Source: Burkholderiaceae bacterium (GTDB taxonomy: Bacteria; Pseudomonadota; Gammaproteobacteria; Burkholderiales; Burkholderiaceae_E). From it: DNA of 64,000 bases. Below, piece by piece: positions 1 through 64,000 of this stretch. Positions within the stretch are counted from its first letter, which is position 1, and each line of letters opens with the position of its first letter. A model generated the notes under the pieces. It searched no databases and had not been told where the DNA came from. It was given only the letters and a program-made list of their open reading frames with translations. The position numbers and the translations under genes are program-made. The DNA lies in assembly GCA_019635275.1 (NCBI GenBank), contig JAHBZV010000003.1, positions 1-64,000 on the forward strand, written 5' to 3'.

Positions 1-95
1 ACGAAGAACAGCGTGAGCTGCGGAAAGCGCAGCGCCGCGGCCGACAGGTTGAAGCGCGACGGCGGCGTGCCTGGCGCGTGCGGCGCCGGGCTCAT
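1..95 (-). CDS. RND efflux transporter permease, N-terminal fragment
   Basis: This is the first part of a gene that runs off the left edge. Its ATG is at 95-93 and overlaps the TGA stop of the adaptor gene as ATGA, so the two are translationally coupled. About 31 codons are visible, with a start resembling the N-terminus of inner-membrane RND pumps: a short polar leader followed by NLSAAALRFPQLTLFFV, where the first membrane helix begins. The identity rests on this short match plus its place directly downstream of an RND adaptor. The substrate cannot be told. Confidence 0.6.
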   Translation of the reverse strand, partial: MSPAPHAPGTPPSRFNLSAAALRFPQLTLFF

Positions 96-1180
96 CGACC
101 GGCTCCGGCCGCGGCCGGATCGAGCACCCTCACCTTCTGGCCGGCCACGAGCAGGTTGGCGCCGGCGGTCACGATCCGGTCGCCCGCGGACACGCCTTCG
201 GCGATGCGCACGGCGTCGTCGAGATAGCCGGCGGTGACCACCGGCACCGGCTGGACCGTGCCGTCGGCGGCGACTCGCCAGACGTGCGGCCGGCCGTCCT
301 GCGAATACAGGGCCGACAGCGGCACCTCGAAACCGGGCGCCGTTTCGCGGGCGGCGCGCACCACGGCCGTCATCCCCAGGCCGATCCCGGCGGTATCGCC
401 CTGCAGCGCGAGCCGCATCGCAAACGTTCGCGAGGCCGGGTCCGAGGCCGGAGAGACCTCGCGCACCACGGCGTTGCGCGGCTGCGGGCCCAGCGCCGGG
501 ATCACTGCCTGCCAGGTGCGCGTGGCGCGCGCCAGGGCCAGGTCGCCCTCGGGAACGGCGACCTCGAGTTCGTATTCGCCGCTGCGCGCGACCCGCACGA
601 CCGACTGGCCGGCGGCCACGACCTGCCCGGCCTCGGCGTCGATCGCGGTGACCACGCCGGCCACGTCGGCACGCAGCGTCTGGAACGCGGCGCTGTTGCC
701 GGCCTGCGCGAGCTGCGCCTCGGCGCTGCGGCGGCGCGCATCGGCCGCGTCGGCTGCCGCCTGCTGGCGATCCAGCTGCGCCTGGCTCACGAAGCTGCGC
801 TGGCGCAGGTCACGCAATCGGTCGAGTTCGACGCGGGCCAGCGCGAGCTCGGTGCGCGCCGCGTCGAGCTGCGAGCGTGCCGCGGCGACGGCCGGCGCGA
901 GATCCTGCGGATCCAGCCGCGCCAGCACCTGCCCCGGGGCCACGGCATCGCCGACCGACACCATGCGCTGCGCGATCTTTCCGCCGACCCGAAAACCGTA
1001 CCGGCTCTCCACGCGCGGCCGCACGGCCGCCGGCAGCGTCAATTCGACCGGGGAGGTCTGCGCCTGGACCACGATGCTGCGCACCGGGCGAACCGGTTCC
1101 TGCGCGACGGGGGCCTGCTTCTGGCAGCCGGCGAGCAGGATGACGGGCAGCACGCCCGACCACAGCAGGTGCACTCTCAT
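92..1180 (-). CDS. RND efflux periplasmic adaptor (HlyD/MFP family) lipoprotein
   Basis: The 362-residue protein would link an inner-membrane RND pump to an outer-membrane channel. The ATG at 1180 was chosen over further-upstream starts because it gives a lipoprotein signal at once: MRVHLL, a hydrophobic stretch, then the lipobox LLAGC near residue 18, so the mature protein is probably anchored in a membrane from the periplasmic side. A barrel-sandwich/lipoyl half follows (GKIAQRMVSVGDAVAPGQVL), then a helical hairpin rich in Ala, Arg and Gln (about residues 100-160), the second half-motif and a beta-barrel domain. The stop overlaps the permease start. A TetR-type palindrome lies just upstream, so drug- or metabolite-induced expression is likely. 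No regulator gene is in view. Confidence 0.88.
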   Translation of the reverse strand: MRVHLLWSGVLPVILLAGCQKQAPVAQEPVRPVRSIVVQAQTSPVELTLPAAVRPRVESRYGFRVGGKIAQRMVSVGDAVAPGQVLARLDPQDLAPAVAAARSQLDAARTELALARVELDRLRDLRQRSFVSQAQLDRQQAAADAADARRRSAEAQLAQAGNSAAFQTLRADVAGVVTAIDAEAGQVVAAGQSVVRVARSGEYELEVAVPEGDLALARATRTWQAVIPALGPQPRNAVVREVSPASDPASRTFAMRLALQGDTAGIGLGMTAVVRAARETAPGFEVPLSALYSQDGRPHVWRVAADGTVQPVPVVTAGYLDDAVRIAEGVSAGDRIVTAGANLLVAGQKVRVLDPAAAGAGR

Positions 1181-1193
1181 CGACCAGGAATCC

Positions 1194-1219
1194 TTAGTAA
1201 CTGACGCGCCAGTCATTAA
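1194..1219. promoter_or_regulatory. TetR-type palindromic operator between efflux operon and hpnC
   Basis: Arms TTAGTAACTGACG and CGCCAGTCATTAA form an inverted repeat with 10 of 13 positions complementary; the core ACTGrCGCG/CGCGyCAGT is nearly perfect. It sits 14 bp upstream of the adaptor ATG at 1180 and about 50 bp upstream of hpnC. Palindromes built on CTGAC/GTCAG cores are typical of TetR/AcrR-family repressors that control RND pumps. The regulator itself is not in the window, so its identity is inferred. Confidence 0.5.
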
Positions 1220-1271
1220 TTTACGCGAAGTCCCCGAAGCGGTCAACGCGGCGCCGCCTACAATCGCGGCC

Positions 1272-2105
1272 ATGTCACGGACCCTGGTCACGTCGGTCGA
1301 CCACTACGAAAATTTCCCGGTCGCCTCGCTGCTCGTGCCGGCGCAGCTGCGCCCGGCGGTCGCCGCGATCTACCGGTTCGCGCGCCACGCCGACGATCTC
1401 GCCGACGAGGGCGACGCGACGCCGTCCGAGCGTCTCGCGGCGCTCGATGAACTCGATCGCGCGCTGCGCGGCGAAGGCCACGATCCGCCGGTGGTCGCGC
1501 AGTTGCGCCCCCACCTCGAAGCCCACGCCCTGCCAGTGGCGCCGCTGCGCGCGCTGCTGTCGGCCTTCGCGCAGGACGTCGGCCCCGTGCGCCACCCATC
1601 GTGGAGCAGCGTCGACGACTACTGCAGCCGCTCGGCCAACCCGATCGGCGAACTGATGCTGCGCCTGTTCGGCGCATGGAACGCGTTCACGCGGATTCCC
1701 TCCGACGAGGTGTGTACCGCCCTGCAGCTGCTGAATTTCCTGCAGGACCTCGCTCAGGACTGGCGCCGCGACCGCCTGTACCTGCCGCTGGCCGAGCTGC
1801 ACGATGCGGGCCTGACCGAGGACGACGTCGCGCGCTCGGTCGCCGACGGGCACGCCAGCGACGCGCTCGCGTACTTCCTGTCCGGGCAGACCGACCGCGC
1901 GCGCGCCATGCTCGAGTCCGGCGCCGTACTGGCGCAGCGGGTGCCGTGGCGGCTCTCGCTCGAGTTGCGCGCGATCGTCGCCGGCGGCCTGCGCGTGGCC
2001 GACCGGCTGCGCGCCACGGGCCACGACCCGATCGCGCATCGTCCGTCGCTCGGCTGGCACGATGCACCGGCCCTGGCCAGGCTGTGGTGGCGCACGCCCA
2101 AATGA
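1272..2105 (+). CDS. hpnC: Squalene synthase HpnC (hydroxysqualene-forming step)
   Basis: The 277-residue protein belongs to the trans-isoprenyl diphosphate (squalene/phytoene) synthase family. In the bacterial three-enzyme route HpnD makes presqualene diphosphate, HpnC converts it to hydroxysqualene and HpnE reduces that to squalene. Two Asp-rich motifs are visible: DDLADE near residue 38 and FLQDLAQDW near residue 160, the usual Mg2+-diphosphate-binding pair. The ATG at 1272 starts MSRTLVTSVDHYENFPV, a conserved HpnC beginning; longer upstream extensions run antisense to the efflux adaptor and are not plausible. The stop overlaps the hpnD start as ATGA, so hpnC-hpnD-hpnE read as one operon. 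Confidence 0.92.
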   Translation: MSRTLVTSVDHYENFPVASLLVPAQLRPAVAAIYRFARHADDLADEGDATPSERLAALDELDRALRGEGHDPPVVAQLRPHLEAHALPVAPLRALLSAFAQDVGPVRHPSWSSVDDYCSRSANPIGELMLRLFGAWNAFTRIPSDEVCTALQLLNFLQDLAQDWRRDRLYLPLAELHDAGLTEDDVARSVADGHASDALAYFLSGQTDRARAMLESGAVLAQRVPWRLSLELRAIVAGGLRVADRLRATGHDPIAHRPSLGWHDAPALARLWWRTPK

Positions 2106-2950
2106 CCCCCGACGAGTACTGCCAGGAGAAGGCCGCGCGCAGCGGCTCGAGCTTCTACTACAGCTTCCTGTTCCTGCCCCCCGAACGCCGTCGCGCGATC
2201 ACCGCGCTGTACGCGTACTGCCGCGAGGTCGACGACACCGTCGACGAGGCCACCGACCCGCAGGTCGCGCGCGCCCGGCTCGATTGGTGGCGCGGCGAGA
2301 TCGAGCGCCTGTTTGCCGGCGATCCGCAACACCCGGTCACGAGGGCGCTGGCCCCTCACCTGGAGCGCTGCGGCATCGACCGGGCCTCGCTGGTCGCGAT
2401 CATCGACGGCATGCAGATGGACCTCGAGCAGGACCGATACCCGGACTTCGAGGGCCTGCGACTGTACTGCCATCGGGTCGCGGGAGTGGTCGGTGTCCTG
2501 GCAGCCGGCATCTTCGGCGCGCGCAGCGCCGGCACGCTGGCCTACGCCGAGCAACTCGGCCTGGCGTTCCAGCTCACCAACATCGTCCGCGACGTCGGAG
2601 AAGACGCACGAAAGGGCCGAATCTACCTGCCGCTCGAAGACCTCCAGCGCTACGGAGTGCCGGCGCACGAGATCCTCGCGGCGCGGCCGAGCGATCGTTT
2701 CGTCGCGCTGATGCGCTTCGAGGCCGAGCGCGCCCGTGCCTGCTACCGACAGGCGTTCGCGCTGCTCGAACCCGCCGAGCGTCGCGCGCAGCGACCGGGC
2801 CTGATGATGGCCGCCATCTACGCGCGGCTGCTCGACGAGATCGAGCGCGACGGCTTCCGGGTGCTGACGCACCGCACCTCGCTCACCCCGGTCCGCAAGC
2901 TCTGGCTCGCGTGGAAGACCTGGGTGACGGGCCGTCCACCCCGCGTCTGA
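2102..2950 (+). CDS. hpnD: Presqualene diphosphate synthase HpnD
   Basis: The 282-residue squalene/phytoene synthase-family enzyme condenses two farnesyl diphosphates to presqualene diphosphate. The ATG is inside the hpnC stop (ATGA). Motifs: YCREVDDTVDE (first Asp-rich motif, about residues 39-49), the substrate-binding FQLTNIVRDVGEDARKGRIYLP (about residues 157-178, split here only for description), and a helical C-terminus. HpnD is distinguished from HpnC by this better-conserved NIVRDVGED motif and by a start typical of the subfamily (MTPDEYCQEKAARSGSSFYY). It sits between hpnC and hpnE, 6 bp before the hpnE GTG. Confidence 0.93.
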   Translation: MTPDEYCQEKAARSGSSFYYSFLFLPPERRRAITALYAYCREVDDTVDEATDPQVARARLDWWRGEIERLFAGDPQHPVTRALAPHLERCGIDRASLVAIIDGMQMDLEQDRYPDFEGLRLYCHRVAGVVGVLAAGIFGARSAGTLAYAEQLGLAFQLTNIVRDVGEDARKGRIYLPLEDLQRYGVPAHEILAARPSDRFVALMRFEAERARACYRQAFALLEPAERRAQRPGLMMAAIYARLLDEIERDGFRVLTHRTSLTPVRKLWLAWKTWVTGRPPRV

Positions 2951-2956
2951 CACGGC

Positions 2957-4378
2957 GTGCCCCCGTCCGCCTCCCCGTGCGCCGACCGGCGGGCTTCGCC
3001 GGCCGCCGGCGCGCCCGCAGTCGCGGTGGTGGGTGCCGGCTGGTCGGGCCTGGCGGCCGCCGTTGCGCTGGCCGAAGCCGGCCTGCAGGTGACCCTGTTC
3101 GAATCGGCGCCGCAGGCGGGCGGTCGCGCGCGCACCATCGGGCTCGAGACGCCTCTCGGCCGCATCGCGCTCGACAACGGGCAGCACCTGATCGTCGGCG
3201 CGTACCGCCGGACGCTGGCGCTCGTCGAGCGGCTCGGCGCTGCGCCTCGCCTGCATCGGCATCCGATGCACCTGGCATCGTCGTCGGGCCTGTCGCTGCG
3301 CGCCGCGCCGCTGCCGGCGCCGCTGCACCTGGGATGGGCCCTGCTGCGCGCCCGGGGACTGGCGTGGCGCGAGCGCACCGCGCTGCTTCGCCTGATGAGC
3401 GGACTGCGCGGCGCGGGCTGGGCGACGCTCGAAGCCGAGACGGTCGACGCGATGCTCGCGCGCTACCGGCAACCGGCGCGACTCGTCGAGCGGCTGTGGG
3501 CGCCGCTGTGCGTGGGCGCCCTGAACACGCTGCCGACCCAAGCCTGCGCCCGCACCTTCGCCGCCGTGCTGCGCGACACGCTGGGCGCCGAGGCCGACGC
3601 CTGCGATTTCATCGCGCCCGACGCGCCGCTGGGGGCGCTGCTGCCGGAACCTGCGCTGGACAGGCTGCGTCGCCTCGGCGCCGCGGTTCGCCTGCGCACC
3701 ACCGTTCGCGAACTGCGGACGTCGCCGTCCGGATGGCGCGTGGGCGACGACGGCGAGGCGCATGCCGCGCTGCTGCTCGCGCTGCCGCCCTGGTCCGCGG
3801 CAAGGCTCATCGAGCCGCTCGGCCTGGACGTCGCAGCGCTGCGAGCGTTCGAGCCCGAGCCGATCGCCACGGCCTGGGCGATTTGGCCGGCCGACGACGC
3901 CCCCCGCATGCCGCATTGGCTGATGCTGGACGAAGACCCGGTGCGGCGTCACTTCGGGCAGTGGTCGTTCGATCGCGGGGTCATCGGCGCCGCGCGCGTG
4001 GCCGGCGTCGTGGTCAGCGCTGCGAGCCGGATCGCCGACGAGGCGCCCGAAGCCGTCGCCGAAGGCATTGCGGATCAGCTGCAACGGGCGTTCGGCGGGC
4101 CGCGCGCCGCCGCGGTCCGCGTCGTCACCGAGCGTCGGGCGACCTTCCGCTGCACGCCACGGCGACCGCGACTGACCTGCGACCACTACGCGGGCCGCGC
4201 GCCGGGCCTGTGGCTGGCCGGCGACTGGCTCTGGCCCGACTATCCGGCGACGCTGGAAGCGGCGGTGCGCAGCGGCGAGCAGGCCGCGCATGCCATCGTC
4301 GCCCACCTCGGCGGACGCGACGGCCCGCAGCCGGCGATCGGGCCCCGGGCTCAGGGCCAGGCCGCGTCGAGTGCCTGA
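2957..4378 (+). CDS. hpnE: Hydroxysqualene dehydroxylase HpnE (FAD amine-oxidase family)
   Basis: The 473-residue flavoprotein catalyses the last reduction, hydroxysqualene to squalene. A Rossmann FAD motif follows a roughly 20-residue leader: VAVVGAGWSGLAAAVALAEAG (described in two parts, Gly-x-Gly-x-x-Gly near residues 24-29), then an acidic FES end and GGRARTIG. The C-terminal FAD-binding signature LWLAGDWLWPDYPATLEAA is present near residues 415-433. The start is GTG at 2957, the first good start after hpnD. The last 28 bp overlap the 3' end of radA on the other strand. Squalene is the hopanoid precursor, but no squalene-hopene cyclase is in this window. Confidence 0.9.
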   Translation: MPPSASPCADRRASPAAGAPAVAVVGAGWSGLAAAVALAEAGLQVTLFESAPQAGGRARTIGLETPLGRIALDNGQHLIVGAYRRTLALVERLGAAPRLHRHPMHLASSSGLSLRAAPLPAPLHLGWALLRARGLAWRERTALLRLMSGLRGAGWATLEAETVDAMLARYRQPARLVERLWAPLCVGALNTLPTQACARTFAAVLRDTLGAEADACDFIAPDAPLGALLPEPALDRLRRLGAAVRLRTTVRELRTSPSGWRVGDDGEAHAALLLALPPWSAARLIEPLGLDVAALRAFEPEPIATAWAIWPADDAPRMPHWLMLDEDPVRRHFGQWSFDRGVIGAARVAGVVVSAASRIADEAPEAVAEGIADQLQRAFGGPRAAAVRVVTERRATFRCTPRRPRLTCDHYAGRAPGLWLAGDWLWPDYPATLEAAVRSGEQAAHAIVAHLGGRDGPQPAIGPRAQGQAASSA

Positions 4379-5709
4379 TCGATCCGCTGCACGGGCACCA
4401 CGTCGAGTCCCTCCGCCGCGCGTTTCGGGGCGTTCGCGGTCGGGATCAGCACCCGCGAAAACCCGAGCTTGAGCGCCTCGCGCAACCGCTCCTGCCCGCG
4501 CGGCGCCGGCCGGATCTCGCCGGCAAGCCCCACCTCGCCGAACACCGCGAACCCCCGAGGCAGCGGCCGGTTCTTCAGCGACGAGACGATCGCCAGCAGC
4601 ACCGCCAGGTCGGCCGCCGGCTCGCCGATGCGCACGCCGCCCACCGCGTTGATGAACACATCCTGGTCGTAGCAGGCGATGCCCGCGTGACGGTGCAGCA
4701 CCGCGAGCAACATCGCCAGCCGGTTGTGCTCGAGGCCGACCGACAGGCGCCGCGGATTGGGCACGTGCGCGGTGTCGACCAGCGCCTGGATCTCGACCAG
4801 CAGCGGCCGCGACCCCTCCTGCGTGACCAGCACGCACGAGCCCGGTACCCGGTCGGCATGCTGCGAAAGAAATAGCGCCGACGGGTTGGCCACGCCACGC
4901 AACCCGCGATCGGTCATCGCGAAGACGCCGAGTTCGTTGACCGCGCCGAAGCGGTTCTTGAACGCGCGCACCAGCCGGTACGAAGAGTGCGTGTCGCCCT
5001 CGAAGTAGAGCACCGTGTCGACCATGTGCTCGAGCACGCGCGGGCCCGCGAGCGTGCCCTCCTTCGTCACGTGGCCGATCATCACCATCGCCACGCCGAG
5101 CTGCTTGGACAGTCGCGTGAGCTGCGCCGCGCACTCGCGCACCTGCGCGACCGAGCCGGGCGCCGACTGCATCTGCGCGGAGTACAGCGTCTGGATCGAG
5201 TCGATGACGACCACCGACGGACGGCGCTGCTGCACCGCGGTGCAGATCCGCTCGAGCTCGATCTCGGCCAGCAACGGCAGCCGCGCCGAGCCTGCGCCGA
5301 GGCGCCGCGCGCGCAGCGCCACCTGCGACGCGGACTCCTCGCCGGTGACGTAGAGCACCTCGAGCGTCGCCGACAGGTTGGCCAGCGTCTGCAGCAGGAG
5401 CGTCGACTTGCCGATGCCGGGGTCGCCGCCGATGAGGACCACCGAGCCCTCGACGAGGCCGCCCCCCAGCACGCGGTCGAACTCGTCGATGCCGGTGCCG
5501 ACCCGCTCGGCCTCCTGTGCCGGCACCGCGTCGAGCATCACGACTTCGTGCGTGGGCGCCAGCGACTGGTAGCGGTGGCCTTCCGCGCGGCTCTCGAGCG
5601 GGGCCTCGACGAGCGTGTTCCACGCGCTGCAGTGCGGGCACTGCCCCTGCCACCTGGCCGTCGTGCCGCCGCATTCGCTGCAGACGTGGTGCGTTTTCGC
5701 CTTCGCCAT
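4351..5709 (-). CDS. radA: DNA repair protein RadA
   Basis: The 452-residue RecA-like ATPase promotes branch migration in recombinational repair. Visible parts: a C4 zinc finger near the N-terminus (CSECGG...CPHC), Walker A GGDPGIGKST, the RadA-specific KNRFG motif (AFKNRFGAVNELGVF) and a C-terminal Lon-protease-like domain (GGVRIGEPAADLAVLLAI). The ATG at 5709 (MAKAKTHHVCSECGG) fits the family start; a GTG four codons upstream at 5721 is in frame and cannot be excluded. The gene lies 25 bp after alr if the ATG is used, so it is probably co-transcribed with alr, and it overlaps hpnE tail-to-tail. Confidence 0.93.
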   Translation of the reverse strand: MAKAKTHHVCSECGGTTARWQGQCPHCSAWNTLVEAPLESRAEGHRYQSLAPTHEVVMLDAVPAQEAERVGTGIDEFDRVLGGGLVEGSVVLIGGDPGIGKSTLLLQTLANLSATLEVLYVTGEESASQVALRARRLGAGSARLPLLAEIELERICTAVQQRRPSVVVIDSIQTLYSAQMQSAPGSVAQVRECAAQLTRLSKQLGVAMVMIGHVTKEGTLAGPRVLEHMVDTVLYFEGDTHSSYRLVRAFKNRFGAVNELGVFAMTDRGLRGVANPSALFLSQHADRVPGSCVLVTQEGSRPLLVEIQALVDTAHVPNPRRLSVGLEHNRLAMLLAVLHRHAGIACYDQDVFINAVGGVRIGEPAADLAVLLAIVSSLKNRPLPRGFAVFGEVGLAGEIRPAPRGQERLREALKLGFSRVLIPTANAPKRAAEGLDVVPVQRIDQALDAAWP

Positions 5710-5734
5710 CGCCTTCGCCACGATCGTCCGGCGC

Positions 5735-6817
5735 TCAGGACGCGGCGCCGTCTTCGACGTGCACGGGAACCCTCTGCGCGAGTGCGCACATCAGTTCGTA
5801 GCCGATCGTCCCGCTCGCCCGCGCGACGGCGTCGATCGGAACGATGTCGCCCCACAGCTCGACCGCGGAGCCGGGGCGCGCGCCGGGCACCGGCTCGAGG
5901 TCGACCATCAGCATGTCCATCGCGACACGGCCGACGGTGACGGTGCGCACGCCGTCGACCGCGATCGGCGTGCCGCTCGGCGCATGCCGCGGATAGCCGT
6001 CGGCGTACCCGCAGGCGACGACGCCGATGCGCATCGGCCGCCCGGTGCGGAACGTCGACCCGTATCCGACGGCGTCTCCCGGCTCGAGCTGCTGCACGGC
6101 GATCAGCCGCGATTCGAGTCGCATCGTCGGCCGCAGCCCCAGCGAGCGCGCATCGCCTTCGCCGAACGGGGTCGCACCGTAGAGCATCACGCCGGGCCTG
6201 ACCGCGTCGCCATGGGTGCCGGGAAGCTGCAGCGTCGCCGCCGAATTCGCCAGCGACCAGCCCGCCTGAAGCCCCGCGGCGGCGTCCTCGAATCGACGCA
6301 TGGCGTCGTCGGTACCGCCGTCGAGGTCGGCGTTTGCGAAATGCGTCATCAGCGCGACCCGGCCGACCGTCGGCAGCCCCGAGATCCGCGCGAACGCGGC
6401 ACGAAACGCGTCGTGGCGAAAGCCCAGCCGGTTCATGCCGCTGTTGAACTTCAGGAACACGTCGATCTGCGCGTGCGGCGGCATCGTGGCGAGCCAGTCG
6501 ACCTGTCGTTCCTCGTGGACGACCAGCGAGAGCCGCTCGCGCGCGGCCTGCTCGACGTCGGCCTGCTCGAACGCGCCTTCGAGCATCAGCACCGGGCCGG
6601 CCCAGCCTTCGCGCCGCAGTTGCGAGGCGCCGTCGAACTCGACCAGCGCCAGCCCGTCGGCGGCGGCGAACCCGCGCGCGGCGTTGGCCAGCCCGTGCCC
6701 GTAGCCGTTGGCCTTGACCACCGCCCAGACGAAGCGGCCGCGCGCCCGGGCGCGCGCGAGCGCGAGATTGTGGCGCATCGCCGGGATCGAGACGGTGGCA
6801 GAGATGGGACGCGGCAT
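5735..6817 (-). CDS. alr: Alanine racemase
   Basis: The 360-residue PLP enzyme interconverts L- and D-alanine for peptidoglycan synthesis. The PLP lysine is in AVVKANGYGHGL near residue 34, the family signature (the Lys forms the Schiff base). The catalytic tyrosine region GYGSTFRTGRPMRIGVV and the C-terminal barrel region MDMLMVDL are present. The ATG at 6817 gives MPRPISATVSIPAMRHNLA, a normal start. A TATAGT element about 25 bp upstream on the minus strand could be its -10. Length is normal for the fold-type III family. Catabolic DadX versus anabolic Alr cannot be separated from sequence alone; no dadA is adjacent. Confidence 0.94.
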   Translation of the reverse strand: MPRPISATVSIPAMRHNLALARARARGRFVWAVVKANGYGHGLANAARGFAAADGLALVEFDGASQLRREGWAGPVLMLEGAFEQADVEQAARERLSLVVHEERQVDWLATMPPHAQIDVFLKFNSGMNRLGFRHDAFRAAFARISGLPTVGRVALMTHFANADLDGGTDDAMRRFEDAAAGLQAGWSLANSAATLQLPGTHGDAVRPGVMLYGATPFGEGDARSLGLRPTMRLESRLIAVQQLEPGDAVGYGSTFRTGRPMRIGVVACGYADGYPRHAPSGTPIAVDGVRTVTVGRVAMDMLMVDLEPVPGARPGSAVELWGDIVPIDAVARASGTIGYELMCALAQRVPVHVEDGAAS

Positions 6818-6841
6818 CGTGGCAGGTGGGCGAACGCGTCA

Positions 6842-6847
6842 ACTATA
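6842..6847 (-). promoter_or_regulatory. Putative -10 box for alr-radA
   Basis: Minus-strand TATAGT lies 25 bp upstream of the alr ATG, which would put the transcript start about 18 nt before translation. No good -35 hexamer was found, so this is a weak call based on position and match to TATAAT. Confidence 0.35.
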
Positions 6848-6870
6848 CACACGGCGCGGCGGTGCGATCG

Positions 6871-6879
6871 TGGTATAAA
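6871..6879 (+). promoter_or_regulatory. Extended -10 promoter for lplT
   Basis: TGGTATAAA matches the extended -10 consensus TGnTATAAT and stands out in a very G+C-rich divergent spacer between alr and lplT. It would leave a leader of roughly 110 nt before the ATG at 6999. Confidence 0.45.
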
Positions 6880-6998
6880 CCGACCGCGCTCAGCAGCGGC
6901 ATCATCGGTCGCACGGCATGGCGCGCCGGCAGACCGGCCAAGCCGCCCCCGAGTGCGGAAAGCCGGCGCTCGAACGGAGACACGAGAGCCCTTTCCGG

Positions 6999-8261
6999 AT
7001 GAAACGCGGCTTCTACACGATCATGGCGGCGCAGTTCTTCTCGTCGCTCGCCGACAATGCGCTGCTGATCGCCGCGATCGCATTGCTGATCGAGATGCAC
7101 GCGCCCGACTGGATGAAGCCGCTGCTCAAGCTGTTCTTCACCGTCTCGTACGTGATGCTCGCCCCGTTCGTCGGCGCGCTGGCCGACTCGATGCCCAAGG
7201 GCCGCGTGATGTTCGCGACCAACCTGGTGAAGATCGCGGGCTGCCTGCTGATGTTCTTCACGATCCACCCGCTGCTCGCCTATGCGGTGGTCGGCTTCGG
7301 CGCGGCCGCCTATTCGCCGGCGAAGTACGGCATCCTGACCGAGTTGCTGCCCCCGGAGAAGCTGGTCGCCGCCAACGGCTGGATCGAAGGCACGACCGTC
7401 GGCTCGATCATCCTCGGCACCGTACTGGGGGGCGCGCTGATCAGCCCGTCGGTCGCCGGCACGCTGCTGGCCTTCGACATGCCTCTGTTCGACACCGGCG
7501 TCGACACGCCGGCCGAGTCGGCGATCATGGTCATCGCGGTGTTCTACGCGATCGCGGCGGCCTTCAATCTCGGCATCCCGGACACCGGCGCGCGCTACCC
7601 GCAGCAGGCGCGCAACCCGTTCAGGCTGATGCGCGAGTTCCTCGGCTGCTGCAGGATCCTCTGGAAGGACAAGCTCGGCCAGATCTCACTGGCGGTGACG
7701 ACGCTGTTCTGGGGCGCCGGTGCGACGCTGCAGTTCATCGTGCTCGACTGGGCGCGCCACGCGCTGGGCCTGCCGCTCAACCGGGCAGCCATCCTGCAGG
7801 GCGTGGTCGCGCTGGGCATCGCCGTCGGCGCGATGCTGGCGGCGCGCGCGGTCCGGCTGCGCGACTCGTTGCGCGTGCTCCCGGTGGGCGTCGCGATGGG
7901 CCTGGTCGTGCCGCTGATGACGCTGGTGTCCTCGGAATTGGTGGCGTTCCCGTTGCTCGTGCTGGTCGGCGCGATGGCCGGCTTCTTCGTCGTCCCGATG
8001 AATGCGCTGCTGCAGCATCGCGGCCACGTGCTGATGAGCGCCGGACACTCGATCGCGGTGCAGAATTTCAACGAGAACCTGAACATCCTGCTGATGCTCG
8101 GGCTCTACTCGCTGTTGCTGCGCCTCGAGCTCGGCGTGAACGTCGTGATCGTGGTCTTCGGCGCCTTCGTCGCGTTGACGATGCTCGCCGTGATCCGGCT
8201 GCACCGAGCCAACCAGCGCGTGTTCGACTCGGTCGCGCTGATCGGGCAGAGCAAGCACTAG
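6999..8261 (+). CDS. lplT: Lysophospholipid transporter LplT (MFS)
   Basis: The 420-residue major facilitator protein is expected to flip lysophospholipids across the inner membrane for re-acylation. The ATG at 6999 gives MKRGFYTIMAAQFFSSLADNALLIAA (shown in part), the conserved LplT start with the SLADNAL motif in helix 1; an upstream in-frame start at 6918 adds a polar leader unlike the family and was not used. About 12 hydrophobic segments are visible, with LPPEKLVAANGWIEG in the central loop, another family hallmark. In enterobacteria lplT is next to aas; no acyltransferase is adjacent here. The stop overlaps the glycosylase stop by 4 bp (CTAG), tail to tail. Confidence 0.88.
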   Translation: MKRGFYTIMAAQFFSSLADNALLIAAIALLIEMHAPDWMKPLLKLFFTVSYVMLAPFVGALADSMPKGRVMFATNLVKIAGCLLMFFTIHPLLAYAVVGFGAAAYSPAKYGILTELLPPEKLVAANGWIEGTTVGSIILGTVLGGALISPSVAGTLLAFDMPLFDTGVDTPAESAIMVIAVFYAIAAAFNLGIPDTGARYPQQARNPFRLMREFLGCCRILWKDKLGQISLAVTTLFWGAGATLQFIVLDWARHALGLPLNRAAILQGVVALGIAVGAMLAARAVRLRDSLRVLPVGVAMGLVVPLMTLVSSELVAFPLLVLVGAMAGFFVVPMNALLQHRGHVLMSAGHSIAVQNFNENLNILLMLGLYSLLLRLELGVNVVIVVFGAFVALTMLAVIRLHRANQRVFDSVALIGQSKH

Positions 8262-8938
8262 GGCGCCGTCGCGTCGTCGTGCGCGCGGCGCGCCAGGCAC
8301 AGGTCGGCCCAGGCGCGCGCCTTGTCCTGCGGGCTGCGAAGCAGGTACGCGGGATGGTAGGTGACGACGACCGGAACCGCGCGCTCGCCGATCCGGCAGG
8401 CGTGCACGCGTCCGCGCAGGCTGGCGATCGAAGCCTCGGTGCGCAGCAGCGACTGCGCGGCGATCCTCCCGACCACCACGATCACGCGCGGAGCGACGAG
8501 TTCGATCTGGCGCCTCAGGTACGGCTCGCAGCGCTGCATTTCGTCCGGTGACGGGTCGCGATTCTGAGGCGGCCGGCACTTGAGCACGTTGGCGATGAAC
8601 ACGTCGTGCCCGCGCGCCAGCCCCAGCGCGGCGAGCATCTGGTCGAGCAGGCGACCCGCGTTGCCGACGAATGGCTCGCCGAGACGGTCCTCCTCGGCAC
8701 CCGGCGCTTCGCCGACGAACATCCAGCCGGCGCGTTCATCGCCCGTGCCGAACACGGTGTGGGTGCGCGTCTCGCACAATCCGCAGGCGCGGCACTGCGA
8801 CACGGCCTCGCGCAGCTGCGGCCAGTCCATCCGGGCCGCGTCCGACGCATCGGCCGCGGGCTCGGCCGCCGCACGACGCAGCCGCCAGGCCGGCCCGATC
8901 CCCAGGGCGGCATAGGCACGCCGCTGCGACTCATTCAT
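8258..8938 (-). CDS. Uracil-DNA glycosylase, family 4-like (Fe-S)
   Basis: The 226-residue protein removes uracil from DNA at the start of base-excision repair. Motifs: GEAPGAEEDRLGEPFVGNAG (motif 1, about residues 78-97), NVLKCRPPQNRDPSPDE (about 116-132) and HPAYLLR near the C-terminus (motif 2). Cysteines in CRACGLC near residue 50, CRPP and CEPY fit the four-cysteine [4Fe-4S] site of families 4/5. The ATG at 8938 overlaps the end of rimI (ATGAATGA), which supports it over an upstream in-frame start. It is the last gene of a tsaB-rimI-udg run on the minus strand. Confidence 0.88.
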   Translation of the reverse strand: MNESQRRAYAALGIGPAWRLRRAAAEPAADASDAARMDWPQLREAVSQCRACGLCETRTHTVFGTGDERAGWMFVGEAPGAEEDRLGEPFVGNAGRLLDQMLAALGLARGHDVFIANVLKCRPPQNRDPSPDEMQRCEPYLRRQIELVAPRVIVVVGRIAAQSLLRTEASIASLRGRVHACRIGERAVPVVVTYHPAYLLRSPQDKARAWADLCLARRAHDDATAP

Positions 8939-9434
8939 CGGCGAGCCTCCTGAAGAGCACCCAGGCGTCCTCGCGCGCGCCGTCGGCGGCCGGGTAGTAC
9001 CGCTTGCGCAGGCCGATCTGCCCGAAGCCGGCGCTCCGGTACAGCGCAATCGCGCGATCGTTGGATGGCCGGACCTCGAGCATCATGCCCCGCGCCCCCC
9101 GGCGTCCGGCATCGCGCATCAGCCAGTCGAGCATGGCGCGACCGAGCCCGCGACCCTGCAGCGGGCCGGCCACGCTGAGATTGAGCAGGTGGACCTCGTC
9201 GGGAATCCACATCACGACGGCGTAGCCCGCCACCTCGGCCGTCGCCCGATCGGTCGTCTCGAAGACCCACGCGTCGTAGCCGGCCTTCAGCGAGTCGGCG
9301 AAGTTGCCGCGCGTCCACGGAAACGGATAGACCGCCTGCTCGATCGCCGTGACTGCGTCGAGGTCCGCGGCACGCATGCCGCGGACGCGCAGCGCCGGGC
9401 CCGGCGCCTGCGGCGAACTGGGCAGCGCGCTCAT
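8931..9434 (-). CDS. rimI: Ribosomal protein S18-alanine N-acetyltransferase
   Basis: This 167-residue GNAT acetyltransferase would acetylate the N-terminal alanine of ribosomal protein S18. The acetyl-CoA pyrophosphate loop Q/R-x-x-G-x-G/A is seen as LQGRGLGRAML near residues 92-102, and the RimI-type C-terminal half has LEVRPSNDRAIALYRSAGF and GLRKRYYP. It lies 15 bp downstream of tsaB, the common tsaB-rimI order, and its stop overlaps the glycosylase start. Confidence 0.9.
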   Translation of the reverse strand: MSALPSSPQAPGPALRVRGMRAADLDAVTAIEQAVYPFPWTRGNFADSLKAGYDAWVFETTDRATAEVAGYAVVMWIPDEVHLLNLSVAGPLQGRGLGRAMLDWLMRDAGRRGARGMMLEVRPSNDRAIALYRSAGFGQIGLRKRYYPAADGAREDAWVLFRRLADE

Positions 9435-9449
9435 GGTTGCGGCCGCACC

Positions 9450-10334
9450 TCAGGCACCGGTGCGCTCGGCACGCCGCAGGCGCAACGCGCGCTGTTCGTC
9501 GCGATCGAGCGCGACCTTGTCGCGCACGTAGCGAGGCGCGGCCGCCGACGCATCGATCGCCAGCCCCGCGCGCCAGTCGCGCAGCGCGATCTCGGCGAGG
9601 GCATCGGCCCGCACGTACGCCTCGTCGGCACCCGGAGCCAGCGGTGCGGGGACGAGCCCGTGATGGGCCGACCACTCGTCGAGCAGGCCGAGCGCGCGCC
9701 ACGCGTTGCCGCCGGGCAGCACCCGTGCCGGTTGCGGCGCGCCTTCGTTCCCCGTGGCGACGGGCGCCGGCCAGCACGCGGCCACCGCGGCGAGGAAGTC
9801 GGCTTGCGCGACGACCCGCGGCTCGATCAATACCTCACCCCATTTCGTGTCGGCGTCCAGCCGCAGCCGATACATCGCGACGTAGAGCTCGTCCATTCGC
9901 GCGTCGGTCGCGACCAGCACGTCGCCCGCGACGCGGCCGCTGGCGCGCAAGCGCTGCCAGCCGAGGGTGGCGAGCGCATCGACCGGCAGCACGGGACGGC
10001 GCAACGCGAAGCCCAGGCCCTGCGCGACCGCGCAGCCGACCCGCAGGCCGGTGAACGACCCCGGCCCGGCGTCGAAGGCGATTGCGTCGATCTCGTGCAG
10101 CGCGGTCGAGCCACTGGCCGAGAGCTCACGGACCATCGCGAGGATTCGCTCCGACTGGCCCGCGCCGAGCCGTTCGGACAGGCATTCGCTCTCGTCGATG
10201 CCGGCGTCGTGCCGGTGCAGCGCCACCGAGCACCACTCGCCGGAGGTCGCCAGCGCGAGCAGGCGCACCCGCTGGCCGGGCTCAGCGGCACCGCCGGGCC
10301 CGGGGCGTCTCGAATCGGATGGCTGGGAACTCAC
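9450..10334 (-). CDS. tsaB: tRNA t6A37 threonylcarbamoyltransferase subunit TsaB
   Basis: The 294-residue ASKHA-fold protein partners TsaD and TsaE in making N6-threonylcarbamoyladenosine at position 37 of ANN-decoding tRNAs. The first domain shows the key strand LLALATSGEWCSVAL (about residues 25-39, the usual ALDTS variant), and the TsaB hallmark GPGSFTGLRVG near residues 90-100 is intact. The about 24-residue leader before the first strand is longer than usual, so an internal start is possible, but no better start codon with a ribosome site was found. It probably starts the tsaB-rimI-udg operon. Confidence 0.9.
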   Translation of the reverse strand: MSSQPSDSRRPGPGGAAEPGQRVRLLALATSGEWCSVALHRHDAGIDESECLSERLGAGQSERILAMVRELSASGSTALHEIDAIAFDAGPGSFTGLRVGCAVAQGLGFALRRPVLPVDALATLGWQRLRASGRVAGDVLVATDARMDELYVAMYRLRLDADTKWGEVLIEPRVVAQADFLAAVAACWPAPVATGNEGAPQPARVLPGGNAWRALGLLDEWSAHHGLVPAPLAPGADEAYVRADALAEIALRDWRAGLAIDASAAAPRYVRDKVALDRDEQRALRLRRAERTGA

Positions 10335-10367
10335 GCGCGGATTCTATCGCCGGACCACCGGCCCGCC

Positions 10368-10401
10368 GCGCAAGCCGGTCAGTCGCGCAAGCCGGTCAGT
10401 C
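10368..10401. repeat. 17-bp tandem duplication
   Basis: Two perfect copies of GCGCAAGCCGGTCAGTC stand head to tail, at 10368-10384 and 10385-10401. They span the stop codon of the small unknown gene; each copy carries its own in-frame TCA (stop on the minus strand), so the duplication does not change the protein. It looks like a simple slippage duplication. Confidence 0.8.
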
Positions 10402-10761
10402 GCGCCGCCGGCCCCGGCCACGGCGGTCGTCGGGACGGGCGTCGCGAAGCTGCTGGCGCAGCTGGTCGCGCTCGCGCGGAGACAGGCGCTCACGGCGCCA
10501 GTCGGGTTCGCCGCCACGCCGCCCCTGCTCCTGCTGCTGGCGCAACTCGCGGCGAAAGCGCTCGCGCTCGTCGGAACTCATCCGCCCGGCGAAGAACGGC
10601 TGGGCCAGCGCGCTGCCCGCGGCCAGCGCCAGCGCTGCCGCCAGCAGCGCCTTGCCGATGCGGCGCCTCGCCGGCAGCGACGCGCGCGGTCGCGCACCGG
10701 CCGCCGCTGCCTGCCGCGCCGCCGCCCCCGATCCGCTCGTCGTGACCTCGTCTTCCACCAT
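10396..10761 (-). CDS. Small Arg-rich protein with one membrane segment, function unknown
   Basis: The 121-residue protein is not recognised. After about 34 basic/Ala residues there is one hydrophobic segment (IGKALLAAALALAAGSALA, ending like a signal peptidase site), then a highly charged tail of Arg, Glu, Gln and Asp with repeats of the type ERERFRRELRQQQ and SPRERDQLRQQLRDARP. This suggests an exported or membrane-anchored helical protein. It starts at an ATG at 10761, 143 bp divergent from ompR, and ends 61 bp before tsaB in the same direction. Codon use is like its neighbours. It may be spurious, but the signal-like segment and third-position G/C preference argue for a real gene. Confidence 0.5.
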   Translation of the reverse strand: MVEDEVTTSGSGAAARQAAAAGARPRASLPARRRIGKALLAAALALAAGSALAQPFFAGRMSSDERERFRRELRQQQEQGRRGGEPDWRRERLSPRERDQLRQQLRDARPDDRRGRGRRRD

Positions 10762-10904
10762 GCGGGCATTCTAGACAGCGCGGGTCGCGCGCGCAGCCCT
10801 CGCCGGGGTAAACGCTGTAACAGGGGGTAACGAACGCACGGCGGATGTTGCAGCAACGCGCTGCGGCGCACGCGGCCGTCGCGCCGGCGGCTATCATTCC
10901 GGCC

Positions 10905-11624
10905 ATGAGCACCGCCGCCCGCAAGCTGCTGGTCGTCGACGACGACCCGAAACTGCGCGAACTGCTGCGCCGCTACCTGAGCGAGAACCAGTTCGAGGTG
11001 AGCCTCGCGCAGGACGCACCGTCGATGAACCGACTGATGTTGCGCGAGCATTTCGACCTCATCGTGCTCGACCTGATGCTGCCCGGCGAGGACGGGCTGT
11101 CGATCGTGCGCCGGTTGCGCGGCGCCAACGACCGCACGCCGATCGTCATGCTCACCGCCAAGGGCGACGACGTCGACCGGATCATCGGCCTGGAGGTCGG
11201 CGCCGACGATTACCTGCCCAAGCCCTTCAATCCGCGCGAGCTGCTCGCGCGCATCCACGCGGTGCTGCGCCGCAAGCCACCTGCCGAGCTGCCCGGGGCC
11301 CCGTCGGCCGAGCCGATCGAGGTTCGCTTCGGCCCCTTCCGCCTCGACCTCGCCACGCGAGCCTTCAGCCGCGACGGCGAGCCCGTACCGCTCACCACCG
11401 GCGAGTTCTCGGTGCTCAAGGTGCTCGTCCAGCACGCGCGCACGCCGCTTTCGCGCGAGAAGCTGATGGCGCTGGCACGCGGCCGCGAGTACGGTGCGTA
11501 CGACCGCAGCCTGGACGTTCAGGTCTCGCGGCTGCGCAAGCTGATCGAGACCGACCCGCAACAACCCCGCTACATCCAGACCGTCTGGGGCGTCGGCTAC
11601 GTGTTCGTTCCGGACGGCGCATGA
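10905..11624 (+). CDS. ompR: OmpR-family response regulator
   Basis: The 239-residue regulator has a receiver domain with acidic pocket DDD near residues 13-15, phosphorylated Asp56 in VLDLMLPGEDG and Lys in YLPKPFNPRE, followed by a winged-helix DNA-binding domain (about residues 140-239) with the signature LTTGEFSVLKVLVQH and SRLRKLIETDPQQPRYIQTVWGVGYVF (in part). The ATG at 10905 (MSTAARKLLVVDDDPK) starts next to the first beta strand and is preferred to an in-frame start 20 codons upstream. The stop overlaps the envZ start (ATGA). It is probably the osmotic/porin regulator; the target is inferred from the pairing with EnvZ. Confidence 0.9.
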   Translation: MSTAARKLLVVDDDPKLRELLRRYLSENQFEVSLAQDAPSMNRLMLREHFDLIVLDLMLPGEDGLSIVRRLRGANDRTPIVMLTAKGDDVDRIIGLEVGADDYLPKPFNPRELLARIHAVLRRKPPAELPGAPSAEPIEVRFGPFRLDLATRAFSRDGEPVPLTTGEFSVLKVLVQHARTPLSREKLMALARGREYGAYDRSLDVQVSRLRKLIETDPQQPRYIQTVWGVGYVFVPDGA

Positions 11625-13039
11625 CGCGGGCCGCGCCTGACGCGGCGGCTGCCGGCGCATCGGCGCCCCGGCAGCGCATCAGCCTGTTCTGGCGCACATT
11701 CCTGCTGCTCGCGCTGCTGATCGGCGCCAGCCTCGGCGCGACGCTGGGCATCGCCGGCCTGCTCGACCGCGCCCCGCCCGAGCAGCGGCTGGCGTGGGAG
11801 GTCGCCTCGGTCGTCAACCTGACGCGTTCGGCCCTGGTGAGCGCCGAGCCCGACCGCAGGCTCGGCCTGCTCGACCAGCTCGCCCACGAGGAGGAAGTCC
11901 GGGTCCTGCCCAAGGAACCCGAAGACCGCATCGACGACAGCGCCACCGGACCGCGGTTGCGCGCGCTGCAGCCGCGCCTGCGCCAGTTGCTGGGCGCCCA
12001 GACGCGGGTCGTCGGCCGCGTGAACGGCGTCGACGCGGTGTGGATCAGCTTCGAGATCGACGGCGACGACTACTGGCTGATCCTGCCTCGCGCCCGCGTC
12101 GAACGGCAGTTCGGCCCGGGGCTCGGGGTGCTCGGCCTGATCGCCGCCAGCCTGTCGCTGCTCGGCGCGCTGCTCATCTCGCGACTGGTCAACCGCCCGC
12201 TCGCCGACCTCAGCCGCGCGATCGCGCGGCTCAGTCGCGGGCAGGCGCCGTCCCCGCTGGCCGACCAGGGACCGACCGAGATCGCGGCGCTCAACCGCCG
12301 CTTCAACCGGCTCGCCCGCGACCTCGCGCGGCTCGACGCCGATCGCTCGCTCGCGCTCGCGGGCATCTCGCACGACATCCGCAGCCCGCTCGCCCGGCTG
12401 CGCATGGAGATCGAACTGGCCGAGCTCTCCGCCGAGCAGCGCGCGTCGATGGCCGAGGACATCGAGCGCATCGACCGCATCGTCGGGCAGTTCATCCAGT
12501 ACGCGCGCACTGCCGAGCCGCCTCGCGCCGAACGGGTCGATGTCGCCGCGGTGCTCGCCAACGTCGACCACGCCTATCGCGCAGCGGTGGACAGCGGCGA
12601 GCTCGAGCTCGCGATCGACCACGGCGACGCCCGGCACTGGATCGGCGACCCGACCGACCTGCACCGTGCGGTCAACAACCTGATCGACAATTCGATGCGA
12701 TACGGACGCGCCTCGCCCGGCGAGCCCGCCCGCATCGAACTCGCTGCTCGGCGCACGCCGGCCGGTCTGGAGATCGAGGTCCGCGATCACGGGCCCGGCG
12801 TCCCCGACACGGACCTCGAGCGACTGCTCGAGCCCTTCGCGCGCATGGACAGCGCACGCAGCGAACGCGGCGGCTCCGGGCTCGGTCTCGCGATCGTCGA
12901 GCGGCTGGCCCGCCGCTATGGCGGGAGTTTGCGGCTGGTCAACGCGCCCGGCGGTGGGCTCGCCGCGAGCTTGACCCTGCCCGACTACGGGGGCATCGTG
13001 GAAGGCGGGCGCGAGAGCCCCGCGGAGAGGTCCCGATAG
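11621..13039 (+). CDS. envZ: EnvZ-family sensor histidine kinase
   Basis: The 472-residue inner-membrane kinase is the partner of the OmpR homologue upstream. Order of parts: a short cytoplasmic leader, TM1 (LFWRTFLLLALLIGASLGA, about residues 21-45), a periplasmic domain of about 115 residues, TM2 (about 163-187), HAMP, the H-box LAGISHDIRSPLARLRME with phospho-acceptor His251, N-box VNNLIDNSMRYG, G1 box RDHGPGVPD and G2 box GSGLGLAIVERLA. It is coupled to ompR by ATGA. The periplasmic domain and HAMP position fit the EnvZ group of betaproteobacteria; the signal is not shown by sequence. Confidence 0.88.
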   Translation: MTRAAPDAAAAGASAPRQRISLFWRTFLLLALLIGASLGATLGIAGLLDRAPPEQRLAWEVASVVNLTRSALVSAEPDRRLGLLDQLAHEEEVRVLPKEPEDRIDDSATGPRLRALQPRLRQLLGAQTRVVGRVNGVDAVWISFEIDGDDYWLILPRARVERQFGPGLGVLGLIAASLSLLGALLISRLVNRPLADLSRAIARLSRGQAPSPLADQGPTEIAALNRRFNRLARDLARLDADRSLALAGISHDIRSPLARLRMEIELAELSAEQRASMAEDIERIDRIVGQFIQYARTAEPPRAERVDVAAVLANVDHAYRAAVDSGELELAIDHGDARHWIGDPTDLHRAVNNLIDNSMRYGRASPGEPARIELAARRTPAGLEIEVRDHGPGVPDTDLERLLEPFARMDSARSERGGSGLGLAIVERLARRYGGSLRLVNAPGGGLAASLTLPDYGGIVEGGRESPAERSR

Positions 13040-13090
13040 GCAGGCACGAAGGCCCGCGATAGCCCAAGCCAATCAATCGCATTTGAATCT

Positions 13091-13122
13091 CCAATTGGAA
13101 TTTCCAATCGGACCTTGATACA
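13091..13122 (+). promoter_or_regulatory. Palindromic operator and possible promoter of the rubrerythrin operon
   Basis: ATTGGAA-T-TTCCAAT is a perfect 7-bp inverted repeat (13094-13108), with an overlapping CCAATTGG palindrome at 13091-13098. It overlaps TTGGAA (13095-13100), which could be a -35 box with GATACA at 13117-13122 as -10 (16-bp spacer). The A+T-rich patch is distinct from the G+C-rich surroundings and lies about 75-105 bp upstream of the rubrerythrin ATG. A repressor or redox regulator site is the simplest reading; which regulator is unknown. Confidence 0.45.
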
Positions 13123-13196
13123 TTCGCCCCGGTCGGTCGCCGTCGAGGCGCGACCGAGAGCATCCTCCGACCAACCCTTTCGAACAGGAGACTTCC

Positions 13197-13616
13197 ATGC
13201 CCAGCCTGAAAGGCACGAAGACCCACCAGAACCTGAAGGACGCCTTCGCGGGCGAGAGCCAGGCGAACCGTCGCTACCTGTACTTCGCAAACAAGGCCGA
13301 CGTGGAAGGCCAGCCTGAAGTCGCCGCGCTGTTCCGCTCGACCGCCGAAGGCGAGACCGGCCACGCGCACGGCCATCTCGACTACCTGGCCGAAGTCGGC
13401 GACCCGGCCACCGACCTGCCGATCGGCACGTCGCAGGCCAACCTGAAGTCGGCCGTCGCCGGCGAGACGCACGAGTACACCGACATGTACCCGGGCATGG
13501 CCAAGGCTGCCCGCGACGAAGGCTTCGACGAGATCGCCGACTGGTTCGAGACGCTGGCCAAGGCCGAGCGCTCGCACGCGAACAAGTTCGCGAAGGCCCT
13601 CGAGTCGCTGGCCTGA
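13197..13616 (+). CDS. Rubrerythrin, single-domain (diiron, no rubredoxin domain)
   Basis: The 139-residue ferritin-like protein probably acts as a peroxidase in the cytoplasm. The diiron ligands are seen as paired ExxH-type helices: FAGESQANRRYLYF (Glu near 19), EGETGHAHGHL (ExxH near 51-54), AGETHEYTDMYP (Glu near 84-87) and LAKAERSHANKF (ExxH near 122-125). The C-terminal rubredoxin domain of classical rubrerythrin is absent, so the electron donor must be another protein; the Fe-S oxidoreductase encoded next is the obvious candidate. The ribosome site AGGAG lies before the ATG at 13197. A terminator follows, so the downstream genes may be partly read-through. Confidence 0.92.
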   Translation: MPSLKGTKTHQNLKDAFAGESQANRRYLYFANKADVEGQPEVAALFRSTAEGETGHAHGHLDYLAEVGDPATDLPIGTSQANLKSAVAGETHEYTDMYPGMAKAARDEGFDEIADWFETLAKAERSHANKFAKALESLA

Positions 13617-13670
13617 ACGAAGCGGGCCGGCCGGCGGCAGGTGCGCCGGATCCGGCCTGCGACCGGCGCG

Positions 13671-13695
13671 AGGGGAGCTCCAGGGCTCCCCTTTT
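13671..13695 (+). terminator. Intrinsic terminator after rubrerythrin
   Basis: Stem AGGGGAGC / GCTCCCCT with loop TCCAGG is followed by TTTT. Position 55 bp after the rubrerythrin stop and 58 bp before the next ATG suggests partial termination, giving more rubrerythrin than the following proteins. Confidence 0.75.
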
Positions 13696-13752
13696 CATTC
13701 CCCTGCGGCGCGCCCTGCCCGGCCCGCCCGACCCGCTGAGGCGAGAACGACG

Positions 13753-15117
13753 ATGACTGCACGCGAAGGTTCGCTCGAAGCCCCGACCCGCCACCCGCTC
13801 GACTGGAGAAACCCCGAGTTCTTCGACGAGACGAAGGCGCTCGACGAGATGGAGCGCGTCTTCGACATCTGCCACGGCTGCCGGCGCTGCCTGAGCCTGT
13901 GCAACGCGTTCCCGACGCTGTTCGACCTGGTCGACGAATCCTCCAGCGGCGAGGTCGACGGAGTGGACCGCAAGGACTACTGGAAGGTCGTCGACCAGTG
14001 CTACCTGTGCGACGTCTGCTACATGACGAAGTGCCCGTACGTGCCGCCGCACGTCTGGAACGTCGACTTCCCGCACCTGATGCTGCGCGGCAAGGCGATC
14101 CAGTTCCGGCAGGGTACGCCGACGCGCTTCCGCGACAAGCAGCTGTCGTCGACCGACCGCAACGGCACGCTGGCCGGCATTCCGGTGGTGGTCCAGGTCG
14201 TCAACAAGCTCAGCCACAACAAGGCGGTGCGCAAGGTCGTCGAGAACACGCTGGGCGTGCACCGCGATGCCTGGCTGCCCCCGTTCACCAGCGACAAGTT
14301 TCGTTCGTACGCGGCGCCGTCGAAGGCCCACCCGGTGCGCGACGGCGAGCGCACACCCGGAAAGGTCGCGATCTACGCGACCTGCTACGTCAACTACAAC
14401 GAACCCGGCATCGGCCACGACCTGGTCAAGGTGCTCGACCACAACGAGATCCCGTACGTGCTGGCCGACAAGGAAGCCTGTTGCGGGATGCCCAAGCTCG
14501 AACTCGGCGACCTGGAGTCGGTCGCCGCGCTGAAGGAGAAGAACATCCCGGCGCTCGCCAGGCTCGCGCGCGCGGGTTACGCGATCCTCGCCCCGATCCC
14601 GTCGTGCGCGCTGATGTTCAAGCAGGAACTGCCGATGATGTTCCCGGACGACGCGGACGTGAAGGCGGTGCAGGAGGCGATGTTCGACCCGTTCGAGTAC
14701 TTCGTGCTGCGCGCGAAGGACGGGCTGCTCAAGACCGACTTCAGCGCCCCGCTCGGCAACGTCTCGTACCACATCGCCTGCCACCTGCGGGTGCAGAACG
14801 TGGGCCAGAAGACGCGCGAGATGCTGCAGATGGTGCCGGGCACGAACGTCAACACGATCGAGCGATGCTCGGGGCACGCCGGCACCTGGGGCGTGAAGAA
14901 GGAGTTCCACGAGATCGCGATGAAGATCGGCAAGCCGGTGTTCCGCCAGATGGGCGACCACCCCGGCGGCGAGCCGAACTGGATCGCCTCCGACTGCCAG
15001 TTGGCCGGCCATCACATCGAACAGGGGATGACCGAAGCCGGGCGCACGGTGGAGGGAAAGCTCGCCCACCCGCTGACGCTGCTGCGGATGGCTTACGGAC
15101 TGAAGGGAACGCTCTGA
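13753..15117 (+). CDS. Heterodisulfide reductase-related Fe-S oxidoreductase (GlpC/HdrD-like)
   Basis: The 454-residue protein has two [4Fe-4S] ferredoxin-type motifs, CHGCRRCLSLC (about residues 39-49) and CYLCDVCYMTKCP (about 83-95), then two CCG-type cysteine domains: ATCYVNYNEPG...ACCGMP (about 214-250) and CHLRVQNVG...RCSGHAG (about 343-380, with CSG in place of CCG). This is the layout of HdrD/GlpC-type electron-transfer proteins. No membrane segment is seen, so it is likely cytoplasmic. It sits between rubrerythrin and a DUF3501 protein; that three-gene set suggests it passes electrons to rubrerythrin. Its stop shares one base with the next start (TGATG). The substrate is unknown. Confidence 0.85.
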   Translation: MTAREGSLEAPTRHPLDWRNPEFFDETKALDEMERVFDICHGCRRCLSLCNAFPTLFDLVDESSSGEVDGVDRKDYWKVVDQCYLCDVCYMTKCPYVPPHVWNVDFPHLMLRGKAIQFRQGTPTRFRDKQLSSTDRNGTLAGIPVVVQVVNKLSHNKAVRKVVENTLGVHRDAWLPPFTSDKFRSYAAPSKAHPVRDGERTPGKVAIYATCYVNYNEPGIGHDLVKVLDHNEIPYVLADKEACCGMPKLELGDLESVAALKEKNIPALARLARAGYAILAPIPSCALMFKQELPMMFPDDADVKAVQEAMFDPFEYFVLRAKDGLLKTDFSAPLGNVSYHIACHLRVQNVGQKTREMLQMVPGTNVNTIERCSGHAGTWGVKKEFHEIAMKIGKPVFRQMGDHPGGEPNWIASDCQLAGHHIEQGMTEAGRTVEGKLAHPLTLLRMAYGLKGTL

Positions 15118-15716
15118 TGGAAGCAACGAAGATGGGAAAAGTGACCCGTGAATCGCTGATGACGCTCGAGGCCTACGCGAAGGCGAGGCCCGAGTTCCGG
15201 CGCAAGGTGCTCGAGCACAAGAAGAACCGCAAGGTGGCGCTGGGCGCGCACGTGACGCTGTTGTTCGAGGACGAGCTCACCGTGCGCTACCAGATCCAGG
15301 AGATGCTGCGCATCGAGAAGATCTTCGAGGAGGAAGGCATCGAACACGAGCTCGAGGCCTACAACCCGTTGATCCCCGACGGCCGCAACTTCAAGGCGAC
15401 GATGCTGATCGAGTACGACGACGTCGAGGTGCGGCGCCGCGAGCTGGCGAGGCTCAAGGGCATCGAGGACCGGCTCTGGGTGCAGGTCGAGGGCGCGCCG
15501 CGTGTGTTCGCGATCGCCGACGAGGACCTCGAACGCGAGAACGAGGAAAAGACTTCGGCGGTACACTTCGTGCGGTTCGAGCTCTCCGACGACATGGCCG
15601 CCGCCCTCCGGCGAGGCGCCACGTTGTCGGTCGGCGTCGATCACGAGAACTACCGCGCCGAGGCGAGCCCGCTGCCGGACGCGGTGCGCGCCGCGCTGGT
15701 CGCCGACCTCGCCTGA
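15117..15716 (+). CDS. DUF3501 family protein
   Basis: The 199-residue soluble protein begins MEATKMGKVTRESLMTLEAY and contains the family's FEDELTVRYQIQEMLRIEKI (in part) near residues 51-70 and VHFVRFELSDDM near 150-161. The family has no known function. It is rich in Glu and Arg with no cysteine motif or membrane segment. The start overlaps the Fe-S oxidoreductase stop by one base, so the two are made together. By context it is an accessory of the rubrerythrin/Fe-S oxidoreductase redox system. Confidence 0.85.
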   Translation: MEATKMGKVTRESLMTLEAYAKARPEFRRKVLEHKKNRKVALGAHVTLLFEDELTVRYQIQEMLRIEKIFEEEGIEHELEAYNPLIPDGRNFKATMLIEYDDVEVRRRELARLKGIEDRLWVQVEGAPRVFAIADEDLERENEEKTSAVHFVRFELSDDMAAALRRGATLSVGVDHENYRAEASPLPDAVRAALVADLA

Positions 15717-15762
15717 GAGGCGGCCCGCGGCGCGAGAACCGATCGCTCACACGGAACGTCCC

Positions 15763-16893
15763 ATGCCCGGCCTGCGCCCCGAAGTCGATCCCGACGGCCT
15801 CCTCGAATACTCGGTGGTGTACACCGATCGCACGCTCAACCACATGTCGCGCAGGTTCCAGGGCGTCATGCGCGACATCGCCGCCGTGCTGAAGGAGGCC
15901 TACCGCGCGAGATCGGCGATCGTGGTGCCCGGCAGCGGCACCTTCGGCATGGAGGCGGTGGCGCGACAGTTCGCGACCGGCCACAAGGCGCTGGTGATCC
16001 GCAATGGCTGGTTCAGCTACCGCTGGACGCAGATCTTCGAGATGGGCAGCATTCCGTCGGCGTCGATCGTCCTCAAGGCGCGTCCCGTCGAGCCGGGGCA
16101 CCAGGCGCCGTTCGCGCCGCCGCCGATCGACGAGGTCGTCGCCGCGATCGAGCGCGAGCGCCCCGGGCTGGTGTTCGCCCCGCACGTCGAGACCGCGTCG
16201 GGGATGATCCTTCCGGAGGCCTATCTGCGGGCGGTCGCGGCAGCGACGCACGCGGTCGGCGGCATGTTCGTGCTCGACTGCATCGCCTCCGGGGCGATCT
16301 GGGTCGACATGGCCGCCCTGGGCGTCGACGTGTTGATCAGCGCGCCGCAAAAGGGCTGGAGCGGGCCGGCGTGCTGCGCGCTGGTGATGCTCGGCGAGCG
16401 GGCCCGCGAGCGAATCGACCACACGACGAGCACCAGCTTCGCCTGCGACCTGCGCAAGTGGCTGCAGATCATGGAGACCTACGAGGGCGGCGGCCACGCG
16501 TACCACGCGACGATGCCCACCGAGTCGCTCGTGCGGGTGCGCGACGCGATGCAGGAGACGCAGCGCTACGGTCTCGAGCGCGCGCGCGCCGAGCAGCAGG
16601 AACTCGGCGACAAGGTCCGCGCGATGCTCGCCAGCCGCGGCGTGCGCAGCGTCGCCGCCCCGGGCTTCGACGCGCCCGGCGTGGTGGTCGGCTACACCGA
16701 TGACCCGGACGTCCATTCGGGCCGCAAGCTGCTCGCGCAGGGCCTGCAGATCGCGGCCGGCGTGCCGCTGCAGTGCGACGAGCCGGCCGATTTCCGCAGC
16801 TTCCGCATCGGGCTGTTCGGGCTCGACAAGCTGCAGAACGTCGATCGGACGGTGCGGCTGCTCGACACGGCGTTCGCTCACTCGATGGGCTGA
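15763..16893 (+). CDS. Class V aminotransferase (alanine-glyoxylate type)
   Basis: The 376-residue PLP enzyme has the class V layout: substrate-side GSGTFGMEAVARQF near residues 50-63, the cofactor Asp in FVLDCIASGAIWVDM near 168, and the Schiff-base lysine in ISAPQKGWSGP, Lys197. The C-terminal small domain has FRIGLFGLDKLQNVDRTV. The nearest functional group is alanine/serine-glyoxylate or phosphonate-type aminotransferases; the substrate is not shown. It starts at an ATG at 15763, 46 bp after the DUF3501 gene, and could be read from the same transcript. A 325-bp inverted-repeat element follows its stop. Confidence 0.85.
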   Translation: MPGLRPEVDPDGLLEYSVVYTDRTLNHMSRRFQGVMRDIAAVLKEAYRARSAIVVPGSGTFGMEAVARQFATGHKALVIRNGWFSYRWTQIFEMGSIPSASIVLKARPVEPGHQAPFAPPPIDEVVAAIERERPGLVFAPHVETASGMILPEAYLRAVAAATHAVGGMFVLDCIASGAIWVDMAALGVDVLISAPQKGWSGPACCALVMLGERARERIDHTTSTSFACDLRKWLQIMETYEGGGHAYHATMPTESLVRVRDAMQETQRYGLERARAEQQELGDKVRAMLASRGVRSVAAPGFDAPGVVVGYTDDPDVHSGRKLLAQGLQIAAGVPLQCDEPADFRSFRIGLFGLDKLQNVDRTVRLLDTAFAHSMG

Positions 16894-16911
16894 CGGTCGC
16901 GCTTGCGCGTC

Positions 16912-17236
16912 GCGGCATTCGGCAGCGGGGGCGCCCGGGGGTCGGGCCACGGCAGCCAGGGGCGGGCGTCCGGCGCTTCGGGCGATGACGACGGCGGTCG
17001 GTGCTTCGCACCGACTTCCCTGCGCTGCTCGCCTCGGGGTCGCGCGGCGCAACTCGCTGCGCTCGCTACGCGAGCTCCGCTCAGACAAGGCGCCGCAAGC
17101 CAGCATTACGATGCGCGCTTCGCGCGCCGACCCCGAGACTGCGCTGCTCGGCGCCGCCGACATCGCCCGAAGCGCCGGACGCCCGCCCCTGGCTGCCGTG
17201 GCCCGACCCCCGGGCGCCCCCGCTGCCGAATGCCGC
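16912..17236. repeat. 325-bp intergenic element with perfect 76-bp terminal inverted repeats
   Basis: Bases 16912-16987 and 17161-17236 are perfect reverse complements over 76 bp. The 173-bp middle is itself structured: a GTCGGTGC/GCACCGAC hairpin with TTC loop (16997-17015), a GCGGCGC/GCGCCGC stem enclosing a CTCGCTGCGCTCGCT-type stretch, and a GCGCGC/GCGCGC hairpin with TTC loop (17113-17127). It fills the gap between the convergent aminotransferase and lipoyl-attachment genes (16894-17320), and no credible gene lies in it. No clear target-site duplication was seen at the edges. It could be a non-autonomous mobile or REP-like element, or a large bidirectional terminator. Confidence 0.85.
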
Positions 17237-17320
17237 TCTCGAGACCTCAGGGGCACAGACATCGAGGACGGGGCCATTGCCCTCGAACACCACGACGTCT
17301 CGGCAAAGGGGGGGCGACGG

Positions 17321-18019
17321 TCAGCCGAGCAGCCGACCCAGCGCCGCGTCGATCGCCTGCGCCCAGTCGTCGGGGCCGAGCCGGTCGGCGCCCGGCGCCT
17401 CGTCGCAGGCCGCCGTCAGGCGATCGAGTTGCGCGGCATCGTCCGGGGCGCCGAGCGCGTCGCAGAGCAGCCGCCAGTCGGGCCGCGACACCAGCGTGCC
17501 CGCCGAGAGCGCGACGCCGGTGCGCCGGCGCTGCTGCGCGAGCCCGGTGAGCTTGCGCCCCGCTGCGTCGACCACCTCCCACGGCGACAGGGCGCCGAAG
17601 CACGCCCAGCGCAACGTCGCCGCACCGGGCGCGAGCCCTGCTTCGCGAAGCCGTTGCGGCTCGACCGCGCGGGCCTCGATGCCGGTCTCGCGCATCAACC
17701 GCACGTGCAGTTCGCCGAGCCAGCGATAGCTCGCGACCAGGCTCTCGCCCAGCAGCGGGTCGTCGGGCGCGAGCACGACGCTCACGCCGATCATCCACGG
17801 ACCGGCGAGCACCGCACCGCCCCCCGAAGGGCGCACCGATACGTCGATGCCCGGTGCGGCCCGTCGGCCGACCTCCGCGTGCAGCGCGCGTTGCGAGCAC
17901 CCGAGCACGATCTCGGCCGCCGGGTACCGCCAGACCCGCCACTGCGCCCGCTCGACGGGCGCCGCGAGCGCCTCGGCGACCCAGGCGTGCTCGTCGGCGA
18001 TCGTCGCCTCGGCCCGCAT
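17321..18019 (-). CDS. Lipoyl/octanoyl attachment enzyme (BPL/LplA/LipM fold)
   Basis: The 232-residue protein would attach lipoate or octanoate to a lipoyl domain. It has RPSGGGAVLAGPW (about residues 63-75), the lipoate-protein ligase core motif, and WACFGALSPWEVV followed by GRKLTGLAQQRRRTG. The lysine (about 156) is the one conserved in the fold. Cys140 stands where LipM/LipL octanoyltransferases carry their catalytic cysteine, so it may be a cysteine-type transferase and not an ATP-dependent ligase. Its ATG follows the lipoyl-protein stop with no gap, so the two are coupled, and this protein is the likely modifier of that carrier. Confidence 0.82.
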   Translation of the reverse strand: MRAEATIADEHAWVAEALAAPVERAQWRVWRYPAAEIVLGCSQRALHAEVGRRAAPGIDVSVRPSGGGAVLAGPWMIGVSVVLAPDDPLLGESLVASYRWLGELHVRLMRETGIEARAVEPQRLREAGLAPGAATLRWACFGALSPWEVVDAAGRKLTGLAQQRRRTGVALSAGTLVSRPDWRLLCDALGAPDDAAQLDRLTAACDEAPGADRLGPDDWAQAIDAALGRLLG

Positions 18020-18271
18020 TCAGCCCGATTCGCGCAGCGTGCCGATCGGCGCGCCGCGCGCGAAGGTCTCTCCGGCCGCCACCAGGATGCGCTCGAGGAC
18101 GCCGTCGGCAGGTGCCGGCACCTCGATCGTGGTCTTGACCAGCACCACCGACGCCACCGGCTGGCCGGCGCGCACCGCGGCGCCTTCGCCGACCAGCCAT
18201 CGATCGACCAGCGCCTCGGTGCCCTCCTCGACGTCCGTCCACGCGGCGTCGTCGAGCGTGATCGCCGTCAT
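18020..18271 (-). CDS. Stand-alone lipoyl-domain carrier protein (83 aa)
   Basis: The 83-residue protein is a single biotinyl/lipoyl domain: WLVGEGAAVRAGQPVASV forms the first half and VPAPADGVLERILVAAGETF the second, with the modified lysine Lys46 at the hairpin turn (SVVLVKTTIEVPAP). No E2 acyltransferase or E3-binding domain follows; the gene stops right after the domain. The start ATG overlaps the E1-beta stop (ATGA) and the stop abuts the attachment-enzyme start. It would carry the acyl group made by E1. A free carrier instead of a domain fused to E2 is unusual for an oxoacid dehydrogenase operon. Confidence 0.85.
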   Translation of the reverse strand: MTAITLDDAAWTDVEEGTEALVDRWLVGEGAAVRAGQPVASVVLVKTTIEVPAPADGVLERILVAAGETFARGAPIGTLRESG

Positions 18272-19308
18272 GCGGGCATCGCCTGCGCGAAGGGCGCGCG
18301 GCACAGCGCGCGGCCGGCCTCGACGATCGACTCGACCTGCGGGATGACGAACCGCTCGAGCGGACGGCTGTAGGGAATCGGCACGTCGGGCACGGCCAGT
18401 CGCTTGACGGGTGCGCGCAGCCGTACCGTGTCGAGGTTCTCGGCGACGATCGCCGCGATCTCGCCGCTCAGCCCGAAGCTCAGGTAGTCCTCGTCGGCCA
18501 CCAGCAGCCTGCCGGTCTTCGCGACCGACTTCAGCACGGCCTTGCGGTCGAGCGGCACCAGCGTGCGCAGGTCGATCACTTCGGCATCGATGCCGTCGCG
18601 CTCGAGTTCGACCGCGGCGAGCGCCGCCTTGTGCACCATCTGGCTGAGCGTCACGATCGTCAGGTCGCTGCCTTCGCGCACCACGCGCGCCTGGCCGAAC
18701 GGCAACGTGTACGGCTCGCTCGGCACATCGGTCGTGCTGCCTTCGAAGTAGGCCATCCACGGCAGGCCCATGATCCCCTTGTGGAACATGAACATCACCG
18801 GGTTGTCGTCGCGGATCGACTGGATCATCAGCCCTTTCGCATCGTAGGCGTTCGACGGAACGACCACTTTCAGCCCCGGCATGTGCGCGAAGGTGCCGAA
18901 CAGGCACTGCGAGTGCTGCGCGGCGTCGTTGTAGCCCCCGCCGACCGCGGTCATCAGCACCACCGGGAGCCGGAGGTTGCCGCCCGCCATGTAGGTGTTC
19001 TTGGCCATGTGGTTGTAGATCTGGTCCATGCAGACGCCGAAGAAGTCGACGAACATCAGTTCGGCGATCGGGCGCATGCCGGTCGCGGCCGCGCCGGTGG
19101 CCGCACCGATGAACGCCGTCTCCGAGATCGGCGTATCCATGATGCGGTCGGGTCCGAACTTGTCGAGCAGCCCGCCCGTCGCGCCGAAGATACCGCCGTA
19201 GCGCCCGATGTCCTCGCCCATCACGAAGACCGTGGGGTCGCGCTCCATTTCCTGGGCGATCGCCTCGGAGATCGCCTGCGCCATCGTCAATGCACGTGAT
19301 TCGCTCAT
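18268..19308 (-). CDS. 2-Oxoacid dehydrogenase E1 component, beta subunit (acetoin/pyruvate type)
   Basis: The 346-residue protein is the transketolase-like beta subunit of an alpha2-beta2 E1. Motifs: VFVMGEDIGRYGGIFG near residues 27-42, MDTPISETAFIGAATGAA near 57-74, RPIAELMFVDFF near 79-90, and a C-terminal transketolase domain with DLRTLVPLD and PIPYSRPLE. It pairs with the alpha subunit 27 bp upstream and overlaps the lipoyl protein by 4 bp. The sequence best resembles acetoin or branched-chain type E1 beta chains; the substrate is not fixed by sequence. Confidence 0.9.
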   Translation of the reverse strand: MSESRALTMAQAISEAIAQEMERDPTVFVMGEDIGRYGGIFGATGGLLDKFGPDRIMDTPISETAFIGAATGAAATGMRPIAELMFVDFFGVCMDQIYNHMAKNTYMAGGNLRLPVVLMTAVGGGYNDAAQHSQCLFGTFAHMPGLKVVVPSNAYDAKGLMIQSIRDDNPVMFMFHKGIMGLPWMAYFEGSTTDVPSEPYTLPFGQARVVREGSDLTIVTLSQMVHKAALAAVELERDGIDAEVIDLRTLVPLDRKAVLKSVAKTGRLLVADEDYLSFGLSGEIAAIVAENLDTVRLRAPVKRLAVPDVPIPYSRPLERFVIPQVESIVEAGRALCRAPFAQAMPA

Positions 19309-19335
19309 GATTGGTGTCTCCCGACGGTTGCGGTC

Positions 19336-20343
19336 TCAGACGAACAGGTCGGCCAGCGCATCGGCCGGCGCCGGGTACTCGGCGCTGCGCGCGAACGCGT
19401 AGGCTTCGTCGACGCGGGCCCGGGCACGCGCCTCGATCGCCGCGCGCTGGCTGTCGTCGAGCAGCTTCTGCGCCTTCAGCTGACCGGCCAGCCGCGGAAT
19501 CGGATCGTTGGCCCGCAGCTTCGCCACCTCGTCCTTGGGCCGGTAGACCTCGGCGTCTCCCTGGAAGTGGCCGAGGTACCGGTCGGTGCGTACCTCGATC
19601 AGCGTCGGCCCGCCGCCGCCGCGCGCGCGCTCCACCGCGGCGCCGGCAGCTTCCCAGACCTCGACCGCGTCGTTGTTCGCCACGTGCACGCCGGGCATCC
19701 CGTAGGCGACCGCGCGATCCGAGATCTTCGCGATCGACGCTGCGGCGGGCTTGGGCACCGAGATGGCCCAGTAGTTGTCTTCGCAGACGAAGATGACCGG
19801 CAGCTTCCACAGCGCCGCCAGGTTCAGCGACTCGTGGAACGACCCCTGGTTGGCGGCGCCCTCGCCGAAGAACGCCACCGCGACCCAGTCGCGACCCAGC
19901 TTCTTCGCGGCGAGCGCCGCGCCGCACGCGGGCGGGAGGCTCGCGCCGATGATCCCGCTGCAGCTGAACCGGTGCTCGGGGTCGAACAGGTGCATGTGAC
20001 CGCCCTTGCCCTTGCTCAGCCCGGCCGCCTTGCCGAACATCTCGGCGGTCATCCTGTCGAGCGGCACGCCCTTGGCGATCGCGAAGTGATGGGGCCGGTG
20101 CGTGCCGACGACCGTGTCCTCCTTCTTCAGGTGCGCGCAGACGCCCACCGCCACCGGCTCCTGGCCAGCCGACAGGTGCATCTCGCCCGGCACCGGCCCG
20201 GAGCCGATGTCGAAGGCCAGCCCCTTCTGGATCTTCGGCGGCAGCTTGCCCTCGAGGTAGACGTTGACCATCGTCTCCTCGTAGTGGCGGATCTCCACCA
20301 TCTTCTCGTACATCCAGAGCAGCGATTCGTTGCGGTCGCGCAT
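19336..20343 (-). CDS. 2-Oxoacid dehydrogenase E1 component, alpha subunit (acetoin/pyruvate type)
   Basis: The 335-residue TPP-binding subunit catalyses decarboxylation of a 2-oxoacid (or acetoin cleavage). The TPP motif runs from FFGEGAANQGSFHESLN to VIFVCEDNYWAIS (about residues 164-195), and HRPHHFAIAKG and GLSKGKGGHMH form the active-site region. The start at 20343 is backed by a strong ribosome site AAGGAGGAG. It is the first gene of E1-alpha/E1-beta/lipoyl protein/attachment enzyme. The leader sequence and hairpins between it and trpB2 suggest its own transcript. Neither E2 nor E3 is nearby, except lpdA 20 kb away in the 2-oxoglutarate cluster. Confidence 0.9.
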   Translation of the reverse strand: MRDRNESLLWMYEKMVEIRHYEETMVNVYLEGKLPPKIQKGLAFDIGSGPVPGEMHLSAGQEPVAVGVCAHLKKEDTVVGTHRPHHFAIAKGVPLDRMTAEMFGKAAGLSKGKGGHMHLFDPEHRFSCSGIIGASLPPACGAALAAKKLGRDWVAVAFFGEGAANQGSFHESLNLAALWKLPVIFVCEDNYWAISVPKPAAASIAKISDRAVAYGMPGVHVANNDAVEVWEAAGAAVERARGGGGPTLIEVRTDRYLGHFQGDAEVYRPKDEVAKLRANDPIPRLAGQLKAQKLLDDSQRAAIEARARARVDEAYAFARSAEYPAPADALADLFV

Positions 20344-20462
20344 GGTCTCCTCCTTCACTGGAACGACGCCGTTCGCAAGCCGATAGGAATACGCCGCCTG
20401 CGCGTCGAACCGTTGATCCGGGTCAATGCGCCGGGCGATCGGCGGGGAGGGACGAAAGATGG

Positions 20463-20512
20463 CCGCCGGGGCGCGCTCGCCCCGGCGGGAAGCCGGCTGC
20501 TGCTGCCGGCTT
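20463..20512 (-). terminator. Paired hairpins after trpB2, possible terminator
   Basis: Two strong hairpins stand one after the other: CCGCCGGGGCG/CGCCCCGGCGG with a 4-nt loop (20463-20488) and AAGCCGGC/GCCGGCTT with a 7-nt loop (20490-20512). In the trpB2 direction the first is followed by only a weak T tract (CATCTTTC), so termination could be partial or Rho-aided. They separate trpB2 from the E1 operon. Confidence 0.5.
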
Positions 20513-20528
20513 GCTCCGGCCTGGCGAA

Positions 20529-21899
20529 TCAGGCCGGCTCGGGAACGCTCGGCAACCCGGCGAGCGCCATCGCCAGCTCCTGCTCGCTGTACGACTGGTC
20601 GGTCAGCGTGCCCGCGCTGTAGGCCATGTAGGCAGCCATGTCGAAGTGGCCGTGGCCGCACAGGTTGAACAGGATCGTCTCGGAGCGCCCTTCGCGCTTG
20701 CAGCGCAACGCCTCCTCGATCGCGCCCTTGACCGCGTGGTTCGCCTCCGGCGCCGGAAGGATGCCTTCGGAGCGGGCGAACTGGATGCCGGCAGCAAAGC
20801 ACTCCTTCTGGTGGTAGGCGACGGCCTCGATCAGGTTCAGCTCCTTCAGGTGCGAGACCAGCGGCGCCATGCCGTGATAGCGCAGGCCGCCGGCGTGGAA
20901 GCCGGGCGGCGTGAACGTGGAGCCGAGCGTGTGCATCTTCGCCAGCGGCGTCATGTGCCCCGTGTCGCCGAAGTCGTACGCGAACTTGCCGCGCGTGAGC
21001 GACGGGCAGGCGGCCGGCTCGACCGCGACGATCCGAGGCTTCGCGCCGCCGCGCAGTCCGTCGCCGATGAACGGGAAGGTGATGCCGGCGAAGTTCGAGC
21101 CGCCCCCGGTGCAGCCGACGATCACGTCGGGCCAGGCGTCCGCCATCTTCAGCTGCTCCATCGCTTCGAGGCCGACCACGGTCTGGTGCAGCAGCACGTG
21201 GTTGAGCACCGAGCCGAGCGCGTACTTGGTGTCGTCGTTCTTCGCGGCGACCTCGACTGCCTCGGAGATCGCGATGCCCAGGCTGCCCGGATGGTCCGGG
21301 CTCTTGGCCAGCACGCTGCGCCCGTAGTCGGTCTCGGTGGACGGCGACGGCAGGCAGCGCGCACCGTAGGACTCCATCAGCGCCCGGCGGTACGGCTTCT
21401 GGTCGTACGAGACGCGTACCTGGAACACGGTGACATCGATGCCGAACAGCGCGCCGGCGAACGCCAGCGACGAGCCCCACTGGCCGGCGCCGGTTTCCGT
21501 GCTCAGCCGCTTGATGCCGGCCTCGCGGTTGTAGAACGCCTGCGCGACCGCGGTGTTCGGCTTGTGGCTGCCCGCAGGGCTCACGCCCTCGTACTTGTAG
21601 AAGATCTTCGCCGGCGTGCCCAGCGCCTTCTCGAGGCGGTGGGCCCGAAACAGCGGGCTGGGCCGCCACAACCGATAGATGTCGCGAACCGGCTCGGGAA
21701 TGTCGATCTCGCGCTCGGTGGTGACCTCCTGCATGATCAGCGCCATCGGGAACAGCGGCGCGAGATCGTCCGGCCCCACGGGCTTCATCGTGCCCGGGTG
21801 CAGCACCGGGGCCAGCGGCTTCGGCAGGTCGGCCTGGATGTTGTACCAGCGCTTCGGAATCCGGCTCTCGTCGAGCAGGTACTTGGTCTGTTCGCCCAT
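20529..21899 (-). CDS. TrpB2-type tryptophan synthase beta-like protein
   Basis: The 456-residue PLP enzyme joins indole and serine to make tryptophan, or serves a related reaction. Length and the long N-terminus ([20 protein letters not shown]) mark it as TrpB2, not the usual TrpB1. PLP Lys113 is in [12 protein letters not shown], and the phosphate-binding loop [10 protein letters not shown] is near residue 270. No trpA is adjacent, which is normal for TrpB2. The ATG at 21899 has a GGGGGAG ribosome site. It lies 186 bp upstream of the E1 operon on the same strand, with hairpins between. Confidence 0.9.
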
Positions 21900-22052
21900 C
21901 GTCGTCTCCCCCTTGTGGTTGGTCGTGCGGGCCGCGCGTACGCCCTGAAGCCTTCACGGGGTGGTGCGGCTCACAAGCGGATCAGTGTACCGAAACCGCG
22001 AGTCGGCGCCGCGGCGTCGGCGCGGCTCCGGCCCGGCGCGCCTTGACCTGCC

Positions 22053-22544
22053 TCAAGTCCCGGCGTCGCGCGCCACGAGCAGCGCCACCGCCTGCGCCTC
22101 GATCCCCTCGGCGCGCCCGACGAAGCCGAGCCGCTCGCCGGTCTTGGCCTTGACGCCGACCTGCTCCACGCCGATCGACAGCGTGGCTGCGATCCGTTCG
22201 GCCATCCGGGGCAAATGGGGAGCGAGCTTCGGCGCCTGCGCGATCACCGTCGCGTCGACGTTGGCGATGTCCCACCCGGCGGCGCGCACCCGCCGCGCGG
22301 CCTCGGCCAGCAGCGCCGCACTGTCGGCGCCGCGCCAGCGCTCGTCGGTATCGGGGAAGTGCCGGCCGATGTCGCCCAGCGCCGCTGCGCCGAGCAGTGC
22401 GTCGGTGATCGCGTGCAGCAGCACGTCGGCATCGGAGTGCCCGAGCAGGCCATGCGCATGCGGCACTTCCACGCCACCGATCACCAGCCGCCGCCCCGGC
22501 ACGAGCGCGTGCACGTCGTAGCCCTGCCCGATCCGGATCTTCAT
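22053..22544 (-). CDS. ispF: 2-C-methyl-D-erythritol 2,4-cyclodiphosphate synthase
   Basis: The 163-residue trimeric zinc enzyme cyclises CDP-methylerythritol phosphate in the MEP isoprenoid route. The start [14 protein letters not shown] contains the zinc-binding DVH, the next metal ligand region is [33 protein letters not shown] (in part, about residues 35-67), and [14 protein letters not shown] is typical of the C-terminus. The start overlaps the ispD stop (ATGA). The isoprenoid pathway supplies the farnesyl diphosphate used by HpnCDE. Confidence 0.95.
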
Positions 22545-23236
22545 CGTCGCTCCAGCAGCCGCTGCATCAGTTCGAGATCCTCGGTGGTGGTCACCTTGAA
22601 GTTCTCCCGCCCGCCTTCGACCAGCCACGGCGCATGGCCGGCGCGCTCGATCGCCGCAGCCTCGTCGGTGACCGCCGGATGCGCCTCGAGCGCCTCGAGC
22701 AGCGCCCCCAGCCTGAACATCTGCGGCGTCTGCGCGAGCCACAGCCGGTCGCGCTCCACCGTGGCGGCGACCGACCGGCCGTCCTCGCCGGCCCGCTTGA
22801 CGGTGTCGCTGACGGGCACCGCGAGGAGCCCGCCGACCGGTGATTGCGCCAGGCCGGCGCGCAGCCGCTCGAGGTCGGCCACGCGAAGCCCCGGACGCGC
22901 CGCATCGTGCACCAGCACCCATTGCGTGGCGCCCGCTCCCGAGCCCGCGAGCGCGCGCAGGCCGGCCAGCACCGAATCGCGCCGCATCGCCCCGCCCGCG
23001 GCCAGCACCACGACGCGAGGCAGCCCGGCGAGCAGCGGGGCCGCGCGGCGATCGTCGGGCGCGACCACGACGACGACACGCTCGATCCACGGCGCGGCAA
23101 GCAACGCATCGACACTCCAGCGAAGCATCGGCCGGCCGGCCAGCGCGAGGTACTGCTTCGGCTGCGTCGCGCCGAGCCGACTCCCGACGCCTGCGGCGGG
23201 GATCACGGCGAAGTATCGGTCGGCAGGATCGGACAC
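22541..23236 (-). CDS. ispD: 2-C-methyl-D-erythritol 4-phosphate cytidylyltransferase
   Basis: The 231-residue enzyme makes CDP-methylerythritol from CTP and MEP. It has the nucleotidyltransferase core: [28 protein letters not shown] (about residues 10-37), the VHDAARPGL loop and [12 protein letters not shown]. The start was taken as GTG at 23236 ([16 protein letters not shown]), the closest to the first strand; no strong ribosome site supports it. It is divergent from mfd and overlaps ispF. Confidence 0.9.
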
Positions 23237-23323
23237 GGTCGGAAGGGTCTGCCGTCGTCGAGCGCGGCGAAAAGCTAGAATTGTAGTCTCGCCTGCGCCG
23301 CACATTCCCCGCCGTCCATTCCC

Positions 23324-26300
23324 TTGAGCACTCACGTCCTGCCGTCCGCCGGGGCGGCCGCCACCGGCGCCCTGGCCGACCCCGCGCGCGACGACGTCGA
23401 TCGCGCCGCGGCCGCGCTCGCGGCGTTGCTCGCCGCGCATCCCGCGCCCGCAGCGGGTCAGGTGCGCACGCTGCCGGCCTGCCACGGCTCGGGCGATTCG
23501 CTGCTTCTCGCCGGCCTCGCGCAGCGCGAGACCGCCCTGGGGCGCGTGCTGGCGATCGTCGCCGCCGGCGCCCCCGACGCTCAGCGCCTGTCCGACGAGA
23601 TCCGCTGGTTCGCACCGCGGCTGCGCGTGCTGCTGTTGCCCGACTGGGAGACGCTGCCCTACGACGCCTTCTCGCCGCACCAGGACCTCATCTCCGAGCG
23701 GCTATCGACGCTCTACGCGCTGCAGCGTGGCGACTGCGACGTGCTGCTGGTGCCGGCGGGCACTGCGCTGTACCGGCTGGCTCCACCGGCGTTCCTCGCG
23801 TCGCACACGTTCTTCTTTCACAAGGGGCAACGGCTCGACGAGGCGGCGCTGCGCAGCCAGCTCACGCTGGCCGGCTACGAACACGTCTCGCAGGTGGTCC
23901 ATCCCGGCGAGTACTGCGTGCGCGGCGGCCTGATCGACCTCTACCCGATGGGCTCGGCGCTGCCCTACCGGCTCGACCTGTTCGGCGACGAGATCGAATC
24001 GATCCGCACCTTCGATCCGGACACCCAGCGCAGCCTGTACGCGATCGATCGGGTGCGGCTGCTGCCGGGACGCGAGTTCCCGATGGACGAGGCCGCGCGG
24101 ACGGCCTTCCGCAGCCGCTGGCGCGAGCGCTTCGAAGGCGATCCTTCGCGAAGCACCGTCTATCGCGACGTGGGCAACGGCATCGCACCCGCGGGCATCG
24201 AGTACTGGCTGCCTCTGTTCCACGACGGCACGGCGACGCTGTTCGACTACCTGCCCGCCACGACCGTGGTCGTCTCGCACGGCGACGTCGAGGACGCGTC
24301 GCGCCGCTTCGCCGACGAGGCCGGCCAGCGCTTCCGTTTCCTGTCGCACGACCCCGAGCGGCCGTTGCTGCGGCCCGACGAGCTGTTCATCGACGGCGGC
24401 CGGTTCTTCGTCGAGGCGCGCCGCTTCGGGCGCTGGTCGATCGCGCGCCCCGAGCCGCAAGCCCCCGGACCCGAGACTGACAAGGCCGCGTTCGCCACCA
24501 CGCTGCCCGACGTGGCCGTGAACCGCCGCGCACCGAACCCGGTCGAGCGGCTCGACGCGTTCTTCGAGGCCTCGCCACTGCGCAAGCTGATCGTCGCCGA
24601 GTCGCCCGGGCGCCGCGAGACGCTCGCGCAACTGCTGGCCGACCATGGCCTCGCGCTGCCGGCGCTCGACGATTGGGCCGCTTTCGCAGGCGCCGACGCG
24701 GCGTCGGCACTGGCGGTGGGTCCACTGCACGAGGGTTTCGCATTGCCCGGGGCCGGCATCGCCGTGCTCACCGAGTCGGAGCTGTTCACCGGCACCGCGC
24801 GGCGCACGCGCCGCGGCGTGCGCGCGTCGCAGACCGACATCGACTCGATCATCCGCGACCTCTCCGAGCTGAAAGTCGGCGACCCGGTGGTGCACGCGCA
24901 GCACGGTATCGGCCGCTACGAGGGCCTGGCGACGATGGACCTCGGCGACGGGCCGACCGAGTTCCTGCACCTCACCTACGCCAACCAGGCCACGCTGTAC
25001 GTGCCGGTGTCGCAGCTGCACGTGATCGGACGCTACAGCGGCGCCAATCCCGAGGACGCGCCGCTGCACCAGCTCGGCTCGGACCAGTGGGAGAAGGCGC
25101 GCACCCGCGCGGCGCGCCGCGCACGCGACGCCGCCGCCGAACTGCTGAACCTCTACGCGCGGCGCGCCGCGCGCACGGGTCACGCGTTCCGCTTCGCTGC
25201 GCACGACTACGAAGCCTTCGCCGACGGCTTCGCGTTCGAGGAGACGCCCGACCAGCTGGCGGCGATCCACGCCGTCGTGCAGGACATGGTCTCGGGCAAG
25301 CCGATGGACCGGCTGGTGTGCGGCGACGTCGGGTTCGGCAAGACCGAGGTGGCGTTGCGCGCCGCGTACGTCGCGGTGGCCGACGGCAAGCAGGTGGCGA
25401 TCCTCACGCCGACGACGCTGCTGGCCGAGCAGCACTTCCAGACCTTCTCCGACCGCTTCGCCGAGCTGCCGGTGAAGCTGGTCGAGTTGTCGCGCTTCCG
25501 TTCGCCGAAGGAGACCCGGGCGGCGATCGCCGACATCGTCGCCGGGCGCGTCGACATCGTCATCGGCACGCACAAGCTGCTGTCGTCCGACGTGAAGTTC
25601 CCCCGGCTCGGCCTGGTCATCATCGACGAGGAGCACCGCTTCGGCGTGCGCCAGAAGGAGGCACTGAAGGCACTGCGCGCCGAGGTCGACGTGCTGACGC
25701 TGACCGCCACGCCCATACCGCGCACGCTCGCGATGAGCCTCGAAGGCATCCGCGACTTCTCGGTGATCGCCACCGCACCGCAGAAACGGCTGGCCATCAA
25801 GACGTTCGTGCGTCGCGAGTCCGACAGCGCGATCCGCGAAGCGCTGCTGCGCGAGTTGAAGCGCGGCGGCCAGGCCTACTTCCTGCACAACGAGGTCGAA
25901 ACGATCGAGAATCGCCGCACGCGGCTCGCGGAACTGGTGCCCGAGGCCCGCATCGCGGTCGCCCACGGCCAGATGCCCGAGCGCGAGCTCGAGCGCGTGA
26001 TGCGCGACTTCCATCAGCAGCGCTTCAACGTGCTGCTGTGCACGACGATCATCGAGACCGGCATCGACGTGCCGACCGCGAACACCATCGTGATCCACCG
26101 CGCCGACCGCTTCGGCCTGGCGCAGCTGCACCAGCTGCGCGGCCGGGTCGGCCGCTCGCACCACCAGGCCTACGCCTACCTGCTGATCCCCGACGAGGCG
26201 GCGATCACGCGCGACGCGGGCAAGCGGCTCGAGGCGATCCAGGCGATGGAGGAGCTCGGCTCGGGGTTCTACCTCGCGATGCACGACCTCGAGATCCGCG

Positions 26301-26887
26301 GCGCCGGCGAGGTGCTCGGCGAATCGCAGTCAGGCGACATGCAGGAGGTGGGTTTCGCGCTGTACACCGACATGCTCGACGAGGCGGTCCGCTCGCTGAA
26401 GGCCGGACGCGAGCCCGACCTGTCGGCACCACTGGCCGCCACCACCGAGATCAAGCTGCACGTGCCCGCGCTGCTGCCGACCGACTACTGCCCCGACGTC
26501 CACGAGCGACTGACGCTGTACAAGCGCATGGCCAACTGCGCGACCGTGGACGCGCTCGACGCCCTGCGCGAAGAACTGGTCGACCGCTTCGGCAAGCTGC
26601 CCGAGGCGGCACGCGCGCTGGTCGAGACGCACCGGCTGCGCATCGATTCGCAACCGCTGGGCATCGCCCGGATCGATGCGGCGTCCGAGGCAATCGTCGT
26701 GCAGTTCGTCCCGAACCCGCCGATCGACCCCGCGGCGATCATCCGCTTCATCCAGAGCCGGCGCGACGTGAAGCTCGCCGGCCCCGACCGGCTGCGCTTC
26801 ACGCTTTCGACCCCGGACCTCGCCGCGCGCCTGCAGCGCATCCGCGAGATCCTCGCGGGCCTCGTCGACAAGGCGCCGAAGCGATGA
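23324..26887 (+). CDS. mfd: Transcription-repair coupling factor Mfd
   Basis: The 1187-residue ATPase removes stalled RNA polymerase and recruits UvrAB. Order: UvrB-like region (residues 1 to about 340, with [19 protein letters not shown]), linker, the RNA-polymerase interaction domain near residue 515 ([20 protein letters not shown]), SF2 motor with Walker [10 protein letters not shown] near 667, DEEH near 767, [18 protein letters not shown] and QLRGRVGRS, then the C-terminal TRCF domain ([20 protein letters not shown] region). The start is TTG at 23324, the only plausible start before the conserved N-terminus; ispD is divergent. The stop overlaps the serB start. Confidence 0.95.
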
Positions 26888-27741
26888 GCCGGCTCGTCGT
26901 CCAGCACCCCCGGCTCTCCGACGCCGCGGTAGCGGCGTTCCGCGCCGCGCTCGGCCGCGCGCCCACGCTGCACCTGCCGCAACTCGCCACCTGGGAGCCG
27001 GTCACGATCGACGGCGACCGCGTCGGCGAGATCGCAGACAGCCTCGGCGTCGATGCCGAGATCGTGCCGCTGTCGGCGCGGCTGTCCGACTACCGGCTGA
27101 TCGCGTTCGACATGGACTCGACGCTGATCACGATCGAGTGCATCGACGAGATCGCCGAGTTCGCCGGAAGGAAGGCCGAAGTCGCGGCGATCACCGAGGC
27201 GGCCATGCGCGGCGAGATTGCCGACTACAACGAGAGCCTGCGGAGACGCGTCGCGCTGCTCGCCGGCCTTCCCGAATCCACGCTGCAGCGCGTCTACGAC
27301 GAGCGGGTGCGCCTGTCGCCCGGCGCCGAGGCGCTGATCGTCGCGTCGCGCGCCGCCGGCCTGAAGATCCTGCTGGTCTCGGGCGGCTTCACGTTCTTCA
27401 CCGAGCGGCTGGCGGCGCGGTTGCACCTCGACTTCACGCGCTCGAACACGCTGGAGATCGCCGACGGGCGGCTGACCGGGCGCGTGCTCGGCGAGATCGT
27501 CAACGCCGACGTGAAGCGCCGCGTGGTCGAGGAGACCTGCGCGGCGGTCGGCTGCACGCCCGCGCAGGCGATCGTCGTCGGCGACGGCGCCAACGACCTC
27601 AAGATGATGTCGATCGCCGGGGTCTCGGTCGCCTACCGGGCCAAGCCGATCGTGCACTCGGAGACCACGCACGCGATCAACCACTGCGGGCTCGACGCGA
27701 TCCTGAACTGGTTCGTCGACCAGCTGCCCGCGGCGCCATGA
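26884..27741 (+). CDS. serB: Phosphoserine phosphatase
   Basis: The 285-residue HAD enzyme performs the last step of serine synthesis. HAD motif I DMDSTLI near residues 77-83 carries the nucleophile Asp, motif II is LLVSGGF near 163-169, and motif IV GDGANDLKM is near 234. CIDEIAEFAG after motif I is typical of SerB. The N-terminal ~70 residues are a short ACT-like region. It is coupled to mfd by ATGA and to the following transporter by ATGA. Confidence 0.94.
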   Translation: MSRLVVQHPRLSDAAVAAFRAALGRAPTLHLPQLATWEPVTIDGDRVGEIADSLGVDAEIVPLSARLSDYRLIAFDMDSTLITIECIDEIAEFAGRKAEVAAITEAAMRGEIADYNESLRRRVALLAGLPESTLQRVYDERVRLSPGAEALIVASRAAGLKILLVSGGFTFFTERLAARLHLDFTRSNTLEIADGRLTGRVLGEIVNADVKRRVVEETCAAVGCTPAQAIVVGDGANDLKMMSIAGVSVAYRAKPIVHSETTHAINHCGLDAILNWFVDQLPAAP

Positions 27742-28913
27742 GCGGCCGAGCCGGCGGCCTCGCAACCGCCACCGCCGGCGCCTGCGCGCTCGCGCTGGCG
27801 ATGGGCATCGGCCGCTTCGCGTACACGCCGATGCTGCCGGCGATGCTCGAGGAGTCCAGCCTCGGGCTGTCGGCGGCGGGGCTGGTCGCGTCGGCGAACT
27901 TCCTCGGCTACCTGATCGGCGCGCTGCTCGCAACGCGCGCGTTCTTCGCGCGTCGGCGGACCGGCTGGCTGCGCGCCGGGCTGGCGCTGAGCGCGTTCAC
28001 CACCGCCGCGATGGCGCTCGACGTCGGTGCCTCCGGCTGGGCCGCGGTGCGCCTGGCCTCGGGCGTCGCGAGCGCGTTCGTGCTGGTGTTCACCTCGGCA
28101 ATCGTGTTCGAGATCGCCGCCCGCGAGGGCCGACCGATGCTGGGCAGCCTGCTCTACGCCGGCGTCGGCGTCGGGATCGCGGCTTCGGCGCTGCTGGTGT
28201 TCGCGGGCCGCGAAGCCAGCTGGAGCGCAGCGCGGCTGTGGTGGGCGCTGGCCGGCCTGTCGGCGCTGCTGGCGCTCGCGCCGTGGCGCGTCCTCGACCG
28301 CCCGCCAGGCGCCTCGCCGCCGTCGCGCGCCGACGCTGCGCGCCACGGCGCCGATCGCCGCGCGCTCGCCCGGCTGGTCTGGTCGTACGGATGCCTGGGC
28401 TTCGGCTACGTGATCACCGCCACCTTCCTCGTCGTGATGGTGCGCCGCATGCCGGACGCGCGCGCGCTCGAGTTCTGGACCTGGGCGGTGGTCGGGCTCG
28501 CCGGCGCGCCGTCGAACTGGGCGTGGGCAAAGGTGGCGCAGCGCACCGGACCCTACGCGGCGATCGTGGCGGCCTTCGTGCTCGAGGCGGCGGGTGTCGC
28601 GCTGGCCGCAGCGGGGCACGGCGCCGCGGCGCTGCTCGTCGGCGCAGCCCTGCTCGGCGGCACGTTCATGGCGATCACGGCGCTCGGGCTGGCCACCGCG
28701 CGCCAGCTCGCACCCGACCGCCCCGACCAGACGATCGCGCGAATGACGGTCGCGTTCAGCATCGGGCAGATCGCCGGGCCGGCCGTCGGAGGCTGGCTCG
28801 CCGAGCGCAGCGGCTCGTTCGCGGCCCCTTCGTGGCTGGCGGCCGCGGTGCTTCTGCTAGGCGCCGCGCTGGCCGCCGCGGCCGGCCGCGGCGGCCGGCC
28901 GGGTCCGCGCTGA
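27738..28913 (+). CDS. YbfB/YjiJ family MFS transporter
   Basis: The 391-residue major facilitator protein has about 12 hydrophobic segments and the family N-terminus GIGRFAYTPMLPAML near residues 22-36. Helix 11 region RMTVAFSIGQIAGPAVGGWLAE is typical. The substrate is not known; the family probably exports small metabolites. It overlaps serB by 4 bp, making a mfd-serB-transporter run, and ends 10 bp before the convergent PEP-CTERM gene. Confidence 0.87.
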   Translation: MSGRAGGLATATAGACALALAMGIGRFAYTPMLPAMLEESSLGLSAAGLVASANFLGYLIGALLATRAFFARRRTGWLRAGLALSAFTTAAMALDVGASGWAAVRLASGVASAFVLVFTSAIVFEIAAREGRPMLGSLLYAGVGVGIAASALLVFAGREASWSAARLWWALAGLSALLALAPWRVLDRPPGASPPSRADAARHGADRRALARLVWSYGCLGFGYVITATFLVVMVRRMPDARALEFWTWAVVGLAGAPSNWAWAKVAQRTGPYAAIVAAFVLEAAGVALAAAGHGAAALLVGAALLGGTFMAITALGLATARQLAPDRPDQTIARMTVAFSIGQIAGPAVGGWLAERSGSFAAPSWLAAAVLLLGAALAAAAGRGGRPGPR

Positions 28914-28923
28914 AGCGCGCGAC

Positions 28924-29496
28924 TCAGCGCTGGCGTTGGCGACGCGCCGCGAAGCCCGCCAGGCCGAGTCCGAGCGCGAGCAGCGGCAGCGTGCCGGGCA
29001 GCGGAACGGCGCCCGAACCGGATCGCTCGATCACGTAGCCGCGCAGGAAACCGTAGTCGCGACCGACCGTGTCGGCCGCGTCGTTCCAGCCCCAGCCGCT
29101 GCGGAAGTCGTAGGCGAGATAGTCTTCGTTGCCGGAATTGTTCGGCTCCCCGCCCCACCAGTGGGTGTACGAGAACGCCTCGCCCGTCACCCAGGCCCAG
29201 GTGCCTTCGACCGCGGCATCGCTCGCGCCCAGCCAGTAGTGCGAGCGCGACGCCGGCGACGCGGGCAGCAGGCTGGCAACGAAGGAGTCCTCGCCGCCCG
29301 AGGTGATCGTCGCGAGGTGCCAGCCCGAGCCGAGCGCGGCCGTGGCGGCCTGCGCGGCCGTCCAGGTGATCCCCTCGGCGGTGATCACGTCGTACTCGTG
29401 CCCGTTGGAGGCCCAGATCACGCCGGCCTGCGCACCCTGCGCCGCCAGCCCCAGCGCGACCGCGCCCATCCAGACCTTCAAGCTCCGCTGCGACAT
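28924..29496 (-). CDS. PEP-CTERM-sorted C-type lectin-domain protein
   Basis: The 190-residue secreted protein has a signal peptide ([24 protein letters not shown] cut near residue 23), a C-type lectin-like domain ([20 protein letters not shown]..., [32 protein letters not shown], about residues 30-150) and a PEP-CTERM tail [19 protein letters not shown] then ARRQRQR. That tail marks proteins cut and placed by exosortase, usually in EPS- or biofilm-forming bacteria. The start at 29496 has a GGAGGAA ribosome site. No exosortase is in the window. A sigma-54-type promoter lies 35 bp upstream. Confidence 0.87.
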
Positions 29497-29530
29497 CGTG
29501 TTCCTCCAGGTTGTCTCGGGACAATGCCGA

Positions 29531-29546
29531 GGCAAGTTTCATACCA
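29531..29546 (-). promoter_or_regulatory. Sigma-54 (RpoN) promoter of the PEP-CTERM gene
   Basis: On the minus strand TGGTATGAAACTTGCC matches the -24/-12 consensus TGGyAyrN4TTGC at every fixed position, with the exact 10-bp spacing between GG and GC. Start of transcription would be near 29520, leaving a leader of about 24 nt that contains the GGAGGAA ribosome site. PEP-CTERM genes in related bacteria are often under sigma-54 with the PrsK/PrsR pair, which agrees. An ACAAG-CC-CTTGT palindrome (29552-29563) lies just upstream. Confidence 0.65.
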
Positions 29547-29667
29547 TAGGCACAAGCCCTTGTTTTCATTGGAGATGGGCAGGCTCGCGCGAGGCACGTG
29601 TAAGAAATACCGACGGGGAATGTTCCCGAGTCGCCCGCGACGGCGACCGCGACCGGCCGTGCAGGCG

Positions 29668-31065
29668 TCAGGCCGGCACCGCGAACAGGTCGTGCTCGTC
29701 GGCCTCGACGATGCGCACGGCGAGTTCGCTGCCGGCAGGCAGCGCGCGCGCCTGCGGCTCGCCGTCGAGCGCGACGTAGACCAGCCCGTCGATCTCCGGC
29801 GCTTCCCCGGCCGAGCGCGTCGCGGCGCGCCAGGCGCCGGCTTCCGGGTCGTGCTCGATTGCGTCGACGATCACCGTGCAGGTCGTGCCGACCCGCCGCT
29901 GCAGTCGCCGCGCGCTGATGGCCGACTGGACTTCCATGAAGCGGGCGCGCCTGTCTTCACGGACCTCGTCGGGCAACTGGCCCGGCAGCGCGTTGGCCGC
30001 CGCGCCGTCCACCGGCGAGTACGCGAAGCAGCCCACGCGATCGAGCTCGGCCTCGCGCAGGAACGCGAGCAGGTGCTCGAACTCGGCCTCGGTCTCGCCG
30101 GGAAATCCGGCGATGAAGGTGCTGCGGATCGTCAGCTCCGGACACACCGCCCGCCACGCGCGGATGCGCTCGATGTTCTTCTCGCCCGAGGCGGGCCGCT
30201 TCATCAGCTTCAGGATCCGCGGATGCGAATGCTGGAACGGCACGTCGAGGTAGGGCAGTACCCTGCCCTCGGCCATCAGCGGCAGCACCTCGTCGACGTG
30301 CGGGTACGGGTAGACATAGTGCAGCCGCACGCGCGCACCGAGCTGCGCGAGCTCGCGCACCAGCTCGGTCATCCGCGTGCGCACCGGGCGCCCGTCGACG
30401 AAGCCGGTGCGGTAGCGGACGTCCACGCCGTAGGCGCTGGTGTCCTGCGAGATCACCAGCAGCTCACGGACGCCCACCTTCACCAGCGCCTCGGCCTCGC
30501 GCAGCACCTCGCCGATCGGGCGGCTGGCCAGGTCGCCGCGCATCGACGGGATGATGCAGAACGTGCAGCGGTGGTTGCAGCCCTCGGATATCTTCAGGTA
30601 GGCGTAGTGCCGTGGCGTGAGCTTCACGCCGCCGGCGGGAACGAGGTCGGCGAACGGGTCGTGCGGCCTCGGCAGGTGCGCGTGAATGTGCCCCATGACC
30701 TCGTCGGTCGCGTGCGGGCCGGTCACCGCGAGCACCTTGGGGTGCACCTCGCCGACCAGCGTCCCGCCGCCGCTGCCGCGGCGGGCGCCGAGGCACCCGG
30801 TGACGATCACCTTGCCGTTCTCGGCAAGCGCCTCGCCGATCGCGTCGAGCGACTCCTGCACCGCCTCGTCGATGAAACCGCAGGTGTTCACCACGACCAG
30901 GTCCGAGCCGTCGTAGTCGCCGACGATGTCGTACCCCTCGGCGCGCAACTGGGTCAGGATGCGCTCGGAATCGACCATCGCCTTCGGGCACCCGAGCGAG
31001 ACGAACCCGACCCGTGGCGGAGACTTGCGACTGCGCCGGCGGGCGGGTTTTTCGGCGGAGCTCAT
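29668..31065 (-). CDS. rimO: Ribosomal protein S12 methylthiotransferase RimO
   Basis: The 465-residue radical-SAM enzyme adds a methylthio group to Asp of ribosomal protein S12. MTTase N-domain: [16 protein letters not shown] (about residues 23-38), [11 protein letters not shown] near 63-73 and TGCLGAR near 93-99; radical [11 protein letters not shown] near 168-175; a C-terminal TRAM domain. [13 protein letters not shown] is the RimO hallmark that separates it from MiaB. The ATG at 31065 ([22 protein letters not shown]) gives a basic leader. It follows phaR on the same strand with a terminator between. Confidence 0.94.
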
Positions 31066-31106
31066 CGGTCGCTCGAGTGCTTCGGTGGGCGGGCGCGGCC
31101 CGGAAC

Positions 31107-31131
31107 AAAAAACGCCGCGGCGAGGCGGCGT
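31107..31131 (-). terminator. Intrinsic terminator after phaR
   Basis: In the minus-strand direction, stem ACGCCGC/GCGGCGT with a 6-nt loop is followed directly by a run of six T. It ends the pha transcript 54-78 bp after the phaR stop. Confidence 0.8.
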
Positions 31132-31184
31132 GGGCATTCGTCGGACGGATTGTACCGTCCGGGCACGGGTGGCGTCGGCGCCAC

Positions 31185-31757
31185 CTACTTCTTGTCGGGC
31201 GGCGCCTGCCCGGAGCCCTGGGCGGGCGCTCCGGGGAACGGGAAGTTCTGGAACATGTTGCGGGTCTGCGCCTGCATCTGCTCCTGCATCTGTACGAACA
31301 GGTTCTTGCTCTGCTCGATGTAGTTGCCCATCATCGTCTGGATCATCGGCGCCTGCACCGACATGAACTGCGCCCACATCTCGGGGTTCGGCATGCCCTT
31401 GGCGTCGTAGAAGCCCTTCGACTGCTCCTGCATCTTGTTCTGGATCTCGACGAAGGCCTGCATCGTCTTCTCGAGGTATGCGCCCATCATCCCCTGCATC
31501 GCGTGCCCGTAGAAGCGGATGATCTGAGCCAGCATTCCGGACGAGAACAGCGGCGCGCCACCGGCCTCCTCCTCGAGGATGATCTGCAGCAGGATGCTGC
31601 GGGTCAGGTCCTCGTTGCTCTTGGCGTCGACGACCTTGAAGTCCTCGTTCTCGAGCACCAGCTGCTTGACGTCGGCGAGCGTGATGTAGGCGCTCGTCTG
31701 CGTGTCGTACAGGCGGCGGTTGGGGTACTTCTTGATCAGCCGGGTGGCGTTCGCCAT
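31185..31757 (-). CDS. phaR: Polyhydroxyalkanoate synthesis repressor PhaR
   Basis: The 190-residue protein binds PHB granules and DNA and represses phasin (phaP) genes until polymer forms. The N-terminal DNA-binding part has [22 protein letters not shown], and the PHB-binding accumulation regulator domain [21 protein letters not shown] follows (both quoted in part). The C-terminal half is Met/Gln-rich. The ATG at 31757 ([18 protein letters not shown]) has a GGAGA ribosome site. It is 13 bp after phaB. Confidence 0.93.
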
Positions 31758-31770
31758 CGCGTCGTCTCCA

Positions 31771-32508
31771 TCAGCCCATGTGCAGGCCGCCGTTGCACGA
31801 GAAGTCGGCACCGGTCGTGAAGCCCGCGTCGTCGGTCGTCAGCCAACCGACGATCGACGCGATCTCCTCGGCCTTGCCGAGGCGCCTGACCGGAATCGTC
31901 TGGATGATCTTCTCGCGCACGTCCTCGCGCACCGCCATCACCATGTCGGTGGCGATGTACCCGGGCGACACCGTGTTCACGGTCACGCCCTTGCTGGCGA
32001 CTTCCTGCGCCAGCGCCATCGTGAAGCCGTGCATGCCCGCCTTGGCGGCCGAGTAGTTGGTCTGGCCGAACTGCCCCTTCTCGCCGTTGACCGACGAGAT
32101 GTTGACGATCCGGCCCCAGTTGCGGTCGAGCATTCCGTCGATGACCTGCTTGGTCACGTTGAACAGCGAGTTCAGGTTGGTGTCGATGACCGAGCGCCAG
32201 TCGTCGAGCGACATCTTGCGGAACACGCCGTCGCGCGTGATGCCGGCGTTGTTCACCAGGACGTCGATCGGCCCGATTTCGGCCTTCACCTTCTCGAAGG
32301 CCGCGCGCGTCGAATCCCAGTCGGCGACGTTGCCCACCGACGCGTGGAACGTGTAGCCAGCCGCCTTCTGCTCGGCCAGCCACTTGGCGTGGTCGCGCGT
32401 CGGCCCGCAGCCGGCGACCACGGTGTAGCCCATGTCGTGGAAACGGCGGCAGATCGCGGTGCCGATCCCGCCCATGCCGCCCGTCACGTAGGCGATCTTC
32501 TTGCTCAT
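31771..32508 (-). CDS. phaB: Acetoacetyl-CoA reductase PhaB
   Basis: The 245-residue short-chain dehydrogenase makes (R)-3-hydroxybutyryl-CoA with NADPH. Cofactor motif TGGMGGIGTA near residues 9-18, NNAGITRDG near 88-96, Ser in INISSVNGEKGQFGQ near 138, and the YSAAK catalytic pair near 151-155. It lies between phaC and phaR in the usual betaproteobacterial order, but phaA (thiolase) is not in the cluster, so the thiolase must be elsewhere. Confidence 0.94.
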   Translation of the reverse strand: MSKKIAYVTGGMGGIGTAICRRFHDMGYTVVAGCGPTRDHAKWLAEQKAAGYTFHASVGNVADWDSTRAAFEKVKAEIGPIDVLVNNAGITRDGVFRKMSLDDWRSVIDTNLNSLFNVTKQVIDGMLDRNWGRIVNISSVNGEKGQFGQTNYSAAKAGMHGFTMALAQEVASKGVTVNTVSPGYIATDMVMAVREDVREKIIQTIPVRRLGKAEEIASIVGWLTTDDAGFTTGADFSCNGGLHMG

Positions 32509-32616
32509 CGGTGTCTTCCTCTCGTTGGTAGGGAATGGCTCGGGACGGGCGCGTGGCGGCCCACCCGGTAGGCGTGCGACTGCGACTGACTTCCGCTGCT
32601 GCTGGCTCGCACCTCC

Positions 32617-34545
32617 CTAGTCCGCCTTTTCCTTCACGTAGCTTCCCGGCGCCGGCTCGATCGGCCGGTAGCGTGAATTGCCCGGCTGCCTGGGGGCGGG
32701 ATTCGGCTCGCCCGTGAACGAGGACAGCCAGCGAGCCCAATCGGGCCACCAGCTGCCCGGGTGGTCGGTGGCTGCCGCGAGCCAGTCGTCGGCGCTGTCG
32801 GGCAGCGACTCGCCGATCCAGTGATTGCGCTTGCCCTTGGACGCCGGGTTGATGACGCCGGCGATGTGGCCGCTGGCGCCGAGCACGAAGCGCAGGGGGC
32901 CCGAAAGCAGTTTCGTCGATTCGTAGGCGCCATGCCACGGCACGATGTGGTCTTCGCGCGAGCCGTACAGGTAGGTCGGTACGCCGATCTCGCCCAGGTC
33001 GACCGGGACGCCGCAGCAGATCAGTCTCCCAGGTTCGCGCAACTCGTTCTGCAGGTAGGTGTGGCGCAGGTACCAGCTGTACATCGGCCCGGGCAGGTTG
33101 GTGCTGTCGGAATTCCAGTAGAGCAGGTCGAACGCCGGCGGCGCTTCACCCTTCAGGTAATTGCTGACGACGTAGTTCCAGACGAGGTCGTTGGGGCGCA
33201 GGAAGTTGAAGGTGACGGCCAGTTCGCGTCCGTGGACCAGGCCGCCATGGCCGATCGTCGACTCGCGATAGGCGACGAAGTTCTCGTCGATGAACACGCC
33301 GAGCACACCGGGCTCGGAGAAGTCGAGGAAGGTCGTGAGCAGCGTCATCGACTCGATCCACTGCTCGCCGCGCGCCGCGAGCACCGCGGCGGCGGTGCCC
33401 AGCAACGTGCCGCCGACACAGAAGCCGAGCACGTTGATCCGCTCCTGCCCGCTGATCTCGCGCACGACGCGCATCGCCTGGATGACGCCGGTCTCGAGAT
33501 AGTCGTCCCAGGTGAGATGCCCCTGGTCGGCCTTCACGTTCTTCCAGGACAGCATGAACACGGTATGGCCCTGGGCCACCGCGTACGCGACCAGCGAGTT
33601 CTCGGGCTGCAGGTCGAGGATGTAGAACTTGTTGATGCACGGCGGCACCATCAGCAGCGGCCGTGAGTGGACCGTCGGCGTCGACGGTGCGTACTGGATG
33701 ATCTGGATCAGCTCGTTCTGGTAGACGACTGCGCCCGCAGACGTCGCGACGTTGCGCCCCACCTCGAACGCGGTCTCGTCGGTCTGCGAGATGCGCCCCC
33801 TGTTCAGGTCGCCGAGCAGGTTCTGCATGCCCTGCCGCAGGCTCTCGCCCTTCGTCTCGATCAGCCGCTTCTGCGCTTCGGGGTTGGTCGCCAGGAAGTT
33901 CGCCGGGGACATCGCGTCGACCCACTGCTGCGTCGCGAAACGGATCCGGTTGCGCGCCTGCTTGTCGCCCTCGACGGCGTCGGCGAGCCGCTGCATGAAC
34001 TCGGCGTTGAGCTGGTAGAGCCCGGCCGCCCAGGCGAACGGGCCATGCTTCCAGGCGTCGCCGGCGAAGCGCCGATCGCGCGAGTCCGGCACCGGCGCGC
34101 CGCTCATCAGCGCGCCCAGCCGCTGCATGTATTCGGCCTGGATCTCGCCGAGGCGTTCGCCGGAGAGATGCACGGGCGCGGCGCCCGCCCGCCGGGCCGC
34201 CCCACCGTGGCCCCCCCGCGCGGCGGCCTGCGGCTGCGACGGCGCGGCGCCGCGTGCGCGCGGTTTCCCGGTGCCTTGCGTGCCAGTGGAAGCGCCCTGG
34301 GCGGGCTCGGTCGCGCGCCGGGGCGTCTTGCCGGCTCGTGATGCCTTCGTCGCCCGGCGCGGCGCCTTCGCGGCCTGTGGCGCTGTCTTCGCTGCCGGCG
34401 TGTCCGGCGCGGCGCCCGGCTTGCCGCGGGTCGGGCGTTTCGTTACCGGCGCCCCGGGGTCCGATGGAGAAGCTGCAGCGGCGGACGCCCTCGTGTTGCG
34501 ACGCCGCGAAACCGCGGCTGCCTTCCCTCGCGACGCATCCGGCAT
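32617..34545 (-). CDS. phaC: Class I polyhydroxyalkanoate synthase with long basic N-terminal tail
   Basis: The 642-residue enzyme polymerises 3-hydroxyacyl-CoA. The alpha/beta-hydrolase triad is seen as Cys376 in GFCVGGT, Asp532 in GSREDHIVPW and His560 in GASGHIAGV. The first ~125 residues are rich in Ala, Lys, Arg, Pro and Gly (for example APRRATKASRAGKTPRRAT), longer and more basic than the tail of the C. necator enzyme, whose catalytic cysteine is Cys319. The start at 34545 is supported by GGAGACGAGG just upstream, so the tail is probably real. It heads phaC-phaB-phaR. Confidence 0.93.
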   Translation of the reverse strand: MPDASRGKAAAVSRRRNTRASAAAASPSDPGAPVTKRPTRGKPGAAPDTPAAKTAPQAAKAPRRATKASRAGKTPRRATEPAQGASTGTQGTGKPRARGAAPSQPQAAARGGHGGAARRAGAAPVHLSGERLGEIQAEYMQRLGALMSGAPVPDSRDRRFAGDAWKHGPFAWAAGLYQLNAEFMQRLADAVEGDKQARNRIRFATQQWVDAMSPANFLATNPEAQKRLIETKGESLRQGMQNLLGDLNRGRISQTDETAFEVGRNVATSAGAVVYQNELIQIIQYAPSTPTVHSRPLLMVPPCINKFYILDLQPENSLVAYAVAQGHTVFMLSWKNVKADQGHLTWDDYLETGVIQAMRVVREISGQERINVLGFCVGGTLLGTAAAVLAARGEQWIESMTLLTTFLDFSEPGVLGVFIDENFVAYRESTIGHGGLVHGRELAVTFNFLRPNDLVWNYVVSNYLKGEAPPAFDLLYWNSDSTNLPGPMYSWYLRHTYLQNELREPGRLICCGVPVDLGEIGVPTYLYGSREDHIVPWHGAYESTKLLSGPLRFVLGASGHIAGVINPASKGKRNHWIGESLPDSADDWLAAATDHPGSWWPDWARWLSSFTGEPNPAPRQPGNSRYRPIEPAPGSYVKEKAD

Positions 34546-34691
34546 CCTCGTCTCCGCTCCCGCTCCGGCTCACCTGTTGGGGCCATTCTGCACCGCGGGA
34601 TGATTTTGTCAACGCAACGCAGCGAAGCTAGGCGTAATCCCGCATCGATCGCCGCGGTTCGCTCGCGCAGGCGTTCCGGGCGCGCGACCGA

Positions 34692-35552
34692 TCAGCGGGA
34701 ATCGAGCCAGATCAGCGACGCCATGCGCCCGCTGACGCGGTCGCGGCGATGCGAATAGAAGCGCTCGCGCTCGTGCACCGTGCAGTGCTCGCCTCCACTC
34801 ACGCGACTCACGCCGACGCGCGCGAGCCGGATGCGCGCCAGCCGGTACAGGTCGGCCAGCCACTTGCCCTCGCGCGGGCCGGGCACGAAGGCTGCGGCGG
34901 CGGCCGGATCCTGGTCGCAGAACGCATGGACCACGTCGTCGCCGACTTCGAACGTACGAGGCCCGATGGCCGGCCCGAGCCAGGCGATCACCTCCGCGTC
35001 GCGTCCGGCCTGCGCGCGCAGCGCGTCGACGCTGCGCTCGACGACACCCGCTGCGAGCCCGCGCCACCCCGCGTGCGCGACGGCCACCGCCCGGGCCCGC
35101 GAATCGGCCAGCAGCACCGGCAGGCAATCGGCGGTGAGCACGGCCAGCACGACCCCGGCCGCGTCCGTCACCGCCGCGTCGGCTTCAGGCTCGCGAGGAT
35201 CGTCCTCGCGCGCTGCTTCCGAGCGGCTCGCTGCGTCGACCCGCGCCGGCGAGGCGACGTGGACGGCCGTGCCGTGCACTTGCCGCAGCCAGCGCGGCGG
35301 GGACGGCAGCAACGCTTCGAGCCGCGCCCGATTGCAGGCGACGTCCGCCGGATCGTCGCCGCAGTGCATGCCCAGGTTCAGCCCTCCGGCGCTGCCGTCG
35401 GCGAGCCCCCACGGGCCGCGGCTCACGCCGCCGCGGCGTCCCGTGACGAACGCCTTGACGCGCGGCGGCGCGTCCCAGTCGGGCAGCAACTCCGCGAAGC
35501 GGGCCCAGGCCGGGACAGGGGCGCGCTTGCCGGCAGGGTCGCTCGTGCTCAT
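34692..35552 (-). CDS. pgeF: Peptidoglycan editing factor PgeF (YfiH, multicopper-fold)
   Basis: The 286-residue laccase-domain protein removes wrongly placed residues (such as Ser in place of Ala) from murein precursors. Key histidine/cysteine motifs: RWLRQVHGTAVHVA near residues 97-110, LTADCLPVLL near 150-159, AVAHAGWRGLAAGVVE near 170-185 and FYSHRRD near the C-terminus. The ATG at 35552 overlaps the rluD stop as ATGA. The rluD-pgeF order is the conserved one in proteobacteria. Confidence 0.92.
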   Translation of the reverse strand: MSTSDPAGKRAPVPAWARFAELLPDWDAPPRVKAFVTGRRGGVSRGPWGLADGSAGGLNLGMHCGDDPADVACNRARLEALLPSPPRWLRQVHGTAVHVASPARVDAASRSEAAREDDPREPEADAAVTDAAGVVLAVLTADCLPVLLADSRARAVAVAHAGWRGLAAGVVERSVDALRAQAGRDAEVIAWLGPAIGPRTFEVGDDVVHAFCDQDPAAAAAFVPGPREGKWLADLYRLARIRLARVGVSRVSGGEHCTVHERERFYSHRRDRVSGRMASLIWLDSR

Positions 35553-36577
35553 CGCGTCCGGTCGTCGGTGTCGAACGGCGCCGCGGCCGCGCGCTGCGCC
35601 GCGACCGCGTCGATCCCGGCCGCCTCGCACAACGCAACCATGTCAGCCGGCATCGCCGACACCCAGCTCGCCGCGCGACCGTCGGCCGGGTGGCGCAGCC
35701 TCAGTTGCCACGCGTGCAGCGCCTGCCGGGCGAAGCCGGCCAGCGCGGCGCCGCCGTACAGCACGTCCCCGACCAGCGGATGCCCGATGCTTCGCAGGTG
35801 CACCCGGATCTGGTGGGTACGGCCGGACTCGAGGCGGCACTCGAGCAGGCTCACGTCGCGCTCGCCGATGCGGCCGTAGGCCAGCACGCGATACCACGTG
35901 CGCGCGGCGCGGCCGCGACCCGCCGGCACCGCGGCCATCCTCACCCGGGAGACCTCGTCGCGCGCGATCGCGGCGTCGATGCTGCCGCTCGCCGGGCAGC
36001 GGCCCATCGCCAGCGCCAGGTAGCGTCGGCCCATGCTGCGATCGGCCAGTTGCGCGGCGAGCGCGGCCATGGCCTGCTCGGTCTTGGCGACCACCAGCAG
36101 GCCGCTGGTGTCCCGGTCGAGCCGATGCACGATTCCGGCGCGGGGCAACGCGGCGAGCGCAGGTCGATGAAACAGCAGCCCGTTCATCAGCGTTCCGTGC
36201 CAGTTGCCCGCCGCAGGATGCACCACCAGCCCGGCAGGCTTGCACAGCACCAGCAGCTGTTCGTCCTCGTGAACCACGTCGATCGGCACGGGCTCGGCGG
36301 CGAACGCAGTGTCGGCCTCGCGCGGCTGCGGCTCGACGACGATGGTCTCGATGCCGCGCAGGCGCGTCTTGCCGGGCAGCACGCGGTCGTCGCAGCGCAC
36401 GGCCCCGAGCGCAATCCAGCGCTGCAGCCGCGTGCGCGAGACCTCGGGCAGCCGCGAGGCGACGAATCGGTCCAGGCGCTCGCCGGCGGCGCCGGCTGCG
36501 TCGATCTCGACGGTCTTTGCCGGCGCAAGGTCGGGGTCGGGGAGATCTTCGGGGGGCTTGGCTATAATCGGGCGCAT
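35549..36577 (-). CDS. rluD: 23S rRNA pseudouridine synthase RluD
   Basis: The 342-residue enzyme modifies uridines in helix 69 of 23S rRNA. An S4-like domain (GERLDRFVASRLPEVSRTRLQRWI) is followed by the catalytic region with the conserved HRLDRDTSGLLVVAKT, where the nucleophile is the Asp of RLDRDTSG, and LESGRTHQIRVHLRSIGHPLVGD. The start chosen is the ATG at 36577 (MRPIIAKPPEDLPDPD), which overlaps the bamD start on the other strand (CATG). An upstream in-frame start would lie inside bamD. Confidence 0.9.
   Translation of the reverse strand: MRPIIAKPPEDLPDPDLAPAKTVEIDAAGAAGERLDRFVASRLPEVSRTRLQRWIALGAVRCDDRVLPGKTRLRGIETIVVEPQPREADTAFAAEPVPIDVVHEDEQLLVLCKPAGLVVHPAAGNWHGTLMNGLLFHRPALAALPRAGIVHRLDRDTSGLLVVAKTEQAMAALAAQLADRSMGRRYLALAMGRCPASGSIDAAIARDEVSRVRMAAVPAGRGRAARTWYRVLAYGRIGERDVSLLECRLESGRTHQIRVHLRSIGHPLVGDVLYGGAALAGFARQALHAWQLRLRHPADGRAASWVSAMPADMVALCEAAGIDAVAAQRAAAAPFDTDDRTR
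36563..36568 (+). promoter_or_regulatory. TATAAT -10 box of bamD, possibly leaderless
   Basis: A perfect TATAAT lies 7 bp upstream of the bamD ATG at 36576. A start of transcription 7-8 nt after the box would fall on the A or next base of that ATG, implying a leaderless or nearly leaderless mRNA. No good -35 hexamer was found. The box lies inside the rluD coding region on the other strand. Confidence 0.5.
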
Positions 36578-37382
36578 GAGAACCTTCGTGTCCCGGCTTC
36601 GCATGCTCAGCGCGGCCGCGTTCGTTTCGCTGGCCGCCTGCAGCACCGCCGATCCGCCCGACCCGACGATCGGATGGACACCCGAGCGATTATATGCAGA
36701 GGCCCGCGACGAATTGGCCTCGGGCAACCGCCAGGCGGCGATCAAGCTCCTCGAGAAGCTCGAGTCACGTTACCCGTTCGGCCACTGGGCCGAGCAGGCG
36801 CAGCTCGACATCGCCTGGGCGCAGTTCAAGGACAACGAACGGGCGCTGTCGCTCGCCGCGATCGACCGGTTCATGAAGCTGCACCCGAACCACCCGGCGC
36901 TCGACTACGCGCTCTACCTGAAGGGCCTGGTCAATTTCAACGAGCAGGAGGGACTGCTGGCCCGCTTCGGCAACCAGGACCTCTCCGAGCGCGACCAGGC
37001 TGCGCTGCGCGAGTCGTTCGACGCCTTCAAGGAGCTGGTGACCCGTTTTCCGGACAGCAAGTACGCGCCCGACGCCGAGTCACGGATGCGCTACCTGGTG
37101 AACTCGATGGCGCGGGGCAAGGTCCACATCGCCCGCTACTACTACAGCCGCGGCGCCTATGTCGCAGCCGCCAACCGCGCCCAGGAAGTGATCCGCGACT
37201 ACCAGGAGGCACCCGCGCTCGAGGAGGCGCTCTACCTGCTGGTGCGCTCCTACGAGAAGCTCGGGCTGGACGACATGCGCGCGGACGCCGAGCGCGTGCT
37301 CCGGCGCAGCTTCCCCAACAGCGAGCTGCTCACGAAGGGCTTCCCGGAAGACGATCGCCGCTGGTGGCAGGTCTGGCGCTGA
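36576..37382 (+). CDS. bamD: Outer-membrane assembly lipoprotein BamD
   Basis: The 268-residue lipoprotein is the essential partner of BamA in inserting outer-membrane proteins. The signal MRTFVSRLRMLSAAAFVSLAAC ends in the lipobox LAAC with the lipidated Cys22. Five TPR-like repeats follow (LYAEARDELASGNRQAAIKL and onward), with the family features RYPFGHWAEQAQLDIAWA and YYYSRGAYVAAANRAQEVI (in part). No ribosome site precedes the ATG at 36576, consistent with the possible leaderless start. The last 53 bp overlap the 3' end of the DinG/YoaA gene. Confidence 0.92.
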   Translation: MRTFVSRLRMLSAAAFVSLAACSTADPPDPTIGWTPERLYAEARDELASGNRQAAIKLLEKLESRYPFGHWAEQAQLDIAWAQFKDNERALSLAAIDRFMKLHPNHPALDYALYLKGLVNFNEQEGLLARFGNQDLSERDQAALRESFDAFKELVTRFPDSKYAPDAESRMRYLVNSMARGKVHIARYYYSRGAYVAAANRAQEVIRDYQEAPALEEALYLLVRSYEKLGLDDMRADAERVLRRSFPNSELLTKGFPEDDRRWWQVWR

Positions 37383-39462
37383 CGCCGGGCACCCCGTCGC
37401 CACAGAACCCGATCGCTTCGCTCTCCTCGCGAGTGAGCCGGAACGGCGGCAGGCTGGCCACGAGGCTGCGCCCGTAGGGCTTGTCGAGCAGCCGCTCGTC
37501 GCAGATCGCCAGGACCCCGCGGTCGGATTCCGACCGGATCAGGCGCCCCGCGCCCTGCTTCAGCGCCATCGCCGCGGCCGGCAGCTGGATCTGCCTGAAC
37601 GGATCGCCGCCGGCGCGGCGCATCGCGTCGATGCGCGCGCGCAGGATCGGGTCGTCGGGCGCCGCGAACGGCAGCTTGTCGATGATTACCAGCGACAGCT
37701 GCGGCCCGACGACGTCGACCCCCTCCCAGAAGCTGGCGCTGCCCACCAGCACCGGGCTGCGAAGCGCGCGAAAGCGCTCGATCAGGACCAGCCGCGACGC
37801 CTGGCCCTGCACCAGCAGCTCCAGGCCCAGCCCCGACTCGCGGATCCGCGCGCCCAGCAGCGCCGCCTGCTGCTCGACCATGCGCAGGCTGGTGCAGAGC
37901 ACGAATGCGCGGCCACCATTGGCTACGATCAGCGGCCACGTCGCCTCGGCGACGCGACTCGCGAAACCGGGCGAGGCCGGATCGCCGCAGTGGCGCGGCA
38001 CGTAGAGCAGCGCACGGCGTGCGAAGTCGAACGGGCTCTCCCAGCGCAGCGTGCGCGCGCCCTCGAGCCCCATGGCGGAAACGAAGTGGTCGAAGCGACC
38101 GGCGACCGCCAGCGTCGCCGACGTGAAGATCCACGCTCGCGGCGCCGATTCGCGGTGACGGCGAAAGGTCTCGGCCACCGAGAGCGGCGTTTCGTGCAGG
38201 GTCACGCCCGACTGGTGTACCTCGGCCCACAGGATCGACGGCGTTTCGCCGGGCTCTTCGCCGGCGGCTCCGGCGGCCGTCGCGCCGGTGTCGCGGTCGA
38301 GCCCGTCGAGCCAGCCCTGCAGGCGCTGGGCGAGCTCCTGCGCGCGCAGGCGAAGGCGCGCGAGGTCGCGGCTGCGCTCGGCCGCCGCGTCGAGCGCGGG
38401 CAACGCGAGCCCGCCGACGAGGTCCGCCACGGCTTCGCGCAGCGCCGCATGGCTGCGCAGCTGTCGCGCGTCGAGCCGTCCCGGGCGGCCCGCCGCCAGC
38501 CTGAGCACGCGTACCCCCTGCTCGATCGCCGACGTGGGCTGCGTCCAGTCGGCGGCGTCGCGTGCGTCGGCCAGGCCGACGCGCAGCAGGTCGCGCGCGA
38601 AGTCGAGTAGCTGCCGGGTCGACACGCTGCGCCCGAAGAACTGCGTCGCGATCTCGGGCAATTGGTGCGCTTCGTCGAAGACCAGCGCGTCGGCGCTCGG
38701 CAGCAGCTCGGCAATGCCCTCGTCGCGCAGCGCCAGGTCGGCGCAGAACAGATGGTGGTTGACGACCACGACGTCGGCCTGTTGCGCCGCCTGGCGCGCC
38801 CGGAACACGAAGCAGTCGGCCAGGTCGGGGCAGTCCTGTCCCAGGCAGTTCTCGCGCGTCGAGGTGGCCCGCGCCCACGCCGGCGCGTCCTCGGCGATGC
38901 CCGGCGCCTCGCTGCGGTCGCCGCTCGCCGAGATCGCGGCGAAACGCTCGATCCGCCGCAATACCGCGATGTCCTCGCGCCGTTCGAATCGCCCCTCTTC
39001 GAGATTGCGCCGCAGGTGGTGGCGGCACACGTAGTTCGACCGGCCCTTCAGGAGCGCCATCGTCGTGCCGACCCCGAGCGCTTCGCGCACGCGCGGCAGG
39101 TCGCGGTGGTACAGCTGGTCCTGCAGCGTGCGGGTGCCGGTGCTGACGAGCACCCTGCCGCCCGACAGCAGCGCGGGCACCAGATAGGCGAATGTCTTGC
39201 CGGTGCCGGTGCCCGCCTCGGCGACCAGCGTGCCGCCCGGCGCGGCGCAGGGTGCGCCGCCGTCGCCTGCGGCCGCGACAGCCGCCGCGCCGGCGCGCGC
39301 CGGGTCCGAGGCCGAGGCGATCGCCGCCGCCACCGCGATCGCCATCTCGCGCTGGCCCGCCCGCACGACGAACCCCGGCTGAGAGCGCGCCAGCGGGCCG
39401 TCGGGCGCAAAGGCCGCGGCCACCGCGGCATCGAGCCGCGCAGCGGCCGCAGGGTCGGGCAT
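37330..39462 (-). CDS. DinG/YoaA-family ATP-dependent DNA helicase (Fe-S, XPD-like)
   Basis: The 710-residue superfamily 2 helicase unwinds 5'-to-3'. Walker A EAGTGTGKTFAYL near residues 82-94, and four Fe-S cysteines between motifs Ia and II: YVCRHH near 146 and ENCLGQDCPDLADCF near 205-219; DEAH box FDEAHQLP near 263; C-terminal motifs GSASFWEGVDVVG and QGAGRLIRSESDRG. Length and layout fit YoaA more than DinG. It follows the DUF465 gene with a one-base overlap. Its last residues (53 bp) run antisense to bamD. Confidence 0.92.
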   Translation of the reverse strand: MPDPAAAARLDAAVAAAFAPDGPLARSQPGFVVRAGQREMAIAVAAAIASASDPARAGAAAVAAAGDGGAPCAAPGGTLVAEAGTGTGKTFAYLVPALLSGGRVLVSTGTRTLQDQLYHRDLPRVREALGVGTTMALLKGRSNYVCRHHLRRNLEEGRFERREDIAVLRRIERFAAISASGDRSEAPGIAEDAPAWARATSTRENCLGQDCPDLADCFVFRARQAAQQADVVVVNHHLFCADLALRDEGIAELLPSADALVFDEAHQLPEIATQFFGRSVSTRQLLDFARDLLRVGLADARDAADWTQPTSAIEQGVRVLRLAAGRPGRLDARQLRSHAALREAVADLVGGLALPALDAAAERSRDLARLRLRAQELAQRLQGWLDGLDRDTGATAAGAAGEEPGETPSILWAEVHQSGVTLHETPLSVAETFRRHRESAPRAWIFTSATLAVAGRFDHFVSAMGLEGARTLRWESPFDFARRALLYVPRHCGDPASPGFASRVAEATWPLIVANGGRAFVLCTSLRMVEQQAALLGARIRESGLGLELLVQGQASRLVLIERFRALRSPVLVGSASFWEGVDVVGPQLSLVIIDKLPFAAPDDPILRARIDAMRRAGGDPFRQIQLPAAAMALKQGAGRLIRSESDRGVLAICDERLLDKPYGRSLVASLPPFRLTREESEAIGFCGDGVPGVSARPATSGDRLPGSPS

Positions 39463-39701
39463 CAGGCGGGCTCGTCCGGCACCAGCTGCATCTGCAACAG
39501 CGTGATCGCGTCCTTGATGCGCAGCTTGCGCTTCTTGAGCCGGCGCAGTTGCAGCTCGTCGAACCGGGGTTGATGGCCCATCGCGGCGATCATCGCGTCC
39601 AGCCCCCGGTGCTCGAGTTGCAGTTCGGCAATGCGCTGCCGGATCGCGTCGGCAGCGAAAGCGCCTGCGTTGGGCGACTCGGGGCCGGGGTATTCGGTCA
39701 T
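39462..39701 (-). CDS. DUF465 (YdcH-like) small helical protein
   Basis: The 79-residue protein contains the DUF465 core: IRQRIAELQLEHRGLDAMIA then RFDELQLRRLKKRKLRIKDAI, ending LLQMQL, all predicted helical and charged. The family is widespread and its function is not known. The ATG at 39701 has no good ribosome site; an in-frame start 22 codons earlier at 39767 is possible. The stop shares one base with the helicase start (TGATG), so the two are coupled. Confidence 0.85.
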   Translation of the reverse strand: MTEYPGPESPNAGAFAADAIRQRIAELQLEHRGLDAMIAAMGHQPRFDELQLRRLKKRKLRIKDAITLLQMQLVPDEPA

Positions 39702-39763
39702 GTCAGGGAGGTCGCTGCCGGGCTGGATCGACCTTGCATGATACGTCGCAGGCTCGGCGGAAC

Positions 39764-40606
39764 TCAATCCTGGGCAGGGCCAGCGGGATGGCGACGCTGC
39801 GCCGCCGCCGCCCTTGCCGCGCGCTCGGCATCGCGACGCAGCGCCTGCGCGCGCTGCTTCGCGAGCCTCGCGTCGTGTTCGGCGTTGCGGCGCTCCACGT
39901 CGCGAAGCCGCTGCTCATGACGCGCAGCGTTCGCCGCCGCCGCCGCGTCGCGCTGGCGCGCCTGCTCCCGGCGCCGCTCGAGCTCGGCCTCGCGTTCGGC
40001 GCGCCGCTTGCGCTCGACCTGCGCCTCGCGGGCACGTTGCGCGTCGCGCGCGTCACGCTGCGCCTGCGCCTCCCGATGCTGGTCGATCCGTCCCTGCTGG
40101 CGTTCGCGCGCCTCGTCGCGACGGCGCTGCTGCGCCCGCTGCTCGGCGTCCCGCGCGCCGGCATCGGAGGCCCGGGCGCGGTTCTCCGCGCGCGCGTGCT
40201 CTTCGCGCAGCACCGCGCGTGCCGACACCTCGCGCTCCTTCAGGCGCCGGCGGTCGTTGCGCTCGCGCTCGCGGGCGTCCTGCAGGCAGTCGTTGACGAG
40301 GATGCGCCCCCGGCACGCGGCCTCGTCGGCGCGCCGCCGGGCGGTCAGCTGCGCGCGCTCGCGCTCGATCGCCTGCAGCTCGCGCCGCGCCGCGCCGGCA
40401 TCGGCGGGTGCGGAGGCCGCTGCGGGGGCCGCTCCGGTCGACGCTGCGGCCGGCAGCGAATCCGCGCCTTGGGCGGCCGCGTCGATCGCCAGCGTCGCGG
40501 CCACCGCCGCCACGACCGCCACGGCCGCCACAACGGGCCGCAAGGCCGGCCCGCCGCGCCGGGCCGCCTCCGCGCGCGCGCGATGCCCGCCGAGCCGCGC
40601 CATCAT
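39764..40606 (-). CDS. Ala/Arg-rich coiled-coil protein with N-terminal membrane segment
   Basis: The 280-residue protein is not assigned a function. After a basic leader comes one hydrophobic segment (PVVAAVAVVAAVAATLAIDAAAQ, about residues 24-46), a low-complexity Ala linker, then a long charged helical region of Arg, Glu, Gln and Ala (about residues 70-275) that should form a coiled coil. One conserved-looking block, ACRGRILVNDCLQDARERER near 97-116, holds a Cys pair 10 residues apart. It could be an exported or periplasm-facing helix protein. It lies 4 bp after zapE and may be co-transcribed with it. Confidence 0.65.
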   Translation of the reverse strand: MMARLGGHRARAEAARRGGPALRPVVAAVAVVAAVAATLAIDAAAQGADSLPAAASTGAAPAAASAPADAGAARRELQAIERERAQLTARRRADEAACRGRILVNDCLQDARERERNDRRRLKEREVSARAVLREEHARAENRARASDAGARDAEQRAQQRRRDEARERQQGRIDQHREAQAQRDARDAQRAREAQVERKRRAEREAELERRREQARQRDAAAAANAARHEQRLRDVERRNAEHDARLAKQRAQALRRDAERAARAAAAQRRHPAGPAQD

Positions 40607-40609
40607 GCG

Positions 40610-41716
40610 TCAGGCGCGGCCGTCGAGGCCGGCGCCCGCCTCCCGGCGCGGCGCTTCGAGGTACTCGCGCGACTGCATCTCGACGATCCGGCTCACCGTG
40701 CGATGGAACTCGCCGGCCATCGCCCCCTCGGTGTAGAGCTCCTCCGGCGGGCACTCGGCCGACATGATCAGGTTGACCCGCCGATCATAGAGCACGTCCA
40801 CGAGCCACACGAAGCGGCGCGCCTCGGACGCCATCGCTGCGCCCATCTTCGGCACGCCCGACAGGATCACCGTGTGGAACTGGCTCGCGATTTCGAGGTA
40901 GTCGTTCTGCGACCGCGGCCCGCCGCACAGCGTGCGGAAATCGAACCAGACCACGCCGCCGGCCCGCCGCAGCGCGCGGATCTCGCGGTGCTCGATCATC
41001 AGCCGCGGCTCCTCGTCGCGGGCCTCGGCCAGCGCGGCGAAGGCCTCGCGCAGCGCGCGGTCGGCGCCCGCGCCGAGCGGCGTGTGATAGGCGCGCACGT
41101 CGGCGAGCGAGCGGCGACGGTAGTCGACCCCGGCGTCGACGTTGAGCACGTCGACGTTGGCCTTGATCAGCTCGATCGCCGGCAGCACGCGCACGCGATG
41201 CAGCCCCTCCGGGTAGAGCTGGTCCGGATGGTAGTTCGAGGTCATCACGAACGTCACGCCGTGCGCGAACAGCGCGCGCATCAGGCGCTCGAGGATCATC
41301 GCGTCGGCGATGTCCGACACGTGGAACTCGTCGAAGCAGATCAGCCGATAGCGCCGCGCCACCTGCGCGGCGACCGCGTCGAGCGGATCGGGCCGGCCCT
41401 TGAGGTCCTGCAGCGAGCGGTGCACACCGCGCATGAACTCGTGAAAGTGCAGCCGCGTCTTGCGCACGACGGGAATCGCGGCGTAGAAGCTGTCCATCAG
41501 GAAGCTCTTGCCGCGCCCCACGCCGCCGTAGAGCCAGACGCCGCGCGGCACGGGTGGCCGGTTGATCAGCTTCTTCAGCCGGTTCGAGCGCTGCGACTTG
41601 AACGCGACGAACTCGTCGTGCATCCGCTGCAGCCGCTCGGCCGCCGCCATCTGCGCGGCGTCCGCGACGTAGCCGCGCTCGGCCAGCGCGTGCCGGAATG
41701 CCTCGATCACGGTCAC
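40610..41716 (-). CDS. zapE: Cell division ATPase ZapE (AFG1 family)
   Basis: The 368-residue P-loop ATPase binds the division septum and affects FtsZ stability; mitochondrial AFG1/LACE1 is related. Walker A GVWLYGGVGRGKSFLMD near residues 59-75, Walker B LICFDEFHVSDIADAM near 124-139, and MTSNYHPDQLYPEGL near 157-171. The start is GTG at 41716 or GTG two codons later; no ATG is available before the conserved region. It is 13 bp after lpdA, the usual betaproteobacterial order. Confidence 0.9.
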   Translation of the reverse strand: MTVIEAFRHALAERGYVADAAQMAAAERLQRMHDEFVAFKSQRSNRLKKLINRPPVPRGVWLYGGVGRGKSFLMDSFYAAIPVVRKTRLHFHEFMRGVHRSLQDLKGRPDPLDAVAAQVARRYRLICFDEFHVSDIADAMILERLMRALFAHGVTFVMTSNYHPDQLYPEGLHRVRVLPAIELIKANVDVLNVDAGVDYRRRSLADVRAYHTPLGAGADRALREAFAALAEARDEEPRLMIEHREIRALRRAGGVVWFDFRTLCGGPRSQNDYLEIASQFHTVILSGVPKMGAAMASEARRFVWLVDVLYDRRVNLIMSAECPPEELYTEGAMAGEFHRTVSRIVEMQSREYLEAPRREAGAGLDGRA

Positions 41717-41729
41717 GACGAGGCGATCG

Positions 41730-43184
41730 TCACATGTTGAGCGCGCGCTTGTCGGTCGCCGCGAGCGCGGCCTCGCGCAGGACCTCCGACATCGACGGAT
41801 GCGGGTGGCAGACACGGCCGATGTCCTCGGCCGACGCCTTGAACTCCATCGCCAGCGCGGCTTCCGCCACCAGGTCGGAGGCCGCCGCCGAGACGACGTG
41901 CACGCCGAGCACCTCGTCGGTTGCCGCGTCCGCCAGCACCTTGACGAATCCCTCGGGCGCTCCGACCCCCAGCGCGCGGCCGTTGATCGAGAACGGGAAC
42001 TGGCCCGCCTTGTACGCGCGCCCCTCGGCCTTGAGCTGCTCCTCGGTGCGGCCGACCCAGGCGATCTCGGGCGAGGTATAGATGACCCAGGGAATGCAGT
42101 TGTAGTCGATGTGCGGCTTCTGGCCGGCGATCAGCTCGGCCACCATCACGCCCTCGTCCTCGGCCTTGTGCGCGAGCATCGGGCCGCGCACCACGTCGCC
42201 GACGGCCCAGACGTTCGGAACCGCGGTCCGGCAGTGATCGTCGACCGGAATGAACCCGCGCTCGTCGACCGACAGGCCGATCGACTCGAGCCCCAGCCCG
42301 TCGGTGTTGGGCACGCGGCCGACCGACACGACCAGCCGGTCGCACTCGAGCACCTGCGCGGCGCCCTTGTCGTCGGTCCACTCGACCTTCACGCCCCGCT
42401 TGCCCGCGTGGACCGCGCCGAGCTTCACGCCGAGGTGGATCTTCAGCCCCTGCTTCGTGAGCAGCTTCCACGCCTCCTTCTGCACGCCCCCGTCCGTGGC
42501 CCCGAGGAAGGTGGGCAACGCCTCGAGGATCGTGACCTCGGCGCCCAGGCGACGCCACACCGAGCCCAGCTCGAGCCCGATCACGCCTGCCCCGATCACG
42601 CCGAGGCGCTTGGGCACCTCGGGGATGGCGAGCGCGCCCTCGTTGTCGCAGACCAGCTGGTTGTCGACCGGCACGCCGGGCAGGTGCCGTGCCTTCGAGC
42701 CGGTCGCGATGATCACGTTGACCGCGTCGACCAGCTGCGGGGCGCTCGCGGCCGCGCCTTCCCCGGCGTCGTCGAGCACCTCGATCCGGAACGCGCCGTC
42801 CTCGGCGCCGACGAAGCGCCCGTGGCCCTTGAGCCAGGCGATCTTGTTCTTGCGGAACAGGAACTCGACCCCCTTGGTCATCTTCGAGACGATCGCATCC
42901 TTGCGCGCCAGCATCTTCGCCAGGTCGAGCTTCACCCCTTCGACCGCGATTCCGTGCTCGCCGAGGTGGTGCCGGACCTTCTCGAACTCCTCGCTCGACC
43001 CGAGCAGCGCCTTCGACGGAATGCAGCCGACGTTCAGGCAGGTGCCGCCGAGCGCCCGCTCGCCCTTCGGGTTGCGCCACTTCTCGACGCAGGCGACCTT
43101 GAATCCGAGCTGCGCGGCGCGCACCGCGGCGATGTAGCCGCCCGGGCCCGCGCCGATCACGACGACGTCGTATGTCTGGGGCAT
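41730..43184 (-). CDS. lpdA: Dihydrolipoamide dehydrogenase (E3)
   Basis: The 484-residue flavoprotein re-oxidises the lipoyl group of 2-oxoglutarate dehydrogenase with NAD+. FAD motif [21 protein letters not shown] near residues 7-27 (seen in part), redox disulfide [13 protein letters not shown] near 46-58, NAD motif [15 protein letters not shown] near 195-209, and the C-terminal His-Glu base in [13 protein letters not shown] near 458-470. It is the third gene after sucA and sucB and could also serve the stand-alone lipoyl protein of the E1 operon. Confidence 0.95.
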
Positions 43185-43197
43185 CTCCGCGCGCTCC

Positions 43198-44487
43198 TCA
43201 GAGGTCCAGCAGCAGGCGCGACGGGTCCTCGAGCGCCTCCTTGATCGCGACGAGGAACAGCACCGCCTCGCGGCCGTCGATGATGCGATGGTCGTACGAC
43301 ACGGCCAGGTAGTTCATCGGCCTCACCACCACCTGGCCGTTCTCGACGACCGCGCGGTCTTTCGTCGCGTGCACGCCGAGGATCGCCGACTGCGGCGGGT
43401 TGATGATCGGCGTCGAAAGCATCGAGCCGAACACCCCGCCGTTGCTGATCGAGAACGTGCCCCCGGTCAGCTCCTCGATGCCGAGCTTGCCGTCCTGCGC
43501 GCGCTTGCCGAAGTCGGCGATCTGCTTCTCGACCTGCGCGAAGCTCATCTGGTCGGCGTTGCGGATCACCGGGACCACCAGGCCACGCGGCGACCCGACC
43601 GCGACGCCGATGTCGAAGTAGCCGTGGTAGACGATGTCGTTGCCGTCCACCGATGCGTTGACGACCGGATACTTCTTCAGTCCGTGAACGGCCGCCTTGA
43701 CGAAGAACGACATGAAGCCGAGCCGCACGCCGTGCTCCTTCTCGAAGCGCTCCTGGTAGCGCTTGCGAAGGTCCATCACCGGCTGCATGTTCACTTCGTT
43801 GAACGTCGTGAGGATGGCGTTGGTCGCCTGCGACTGCAGCAGTCGCTCGGCCACGCGCTGGCGCAGCCGCGACATCGGCACGCGCTGCTCGGGCCGGCCT
43901 TCGAGCAGCTTCGCGACGTCGAGCACCGGCCGCACCTCCGGCAGGCTGGCGGTGGGCACGCCCGTCGGGATCGCCGCAGGTGCCGGACGGGCGGCCGCCC
44001 CAGCCGCCGCGCCGAGGACGTCGCCCTTGGTGATACGGCCGTCGCGGCCCGTGCCCGCCACCTGCGACGGCATCAACCCGGCCTCGGCCATCAGCTTCGC
44101 TGCCGCCGGCATCGCCACGCCGCTCTTCGACCCCCCGCCGGCCGCCGGCCCGACCGCGCCGGCTGGCGCGGGCGCCTGCGCCGCGGCCGGTGCGGGCGCG
44201 GCCACTGCGGGCACGGCAGGCGCCGCTGCCGTCGCGCCTGCCTTCGCCTCGGGATCGATCATCGCGATCACCTCGCCGGCGACGACGGTGCTGCCGTCGC
44301 CCTTGAGGACCTGCGCCAGCACGCCCGCCGACGGCGCCGGAAGCTCGAGCACGACCTTGTCGGTCTCGATGTCGATGAGGTTTTCGTCGCGGGCCACGAG
44401 CTCGCCCACCTTCTTGTGCCACTGCAGCAGGGTTGCCTCGGCGACCGATTCCGACAGCTGCGGAACCCTGACTTCGATGAGAGCCAT
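43198..44487 (-). CDS. sucB: 2-Oxoglutarate dehydrogenase E2 (dihydrolipoyl succinyltransferase)
   Basis: The 429-residue E2 has one lipoyl domain with the modified Lys in [14 protein letters not shown] near residue 43, an Ala/Pro-rich linker, the E3-binding domain ([19 protein letters not shown] and [12 protein letters not shown], about 125-165), and the C-terminal acyltransferase domain ending [15 protein letters not shown], which carries the catalytic His and Asp. [20 protein letters not shown] is the usual SucB start. It lies between sucA and lpdA, with 28 and 13 bp gaps. Confidence 0.95.
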
Positions 44488-44515
44488 TTGCCTGTACTCC
44501 GGGGAGGAATTCGCT

Positions 44516-47374
44516 TCAGACCGATTTCTTCGCGCGCGAGCGGCCTTCGCCGAGCGCTGCGGCGATCAGCTCCTTCTGCTGCGCGTAGTGCTTGTCGTAG
44601 TAGCCGACCGCGGGCGACGCCGACGGCGCTCGCCCGGCGTAGCCGAGCTTCTGGCCGTCCTTGAGCGCCTCGGTGATGTGGTGCTGCACGTAGAACCAGG
44701 CGCCCTGGTTCTGGGGCTCGTCCTGGCACCAGACCACCTGCGTGGCGTTCGGGAACTTCCTGAGCTCGGCCTCGAACGCCTTGTGCGCGAACGGATAGAG
44801 CTGTTCGACACGCACCAGCGCGACGTCGTCGACGCCGCGTTCGCGGCGTGCGGCCAGCAGGTCGTAGTAGACCTTGCCGGTGCAGGCGACGACCCGCTTG
44901 ACCTTCTTCGGGTCCGCGCCGGCCGTCTCGCCGATCACCGTGCGGAACTCGCCGCGCGCGAGCTCGTCGAGCGAAGACACCGCGTCCTTGTTCCGCAGCA
45001 GCGACTTCGGCGTCATGATCACCAGCGGCTTGCGGAACATCCGGATCATCTGGCGCCGCAACAGGTGGAAGATCTGCGCCGGGGTGGTCGGCTGGCAGAC
45101 CTGCATGTTGTGCTCCGCGCACAGCTGCAGGAAGCGCTCGAGCCGCGCCGACGAGTGCTCGGGCCCCTGCCCCTCGTAGCCGTGCGGCAGCATCATCACC
45201 AGCCCGCAGGCACGTCCCCACTTGGTCTCGCCCGACGCGATGAACTGGTCGATGACCACCTGCGCGCCGTTGGCGAAGTCGCCGAACTGGGCCTCCCAGA
45301 TCACCAGCGTGTTGGGGTCGGACGACGCGTAGCCGTACTCGAAGCCGAGCACCGCCTCCTCGGAGAGCACCGAGTCGATGACGATGAATTGCCCCTGCTT
45401 GTCGGCGACGAACTGCAGCGGGATGTAGGCGCCCTGGTCCCACTTCTCGCGGTTCTGATCGTGCAGCACCGCGTGCCGGTGCGTGAACGTGCCGCGGCCC
45501 GAGTCCTGGCCCGACAGGCGCACGCCGAAGCCCGACGCGACCAGCGTCGCGAACGCCAGGTGCTCGCCCATGCCCCAGTCGAGCGGCAGGTCGCCGTCGA
45601 CCATGGCGCGCCGGTCGTTGATCACGCGCTCGACCAGCGGGTGCAGCTTGAACTCGGGTGGCACGGTCGTGATCCGCTCACCGAGCCGGCGCAGCTCGCC
45701 GATCGGCACGGCAGTGTCGGCGCTGTCGGTCCACTTGCGGTTGAGGAACGGCAGCCAGTCGACCGCGAACTTGCTCTTGAAGTTGGTGATGACCGGGTCG
45801 ATGGTGTGCTTGCCCTCGTCCATCGCCTTGCGGTAGCCGGCGACCATTGCCTCGGCATCGGACTCCTTGATGACCTCCTGGGCCACCAGCCTGTCGGCGT
45901 AGAGCTTGCGCGTGCCGGGATGCGCGGCGATCTTCTTGTACATCATCGGCTGCGTCATCGCCGGCGTGTCCTGCTCGTTATGCCCGAGCCGGCGGAAACA
46001 GACGATGTCGACCACGACGTCCTTGCGGAAGCGCTGCCGGAATTCCAGCGCCAGCTGCGTCGCGTAGACGACCGCCTCGGCGTCGTCGCCGTTCACGTGG
46101 AACACCGGCGCCTCGATCATCTTGACCACGTCGGTGCAGTAGATCGTCGAGCGGGTGTCCCTGGGGTCGGAGGTCGTGAAGCCGATCTGGTTGTTGATCA
46201 CGATGTGCACGGTGCCGCGCGTGCCATAGCCGCGCGTCTGGGCCAGGTTCAGCGTCTCCATGACGACACCTTGCCCCGCGAACGCCGCGTCGCCGTGCAC
46301 CAGCACCGGCAGCACGTGGTCGCCGTTGCGGTCGCCGCGGCGAACCATCCGCGCGCGGCACGACCCCTCGACGACCGGGTTGACGATCTCGAGGTGCGAA
46401 GGATTGAAGGCGAGCGACAGGTGAACCGGCCCTCCGGGCGTCGAGATGTCGCTCGAGAAGCCCTTGTGATACTTGACGTCGCCGCTCGGCAGGTCGTCGG
46501 CGTGCTGGCCCTCGAACTCCGCGAAGAGCTCCTTGGGCATCTTGCCCAGCGTGTTGACGAGCACGTTCAGCCGACCCCGGTGGGCCATGCCGATGACGAC
46601 CTCCTGGATGCCGAACTCGCCCGCCCGCGCGACCAGTTCGTCCATCGCGGCGATGAAGCTCTCGCCCCCTTCGAGCGAGAAGCGCTTCTGGCCGACGTAG
46701 CGGGTGTGGAGGTAGCGCTCGAGGCCTTCGGCGGCGGTGAGACGGTCGAGGATGCGCTTCTTCTTGTCGGTGCTGTAGCTGGGGCGCGCGCGCGTCGATT
46801 CGAGGCGCTCCTGGATCCAGCGCTTCTGCGCCTGGTCGCTGATGTACATGAACTCGGCGCCGATCGACCCGCAGTAGGTGTCGCGCAGCGCCTTGACGAT
46901 GTCGCGCAGCGGCGCGTTGTCGAAGCCGAAATAGGTGTTCGCCGCCGAGTAGATATTGGCGTGCTCGCCCTCGGTGAAGTCGTAGAACGCCGGCTCGAGC
47001 TCCGGGATCACCGGGCGCTCCTGGCGCTTGAGCGGATCGAGATCGGCCCAGCGCGAGCCGAGGTTGCGGTACGCGGCCACCAGCGACTGCACGAACACCT
47101 GCTTGCGGGCGGTCGCTGCGTCGCCGCCCATCATCCGCGGCTGCAGCGAGCCTTCCTTTGCTCGCTCGGCGAACGACTGCACGATCGGTGCATGCGCAAT
47201 GTCGCGCGTCTGCGGGCTGCCGTCGGCGGCCGGCACCGCCTGCATGCTGTCGAACCAGGTGCGCCACGCCTCGGGCACCGAGCCGGGATTGTTCAGGTAG
47301 CTCTCGTAGAGCTCCTCGACATACGGGGCATTGCCGCCGAACAGGTACGAGTTCGACTGGAACGCTTTCATCAT
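44516..47374 (-). CDS. sucA: 2-Oxoglutarate dehydrogenase E1
   Basis: The 952-residue TPP enzyme decarboxylates 2-oxoglutarate in the TCA cycle. The family N-terminus [21 protein letters not shown] (in part) is intact, [17 protein letters not shown] near residue 265-281 is an active-site motif, DFHPPARA-like Mg/TPP region is seen in [22 protein letters not shown] (in part), and the C-terminal domain has [13 protein letters not shown] and [16 protein letters not shown]. The ATG pair at 47374 follows AAGGTGAAG. It begins sucA-sucB-lpdA. No clear promoter was read in the 184 bp upstream. Confidence 0.95.
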
Positions 47375-47558
47375 GGTTCTTCACCTTTCGGAACGAGTTT
47401 CTCGTCAAAGATGCTCGGACAGCCGCGTGGGTACGGCGCCGACGAACCGCGTCCGGCTTCCGGATCGGCGGTTCGAGACTCAGCGGTAGTGACGAAGGGG
47501 GATTACGTCATGGCGGCACGCTTTGGCGGGTGCGTGAATGGTATCACCGCGTGCATTG

Positions 47559-48515
47559 TCACCGCAGTCGAGCCGCGGTCTCCCGATAGGTTTCGAGGCC
47601 GGGCCCGCCGATCGCGATCGCGCGACCGGCCGCCTCGCGCGCACCCGGCAGATCCCCTGCGCGGGCCAGGGCTTCGGCGAGGTTGTTCCAGCCGTCGGCG
47701 AAGTCCGGGTGGCGGTCCAGCAGAGCGCGATACGTCTGCACCGCCTGCTGCGCCTGGCCGTCGGCGAGCTGCGCATTGCCCAGCGCGAACGCGGTAAGCC
47801 GGTCGTCCGGGGCGCGGGCGTGCAGCGCCCGGTACGCAGCCAGCGCCGCCGCGCGATCGACCCGCTCGAGCGACACCGCGGCGCGCAGCGCGTCGCGCTG
47901 CGTCGCCGCAGCGGGAATCCGCTGCGGCGTGGTCACGACCATCGCCCAGTAGCCGCCCCGTCCCCACGTCCGCTCGAAGGTCTCGATCCCCATCGGCATC
48001 GCCTTCTCCGGGCCCGAGTGCAGGTAGATCCGGTCGGCGTCGAGGTCGTAGCCGACGATCACCGCGTAATGCCAGACCGGCATGATCGACAAACCCAGGT
48101 TCTGGAACACCACGACCGCGTAGCCGTCAGCCACCGCCCGCAACAGCGCGGCGATCGTCGCCGGCATCGGGATCGAGAGCAGTCCCTCGCGTCGCGGCAG
48201 CGCCAGCATCTCGGCCTGCAGCGTTCCTTGCCGGGCCGGCAGGTACACCTCCGCGGTCAGTGACTCGGGCGTGCGGACGCGGCCGACGGCGCCGAGCGCC
48301 ATCGCCAGTGCAGCGGGCCCGCACTGGTAATCCTCCTGCGGATGGAACGGCACGTCGGGCAGCCGCGCCTGCCGAGGCAGCCCCTGGACGGGCGCTGCCG
48401 CGGGCGAACCGGCGGGCGCCCTCAGGGCGTCGGTCTGGGGTGTCGCGCACCCGCCGAGCGCGAGCGCCGCGGCGAGTGCGACTGCGGCGCTTCGCCGCGC
48501 GCGGCTTCGCGTCAA
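47559..48515 (-). CDS. PA2778-type C39-like cysteine peptidase lipoprotein with TPR tail
   Basis: The 318-residue lipoprotein has the lipobox ALGGCA near residues 18-23, a papain-like C39 domain with the Cys in DYQCGPAALAMAL near 62-74 and the His in WHYAVIVGYDLDADRIYL near 149, and C-terminal TPR repeats (about 200-318: ALGNAQLADGQAQQAVQTYRALL). The start is TTG at 48515, overlapping the PA2779-type stop as TTGA, a rare coupling. It resembles the PA2778 family found next to PA2779. The target peptide is unknown; a role in the cell envelope is inferred. Confidence 0.83.
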   Translation of the reverse strand: MTRSRARRSAAVALAAALALGGCATPQTDALRAPAGSPAAAPVQGLPRQARLPDVPFHPQEDYQCGPAALAMALGAVGRVRTPESLTAEVYLPARQGTLQAEMLALPRREGLLSIPMPATIAALLRAVADGYAVVVFQNLGLSIMPVWHYAVIVGYDLDADRIYLHSGPEKAMPMGIETFERTWGRGGYWAMVVTTPQRIPAAATQRDALRAAVSLERVDRAAALAAYRALHARAPDDRLTAFALGNAQLADGQAQQAVQTYRALLDRHPDFADGWNNLAEALARAGDLPGAREAAGRAIAIGGPGLETYRETAARLR

Positions 48516-48904
48516 CGGATCGCGCGGGTGAAGGGGAAGACCTTGGTGAAGCCGAGGATGTCGGTGATCAGCAGCACGATGAAGATCGTGACGATGATAC
48601 CCAGCACATCGCCGCCCGCGGGCAACTGGTCGATGCGCGCCGCGAGGTCGCGCACCTGTTGGTCGTCGAGCGCCTTGACGCGCTCGCGCGCCTGCGCCGG
48701 GTCGACGCCCAGCGCCTCGAAGCGCGCCCGGACGTCTTCGCGCGCCAGCAGCGCATCGAGCGCCGCGCGGTCGGACGCCGGCGTGGCGGTGAGGGCTTCC
48801 TCGGTGCTCACGACGCGCGCCTGGGCCGGCGCCGGGACGGTGGAAGCGAGCAGGCCGGCAACCACCGCGCCGGCGACCATGCGAACGATACGGCCATGAA
48901 CCAT
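48512..48904 (-). CDS. PA2779-type membrane protein
   Basis: The 130-residue protein has a signal-like segment (MVRGI-type start MVHGRIVRMVAGAVVAGLLA, cut near residue 29 at AQA), a soluble helical middle with DARARFEALGVDPAQAREVK-like repeats of Ala/Arg/Asp, and one C-terminal membrane span (LGIIVTIFIVLLITDILGF, about residues 101-119). It matches the PA2779 family, always found by PA2778-like genes. ATG at 48904 is preceded by GAGGAGGGGG. It is divergent from the KorC-like gene across 246 bp. Confidence 0.82.
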   Translation of the reverse strand: MVHGRIVRMVAGAVVAGLLASTVPAPAQARVVSTEEALTATPASDRAALDALLAREDVRARFEALGVDPAQARERVKALDDQQVRDLAARIDQLPAGGDVLGIIVTIFIVLLITDILGFTKVFPFTRAIR

Positions 48905-49150
48905 TTCATCCCCCTCCTCGTTGAAGTCCCTCCGGGACCAGGACACCGCTCGGCACGGTAGCACCGGCGCCGCGAATCGCGCAAACCGGCGGCGCGCCCC
49001 GGTTGCAGGATCCCGACACAATGCCGCCCTGGCCCGTCGGGCGGAGCTTTCACCGCCCCTGCCCCGGGAGTAGACTGCGCGAAACGGAAAACACGAAGAA
49101 AGCGCCGCGCGCACGCGTGGCCGATCCGAGCGCTGCACAGGAGGAGACCG

Positions 49151-50980
49151 TTGCAGGCGACCGACGTCCGTGATCCCGACTACTTCCACCGCGTGGTGGA
49201 CTGCCAGTGGGCCTGCCCGGCCCACACACCCGTCCCCGAATACATCCGACTGATCGCCGCGGGCCGGTATGCCGACGCGTACCTGGTCAACTGGCGCTCG
49301 AACGTGTTCCCGGGCATTCTCGGTCGAACCTGCGACCGGCCCTGCGAGCCTGCGTGCCGGCGCGGCCGCGTCGAGGCGCAGCAGACCCCGGCGCCCGAGC
49401 CGGTTGCGATCTGCCGCCTCAAGCGCGTTGCAGCCGACTTCAAGGAAGACATCCGGCATCGGCTTCCCCGGCGTGCGGCGCGGCCGAACGGCCGGCGCAT
49501 CGCGTGCGTCGGCGGCGGCCCCGCCTCGCTCACCGTGGCGCGCGATCTCGCGCCGCTGGGTTATTCGGTGACGGTGTTCGACCAGGACGCGCGCGCGGGC
49601 GGCATGATCCGCACGCAGATTCCGCGCTTCCGCCTGCCCGAAGCGGTGATCGACGAGGAGACCGGCTACGTGCTCGACCTCGGCGTCGAGTTCCGCGGCG
49701 GCGAGCGCGTCGGCTCGCTGCGCTCACTGCTCGATCAGGGCTACGACGCGGTCTTCGTCGGCTGCGGCGCACCCCGCGGCCGCGACCTCGACCTGCCGGG
49801 CCGCGCAGAAGCCGCCGACCACATCCGCGTCGGCATCGAGTGGCTCGCGTCGGTGTCGTTCGGCCACGTCGAACGCGTCGGCAAGCGCGTGATCGTACTC
49901 GGCGGCGGCAACACCGCGATGGACTGCTGCCGCACCGCGAGACGCCTCGGCGGCGCGGACGTCAAGGTGATCGTGCGCTCGGGGTTCGACGAGATGAAGG
50001 CATCGCCCTGGGAGAAGGAGGACGCGATGCACGAGGGCATCCCGATCCTCAACTACCTGGTGCCCAAGGCGTTCCTGCACGACGGAGGGCGGCTCACCGG
50101 GATGCGCTTCGAGAAGGTCGAGGCGCGCTTCGACGAGCGCGGCCGCCGCAAGCTCGTGCCCACCGGCGAGCCCGACCAGGTCTTCGACTGCGACGAAGTG
50201 CTCATCGCGGTGGGCCAGGAGAACGCCTTTCCGTGGATCGAGCGCGACATCGGCGTCGAGTTCGATGAATCGGGCATGCCGGTGCTCGACAAGGTCTCGC
50301 TGCAGTCGACGTTGCCGCGCGTGTTCTTCGGCGGCGACGCCGCGCTCGGGCCGAAGAACATCATCTGGGCGGTCGCGCACGGCCACGAGGCTGCCGTGTC
50401 GATCGACCGCTTCCTGCAGGGCGAGGACGTGCGCGAGCGCCCCGCCCCGGCCGTGACGATGATCTCCCAGAAGATGGGCATCCACGAGTGGAGCTACGAC
50501 AACGAGGTCGCGCGCGACGTGCGGCAGAAGGTGCCGTGGCGCGACGTCAACCAGGCTCTGCGCGACATCCGGGTCGAGGTCGAGCTGGGCTTCGACGCGA
50601 AGACTGCGCTGCGCGAGGCGCAGCGCTGCCTGAACTGCGACGTGCAGACCGTCTTCAGCGCGCCACAGTGCATCGAGTGCGACGCCTGCGTCGATATCTG
50701 TCCTACCGACTGCATCACCTTCACGATGCTGCCCGCCGACGGCGACGAGCGAACCTTGCGCGCCGGACTGCGCGCGCCGGCGCTCAACCCGAACCAGCCG
50801 CTGTACCTGGCCACCGGCCTGAAGACCGGCCGCGCGATGGTCAAGGACGAGGACGTCTGCCTGCACTGCGGACTGTGCGCCGAGCGTTGCCCCACCGGCG
50901 CCTGGGACATGCGCAAGTTCCTGCTGAACGTGACCCACGCCGGCCCCGGCTGCCGGACCCCGCAGAGGAAGGCCGCCTGA
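49151..50980 (+). CDS. GltD-like NAD(P)H flavoprotein fused to two-cluster ferredoxin (KorC-like)
   Basis: The 609-residue protein has an N-terminal GltD-type Fe-S region (CQWACPAHTPVPEYIRL and CDRPCEPACRRG, about residues 18-70), an FAD domain starting VGGGPASLTVARDLAPLG near 118-136, an NAD(P) site VIVLGGGNTAMDCCR near 247, and a C-terminal 2[4Fe-4S] ferredoxin (CIECDACVDICPTDC near 510 and CLHCGLCAERCP near 575). It should move electrons between ferredoxin and NAD(P). The TTG start at 49151 has the ribosome site GGAGGAG. It shares a base with korA (TGATG). It resembles the third subunit of 2-oxoglutarate:NADP oxidoreductase. Confidence 0.83.
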   Translation: MQATDVRDPDYFHRVVDCQWACPAHTPVPEYIRLIAAGRYADAYLVNWRSNVFPGILGRTCDRPCEPACRRGRVEAQQTPAPEPVAICRLKRVAADFKEDIRHRLPRRAARPNGRRIACVGGGPASLTVARDLAPLGYSVTVFDQDARAGGMIRTQIPRFRLPEAVIDEETGYVLDLGVEFRGGERVGSLRSLLDQGYDAVFVGCGAPRGRDLDLPGRAEAADHIRVGIEWLASVSFGHVERVGKRVIVLGGGNTAMDCCRTARRLGGADVKVIVRSGFDEMKASPWEKEDAMHEGIPILNYLVPKAFLHDGGRLTGMRFEKVEARFDERGRRKLVPTGEPDQVFDCDEVLIAVGQENAFPWIERDIGVEFDESGMPVLDKVSLQSTLPRVFFGGDAALGPKNIIWAVAHGHEAAVSIDRFLQGEDVRERPAPAVTMISQKMGIHEWSYDNEVARDVRQKVPWRDVNQALRDIRVEVELGFDAKTALREAQRCLNCDVQTVFSAPQCIECDACVDICPTDCITFTMLPADGDERTLRAGLRAPALNPNQPLYLATGLKTGRAMVKDEDVCLHCGLCAERCPTGAWDMRKFLLNVTHAGPGCRTPQRKAA

Positions 50981-52821
50981 TGAAGCGCATCGAAGCCGTC
51001 AACGACTTCGTCGTCAAGTTCGCCAACGTCAACGGGTCCGGATCGGCCTCGGCCAACGAACTGTTCGCGAAGAGCTTCCTGCGCATGGGCGTCCCGGTGA
51101 GCCCGCGCAACATCTTTCCGTCGAACATCCAGGGACTGCCCACCTGGTACGAGGTCCGGGTCACCGAGAAGGGCCACCTCGGGCGCCGCGGCGGCGTCGA
51201 CCTGCTGGTCGCGATGAATCCGCAGACCTGGGACCGCGACGTCGCCGAGATCGAGCCGGGCGGCTACCTGCTGTACGACAGCACGCGGCCGCTGCCGCCG
51301 GCGAAGTTCCGCGCCGACGTGCACACGATCGCGGTGCCGCTCACCGAGATGTGCAACGCCGCCTACGGCGACCCGCGCGAGCGGCAGCTGCTGAAGAACA
51401 TCATGTACGTCGGCGTGCTCGCCGCGCTGATCGGCATCGATCCGGCGGTCATCGCCGAACTGGTCGGCGAGCAGTACAAGGGCAAGGAGAAGCTTCTCAC
51501 GCCGAACCTCGACGCGTTCCGCAAGGGCTACCACTACGCGCAGGAGCACCTCGAAGACGCCCTCGGCTTGCGCGTGAAGCGCGCCGCCAACGTCGGCGAC
51601 CGGATCTTCGTCGACGGCAATTCGGCCGCCGCGCTGGGCTGCGTCTACGGCGGGGCCACCGTCTGCGCCTGGTATCCGATCACGCCGTCCTCGTCGGTGG
51701 CCGAGGCGTTCCAGAAGTATTGCTCGAAGCTGCGCGTCGACAAGGAAACCGGCGAGAACCGCTTCGCGATCGTGCAGGCCGAGGACGAGCTCGCGTCGAT
51801 CGGCATGGTGGTCGGCGCCGGCTGGAACGGGGCTCGCGCCTTCACCGCCACGTCCGGGCCCGGCGTGTCGCTGATGACCGAGTTCATCGGCCTTGCCTAC
51901 TTCGCCGAGATACCGGTCACGATCATCGACGTCCAGCGCGGCGGACCGTCCACCGGCATGCCCACGCGCACGCAGCAGGCCGACCTGCTGGCCTGCGCGT
52001 ACGCGTCGCACGGCGACACCAGGCACGTGCTGCTGTTCCCCGAAGACCCGAACGAGTGCTTCGAGTTCGCCGCGCAGGCGCTCGACCTCGCCGACCGGCT
52101 GCAGACGCCGGTCTTCCTGATGACCGACCTCGACATCGGCATGAACCAGCGGCTGACCGCGCCGTTCAAGTGGGACGACAGCCGCCGCTACGATCGCGGC
52201 AAGGTGATGACGGCGCAGATGCTCGAGGACGGGCGCGACTTCGGCCGCTACCTCGACGTCGACGGCGACGGCATCCCGTACCGCACCTGGCCGGGCACGC
52301 ACCCCGAGCGCGGCGCCTATTTCACGCGCGGCACCACCAAGGACGCGTACGCCCGCTACTCCGAGGCCGGGCCCGACTACGTCGCCAACGTGCAGCGGCT
52401 GCTGAAGAAGTTCGAAACCGCCCGCAGCCTCGTCCCGGCCGCCGTCGAGCGGCGCGCGGCGCAGCCGGCTTCGGTCGGCGCCATCTACTACGGCTCGACC
52501 AGCCCGGCGATGAGCGAGGCGATCGAGCAACTCGAGGCGCGTCGCATGCAGGTGGACACGCTGCGGGTGCGCGCATTCCCGTTCGGCGACGAGGTCGCGC
52601 GGTTCATCGCGGCGCACGACACGCTGTTCGTCGTCGAGCAGAACCGCGACGGCCAGCTGCGCACGATGCTGGTCAACGAGCTGGGCGTCGACCCCGCGCG
52701 GCTCGTGCCGGTGCTGCACTACGACGGCACGCCGATCACCGCCCGCTTCATCACCGACGCGATCGCCGAGCGCCTGTCGGGCGCCAACGTCAAGCCGCTC
52801 AAGCGCGGCAAGGTCGCCTGA
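50980..52821 (+). CDS. korA: 2-Oxoacid:acceptor oxidoreductase, fused gamma-alpha subunit (KorA)
   Basis: The 613-residue protein joins a gamma domain (about residues 1-190: FANVNGSGSASANELFAKSF) to the pyrimidine-binding alpha domain (about 205-430: GNSAAALGCVYGGATVCAWYPITPSS and GPGVSLMTEF, in part). KorA/KorB-type enzymes oxidise 2-oxoglutarate or other 2-oxoacids with CoA and ferredoxin. The C-terminal transketolase-like part has DTLFVVEQNRDGQLRTML. It overlaps the flavoprotein stop by one base and is 8 bp before korB. The substrate is inferred from the fused layout; pyruvate is not excluded. Confidence 0.87.
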   Translation: MKRIEAVNDFVVKFANVNGSGSASANELFAKSFLRMGVPVSPRNIFPSNIQGLPTWYEVRVTEKGHLGRRGGVDLLVAMNPQTWDRDVAEIEPGGYLLYDSTRPLPPAKFRADVHTIAVPLTEMCNAAYGDPRERQLLKNIMYVGVLAALIGIDPAVIAELVGEQYKGKEKLLTPNLDAFRKGYHYAQEHLEDALGLRVKRAANVGDRIFVDGNSAAALGCVYGGATVCAWYPITPSSSVAEAFQKYCSKLRVDKETGENRFAIVQAEDELASIGMVVGAGWNGARAFTATSGPGVSLMTEFIGLAYFAEIPVTIIDVQRGGPSTGMPTRTQQADLLACAYASHGDTRHVLLFPEDPNECFEFAAQALDLADRLQTPVFLMTDLDIGMNQRLTAPFKWDDSRRYDRGKVMTAQMLEDGRDFGRYLDVDGDGIPYRTWPGTHPERGAYFTRGTTKDAYARYSEAGPDYVANVQRLLKKFETARSLVPAAVERRAAQPASVGAIYYGSTSPAMSEAIEQLEARRMQVDTLRVRAFPFGDEVARFIAAHDTLFVVEQNRDGQLRTMLVNELGVDPARLVPVLHYDGTPITARFITDAIAERLSGANVKPLKRGKVA

Positions 52822-52829
52822 GGGCCGCC

Positions 52830-53885
52830 ATGACCTATCTCGCCAAGCCCGCCCTGCACCACCCGACGCTGCCGAAGAACCGGCTCGGATACACGCGCCG
52901 CGACTACGAGGGCAAGATCTCGACCCTGTGCGCCGGCTGCGGCCACGACTCGATCTCGGCCGCGATCATCCAGGCCTGCTGGGAGCTCGACGTCGAACCC
53001 CACCGTGTCGCCAAGCTCTCGGGCATCGGCTGCTCGAGCAAGACGCCCGACTACTTCCTCGGCAATTCGCACGGGTTCAACTCGGTGCATGGCCGGATGC
53101 CGTCGGTGCTCACGGGCGCCAGCCTCGCCAATCGCGAGCTCGTCTACCTCGGCGTATCCGGCGACGGCGACTCCGCCTCGATCGGCCTGGGGCAGTTCGC
53201 GCACGTGATGCGCCGCGGCGTGAACATGACCTACATCGTCGAGAACAACGGCGTCTACGGGCTCACCAAGGGCCAGTTCTCGGCCACCGCCGACCAGGGC
53301 TCGAAATCCAAGCGCGGCGCCGTCAACAACGACGCGGCGATCGACCTCGTGTCGCTCGCGCTGCAACTCGGCGCGACCTACGTGGCGCGCAGCTTCTCCG
53401 GGGACAAGGCGCAACTGGTGCCGCTGATCAAGGGTGCGCTCGCGCATCGCGGGGCGGCGTTCATCGACGTCGTCAGCCCCTGCGTCGCCTTCAACAACCA
53501 CGCCGGCAGCACGCGGAGCTACGACTACGTGCGCGAGCACAACGAGGCGGTCAACCGGATCGACTTCCTGCCCGGCCGCGACGAGATCACCGCCGACTAC
53601 CCGCCCGGCGAGGTCACCGAGATCGTGCAGCACGACGGCTCGACGCTCAGGCTGCGCAAGCTCGCTGCCGACTTCGATCCGACCGACCGGATCGGTGCGA
53701 TGGCCCACGTGATGACGCATCAGGCGAAGGGCGAGATCGTCACGGGCCTGCTCTTCGTCGATCCCGACGCCGGCGACCTGCACGACCGGATCGGTACCCC
53801 GAAGACCGCGATGAACCGGCTCGGCGAGGTCGCCCTGTGTCCGGGCGGCGCGATGCTGGAAAGAATCAACGCGTCGTTGCGCTGA
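52830..53885 (+). CDS. korB: 2-Oxoacid:acceptor oxidoreductase, beta subunit (KorB)
   Basis: The 351-residue TPP-binding subunit has CAGCGHDSISAAIIQACW near residues 32-49, the GIGCSSKTPDYF loop near 65, the TPP/Mg motif GVSGDGDSASIGLGQF to YIVENNGVYGLTKGQ (about 108-143), and DVVSPCVAFNNH near 212. Together with KorA it makes the catalytic heterodimer. Ala/Gly-rich but otherwise typical of the KorB group. A hairpin follows its stop. Confidence 0.88.
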   Translation: MTYLAKPALHHPTLPKNRLGYTRRDYEGKISTLCAGCGHDSISAAIIQACWELDVEPHRVAKLSGIGCSSKTPDYFLGNSHGFNSVHGRMPSVLTGASLANRELVYLGVSGDGDSASIGLGQFAHVMRRGVNMTYIVENNGVYGLTKGQFSATADQGSKSKRGAVNNDAAIDLVSLALQLGATYVARSFSGDKAQLVPLIKGALAHRGAAFIDVVSPCVAFNNHAGSTRSYDYVREHNEAVNRIDFLPGRDEITADYPPGEVTEIVQHDGSTLRLRKLAADFDPTDRIGAMAHVMTHQAKGEIVTGLLFVDPDAGDLHDRIGTPKTAMNRLGEVALCPGGAMLERINASLR

Positions 53886-53893
53886 CCCCTGCG

Positions 53894-53926
53894 GCATGGC
53901 GCGTCCGCGACGCGGGCGCGCCATGC
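53894..53926 (+). terminator. Hairpin after korB, possible terminator
   Basis: Perfect arms GCATGGCGCG and CGCGCCATGC (10 bp) flank a 13-nt loop, 9 bp after the korB stop. The following sequence (GTCGATCCTTCC) has no real T run, so a Rho-independent terminator is only possible. Confidence 0.5.
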
Positions 53927-54284
53927 GTCGATCCTTCCATTGTCACCGCCCAGCGTGTTGCGCAGTGCCCACACCTGTGGGCGATCCGCGCCCGCCGATG
54001 GCTGCCCGATGCCGTGTTTCCGTGGCTGAACGGGCGACGAGCGGCGGCCCGTCGTTGACGAGTGCGCGTCGCGGGAAAACTTTAGGCCGCAGTCGACCGG
54101 CGTAGCGATCGCGTCGACGGACGGCGAGGCCGCCGATTCCGTCCTTCCCCATCATCAGCATCGTCCCGGCCGTGCAATTCCGCGCATCCGGGCCGTGAAA
54201 AGTGTGGTAGGGGCGCTGTCGCACCCCGTTGCCCCTGGACATTGCATACGACCGGCCGGCTTGCCGGCCCGAAGGAGAAGTTCC
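53927..54284 (+). other. Leader region of the pilus operon
   Basis: This non-coding gap precedes the first pilin gene. It has GTCGAC repeats near 54090-54120, a GGCCGGC/GCCGGCC hairpin at 54254-54269 placed right before the GAAGGAG ribosome site, and no clear -35/-10 pair or known riboswitch. The hairpin could tune translation. Confidence 0.35.
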
Positions 54285-54848
54285 ATGAAATCGCCCGTGA
54301 TTCCCAAATCCCGCGCAACGGCGGCCGCCGTCGCGCTCGCCGCGATCGCCGCGACATCGCTGTCCTCGCTTCCGGCGCGGGCTGCATCGTCCACCGCCAC
54401 CGTCAACGTGTCGGCTTCGGTCAACTCGCAGTGCAACGTCGTGACGAGTTCGCTGACGATGGGATTCGGAACCGTCGACGTCCTCGCGACCGGTTCCGCG
54501 GCCTCGAACCCCACGCTGAGGGTGCAGTGCAACAAGGGCGCGACCGTCGGCCTCACCGCCAACAACGGCCTGAACGCGTCAGGCACCCAGAAGCGGATGA
54601 AAAACGCGTCGAACACCGACGTGCTCGCGTACAGCATCCTGCAGGCGACCGGGGCGGGCTTCAGCACCTGCCCGGCGACGATCGCGGCCGGCGCCGAGCT
54701 CGCCGCGACGTCGATGGATGTGTCGAGCCTGTGGAGCGCCACCGGCGGTCCGCGCGACATCACGCTGTGCGGCCTGCTCGAGACGCCGCAGGCCGACGCG
54801 TCGCCGGGCAGCTACGGCGACACGGTCGTGGTCACGGTGACGTACTGA
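54285..54848 (+). CDS. SCPU (spore coat U-like) pilin subunit, archaic chaperone-usher
   Basis: The 187-residue secreted protein has a signal peptide (cut after ARA near residue 35) and one spore coat protein U domain: VNVSASVNSQCNVVTSSLTMGFGTVD (in part) near 40-68 with an early Cys, and a C-terminal SPGSYGDTVVVTVTY strand. Such proteins are the major subunits of Csu-like archaic pili. ATG at 54285 follows GAAGGAGAAG. It is the first gene of pilin-chaperone-usher-pilin, with 22 bp before the chaperone. Confidence 0.87.
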   Translation: MKSPVIPKSRATAAAVALAAIAATSLSSLPARAASSTATVNVSASVNSQCNVVTSSLTMGFGTVDVLATGSAASNPTLRVQCNKGATVGLTANNGLNASGTQKRMKNASNTDVLAYSILQATGAGFSTCPATIAAGAELAATSMDVSSLWSATGGPRDITLCGLLETPQADASPGSYGDTVVVTVTY

Positions 54849-54870
54849 GCCACGGCGGGGAACAGACAGG

Positions 54871-55605
54871 ATGAAATGCCTTCGACCGCTGGCCGCCATC
54901 GCGCTGCTGGGCCTTGCGCCAGCCTCCTGGGCGGCCAGCGGGTTCGGCATCTCCCCGCTCAGGCTCGATCTCTCGGCCGCGAAGCCGATGGCTTCGTACG
55001 TGCTGACGAACTCCGGCGACATGCCGGTCGTGATCCAGGCGCAGCCGCGCGCGTGGCGCCAGGAACAGGGCCGCGACGTCCTGGGCGACACGCGCGCATT
55101 CCTGGTCAACCCGGCGATCGTCCGGCTCCAGCCGGGCGAGTCGCAGGTCGTCCGGGTCGCGCTGCGCGCCGCGCCCGACCGCGAACGCGAGACCGGGTAC
55201 CGGATGCACTTCACCGAGGTGCCGCAGGCGGACGAGCCCGCGAAGGCCGACGCAGCAATGAGTGTCAGGCTGGTCAAGCGGATGGACCTCCCGGTGTTCG
55301 TCGCTCCCGTCGCTGGCGAGGCCAGGCCGCGCGGTGCCCTCAAGGCCAGCGTCGAGGGTTCGACGCTGCGGCTGCTGGCCTCGAACGACGGCACGGGTCA
55401 CTGGCGGCTCGGCGACCTCGTGGTCGCCGACGCGGGCACCGGCAGCGTGCTCGGCAACCCGCTGGTCATCAGTGTCCTGCCCGGCGGCATGCGAGCCGTG
55501 GAGATCCCGCTGAGGAACGGCGCAATCCCCGCCGCGGTCACGGTCAAGGGCGATGCCGCAGGGGAAGCGTTTGAAGCCCGGATCCCGGTCGAGAAGGACC
55601 GGTAA
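54871..55605 (+). CDS. Periplasmic pilus assembly chaperone
   Basis: The 244-residue chaperone guides pilin subunits to the usher. Signal peptide MKCLRPLAAIALLGLAPASWA (in part, about 1-22), then an Ig-like domain starting GFGISPLRLDLSAAKPMASYVLTNSGD with conserved IQAQPRAW and FLVNPAIVRLQPGESQVVRVAL, and a second domain. The usual Arg/Lys pair for binding the subunit C-terminus fits the archaic family. Its 3' end overlaps the usher gene by 53 bp. Confidence 0.9.
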   Translation: MKCLRPLAAIALLGLAPASWAASGFGISPLRLDLSAAKPMASYVLTNSGDMPVVIQAQPRAWRQEQGRDVLGDTRAFLVNPAIVRLQPGESQVVRVALRAAPDRERETGYRMHFTEVPQADEPAKADAAMSVRLVKRMDLPVFVAPVAGEARPRGALKASVEGSTLRLLASNDGTGHWRLGDLVVADAGTGSVLGNPLVISVLPGGMRAVEIPLRNGAIPAAVTVKGDAAGEAFEARIPVEKDR

Positions 55606-57937
55606 GCTCGAGCCCGCGCGTCTCGCAGCGCTCGTCGCATCGCTGGCGGCGACGTTCGCTTCGCCGCTCGCGGCGGCCCCCCAGCCGGACCTCGGCAGCT
55701 ACGAGGTGACCGTGAACACGCGCCGCATCGACGGCGCGGTGTTCGCCGCCCGCGACGACTCGGATCGCCTGTACATCGACGAGAGCGCCTTGCGCGACTG
55801 GCGGGTCCGCTATGCGGACGTCGAGCGCATATCGGTCGACGGCACGTCGCTGATTGCGGTCGACTCGATCCCCGGCACCCGCTACCAGTTCGACGAGCGA
55901 GCGCAGTCGATCGCGCTGACCTTCGCCCCGGAGAGCCTGCGCGGATCGATGTTCGGCATCCGCGCCGGCGGCAATGCGCCCGCGCCGAAGCCGCCGCCCT
56001 GGGGCGGCTTCCTGAACTACTCGCTGTTCGGATATGCGTCGGGCCACCAGTCGTACGCATCGGGCCTGTTCGAGGCGGGCGTGTTCGGGCCCCACGGCAC
56101 CGGCATCGCGAGCTTCGGGTTGAACACCGCCGCGGCCGGCGGGCAGACCCGCGACGCGGTGCGCCTGGACACGACCTGGCGCAGCGACGATCCAGCTTCG
56201 CTGCGCACGACGGTCGTCGGCGACACGATCAGCCGGCCGGGATTCTATGGACGACCCGTGCGCATCGGCGGCCTGCAGTACGGCACCAACTTCGGGCTGC
56301 AACCGGGATACGTGACGACGCCGCTGCTGGCGCTGAAGGGAACGGCCGCGCTGCCGTCGACCGTCGACGTGTTCGTGAACAACCAGCGCGTCGGCTCGCA
56401 GGCCGTCGAACCGGGGCCCTTCGAGATCACCAACGTGCCGGCGGTCAGCGGCAGCGGGTCGATCCAGCTGGTCGTCCGCGATGCCTTCGGACAACAGCAG
56501 GTCATCTCGCAGTCGTTCTACGGCAGCCCGGTGCTGCTCGGCGCCGGGCTGGACGACTTCGCCTTCAGCCTGGGTGCACAGCGCCGCAACTACGGGATCG
56601 AGAGCTTCGACTACGACGGCTTGCAGGGCTCGGCGCTGTGGCGCCGCGGGCTGACCGACGCGATCACGGTCGAAGCCCGGGCCGAGGCCGACAAGACGGT
56701 GCGCTCGGCCGGACTGGCCACCGACTTCCGGGTCGGCCGGCTCGGGATCGGGTCGGCGGGCATCGCTGCCAGCCACGGCGACGCCGGCTCCGGCGCGTTT
56801 GGCGTCGCCGGCTTCGAGCACCAGGGCCGTCGGTTCAGCGCCGGCGTGCGCGCAGCGGTGGCCAGCGAGCGCTTCCGCCAGGCCGGCGACGACGCCCTGA
56901 TCGTCACCCCGCGGCGCAACCTCGCCGCGCACGCGGCGGTCAACCTCGGCACGCTGGGCTCGCTGGGGGCCGCCTGGGTGTCGCAGCGATTCAGCGACCC
57001 GGCACGCCCCGGCGTCGACACCGGTGTCCTCACCTGGTCGACCGGCCTGGGCACGTGGGGCGCGCTGACGCTGTCGGTCAGCCGGATCAGCTCGCCGGTG
57101 CGAAGCACGGCCGTCTTCGCCGCCATCTCGATCCCGCTGGGCAGGCAGGGCATGGTCGCCGCGGCCACCACGGCGGGCGAGGTCTCCGGCAGGTCCGGCC
57201 TGGACCGCCAGACGGTGTCGCTGCAGAAGGCGGCGCCGGCCTACGGCGAGGGATTCGGGTTCTCGCTGTACAGCGACAGCGATCGCCGCGCCCAGGCGGG
57301 CGCGACGCTGGCCACGCGGCACGCGGTGCTGCGCGGCGAGGTGGCCGACGCCCGGGGTACGACTGCGGCGCGCGTCGCCGTCGAGGGCGGCATCGGCGTG
57401 GTCGGCGGTCACGCGTTCCTCTCGCGCCCGCTCGTCGACAGCTTCGCACTGGTGTCGACCGGCGGTGTCGCAGGGGTGTCGGTGACGCAGGAGAACCAAC
57501 CGGCTGGCAAGACCGATCGCGACGGCCTGTTGCTGATCACACCGTTGCGCGCCTACCTGCCCAACCTGATCGCCGTCGACCCGTTGAGCGCGCCGATGGG
57601 CGTCGGCTTCGGCGACACGACGCAGCGAATCACGCCGATGTGGCGCTCCGGGAACGTCGTCGAGTTCGACATGCGCCGCGGGCGCAGCGCCCTGGTGCGG
57701 TTGAAGCTGGCCGACGGCACGCCAGTGCCGCCTGCCGCCCGCGTCTCGAATCTCGACACCGGCGAACGGCTTCCCGTGGGCCTGGACGGGCAGGTGTTCA
57801 TGTCGGGTTTGCCCGACGCGGGGGCGCGGGTTAGGGTCGAATGGAACCACTCGGCGTGCGACGTCGCGGTGACTCCCGAAGGCAACGATCCCGTGCTCGA
57901 TCTCGGCCCCTACACCTGCGGCGGCACGCGGCCGTGA
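55553..57937 (+). CDS. Outer-membrane fimbrial usher (archaic type)
   Basis: The 794-residue beta-barrel usher builds and secretes the pilus. A signal-like segment (LAALVASLAATFASPLAAA, about 24-42) precedes the N-terminal domain (LGSYEVTVNTRRIDGAVF), the barrel with FLNYSLFGYASGHQSYA and the plug-type motif VDVFVNNQRVGSQAVEPGPF near 268-287, and C-terminal domains ending VRVEWNHSACDVAVTP. The ATG at 55553 lies inside the chaperone gene. The stop overlaps the next GTG (GTGA). Confidence 0.9.
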   Translation: MPQGKRLKPGSRSRRTGKLEPARLAALVASLAATFASPLAAAPQPDLGSYEVTVNTRRIDGAVFAARDDSDRLYIDESALRDWRVRYADVERISVDGTSLIAVDSIPGTRYQFDERAQSIALTFAPESLRGSMFGIRAGGNAPAPKPPPWGGFLNYSLFGYASGHQSYASGLFEAGVFGPHGTGIASFGLNTAAAGGQTRDAVRLDTTWRSDDPASLRTTVVGDTISRPGFYGRPVRIGGLQYGTNFGLQPGYVTTPLLALKGTAALPSTVDVFVNNQRVGSQAVEPGPFEITNVPAVSGSGSIQLVVRDAFGQQQVISQSFYGSPVLLGAGLDDFAFSLGAQRRNYGIESFDYDGLQGSALWRRGLTDAITVEARAEADKTVRSAGLATDFRVGRLGIGSAGIAASHGDAGSGAFGVAGFEHQGRRFSAGVRAAVASERFRQAGDDALIVTPRRNLAAHAAVNLGTLGSLGAAWVSQRFSDPARPGVDTGVLTWSTGLGTWGALTLSVSRISSPVRSTAVFAAISIPLGRQGMVAAATTAGEVSGRSGLDRQTVSLQKAAPAYGEGFGFSLYSDSDRRAQAGATLATRHAVLRGEVADARGTTAARVAVEGGIGVVGGHAFLSRPLVDSFALVSTGGVAGVSVTQENQPAGKTDRDGLLLITPLRAYLPNLIAVDPLSAPMGVGFGDTTQRITPMWRSGNVVEFDMRRGRSALVRLKLADGTPVPPAARVSNLDTGERLPVGLDGQVFMSGLPDAGARVRVEWNHSACDVAVTPEGNDPVLDLGPYTCGGTRP

Positions 57938-58422
57938 AGCGCCTGCTCGCGGCGGTGTGCCTCGCGCTGGCTGCCGGCGGCGCGCAGGCGCAGGTCGCGT
58001 GCAACGTCGCGGTCGCGCCGCTCGGCTTCGGGGTCTACGACACGCTGAGCCCCGTCGACAACCAGGTCAACGGCGGCGTCACGCTCGAGTGCCGGCTGAT
58101 CGCGTCGAACGCGGCGCACCGCATCTCGTATTCGATCGCGATCGGCGCCGGCGATTCGGGCAGCTTCGCGCAGCGCACGATGCGCGCCCCGGGCCGGCCC
58201 GACCGGCTCGCCTACAACGTGTTCCTGACCCGGGTATCGCCGTCGACCATCTGGGGCGACGGCACTGGCGGCTCGGTGCCCGCCACCGGCTCGATCACCG
58301 TCAACAAGACCACGCCGCGCAGGCCGCTGAGCATTCCGATGATCGGCGTGATTCCGGCCGGCCAGACGGTCGGCGCGGGCGTCTACTCCGACACGCTGAC
58401 CGTCACGATCACCTGGAACTGA
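57934..58422 (+). CDS. SCPU-domain pilin, second subunit
   Basis: The 162-residue protein has a signal peptide (MKRLLAAVCLALAAGGAQAQ, cut near 19) and one SCPU domain (VACNVAVAPLGFGVYDTLSP, ending AGVYSDTLTVTITWN). It may be a tip or adaptor pilin, but it has a single domain, whereas the Csu tip adhesin has two. GTG start at 57934 overlaps the usher stop. Its 3' end overlaps the convergent hydrolase gene by 14 bp. Confidence 0.82.
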   Translation: MKRLLAAVCLALAAGGAQAQVACNVAVAPLGFGVYDTLSPVDNQVNGGVTLECRLIASNAAHRISYSIAIGAGDSGSFAQRTMRAPGRPDRLAYNVFLTRVSPSTIWGDGTGGSVPATGSITVNKTTPRRPLSIPMIGVIPAGQTVGAGVYSDTLTVTITWN

Positions 58423-59248
58423 GCGCTGCGGAGGCGCCGACTGCCGACCAGGCCGACGCGTTGTCGCGCAGCCACCGGCTCGACAGGTCGCTGCGCAGCT
58501 CGTCCGGATGGAAGTCGCGGCGCCGGTAGGCCCGCCACGGCGCGAAAGTCTGGCGCACCAGCCCGCGGGTCCCGAACAGGAACGCCACCGCGCTGCGCCA
58601 GGTGCGCCACTGCCACAGCGTGCGGTCGCGCCGGAGGTTGGCCACCGTCTGGCGCAACGTGTCGCCGACGAAGATGACGGTGATGCGGCGGAACCAGCGC
58701 AGCCGCCAGGTTTCGTCGCCGCCCAGCGCGCGGTACAGGTCGAAGGCGGTGCTGCGATGCTCGGACTCTTCGGCGCTGTGCCACAGCCACATCGTCCTGA
58801 GCCGCGGCTCGGTGTCGCCGAGCAGGTCAGCGTTGCGCAGCAGCCATTCGGCGAGGATCGCGGTGAAATGCTCGTTGGCGGCGGTGATGGCCAGCCAGTG
58901 GCGCGGGTCGACGCCCTGCAGCAGCTCCAGCCGCGCAGCTGCGCGCTGCTCCCAGTCGTTGACCAGCCCCTGGCGCTCGAGCTGCGCGTTGAAGAGCGCG
59001 TGGACCCGCCGATGCGTCGCTTCCTGTCCGATGAAGCCACGGGCCTCGGGCTCGAAGGCCCGTCGTCGCCCGGCATCGAGCGCCGCGAGGCCGCGGCGCA
59101 CCGCATCGATGAAGAACTGCTCGCCGACCGGGAAGCTCATCGACAGCGCGTTGAACAGCGCGGTACGGAACGGATCGCCGCCGCACCAGTGCCGCCCGAA
59201 CGGTGCGTCCAGGTCGACCAGCAGGCGGCGGACGATCAACTCAGCCAT
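58409..59248 (-). CDS. Metal-dependent hydrolase-like protein (PF10118 family)
   Basis: The 279-residue helical protein has family histidine/glutamate pairs: FIGQEATHRRVHALFN near residues 72-87, ITAANEHFTAILAEWLL near 121-137 and WLWHSAEESEHRSTAFDLY near 153-171, a likely di-metal set. The family is named for metal-dependent hydrolases, but the true reaction is not known. No ribosome site precedes the ATG at 59248. Two palindromes 18-45 bp upstream look like operators. Confidence 0.8.
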   Translation of the reverse strand: MAELIVRRLLVDLDAPFGRHWCGGDPFRTALFNALSMSFPVGEQFFIDAVRRGLAALDAGRRRAFEPEARGFIGQEATHRRVHALFNAQLERQGLVNDWEQRAAARLELLQGVDPRHWLAITAANEHFTAILAEWLLRNADLLGDTEPRLRTMWLWHSAEESEHRSTAFDLYRALGGDETWRLRWFRRITVIFVGDTLRQTVANLRRDRTLWQWRTWRSAVAFLFGTRGLVRQTFAPWRAYRRRDFHPDELRSDLSSRWLRDNASAWSAVGASAALSSR

Positions 59249-59265
59249 CTTCGCCGACGATCATT

Positions 59266-59293
59266 GAAGCTACTTCTAGCTTGAAGAAACTTC
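59266..59293 (-). promoter_or_regulatory. Two tandem GAAG-N3-CTTC operators upstream of the PF10118 gene
   Basis: GAAGCTACTTC (59266-59276) and GAAGAAACTTC (59283-59293) are two palindromes with the same half-sites, 17 bp centre to centre. In the wider frame TTGAAGnnnCTTCTA repeats, 13 of 17 bases agree. The A+T-rich patch differs from its surroundings. A dimeric regulator binding two adjacent sites is the likely meaning; the regulator is unknown. Confidence 0.5.
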
Positions 59294-59318
59294 TATAACC
59301 AATTGTTCTAAATGCACT

Positions 59319-60635
59319 TTATTTTCCGCCGGCGCCCGGCAGCGGCGTCACGTCGCGGCGCACGTGCCCGGTGAACAACTGCCGCGGGCGGCCGATCTTC
59401 TGGTCCGGATCGGCGATCATCTCGTTCCACTGCGAGATCCAGCCGACGGTGCGCGCCAGCGCGAAGATGCAGGTGAACATCTCGGTGGGGATTCCGAGCG
59501 CCTTCTGCACGATGCCGGAGTAGAAGTCGACGTTCGGGTAGAGCTTGCGCTTGACGAAGTAGTCGTCCTCGAGCGCGATCCGCTCGAGCTTCATCGCCAG
59601 CGCGAACAGCGGGTCGTCGTGCAGGCCGAGCTCCTCGAGCACCTCGTGGCAGGTCTCGCGCATCAGCTTGGCGCGCGGGTCGTAGTTCTTGTAGACCCGG
59701 TGGCCGAAGCCCATCAGCTTGACGCCCGAGTTCTTGTCCTTCACCTGGTCGATGAACTCGCCGATCTTCTCGACGCCGCCCATCTTCTGGATGTCGTTGA
59801 GCATGACCAGGCAGGCCTCGTTGGCGCCGCCGTGCGCCGGGCCCCACAGCGTGGCGATGCCGGCGGCGATGCAGGCGAAGGGGTTGGCGCCCGACGAGCC
59901 GGCCAGTCGCACCGTGGAGGTCGACGCGTTCTGCTCGTGGTCGGCGTGCAGGATCAGGATGCGGTCGAGCGCGCGCACCAGCACGTCGTTGGGCCGGTAC
60001 TCCTCGCACGGCGTCGCGAACATCATCCGCATGAAGTTCGCCGCGTACGACAGGTGGTTCTGCGGGTACATGAACGGCTGGCCGTTCGAGTACTTGTAGG
60101 CCATCGCCACCAGCGTCGGCATCTTGGCGATCAGGCGGATCGCCGAAATGAAGCGGTGCTCCGGATTGTTGATGTCGAGCGAGTCGTGATAGAAGGCCGA
60201 CAGCGCGCCGACCATGCCGACCAGCACGGCCATCGGGTGCGCGTCGCGCCGGAAGCCCTGCAGGAAGCGGGCCATCTGCTCGTGCACCATCGTGTGCCGG
60301 ATCACGCGCTGGTGGAAGTCCATCCGCTGCGCCTCGTCGGGCAGTTCGCCGTTGAGCAGCAGGTAGCAGGTCTGCAGGTAGTCGCAGTGTTCGGCGATCT
60401 GCTCGATCGGGTAGCCGCGGTAAAGCAGCTCGCCCTTGTCGCCGTCGATGTAGGTGATCTTCGACTCGCAGGCCGCCGTCGACATGAACCCCGGGTCGAA
60501 CGTGAACTTGCCCGTCTGCCCGTAGAGCTTGCGGATGTCGATCACGTCCGGGCCGACCGTGCCGTTGTAGATCGGGAACTCGATCGACGGCGTGCCGTCC
60601 GAGAAGGAGAGCGTGGCTTTGTGCTGGACGGTCAT
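59319..60635 (-). CDS. gltA: Citrate synthase (type II, hexameric)
   Basis: The 438-residue enzyme condenses acetyl-CoA and oxaloacetate to open the TCA cycle. The N-terminal beta domain ([20 protein letters not shown]) is typical of proteobacterial type II forms. Active-site motifs: [19 protein letters not shown] near residue 230, [15 protein letters not shown] with catalytic His, [14 protein letters not shown] near 310-325 with the other His, and Asp near 367 in NVDFYSG. A GGAAGAG ribosome site precedes the ATG at 60635. It follows sdhE on the same strand with a 69-bp gap. Confidence 0.95.
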
Positions 60636-60704
60636 TGGACTCTTCCTTGCTGTTGAGGGTCCGGGCGATGCTGCCCCGGAGGTTTCATCGTGTTGCCGTG
60701 CGCC

Positions 60705-60977
60705 TCAGACGCTTCGCAGCATCCCGAGCACGCGCTGCGCAGAGGGTGTCGCCGCCTCGCCCTCGAGCTCGCGACGCCCGAGGATCAGGTCGAGCAGCTC
60801 GCCGTCGGCCAGGTCGAGCAGCCGGTCGAGCCCCGCCACGTCGGCGTCGGTGAGGCTCTCCTCGAACCGGTCGAAGAACCTCGCCATGACGAGGTCGTTC
60901 TCGAGCAGCCCCCGGCGCGCCCGCCAGCGCAGCCGCCGCCTGCGCGCCTCGTCGGCCTGGTGCGCGCCCGCGGACAT
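60705..60977 (-). CDS. sdhE: Succinate dehydrogenase FAD assembly factor SdhE
   Basis: The 90-residue helical protein helps attach FAD covalently to SdhA. The family motif RGxxE is seen in ARRGLLENDLVMARFF near residues 20-35, followed by LDRLLDLADGELLDLI. It lies between sdhB and gltA, the usual betaproteobacterial place. Confidence 0.93.
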   Translation of the reverse strand: MSAGAHQADEARRRRLRWRARRGLLENDLVMARFFDRFEESLTDADVAGLDRLLDLADGELLDLILGRRELEGEAATPSAQRVLGMLRSV

Positions 60978-61005
60978 GCTCCCGCTCCCGGCCGGCCCTG
61001 GACGC

Positions 61006-61764
61006 TCAGACCGAGCGGCGGACCATCAGGTCCTTGATCTTGTTGATCGCCCGGTTCGGGTTCAGCCCCTTCGGGCAGACGTCGACGCAGTTCATGATCG
61101 AGCGGCAGCGGAACAAGCGGTACGGATCCTCGAGGTCGTCCAGGCGCTCGCTGGTCGCCTGGTCGCGGCTGTCGGAGATGAAGCGGTAGGCCTGCAACAG
61201 CCCCGCCGGGCCGACGTACTTGTCCGGATTCCACCAGAACGACGGGCAGGCGGTGGAGCAGCAGGCGCACAGGATGCACTCGTACAGGCCGTCGAGCTCC
61301 TCGCGATCCGCGGGGGACTGCAGCCGCTCCTTCTCGGGCGGCGGCGTGTCGTTGATCAGGTACGGGCGGATCGAATGGTACTGCTTGAAGAACTGCGTCA
61401 TGTCCACGATCAGGTCGCGGATCACGGGCAGGCCCGGCAGCGGCTTGAGCACGATCGGCTGCTTCAGGTCGCGCAGGTTCGTGATGCACGCCAGGCCGTT
61501 CTTGCCGTTGATGTTCATCGCGTCCGAGCCGCAGACGCCCTCGCGGCACGACCGGCGGAACGCGACGGAATCGTCCTTCACCTGCTTGATCCGCATCAGC
61601 GCGTCGAGCAGCATCTTGTCGGTCGGTTCGAGCTCGACCTCGAGATCCTGCATGTACGGCCGCGCGTCCTTGTCGGGGTCGTAGCGATAGATCGAGAACC
61701 TGACCACTCGCTTGCCTTGCGAGACAGGCGCGGCACTCACCGGGGATTCGACCACTGCGCTCAT
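61006..61764 (-). CDS. sdhB: Succinate dehydrogenase iron-sulfur subunit
   Basis: The 252-residue subunit carries three Fe-S clusters: the [2Fe-2S] site CREGVCGSDAMNINGKNGLAC (in part, about residues 73-93), [4Fe-4S] CILCACCSTACP near 167-178 and [3Fe-4S] CRSIMNCVDVCPKG near 226. It passes electrons from SdhA to the quinone site. A 34-bp gap separates it from sdhA. Confidence 0.96.
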   Translation of the reverse strand: MSAVVESPVSAAPVSQGKRVVRFSIYRYDPDKDARPYMQDLEVELEPTDKMLLDALMRIKQVKDDSVAFRRSCREGVCGSDAMNINGKNGLACITNLRDLKQPIVLKPLPGLPVIRDLIVDMTQFFKQYHSIRPYLINDTPPPEKERLQSPADREELDGLYECILCACCSTACPSFWWNPDKYVGPAGLLQAYRFISDSRDQATSERLDDLEDPYRLFRCRSIMNCVDVCPKGLNPNRAINKIKDLMVRRSV

Positions 61765-61798
61765 CGGGGCTCCTGCGCTTCGGGGTATGTCGTATGTC

Positions 61799-63589
61799 TC
61801 AGAAGGTGCGGGCCTTCGGCTGGAAGGTCTCGACCGTCAGCGGCTTGACGTTCACCGGCTTGTAGTCGAGGCGGCTGCCGTCCGAGTACCACAGCGTGTG
61901 CTTCATCCAGTTCGCGTCGTCGCGCTGCGGATAGTCGCGGTGCGCATGGGCGCCGCGGCTCTCCTTGCGCGCCTCGGCCGACACGATGGTCGCGCGCGCG
62001 ACCTCGATCAGGTTGTGCAACTCGAGCGCCTCGACGCGCGCGGTGTTGAAGACCTGCGACTTGTCCTTCAGGTGCACCGAGTCGACGCGCGAGCCGATCT
62101 CGTCGATGCGGCGCACCCCTTCGGCGAGCAGTTCGGCGGTGCGGAACACCCCGCAGTGCGTCTGCATCGAGCGGCGGATGTCGTTGGCCACGTCCTGCGT
62201 GTTCTCGCCCGACGTCGATCCGTCCAGGCGCGCGAGCCGCGCGAGTGCCGCGTCGCCGGCGTCGCGCGGCAGCGGCTTGTGGCTGCCGTCGCGCAGCTTC
62301 GAGGCGACGATGTGGTTGCCTGCGGCGCGGCCGAAGACAACGAGGTCGAGCAGCGAATTGGTGCCCAGGCGATTCGCGCCATGCACCGACACGCACGCGC
62401 ACTCGCCGATCGCGTACAGGCCGCCTACCACCGCGTTCGGGTTGCCGTCCTTCGGAACCACTACCTGGCCGTGGTAGTTGGTCGGGATGCCGCCCATCTG
62501 GTAGTGGATGGTCGGCACCACCGGGATCGGGTCGGTGATCGGGTCGACGTTGGCGAACTTGATCGCGATCTCGCGGATCGACGGCAGCCGCTTCATGATC
62601 GTCTCGGCGCCCAGGTGGTCGAGCTTGAGCAGCACGTGGTCGCCGTCGGGGCCCGCGCCTCGGCCCTCCTTGATCTCCTGGTCCATCGAGCGCGAAACGA
62701 AGTCGCGCGGCGCCAGGTCCTTCAGCGTCGGCGCGTAGCGCTCCATGAAGCGCTCGCCCTGCTTGTTCAGCAGGATGCCACCCTCGCCGCGCACGCCCTC
62801 GGTGATCAGCACCCCCGCCCCGGCGACGCCGGTCGGGTGGAATTGCCAGAACTCCATGTCCTCGAGCGGGATGCCGGCGCGCGCCGCCATGCCCAGGCCG
62901 TCGCCGGTGTTGATGAACGCGTTGGTCGACGCCGCGAAGATCCGCCCCGCCCCACCGGTCGCGAACACCGTGACCTTCGACTCGAGCACCAGCAACTCGC
63001 CGGTCTCCATCTCGAGCGCGATCACGCCGACGCAGTCACCGTCGGCGTCGCGGATGATGTCGAGCGCCATCCACTCGACGAAGAACTGCGTGCGCGCGCG
63101 CACGTTGCGCTGGTAGAGCGTGTGCAGCAGCGCGTGGCCGGTGCGGTCGGCCGCCGCGCAGGCGCGCTGCACCGGCTTCTCGCCGAAGTTGGCGGTGTGG
63201 CCGCCAAACGGCCGCTGGTAGATCGTGCCGTCGGGGTTGCGGTCGAACGGCATGCCGAAGTGTTCGAGCTCGTAGACGACCTTCGGCGCCTCGCGACACA
63301 TGAACTCGATCGCGTCCTGGTCGCCGAGGTAGTCCGACCCCTTCACGGTGTCGAACATGTGCCAGTACCAGTTGTCCTCGCTCATGTTGCCGAGCGAAGC
63401 GCCGATGCCGCCCTGCGCGGCAACCGTGTGCGACCGGGTGGGGAACACTTTCGAGAGCACTGCCACGTTGTAGCCCGCCTCGGCCAGCTGCAGCGAGCAG
63501 CGCATGCCCGCGCCCCCGGCCCCGACGATCACCGCATCGAACTTGCGCCGCGGCAGGTTGTTCGAGAGGTGGTTCAGCACGTCGGCCAT
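61799..63589 (-). CDS. sdhA: Succinate dehydrogenase flavoprotein subunit
   Basis: The 596-residue subunit oxidises succinate. FAD motif AVIVGAGGAGMRCSLQLAEAG (in part, about residues 19-38), the covalent-FAD His in RSHTVAAQGGIGAS near 53, the substrate region HPTGVAGAGVLITEGVRGEGG near 250-270 and PTIHYQMGGIPTNYHG near 362. It is one base after sdhD and upstream of sdhB in the usual order. Confidence 0.96.
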   Translation of the reverse strand: MADVLNHLSNNLPRRKFDAVIVGAGGAGMRCSLQLAEAGYNVAVLSKVFPTRSHTVAAQGGIGASLGNMSEDNWYWHMFDTVKGSDYLGDQDAIEFMCREAPKVVYELEHFGMPFDRNPDGTIYQRPFGGHTANFGEKPVQRACAAADRTGHALLHTLYQRNVRARTQFFVEWMALDIIRDADGDCVGVIALEMETGELLVLESKVTVFATGGAGRIFAASTNAFINTGDGLGMAARAGIPLEDMEFWQFHPTGVAGAGVLITEGVRGEGGILLNKQGERFMERYAPTLKDLAPRDFVSRSMDQEIKEGRGAGPDGDHVLLKLDHLGAETIMKRLPSIREIAIKFANVDPITDPIPVVPTIHYQMGGIPTNYHGQVVVPKDGNPNAVVGGLYAIGECACVSVHGANRLGTNSLLDLVVFGRAAGNHIVASKLRDGSHKPLPRDAGDAALARLARLDGSTSGENTQDVANDIRRSMQTHCGVFRTAELLAEGVRRIDEIGSRVDSVHLKDKSQVFNTARVEALELHNLIEVARATIVSAEARKESRGAHAHRDYPQRDDANWMKHTLWYSDGSRLDYKPVNVKPLTVETFQPKARTF

Positions 63590-63590
63590 C

Positions 63591-63941
63591 TCAGACGCTC
63601 CAGAGAATGATGACCGCCCAGCACGCGTAGCCGAGCAGCAGCACGACCGTAATCACCTGCAGCGCCAGGCGCAGGCCGATCGGCTTGATGTAGTCCATGA
63701 AGATGTCTCGCACGCCGACCCACGCATGCCAGGCGAGCGCGATCAGCGCCAGCAGCGTGAGCACCTTCATCCAGCCCGAGGCGAACATGCCGGCCCAGGT
63801 GCCGTAGCTCAGCTCCGGAAGCATCACCAGCCAGCCGAGGAGTACCAGCGTGTAGACGGCCATCGTGACCGCGGTGAAGCGCTGCGCGAGCCAGTCGCGC
63901 ATGCCGTAGTGCGCGCCGACGACGATTCGTTTGGTAGTCAT
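63591..63941 (-). CDS. sdhD: Succinate dehydrogenase membrane anchor subunit
   Basis: The 116-residue protein has three membrane spans and a haem-ligand-type His near LALIALAWHAWVGVRDIFMDY (in part). MTTKRIVVGAHYGMRDWLAQR is the standard N-terminus; the ATG at 63941 is preferred to an in-frame TTG three codons upstream. It anchors SdhAB and helps form the quinone site with SdhC. Confidence 0.94.
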   Translation of the reverse strand: MTTKRIVVGAHYGMRDWLAQRFTAVTMAVYTLVLLGWLVMLPELSYGTWAGMFASGWMKVLTLLALIALAWHAWVGVRDIFMDYIKPIGLRLALQVITVVLLLGYACWAVIILWSV

Positions 63942-63956
63942 GGTGGGCAACCGTGG

Positions 63957-64000
63957 TCAGAACAGTCCGAACAGCTTCAGCGCGAGGATCAGCGTGAGCG
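63957..64000 (-). CDS. sdhC: Succinate dehydrogenase cytochrome b556 subunit, C-terminal end
   Basis: Only the last 13 codons and the TGA stop are inside the window, encoding a hydrophobic LTLILALKLFGLF end. This fits the last membrane helix of SdhC, and the position 15 bp before sdhD agrees. The rest lies off the right edge. Confidence 0.75.
   Translation of the reverse strand, partial: LTLILALKLFGLF

Follow-up and report, generated by a model that had tools for sequence, protein, structure and literature searches.

Four tandem genes lie on the reverse strand (positions 17321-20343) of the window, by which we mean the whole 64-kb stretch of DNA analysed here. They encode a putative E1-alpha and E1-beta, an 83-residue protein that is only a lipoyl domain, and a single-domain attachment enzyme, referred to below as LIG (Table 1). 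The E1-beta and carrier genes share 4 bp, the carrier and LIG genes abut (0 bp), and 27 bp separate E1-alpha from E1-beta. An earlier sequence-only reading of this DNA had described the same E1 pair, a free lipoyl domain with Lys46, a protein of the LplA fold and the tight junctions, all of which gene calls and profile searches confirm. It had also called the operon free of E2 and E3, and this was borne out: a profile search gave no match to PF00198 within 17321-20343, there is no E3 gene in the operon although one is encoded elsewhere in the genome, and the sole E2 in the window is that of 2-oxoglutarate dehydrogenase. In textbook 2-oxoacid dehydrogenases the lipoyl arm is carried on E2. Directly upstream is a gene for a TrpB-like PLP enzyme, given as context with no claim of membership in the system. 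A promoter and terminator scan was uninformative, with one promoter-like site (0.3 expected), located inside E1-beta, and no terminator (1.4 expected).

Table 1. Features of the window
Feature	Positions	Strand	Basis
E1-alpha, TPP-dependent	19336-20343	-	335 aa; PF00676 E 7.6e-76; motifs HRPHH and GGHMHLFD
E1-beta	18268-19308	-	346 aa; PF02779 and PF02780; NF006667 343.7 bits (cut-off 321)
Free lipoyl carrier	18020-18271	-	83 aa; PF00364 44.6 bits (cut-off 22.1)
Lys46 codon of carrier	18134-18136	-	
LIG, single-domain attachment enzyme	17321-18019	-	232 aa; PF21948 47.5 bits (cut-off 27)
Cys140 codon of LIG	17600-17602	-	translation
Lys156 codon of LIG	17552-17554	-	translation
TrpB-like PLP enzyme	20529-21899	-	NF009057 736.8 bits
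E3, dihydrolipoyl dehydrogenase	41730-43184	-	TIGR01350 530.9 bits, over cut-off
2-oxoglutarate dehydrogenase E2 (SucB)	43198-44487	-	NF004309 614 bits, over cut-off
2-oxoglutarate dehydrogenase E1	44516-47374	-	NF006914 1380 bits, over cut-off

The operon is not a chance arrangement, because its orthologues in genome G006 are 96, 96, 89 and 76% identical and dN/dS is low. By the NG86 method, with ten pairs for each gene, dN/dS was 0.07-0.18 for E1-alpha and E1-beta, 0.15-0.49 for the carrier and 0.21-0.43 for LIG, and purifying selection thus acts on all four genes.

The first two products are predicted to form a TPP-dependent heterotetrameric E1, as PF00676, PF02779, PF02780 and NF006667 all score over cut-off. 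We searched for E1-beta in 74 genomes of the window's family and in samples of 398 genomes from the phylum and 385 from another class, and inspected 10 of the 17 plasmid matches at E<=1e-110. In a tree of E1-alpha and E1-beta, the window genes fall inside a clade with bootstrap 100 that spans Pseudomonadota, Rhodococcus and haloarchaea, and whose other members likewise combine E1-alpha and E1-beta with a free lipoyl protein, some of them adding a free E2. One locus (L004) was left out, its stretch being identical letter for letter to part of that of G006, and a second E1 tree omits 5 of 36 rows, the more distant references. The E1-alpha motifs HRPHH and GGHMH(L/I)FD are present in all 26 readable clade members and differ in the reference E1s, the acetoin-type E1-alpha having HRGH and GGSMHIAD instead. 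The sister reference group in the rooted tree, for which the support of the join is not given, includes an annotated Caballeronia acetoin dehydrogenase (AcoA/AcoB/AcoC/AcoL); unlike that system, the window has an unfused lipoyl domain and an operon without E3. The source genome has a further E1-beta gene on contig C75 (324 aa) and a candidate one on C108. Among the neighbours of the relatives' loci (GMC oxidoreductase, Cupin_7, KDPG aldolase) none was seen in common.

A free lipoyl protein occurs in 27 of the 27 loci of this clade that were examined. Lys46 is invariant in the 26 aligned carriers, and the carrier of G002, which stands outside the alignment, has the Lys too. In a structural model (pLDDT 96.8) this residue is predicted to sit in a turn between strands 38-44 and 47-52. 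The carrier matches PF00364 and the lipoyl domains of E2 proteins, its top NCBIfam match being the acetoin E2 model at 44.7 bits (cut-off 307). A Glu five residues before the Lys, present in the other 18 carriers, has been lost in those of the window's own subclade. The biotinylation motif of biotin carboxyl carriers is of the MKM type. A biotin carrier was rejected on the sequence LVKTT around the window's Lys46, the occurrence of Met beside the Lys in 0 of 26 aligned rows and the presence of lipA in the split-E2 operon of Rhodococcus; that lipA gene also supports lipoylation. A GcvH-like or LbpA identity was likewise rejected, since the only match of the GcvH model in the source genome lies on contig C113 and is not the carrier. 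The carrier can probably be loaded by the operon's own E1. Several other matches to the lipoyl stretch are likely ordinary E2 lipoyl domains (two of the 43, L004 and L005, were inspected); L005, 45% identical, is not a relative and lies behind a gene that by eye resembles a 2-oxoglutarate dehydrogenase E1.

The only domain matched in LIG is PF21948, consistent with a single catalytic domain. Cys140, Arg155 and Lys156 are invariant in 33 of 33 LIGs aligned with MAFFT (alignment A2, which leaves out G016, G053 and four LIG loci of genus g2); the Cys is aligned in every row there, whereas in the profile comparison of A5 and A6 it falls within a gapped stretch. The top PDB profile match is BH3822, which we take to be a LipL, at 4.8e-23 with A2 and 4e-6 with the window's own subfamily (A5). 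A fold search placed a Thermoplasma acidophilum lipoate ligase first and BH3822 eleventh (TM 0.44). The GcvH-dependent octanoyltransferase model, used here as the score test for LipL, has a cut-off of 400, well above the 13.8 bits of the window LIG and the 75.1 bits of the best of ten members shown. LplAB (cut-off 550) gives the window LIG a better score, 30.8 bits. At a threshold of 0.01, LplAB matches 19 of the 33 LIGs and the two GcvH-dependent models 18 and 12. Five NCBIfam families match A2, none of them named LipM, although the library may hold no LipM model. The sequence-only reading took Cys140 as a sign of LipM-like chemistry; the profile match to BH3822 points instead to LipL-like chemistry, clearly for the enzymes of the relatives and weakly for that of the window, and LIG looks like a diverged LipL-like transferase and not a LipM. 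It resembles LipL in its single domain, its invariant Cys and Lys, its top profile match and the presence of GcvH in the genome, but differs from known LipL in occurring alongside LipB and LipA in Pseudomonadota and, for the window's own enzyme, in belonging to a diverged subfamily. LipL is described as an amidotransferase that acts on E2 lipoyl domains with GcvH as donor; the same paper states that Proteobacteria never have LipM, LipB being the sole enzyme of the two there, and that LipM and LipL had both been shown in Firmicutes and Tenericutes (PMC10332631). The present loci suggest LipL-like transfer alongside LipB and LipA in Pseudomonadota.

A free E2 catalytic domain follows the carrier in 11 of the 27 loci of the E1 clade and is missing from 16, the window included. 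Of the ten annotated plasmid loci inspected, nine place a free 'subunit E2' of 210-271 aa behind the lipoyl gene, and in five of these nine an attachment-enzyme-like gene comes next. Such split-E2 operons, as on Phaeobacter inhibens pP78_a and Natrialba magadii pNMAG02, are known from annotation to comprise E1-alpha, E1-beta, a lipoyl protein and a short E2, followed in the bacterial ones by an attachment-enzyme-like gene or lipA; they share with the window the E1 clade, the gene order and the free carrier. Because many relatives in the E1 clade have a free E2 after the carrier, the window operon is, as judged from sequence, a variant of this split-E2 system without the E2.

The E2-less loci are those of G423, G441, G472, G807, G737, G647, Haladaptatus halobius (counted at the level of the locus) and nine genomes of the window's family. 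They do not form one clade (AU p 2e-41, with test groups named after the tree was seen), and parsimony requires at least four changes, with gain or loss undirected. The bacterial ones stand at four places in the tree: the window's family, G423, G441/G472 and the G807 group. G441/G472 stand beside five E2-bearing loci with joint bootstrap 100; their deeper nesting among loci with an E2 has weak support, at 68 and 74 for the nodes of the first tree and 47 and 56 for those of the tree without the five distant references. None of the E2s found in the near-complete genomes G441, G472, G423, G807 and G737 has a frame shorter than 417 aa, and in four of these genomes (all but G423) only two E2s each were found, with frames of 417-517 aa, and no free E2. 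An additional E2 of G647 (L265), which a quick E2 tree puts close to the free E2s on a long branch, was rejected as a hidden free E2, being a PDH-like protein of 393 aa with its own lipoyl domain and adjoining E1 genes.

A matching E2 elsewhere in the source genome, which would speak against the absence of a partner, was looked for and not found. There are three full-length E2s, namely SucB, a 462-aa protein beside AceE and one on contig C1, and in the quick tree none joins the free E2s of Pseudomonadota or haloarchaea; the assembly is 86.8% complete and absence there is not proven. The free E2 of Rhodococcus falls apart from the other free E2s in that tree, near the sucB group. A second E3-like gene lies near 148 kb of contig C86, and LipB and LipA are encoded side by side (TIGR00214 and TIGR00510 over cut-off). 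Set against a complete 2-oxoacid or acetoin complex, the window has the E1 and the genome an E3, but no acyltransferase is encoded beside E1.

We hypothesise, with a probability of roughly 45%, that the operon encodes a split-E2 thiamine dehydrogenase in an E2-less form and that its E1-acylated carrier is unloaded in trans by a housekeeping E2 and E3. LipB and LipA, whose genes are present, would build lipoyl groups on housekeeping proteins, GcvH among them. With GcvH or some other lipoyl protein as donor, LIG would pass an octanoyl or lipoyl group on to the carrier's Lys46. The E1-alpha2-beta2 tetramer, by analogy with its family, may then decarboxylate or cleave a 2-oxo or acetoin-like substrate and reductively acylate the carrier. 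On a housekeeping E2 core the carrier would give up its load to CoA, after which a shared dihydrolipoyl dehydrogenase would re-oxidise it, in place of the free E2 domain of the relatives; the 2-oxoglutarate dehydrogenase set at 41730-47374 is a possible donor. DLST is the E2 of the 2-oxoglutarate complex, and we know of no free lipoyl carrier belonging to DHTKD1. Human DHTKD1 is reported to be an E1 that acts in complex with DLST and E3 (PMC7340257). Against the hypothesis, if a housekeeping E2 were enough, the E1 could turn to that protein's own lipoyl domain and would need no free carrier; that a housekeeping E2 accepts the carrier is something we infer. Further points against it are the low model scores of the window LIG and the fold-search rank of BH3822, the Glu lost from carriers of the window's subclade, the patchy presence of E1 and carrier in the genus, and the looser constraint on lone LIGs.

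A rather unlikely alternative is that the carrier's acyl group or electrons do not go to CoA by way of an E2 but to a thioester or thiol acceptor, into the free acid by hydrolysis, or to a redox partner for which the dihydrolipoyl form suffices, so that no E2 is needed. The four bacterial tree positions at which E2 is missing while carrier and LIG stay, and the near-complete genomes with two long E2s each and none free, are in its favour; against it, inspection by eye of the surroundings of E2-less loci turned up no candidate acceptor gene conserved among them, and the E2 catalytic domain that accompanies these genes in relatives suggests that the acceptor is usually CoA. In its full form, a lipoyl-dependent E1 working without any acyltransferase, E2 having been repeatedly lost or never gained while the carrier and LipL-like enzyme were kept, we regard it as unlikely. 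If true, it would be a lipoate-dependent route outside LbpA and outside the five complexes named in PMC6067878. Whichever holds, a free carrier accompanies one entire E1 clade as sampled here, E2 is missing at several places in its tree, and four small proteins make it testable whether an E2 is borrowed from a housekeeping complex or the carrier feeds something else.

The distribution in the genus bears on two weaker explanations. Across its 18 genomes LIG occurs in 17 and E1 with carrier in 8; another 8 of the 17 have LIG with an empty E1/carrier slot, the TrpB-like gene staying beside LIG, and in G016 a contig end interrupts the locus. Lone LIGs have dN/dS of 0.26-0.73 (six pairs) and look less constrained. 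That the operon is a declining remnant, with E2 lost first and E1 and carrier now going piecemeal, would suit both the empty slot between the TrpB-like gene and LIG and the at least five gains or losses of E1 and carrier on a tree of 15 genomes (G016 left out), but seems improbable given the strong purifying selection on E1 genes with intact motifs, the four genes found together at another place in G011 and their other setting in G053, of another genus, where LIG is cut by a contig end. We also give little credence to LIG being an ordinary lipoate ligase or octanoyltransferase that serves other lipoyl domains and sits behind the carrier for no functional reason. Eight members of the genus, as well as genera g2 and g6, retain it without E1 and carrier, and those aligned keep Cys140 and Lys156; but 22 of the 23 carrier loci in bacteria, across distant lineages, have it next after the carrier or free E2, and in G011 it travels with the other three genes. 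The earlier description of LIG as the operon's own attachment enzyme goes too far. LIG is not exclusively dedicated to the carrier and, because genomes without the carrier retain it, would work outside the operon too.

The resemblance drawn earlier to the free lipoate-binding proteins of sulfur oxidisers is partial. LbpA of sHdr sulfur oxidisers is also a free single-domain lipoyl protein with an adjoining attachment enzyme but is GcvH-like and encoded with hdr-like genes, whereas the window carrier resembles E2 lipoyl domains and is encoded with an E1 (PMC6067878). Single lipoyl-domain proteins in archaea are already noted in PMC3904984. A literature search found no study of such operons, subscription papers on Haloferax dehydrogenase operons being outside its scope. 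G807, G737 and G647 each have gcvH some 5-6 kb away from the E1, carrier and LIG genes, and the GcvH and GcvPA of G807 were confirmed.

The operon, which puts known parts into an unusual arrangement, is genuine and represents a recurring E2-less variant of the split-E2 dehydrogenase, in which a free E2 catalytic domain follows the lipoyl carrier. Its four genes lie in tandem, with 27 bp between E1-alpha and E1-beta, -4 bp between E1-beta and the carrier and 0 bp between the carrier and the attachment enzyme (LIG), and codon-level comparison across five genomes indicates purifying selection on all four. In the carrier model (pLDDT 96.8) Lys46 occupies the turn between two strands, and among solved folds those of E2 lipoyl domains and biotinyl domains come closest; for the LIG model (pLDDT 92.5) the matches are to the catalytic domains of lipoate-protein ligases.

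Genes of the operon, the adjoining PLP enzyme and the E2 genes of the window genome
Feature	Position	Strand	Match or setting
E1-alpha	19336-20343	-	Pfam match over cut-off
E1-beta	18268-19308	-	Pfam match over cut-off
Carrier, 83-aa lipoyl domain	18020-18271	-	Pfam match over cut-off
LIG, 232-aa LplA-fold protein	17321-18019	-	Pfam match over cut-off
TrpB-like PLP enzyme	20529-21899	-	NF009057, 736.8 bits
SucB (E2)	43198-44487		window
462-aa E2	C86:150 kb		beside AceE and an E3-like gene
470-aa E2	C1		adjoins E1 genes grouping with an annotated branched-chain reference

In a joint E1-alpha/E1-beta tree the window genes and their split-E2 relatives form one clade (bootstrap 100), whose sister in the rooted tree is a reference group including one annotated acetoin dehydrogenase. 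Whereas six acetoin-like references carry HRGH and GGSMHIAD, each of the 26 clade members whose E1-alpha is readable, a set that leaves aside the Aminobacter fragment, has HRPHH and GGHMH(L/I)FD. That fragment, on Aminobacter niigataensis plasmid p1, is an 87-aa piece beside IS66 genes; the E1-beta, carrier, E2 and LIG-like genes there are open frames. At E<=1e-105, E1-beta orthologues were found in 9/74 family genomes and in 6/398 phylum genomes (the window's own included), and E1-beta matches in 6/385 genomes of another class, two of them already known; one of these six (G645, 53%) falls outside the clade. Plasmids, searched at E<=1e-110, gave a match in 17 of 72,556 records, haloarchaea and Rhodococcus among them, and in the ten loci read a lipoyl gene always follows E1-beta, with a free E2 catalytic domain next in nine.

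A free E2 is present in 11 of the 27 clade loci in the tree and missing from 16, namely nine from Burkholderiaceae, those of genomes G423, G441, G472, G807, G737 and G647, and that of Haladaptatus halobius. On 31 of 36 rows, a tree constrained to hold the 15 bacterial E2-less rows as a single group was rejected (p 2e-41), as was one that held together the six outside Burkholderiaceae (p 1e-37), and at least four changes of E2 state are needed; G441 and G472 group with five E2-bearing loci (bootstrap 100). Genome-wide, PF00198 finds two E2s each in G441, G472, G807 and G737 and three each in G423 and G647, the third of G647 carrying a lipoyl domain of its own and having E1 genes alongside. In a quick tree none of these E2s joins the free E2s of Pseudomonadota or haloarchaea, except the long-branched G647 row. 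A matching E2 elsewhere, which the sequence-only reading had named as counter-evidence, did not turn up in our search of the window genome (assembly 86.8% complete). Gene content, order, conserved residues and clade are observed, and no dedicated E2 was found in several near-complete genomes. The window genome also has a 324-aa E1-beta gene (within C75:82000-95000), on a contig without a PF00198 match, whose neighbours resemble, by eye, 4-alpha-glucanotransferase/glycogen-debranching genes.

Eight positions, Cys140, Arg155 and Lys156 among them, do not vary across the 33 aligned LIGs, carrier present or absent. The best solved match of their joint profile is BH3822, which we take to be LipL (4.8e-23, ahead of lipoate ligases), and its Cys is set against the LIG Cys in the profile alignment. 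At 0.01, 18/33 match the GcvH-dependent octanoyltransferase model and 12/33 the LipL model, all far below curated cut-offs, and 19/33 match LplAB, weakly. On sequence scores the relatives' attachment enzymes are clearly LipL-like (1.1e-29 to BH3822; up to 6.2e-21 to the model), and the window's own subfamily is, by the same measures, diverged (4e-6 to BH3822 versus about 1e-4 to ligases; 13.8 bits for the window's LIG against the model). With Foldseek the top match of the LIG model is T. acidophilum lipoate ligase, BH3822 coming eleventh. Glu at carrier residue 41 (K-5), kept in 18/18 other clade carriers, is absent from 9/9 window-clade carriers, an absence that may alter the set of attachment enzymes recognising them. 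The window genome has LipB adjoining LipA and a GcvH, and the search found only two PF21948 proteins there in all; in three E2-less genomes of another genus (g144), gcvH lies ~5-6 kb from the E1-carrier-LIG genes.

We propose that Lys46 would be lipoylated, by lipoyl or octanoyl transfer from GcvH, that E1 would reductively acylate the carrier and that a housekeeping E2 acting in trans would unload it, the acceptor being the least certain step. We favour such an E2 on two grounds, the free E2 domain used by relatives and the precedent of DHTKD1, an E1 working with the E2 of another complex, although delivery to a non-CoA acceptor is a live alternative. Genes neighbouring the operon differ between lineages and so point to no particular E1 substrate. 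For Haloferax volcanii, the E1 pair that most resembles acetoin dehydrogenase (HVO_0669/HVO_0668), which may or may not belong to this clade, is listed with pyruvate and 2-oxoglutarate excluded and no substrate identified (PMC8305020).

Within the genus LIG occurs in 17 of 18 genomes, and E1 plus carrier in eight. In seven of these eight the E1-alpha/E1-beta/carrier block sits between the TrpB-like gene and LIG, and in eight further genus genomes the TrpB-like gene leads directly to LIG, the slot being empty. G011 has all four genes at another place, and a contig end truncates the G016 locus. G053, from a different genus, carries the four in a different context, on a short contig whose end truncates LIG. 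At least five changes of E1-plus-carrier state among 15 genomes are needed on a tree built from nine neighbouring proteins. LIG is thus retained where the block is variable, and it must also serve some other purpose; of the earlier proposal that the carrier has its own attachment enzyme, the adjacency holds, but exclusive service does not, LIG being kept without E1 or carrier in eight genus genomes.

The TrpB-like gene stands beside LIG in 15 of 17 LIG-bearing genus members and was not seen in G011 or on the cut contig of G016. Lone LIG genes occur in genera g2 and g6 (L096, L094, L095 and related loci), G022 of g6 having two copies; no E1 or carrier was seen near them, and L096, in g2, lies beside a gene that by eye is cysteine-synthase-like. 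Convergent with LIG in the window is a block (13197-16893, +) encoding a Rubrerythrin, a GlpC-like CCG Fe-S protein, DUF3501 and a class-V aminotransferase; across 16 genus loci Rubrerythrin is present in 13, the GlpC-like protein and DUF3501 in 14 each, and the aminotransferase in fewer.
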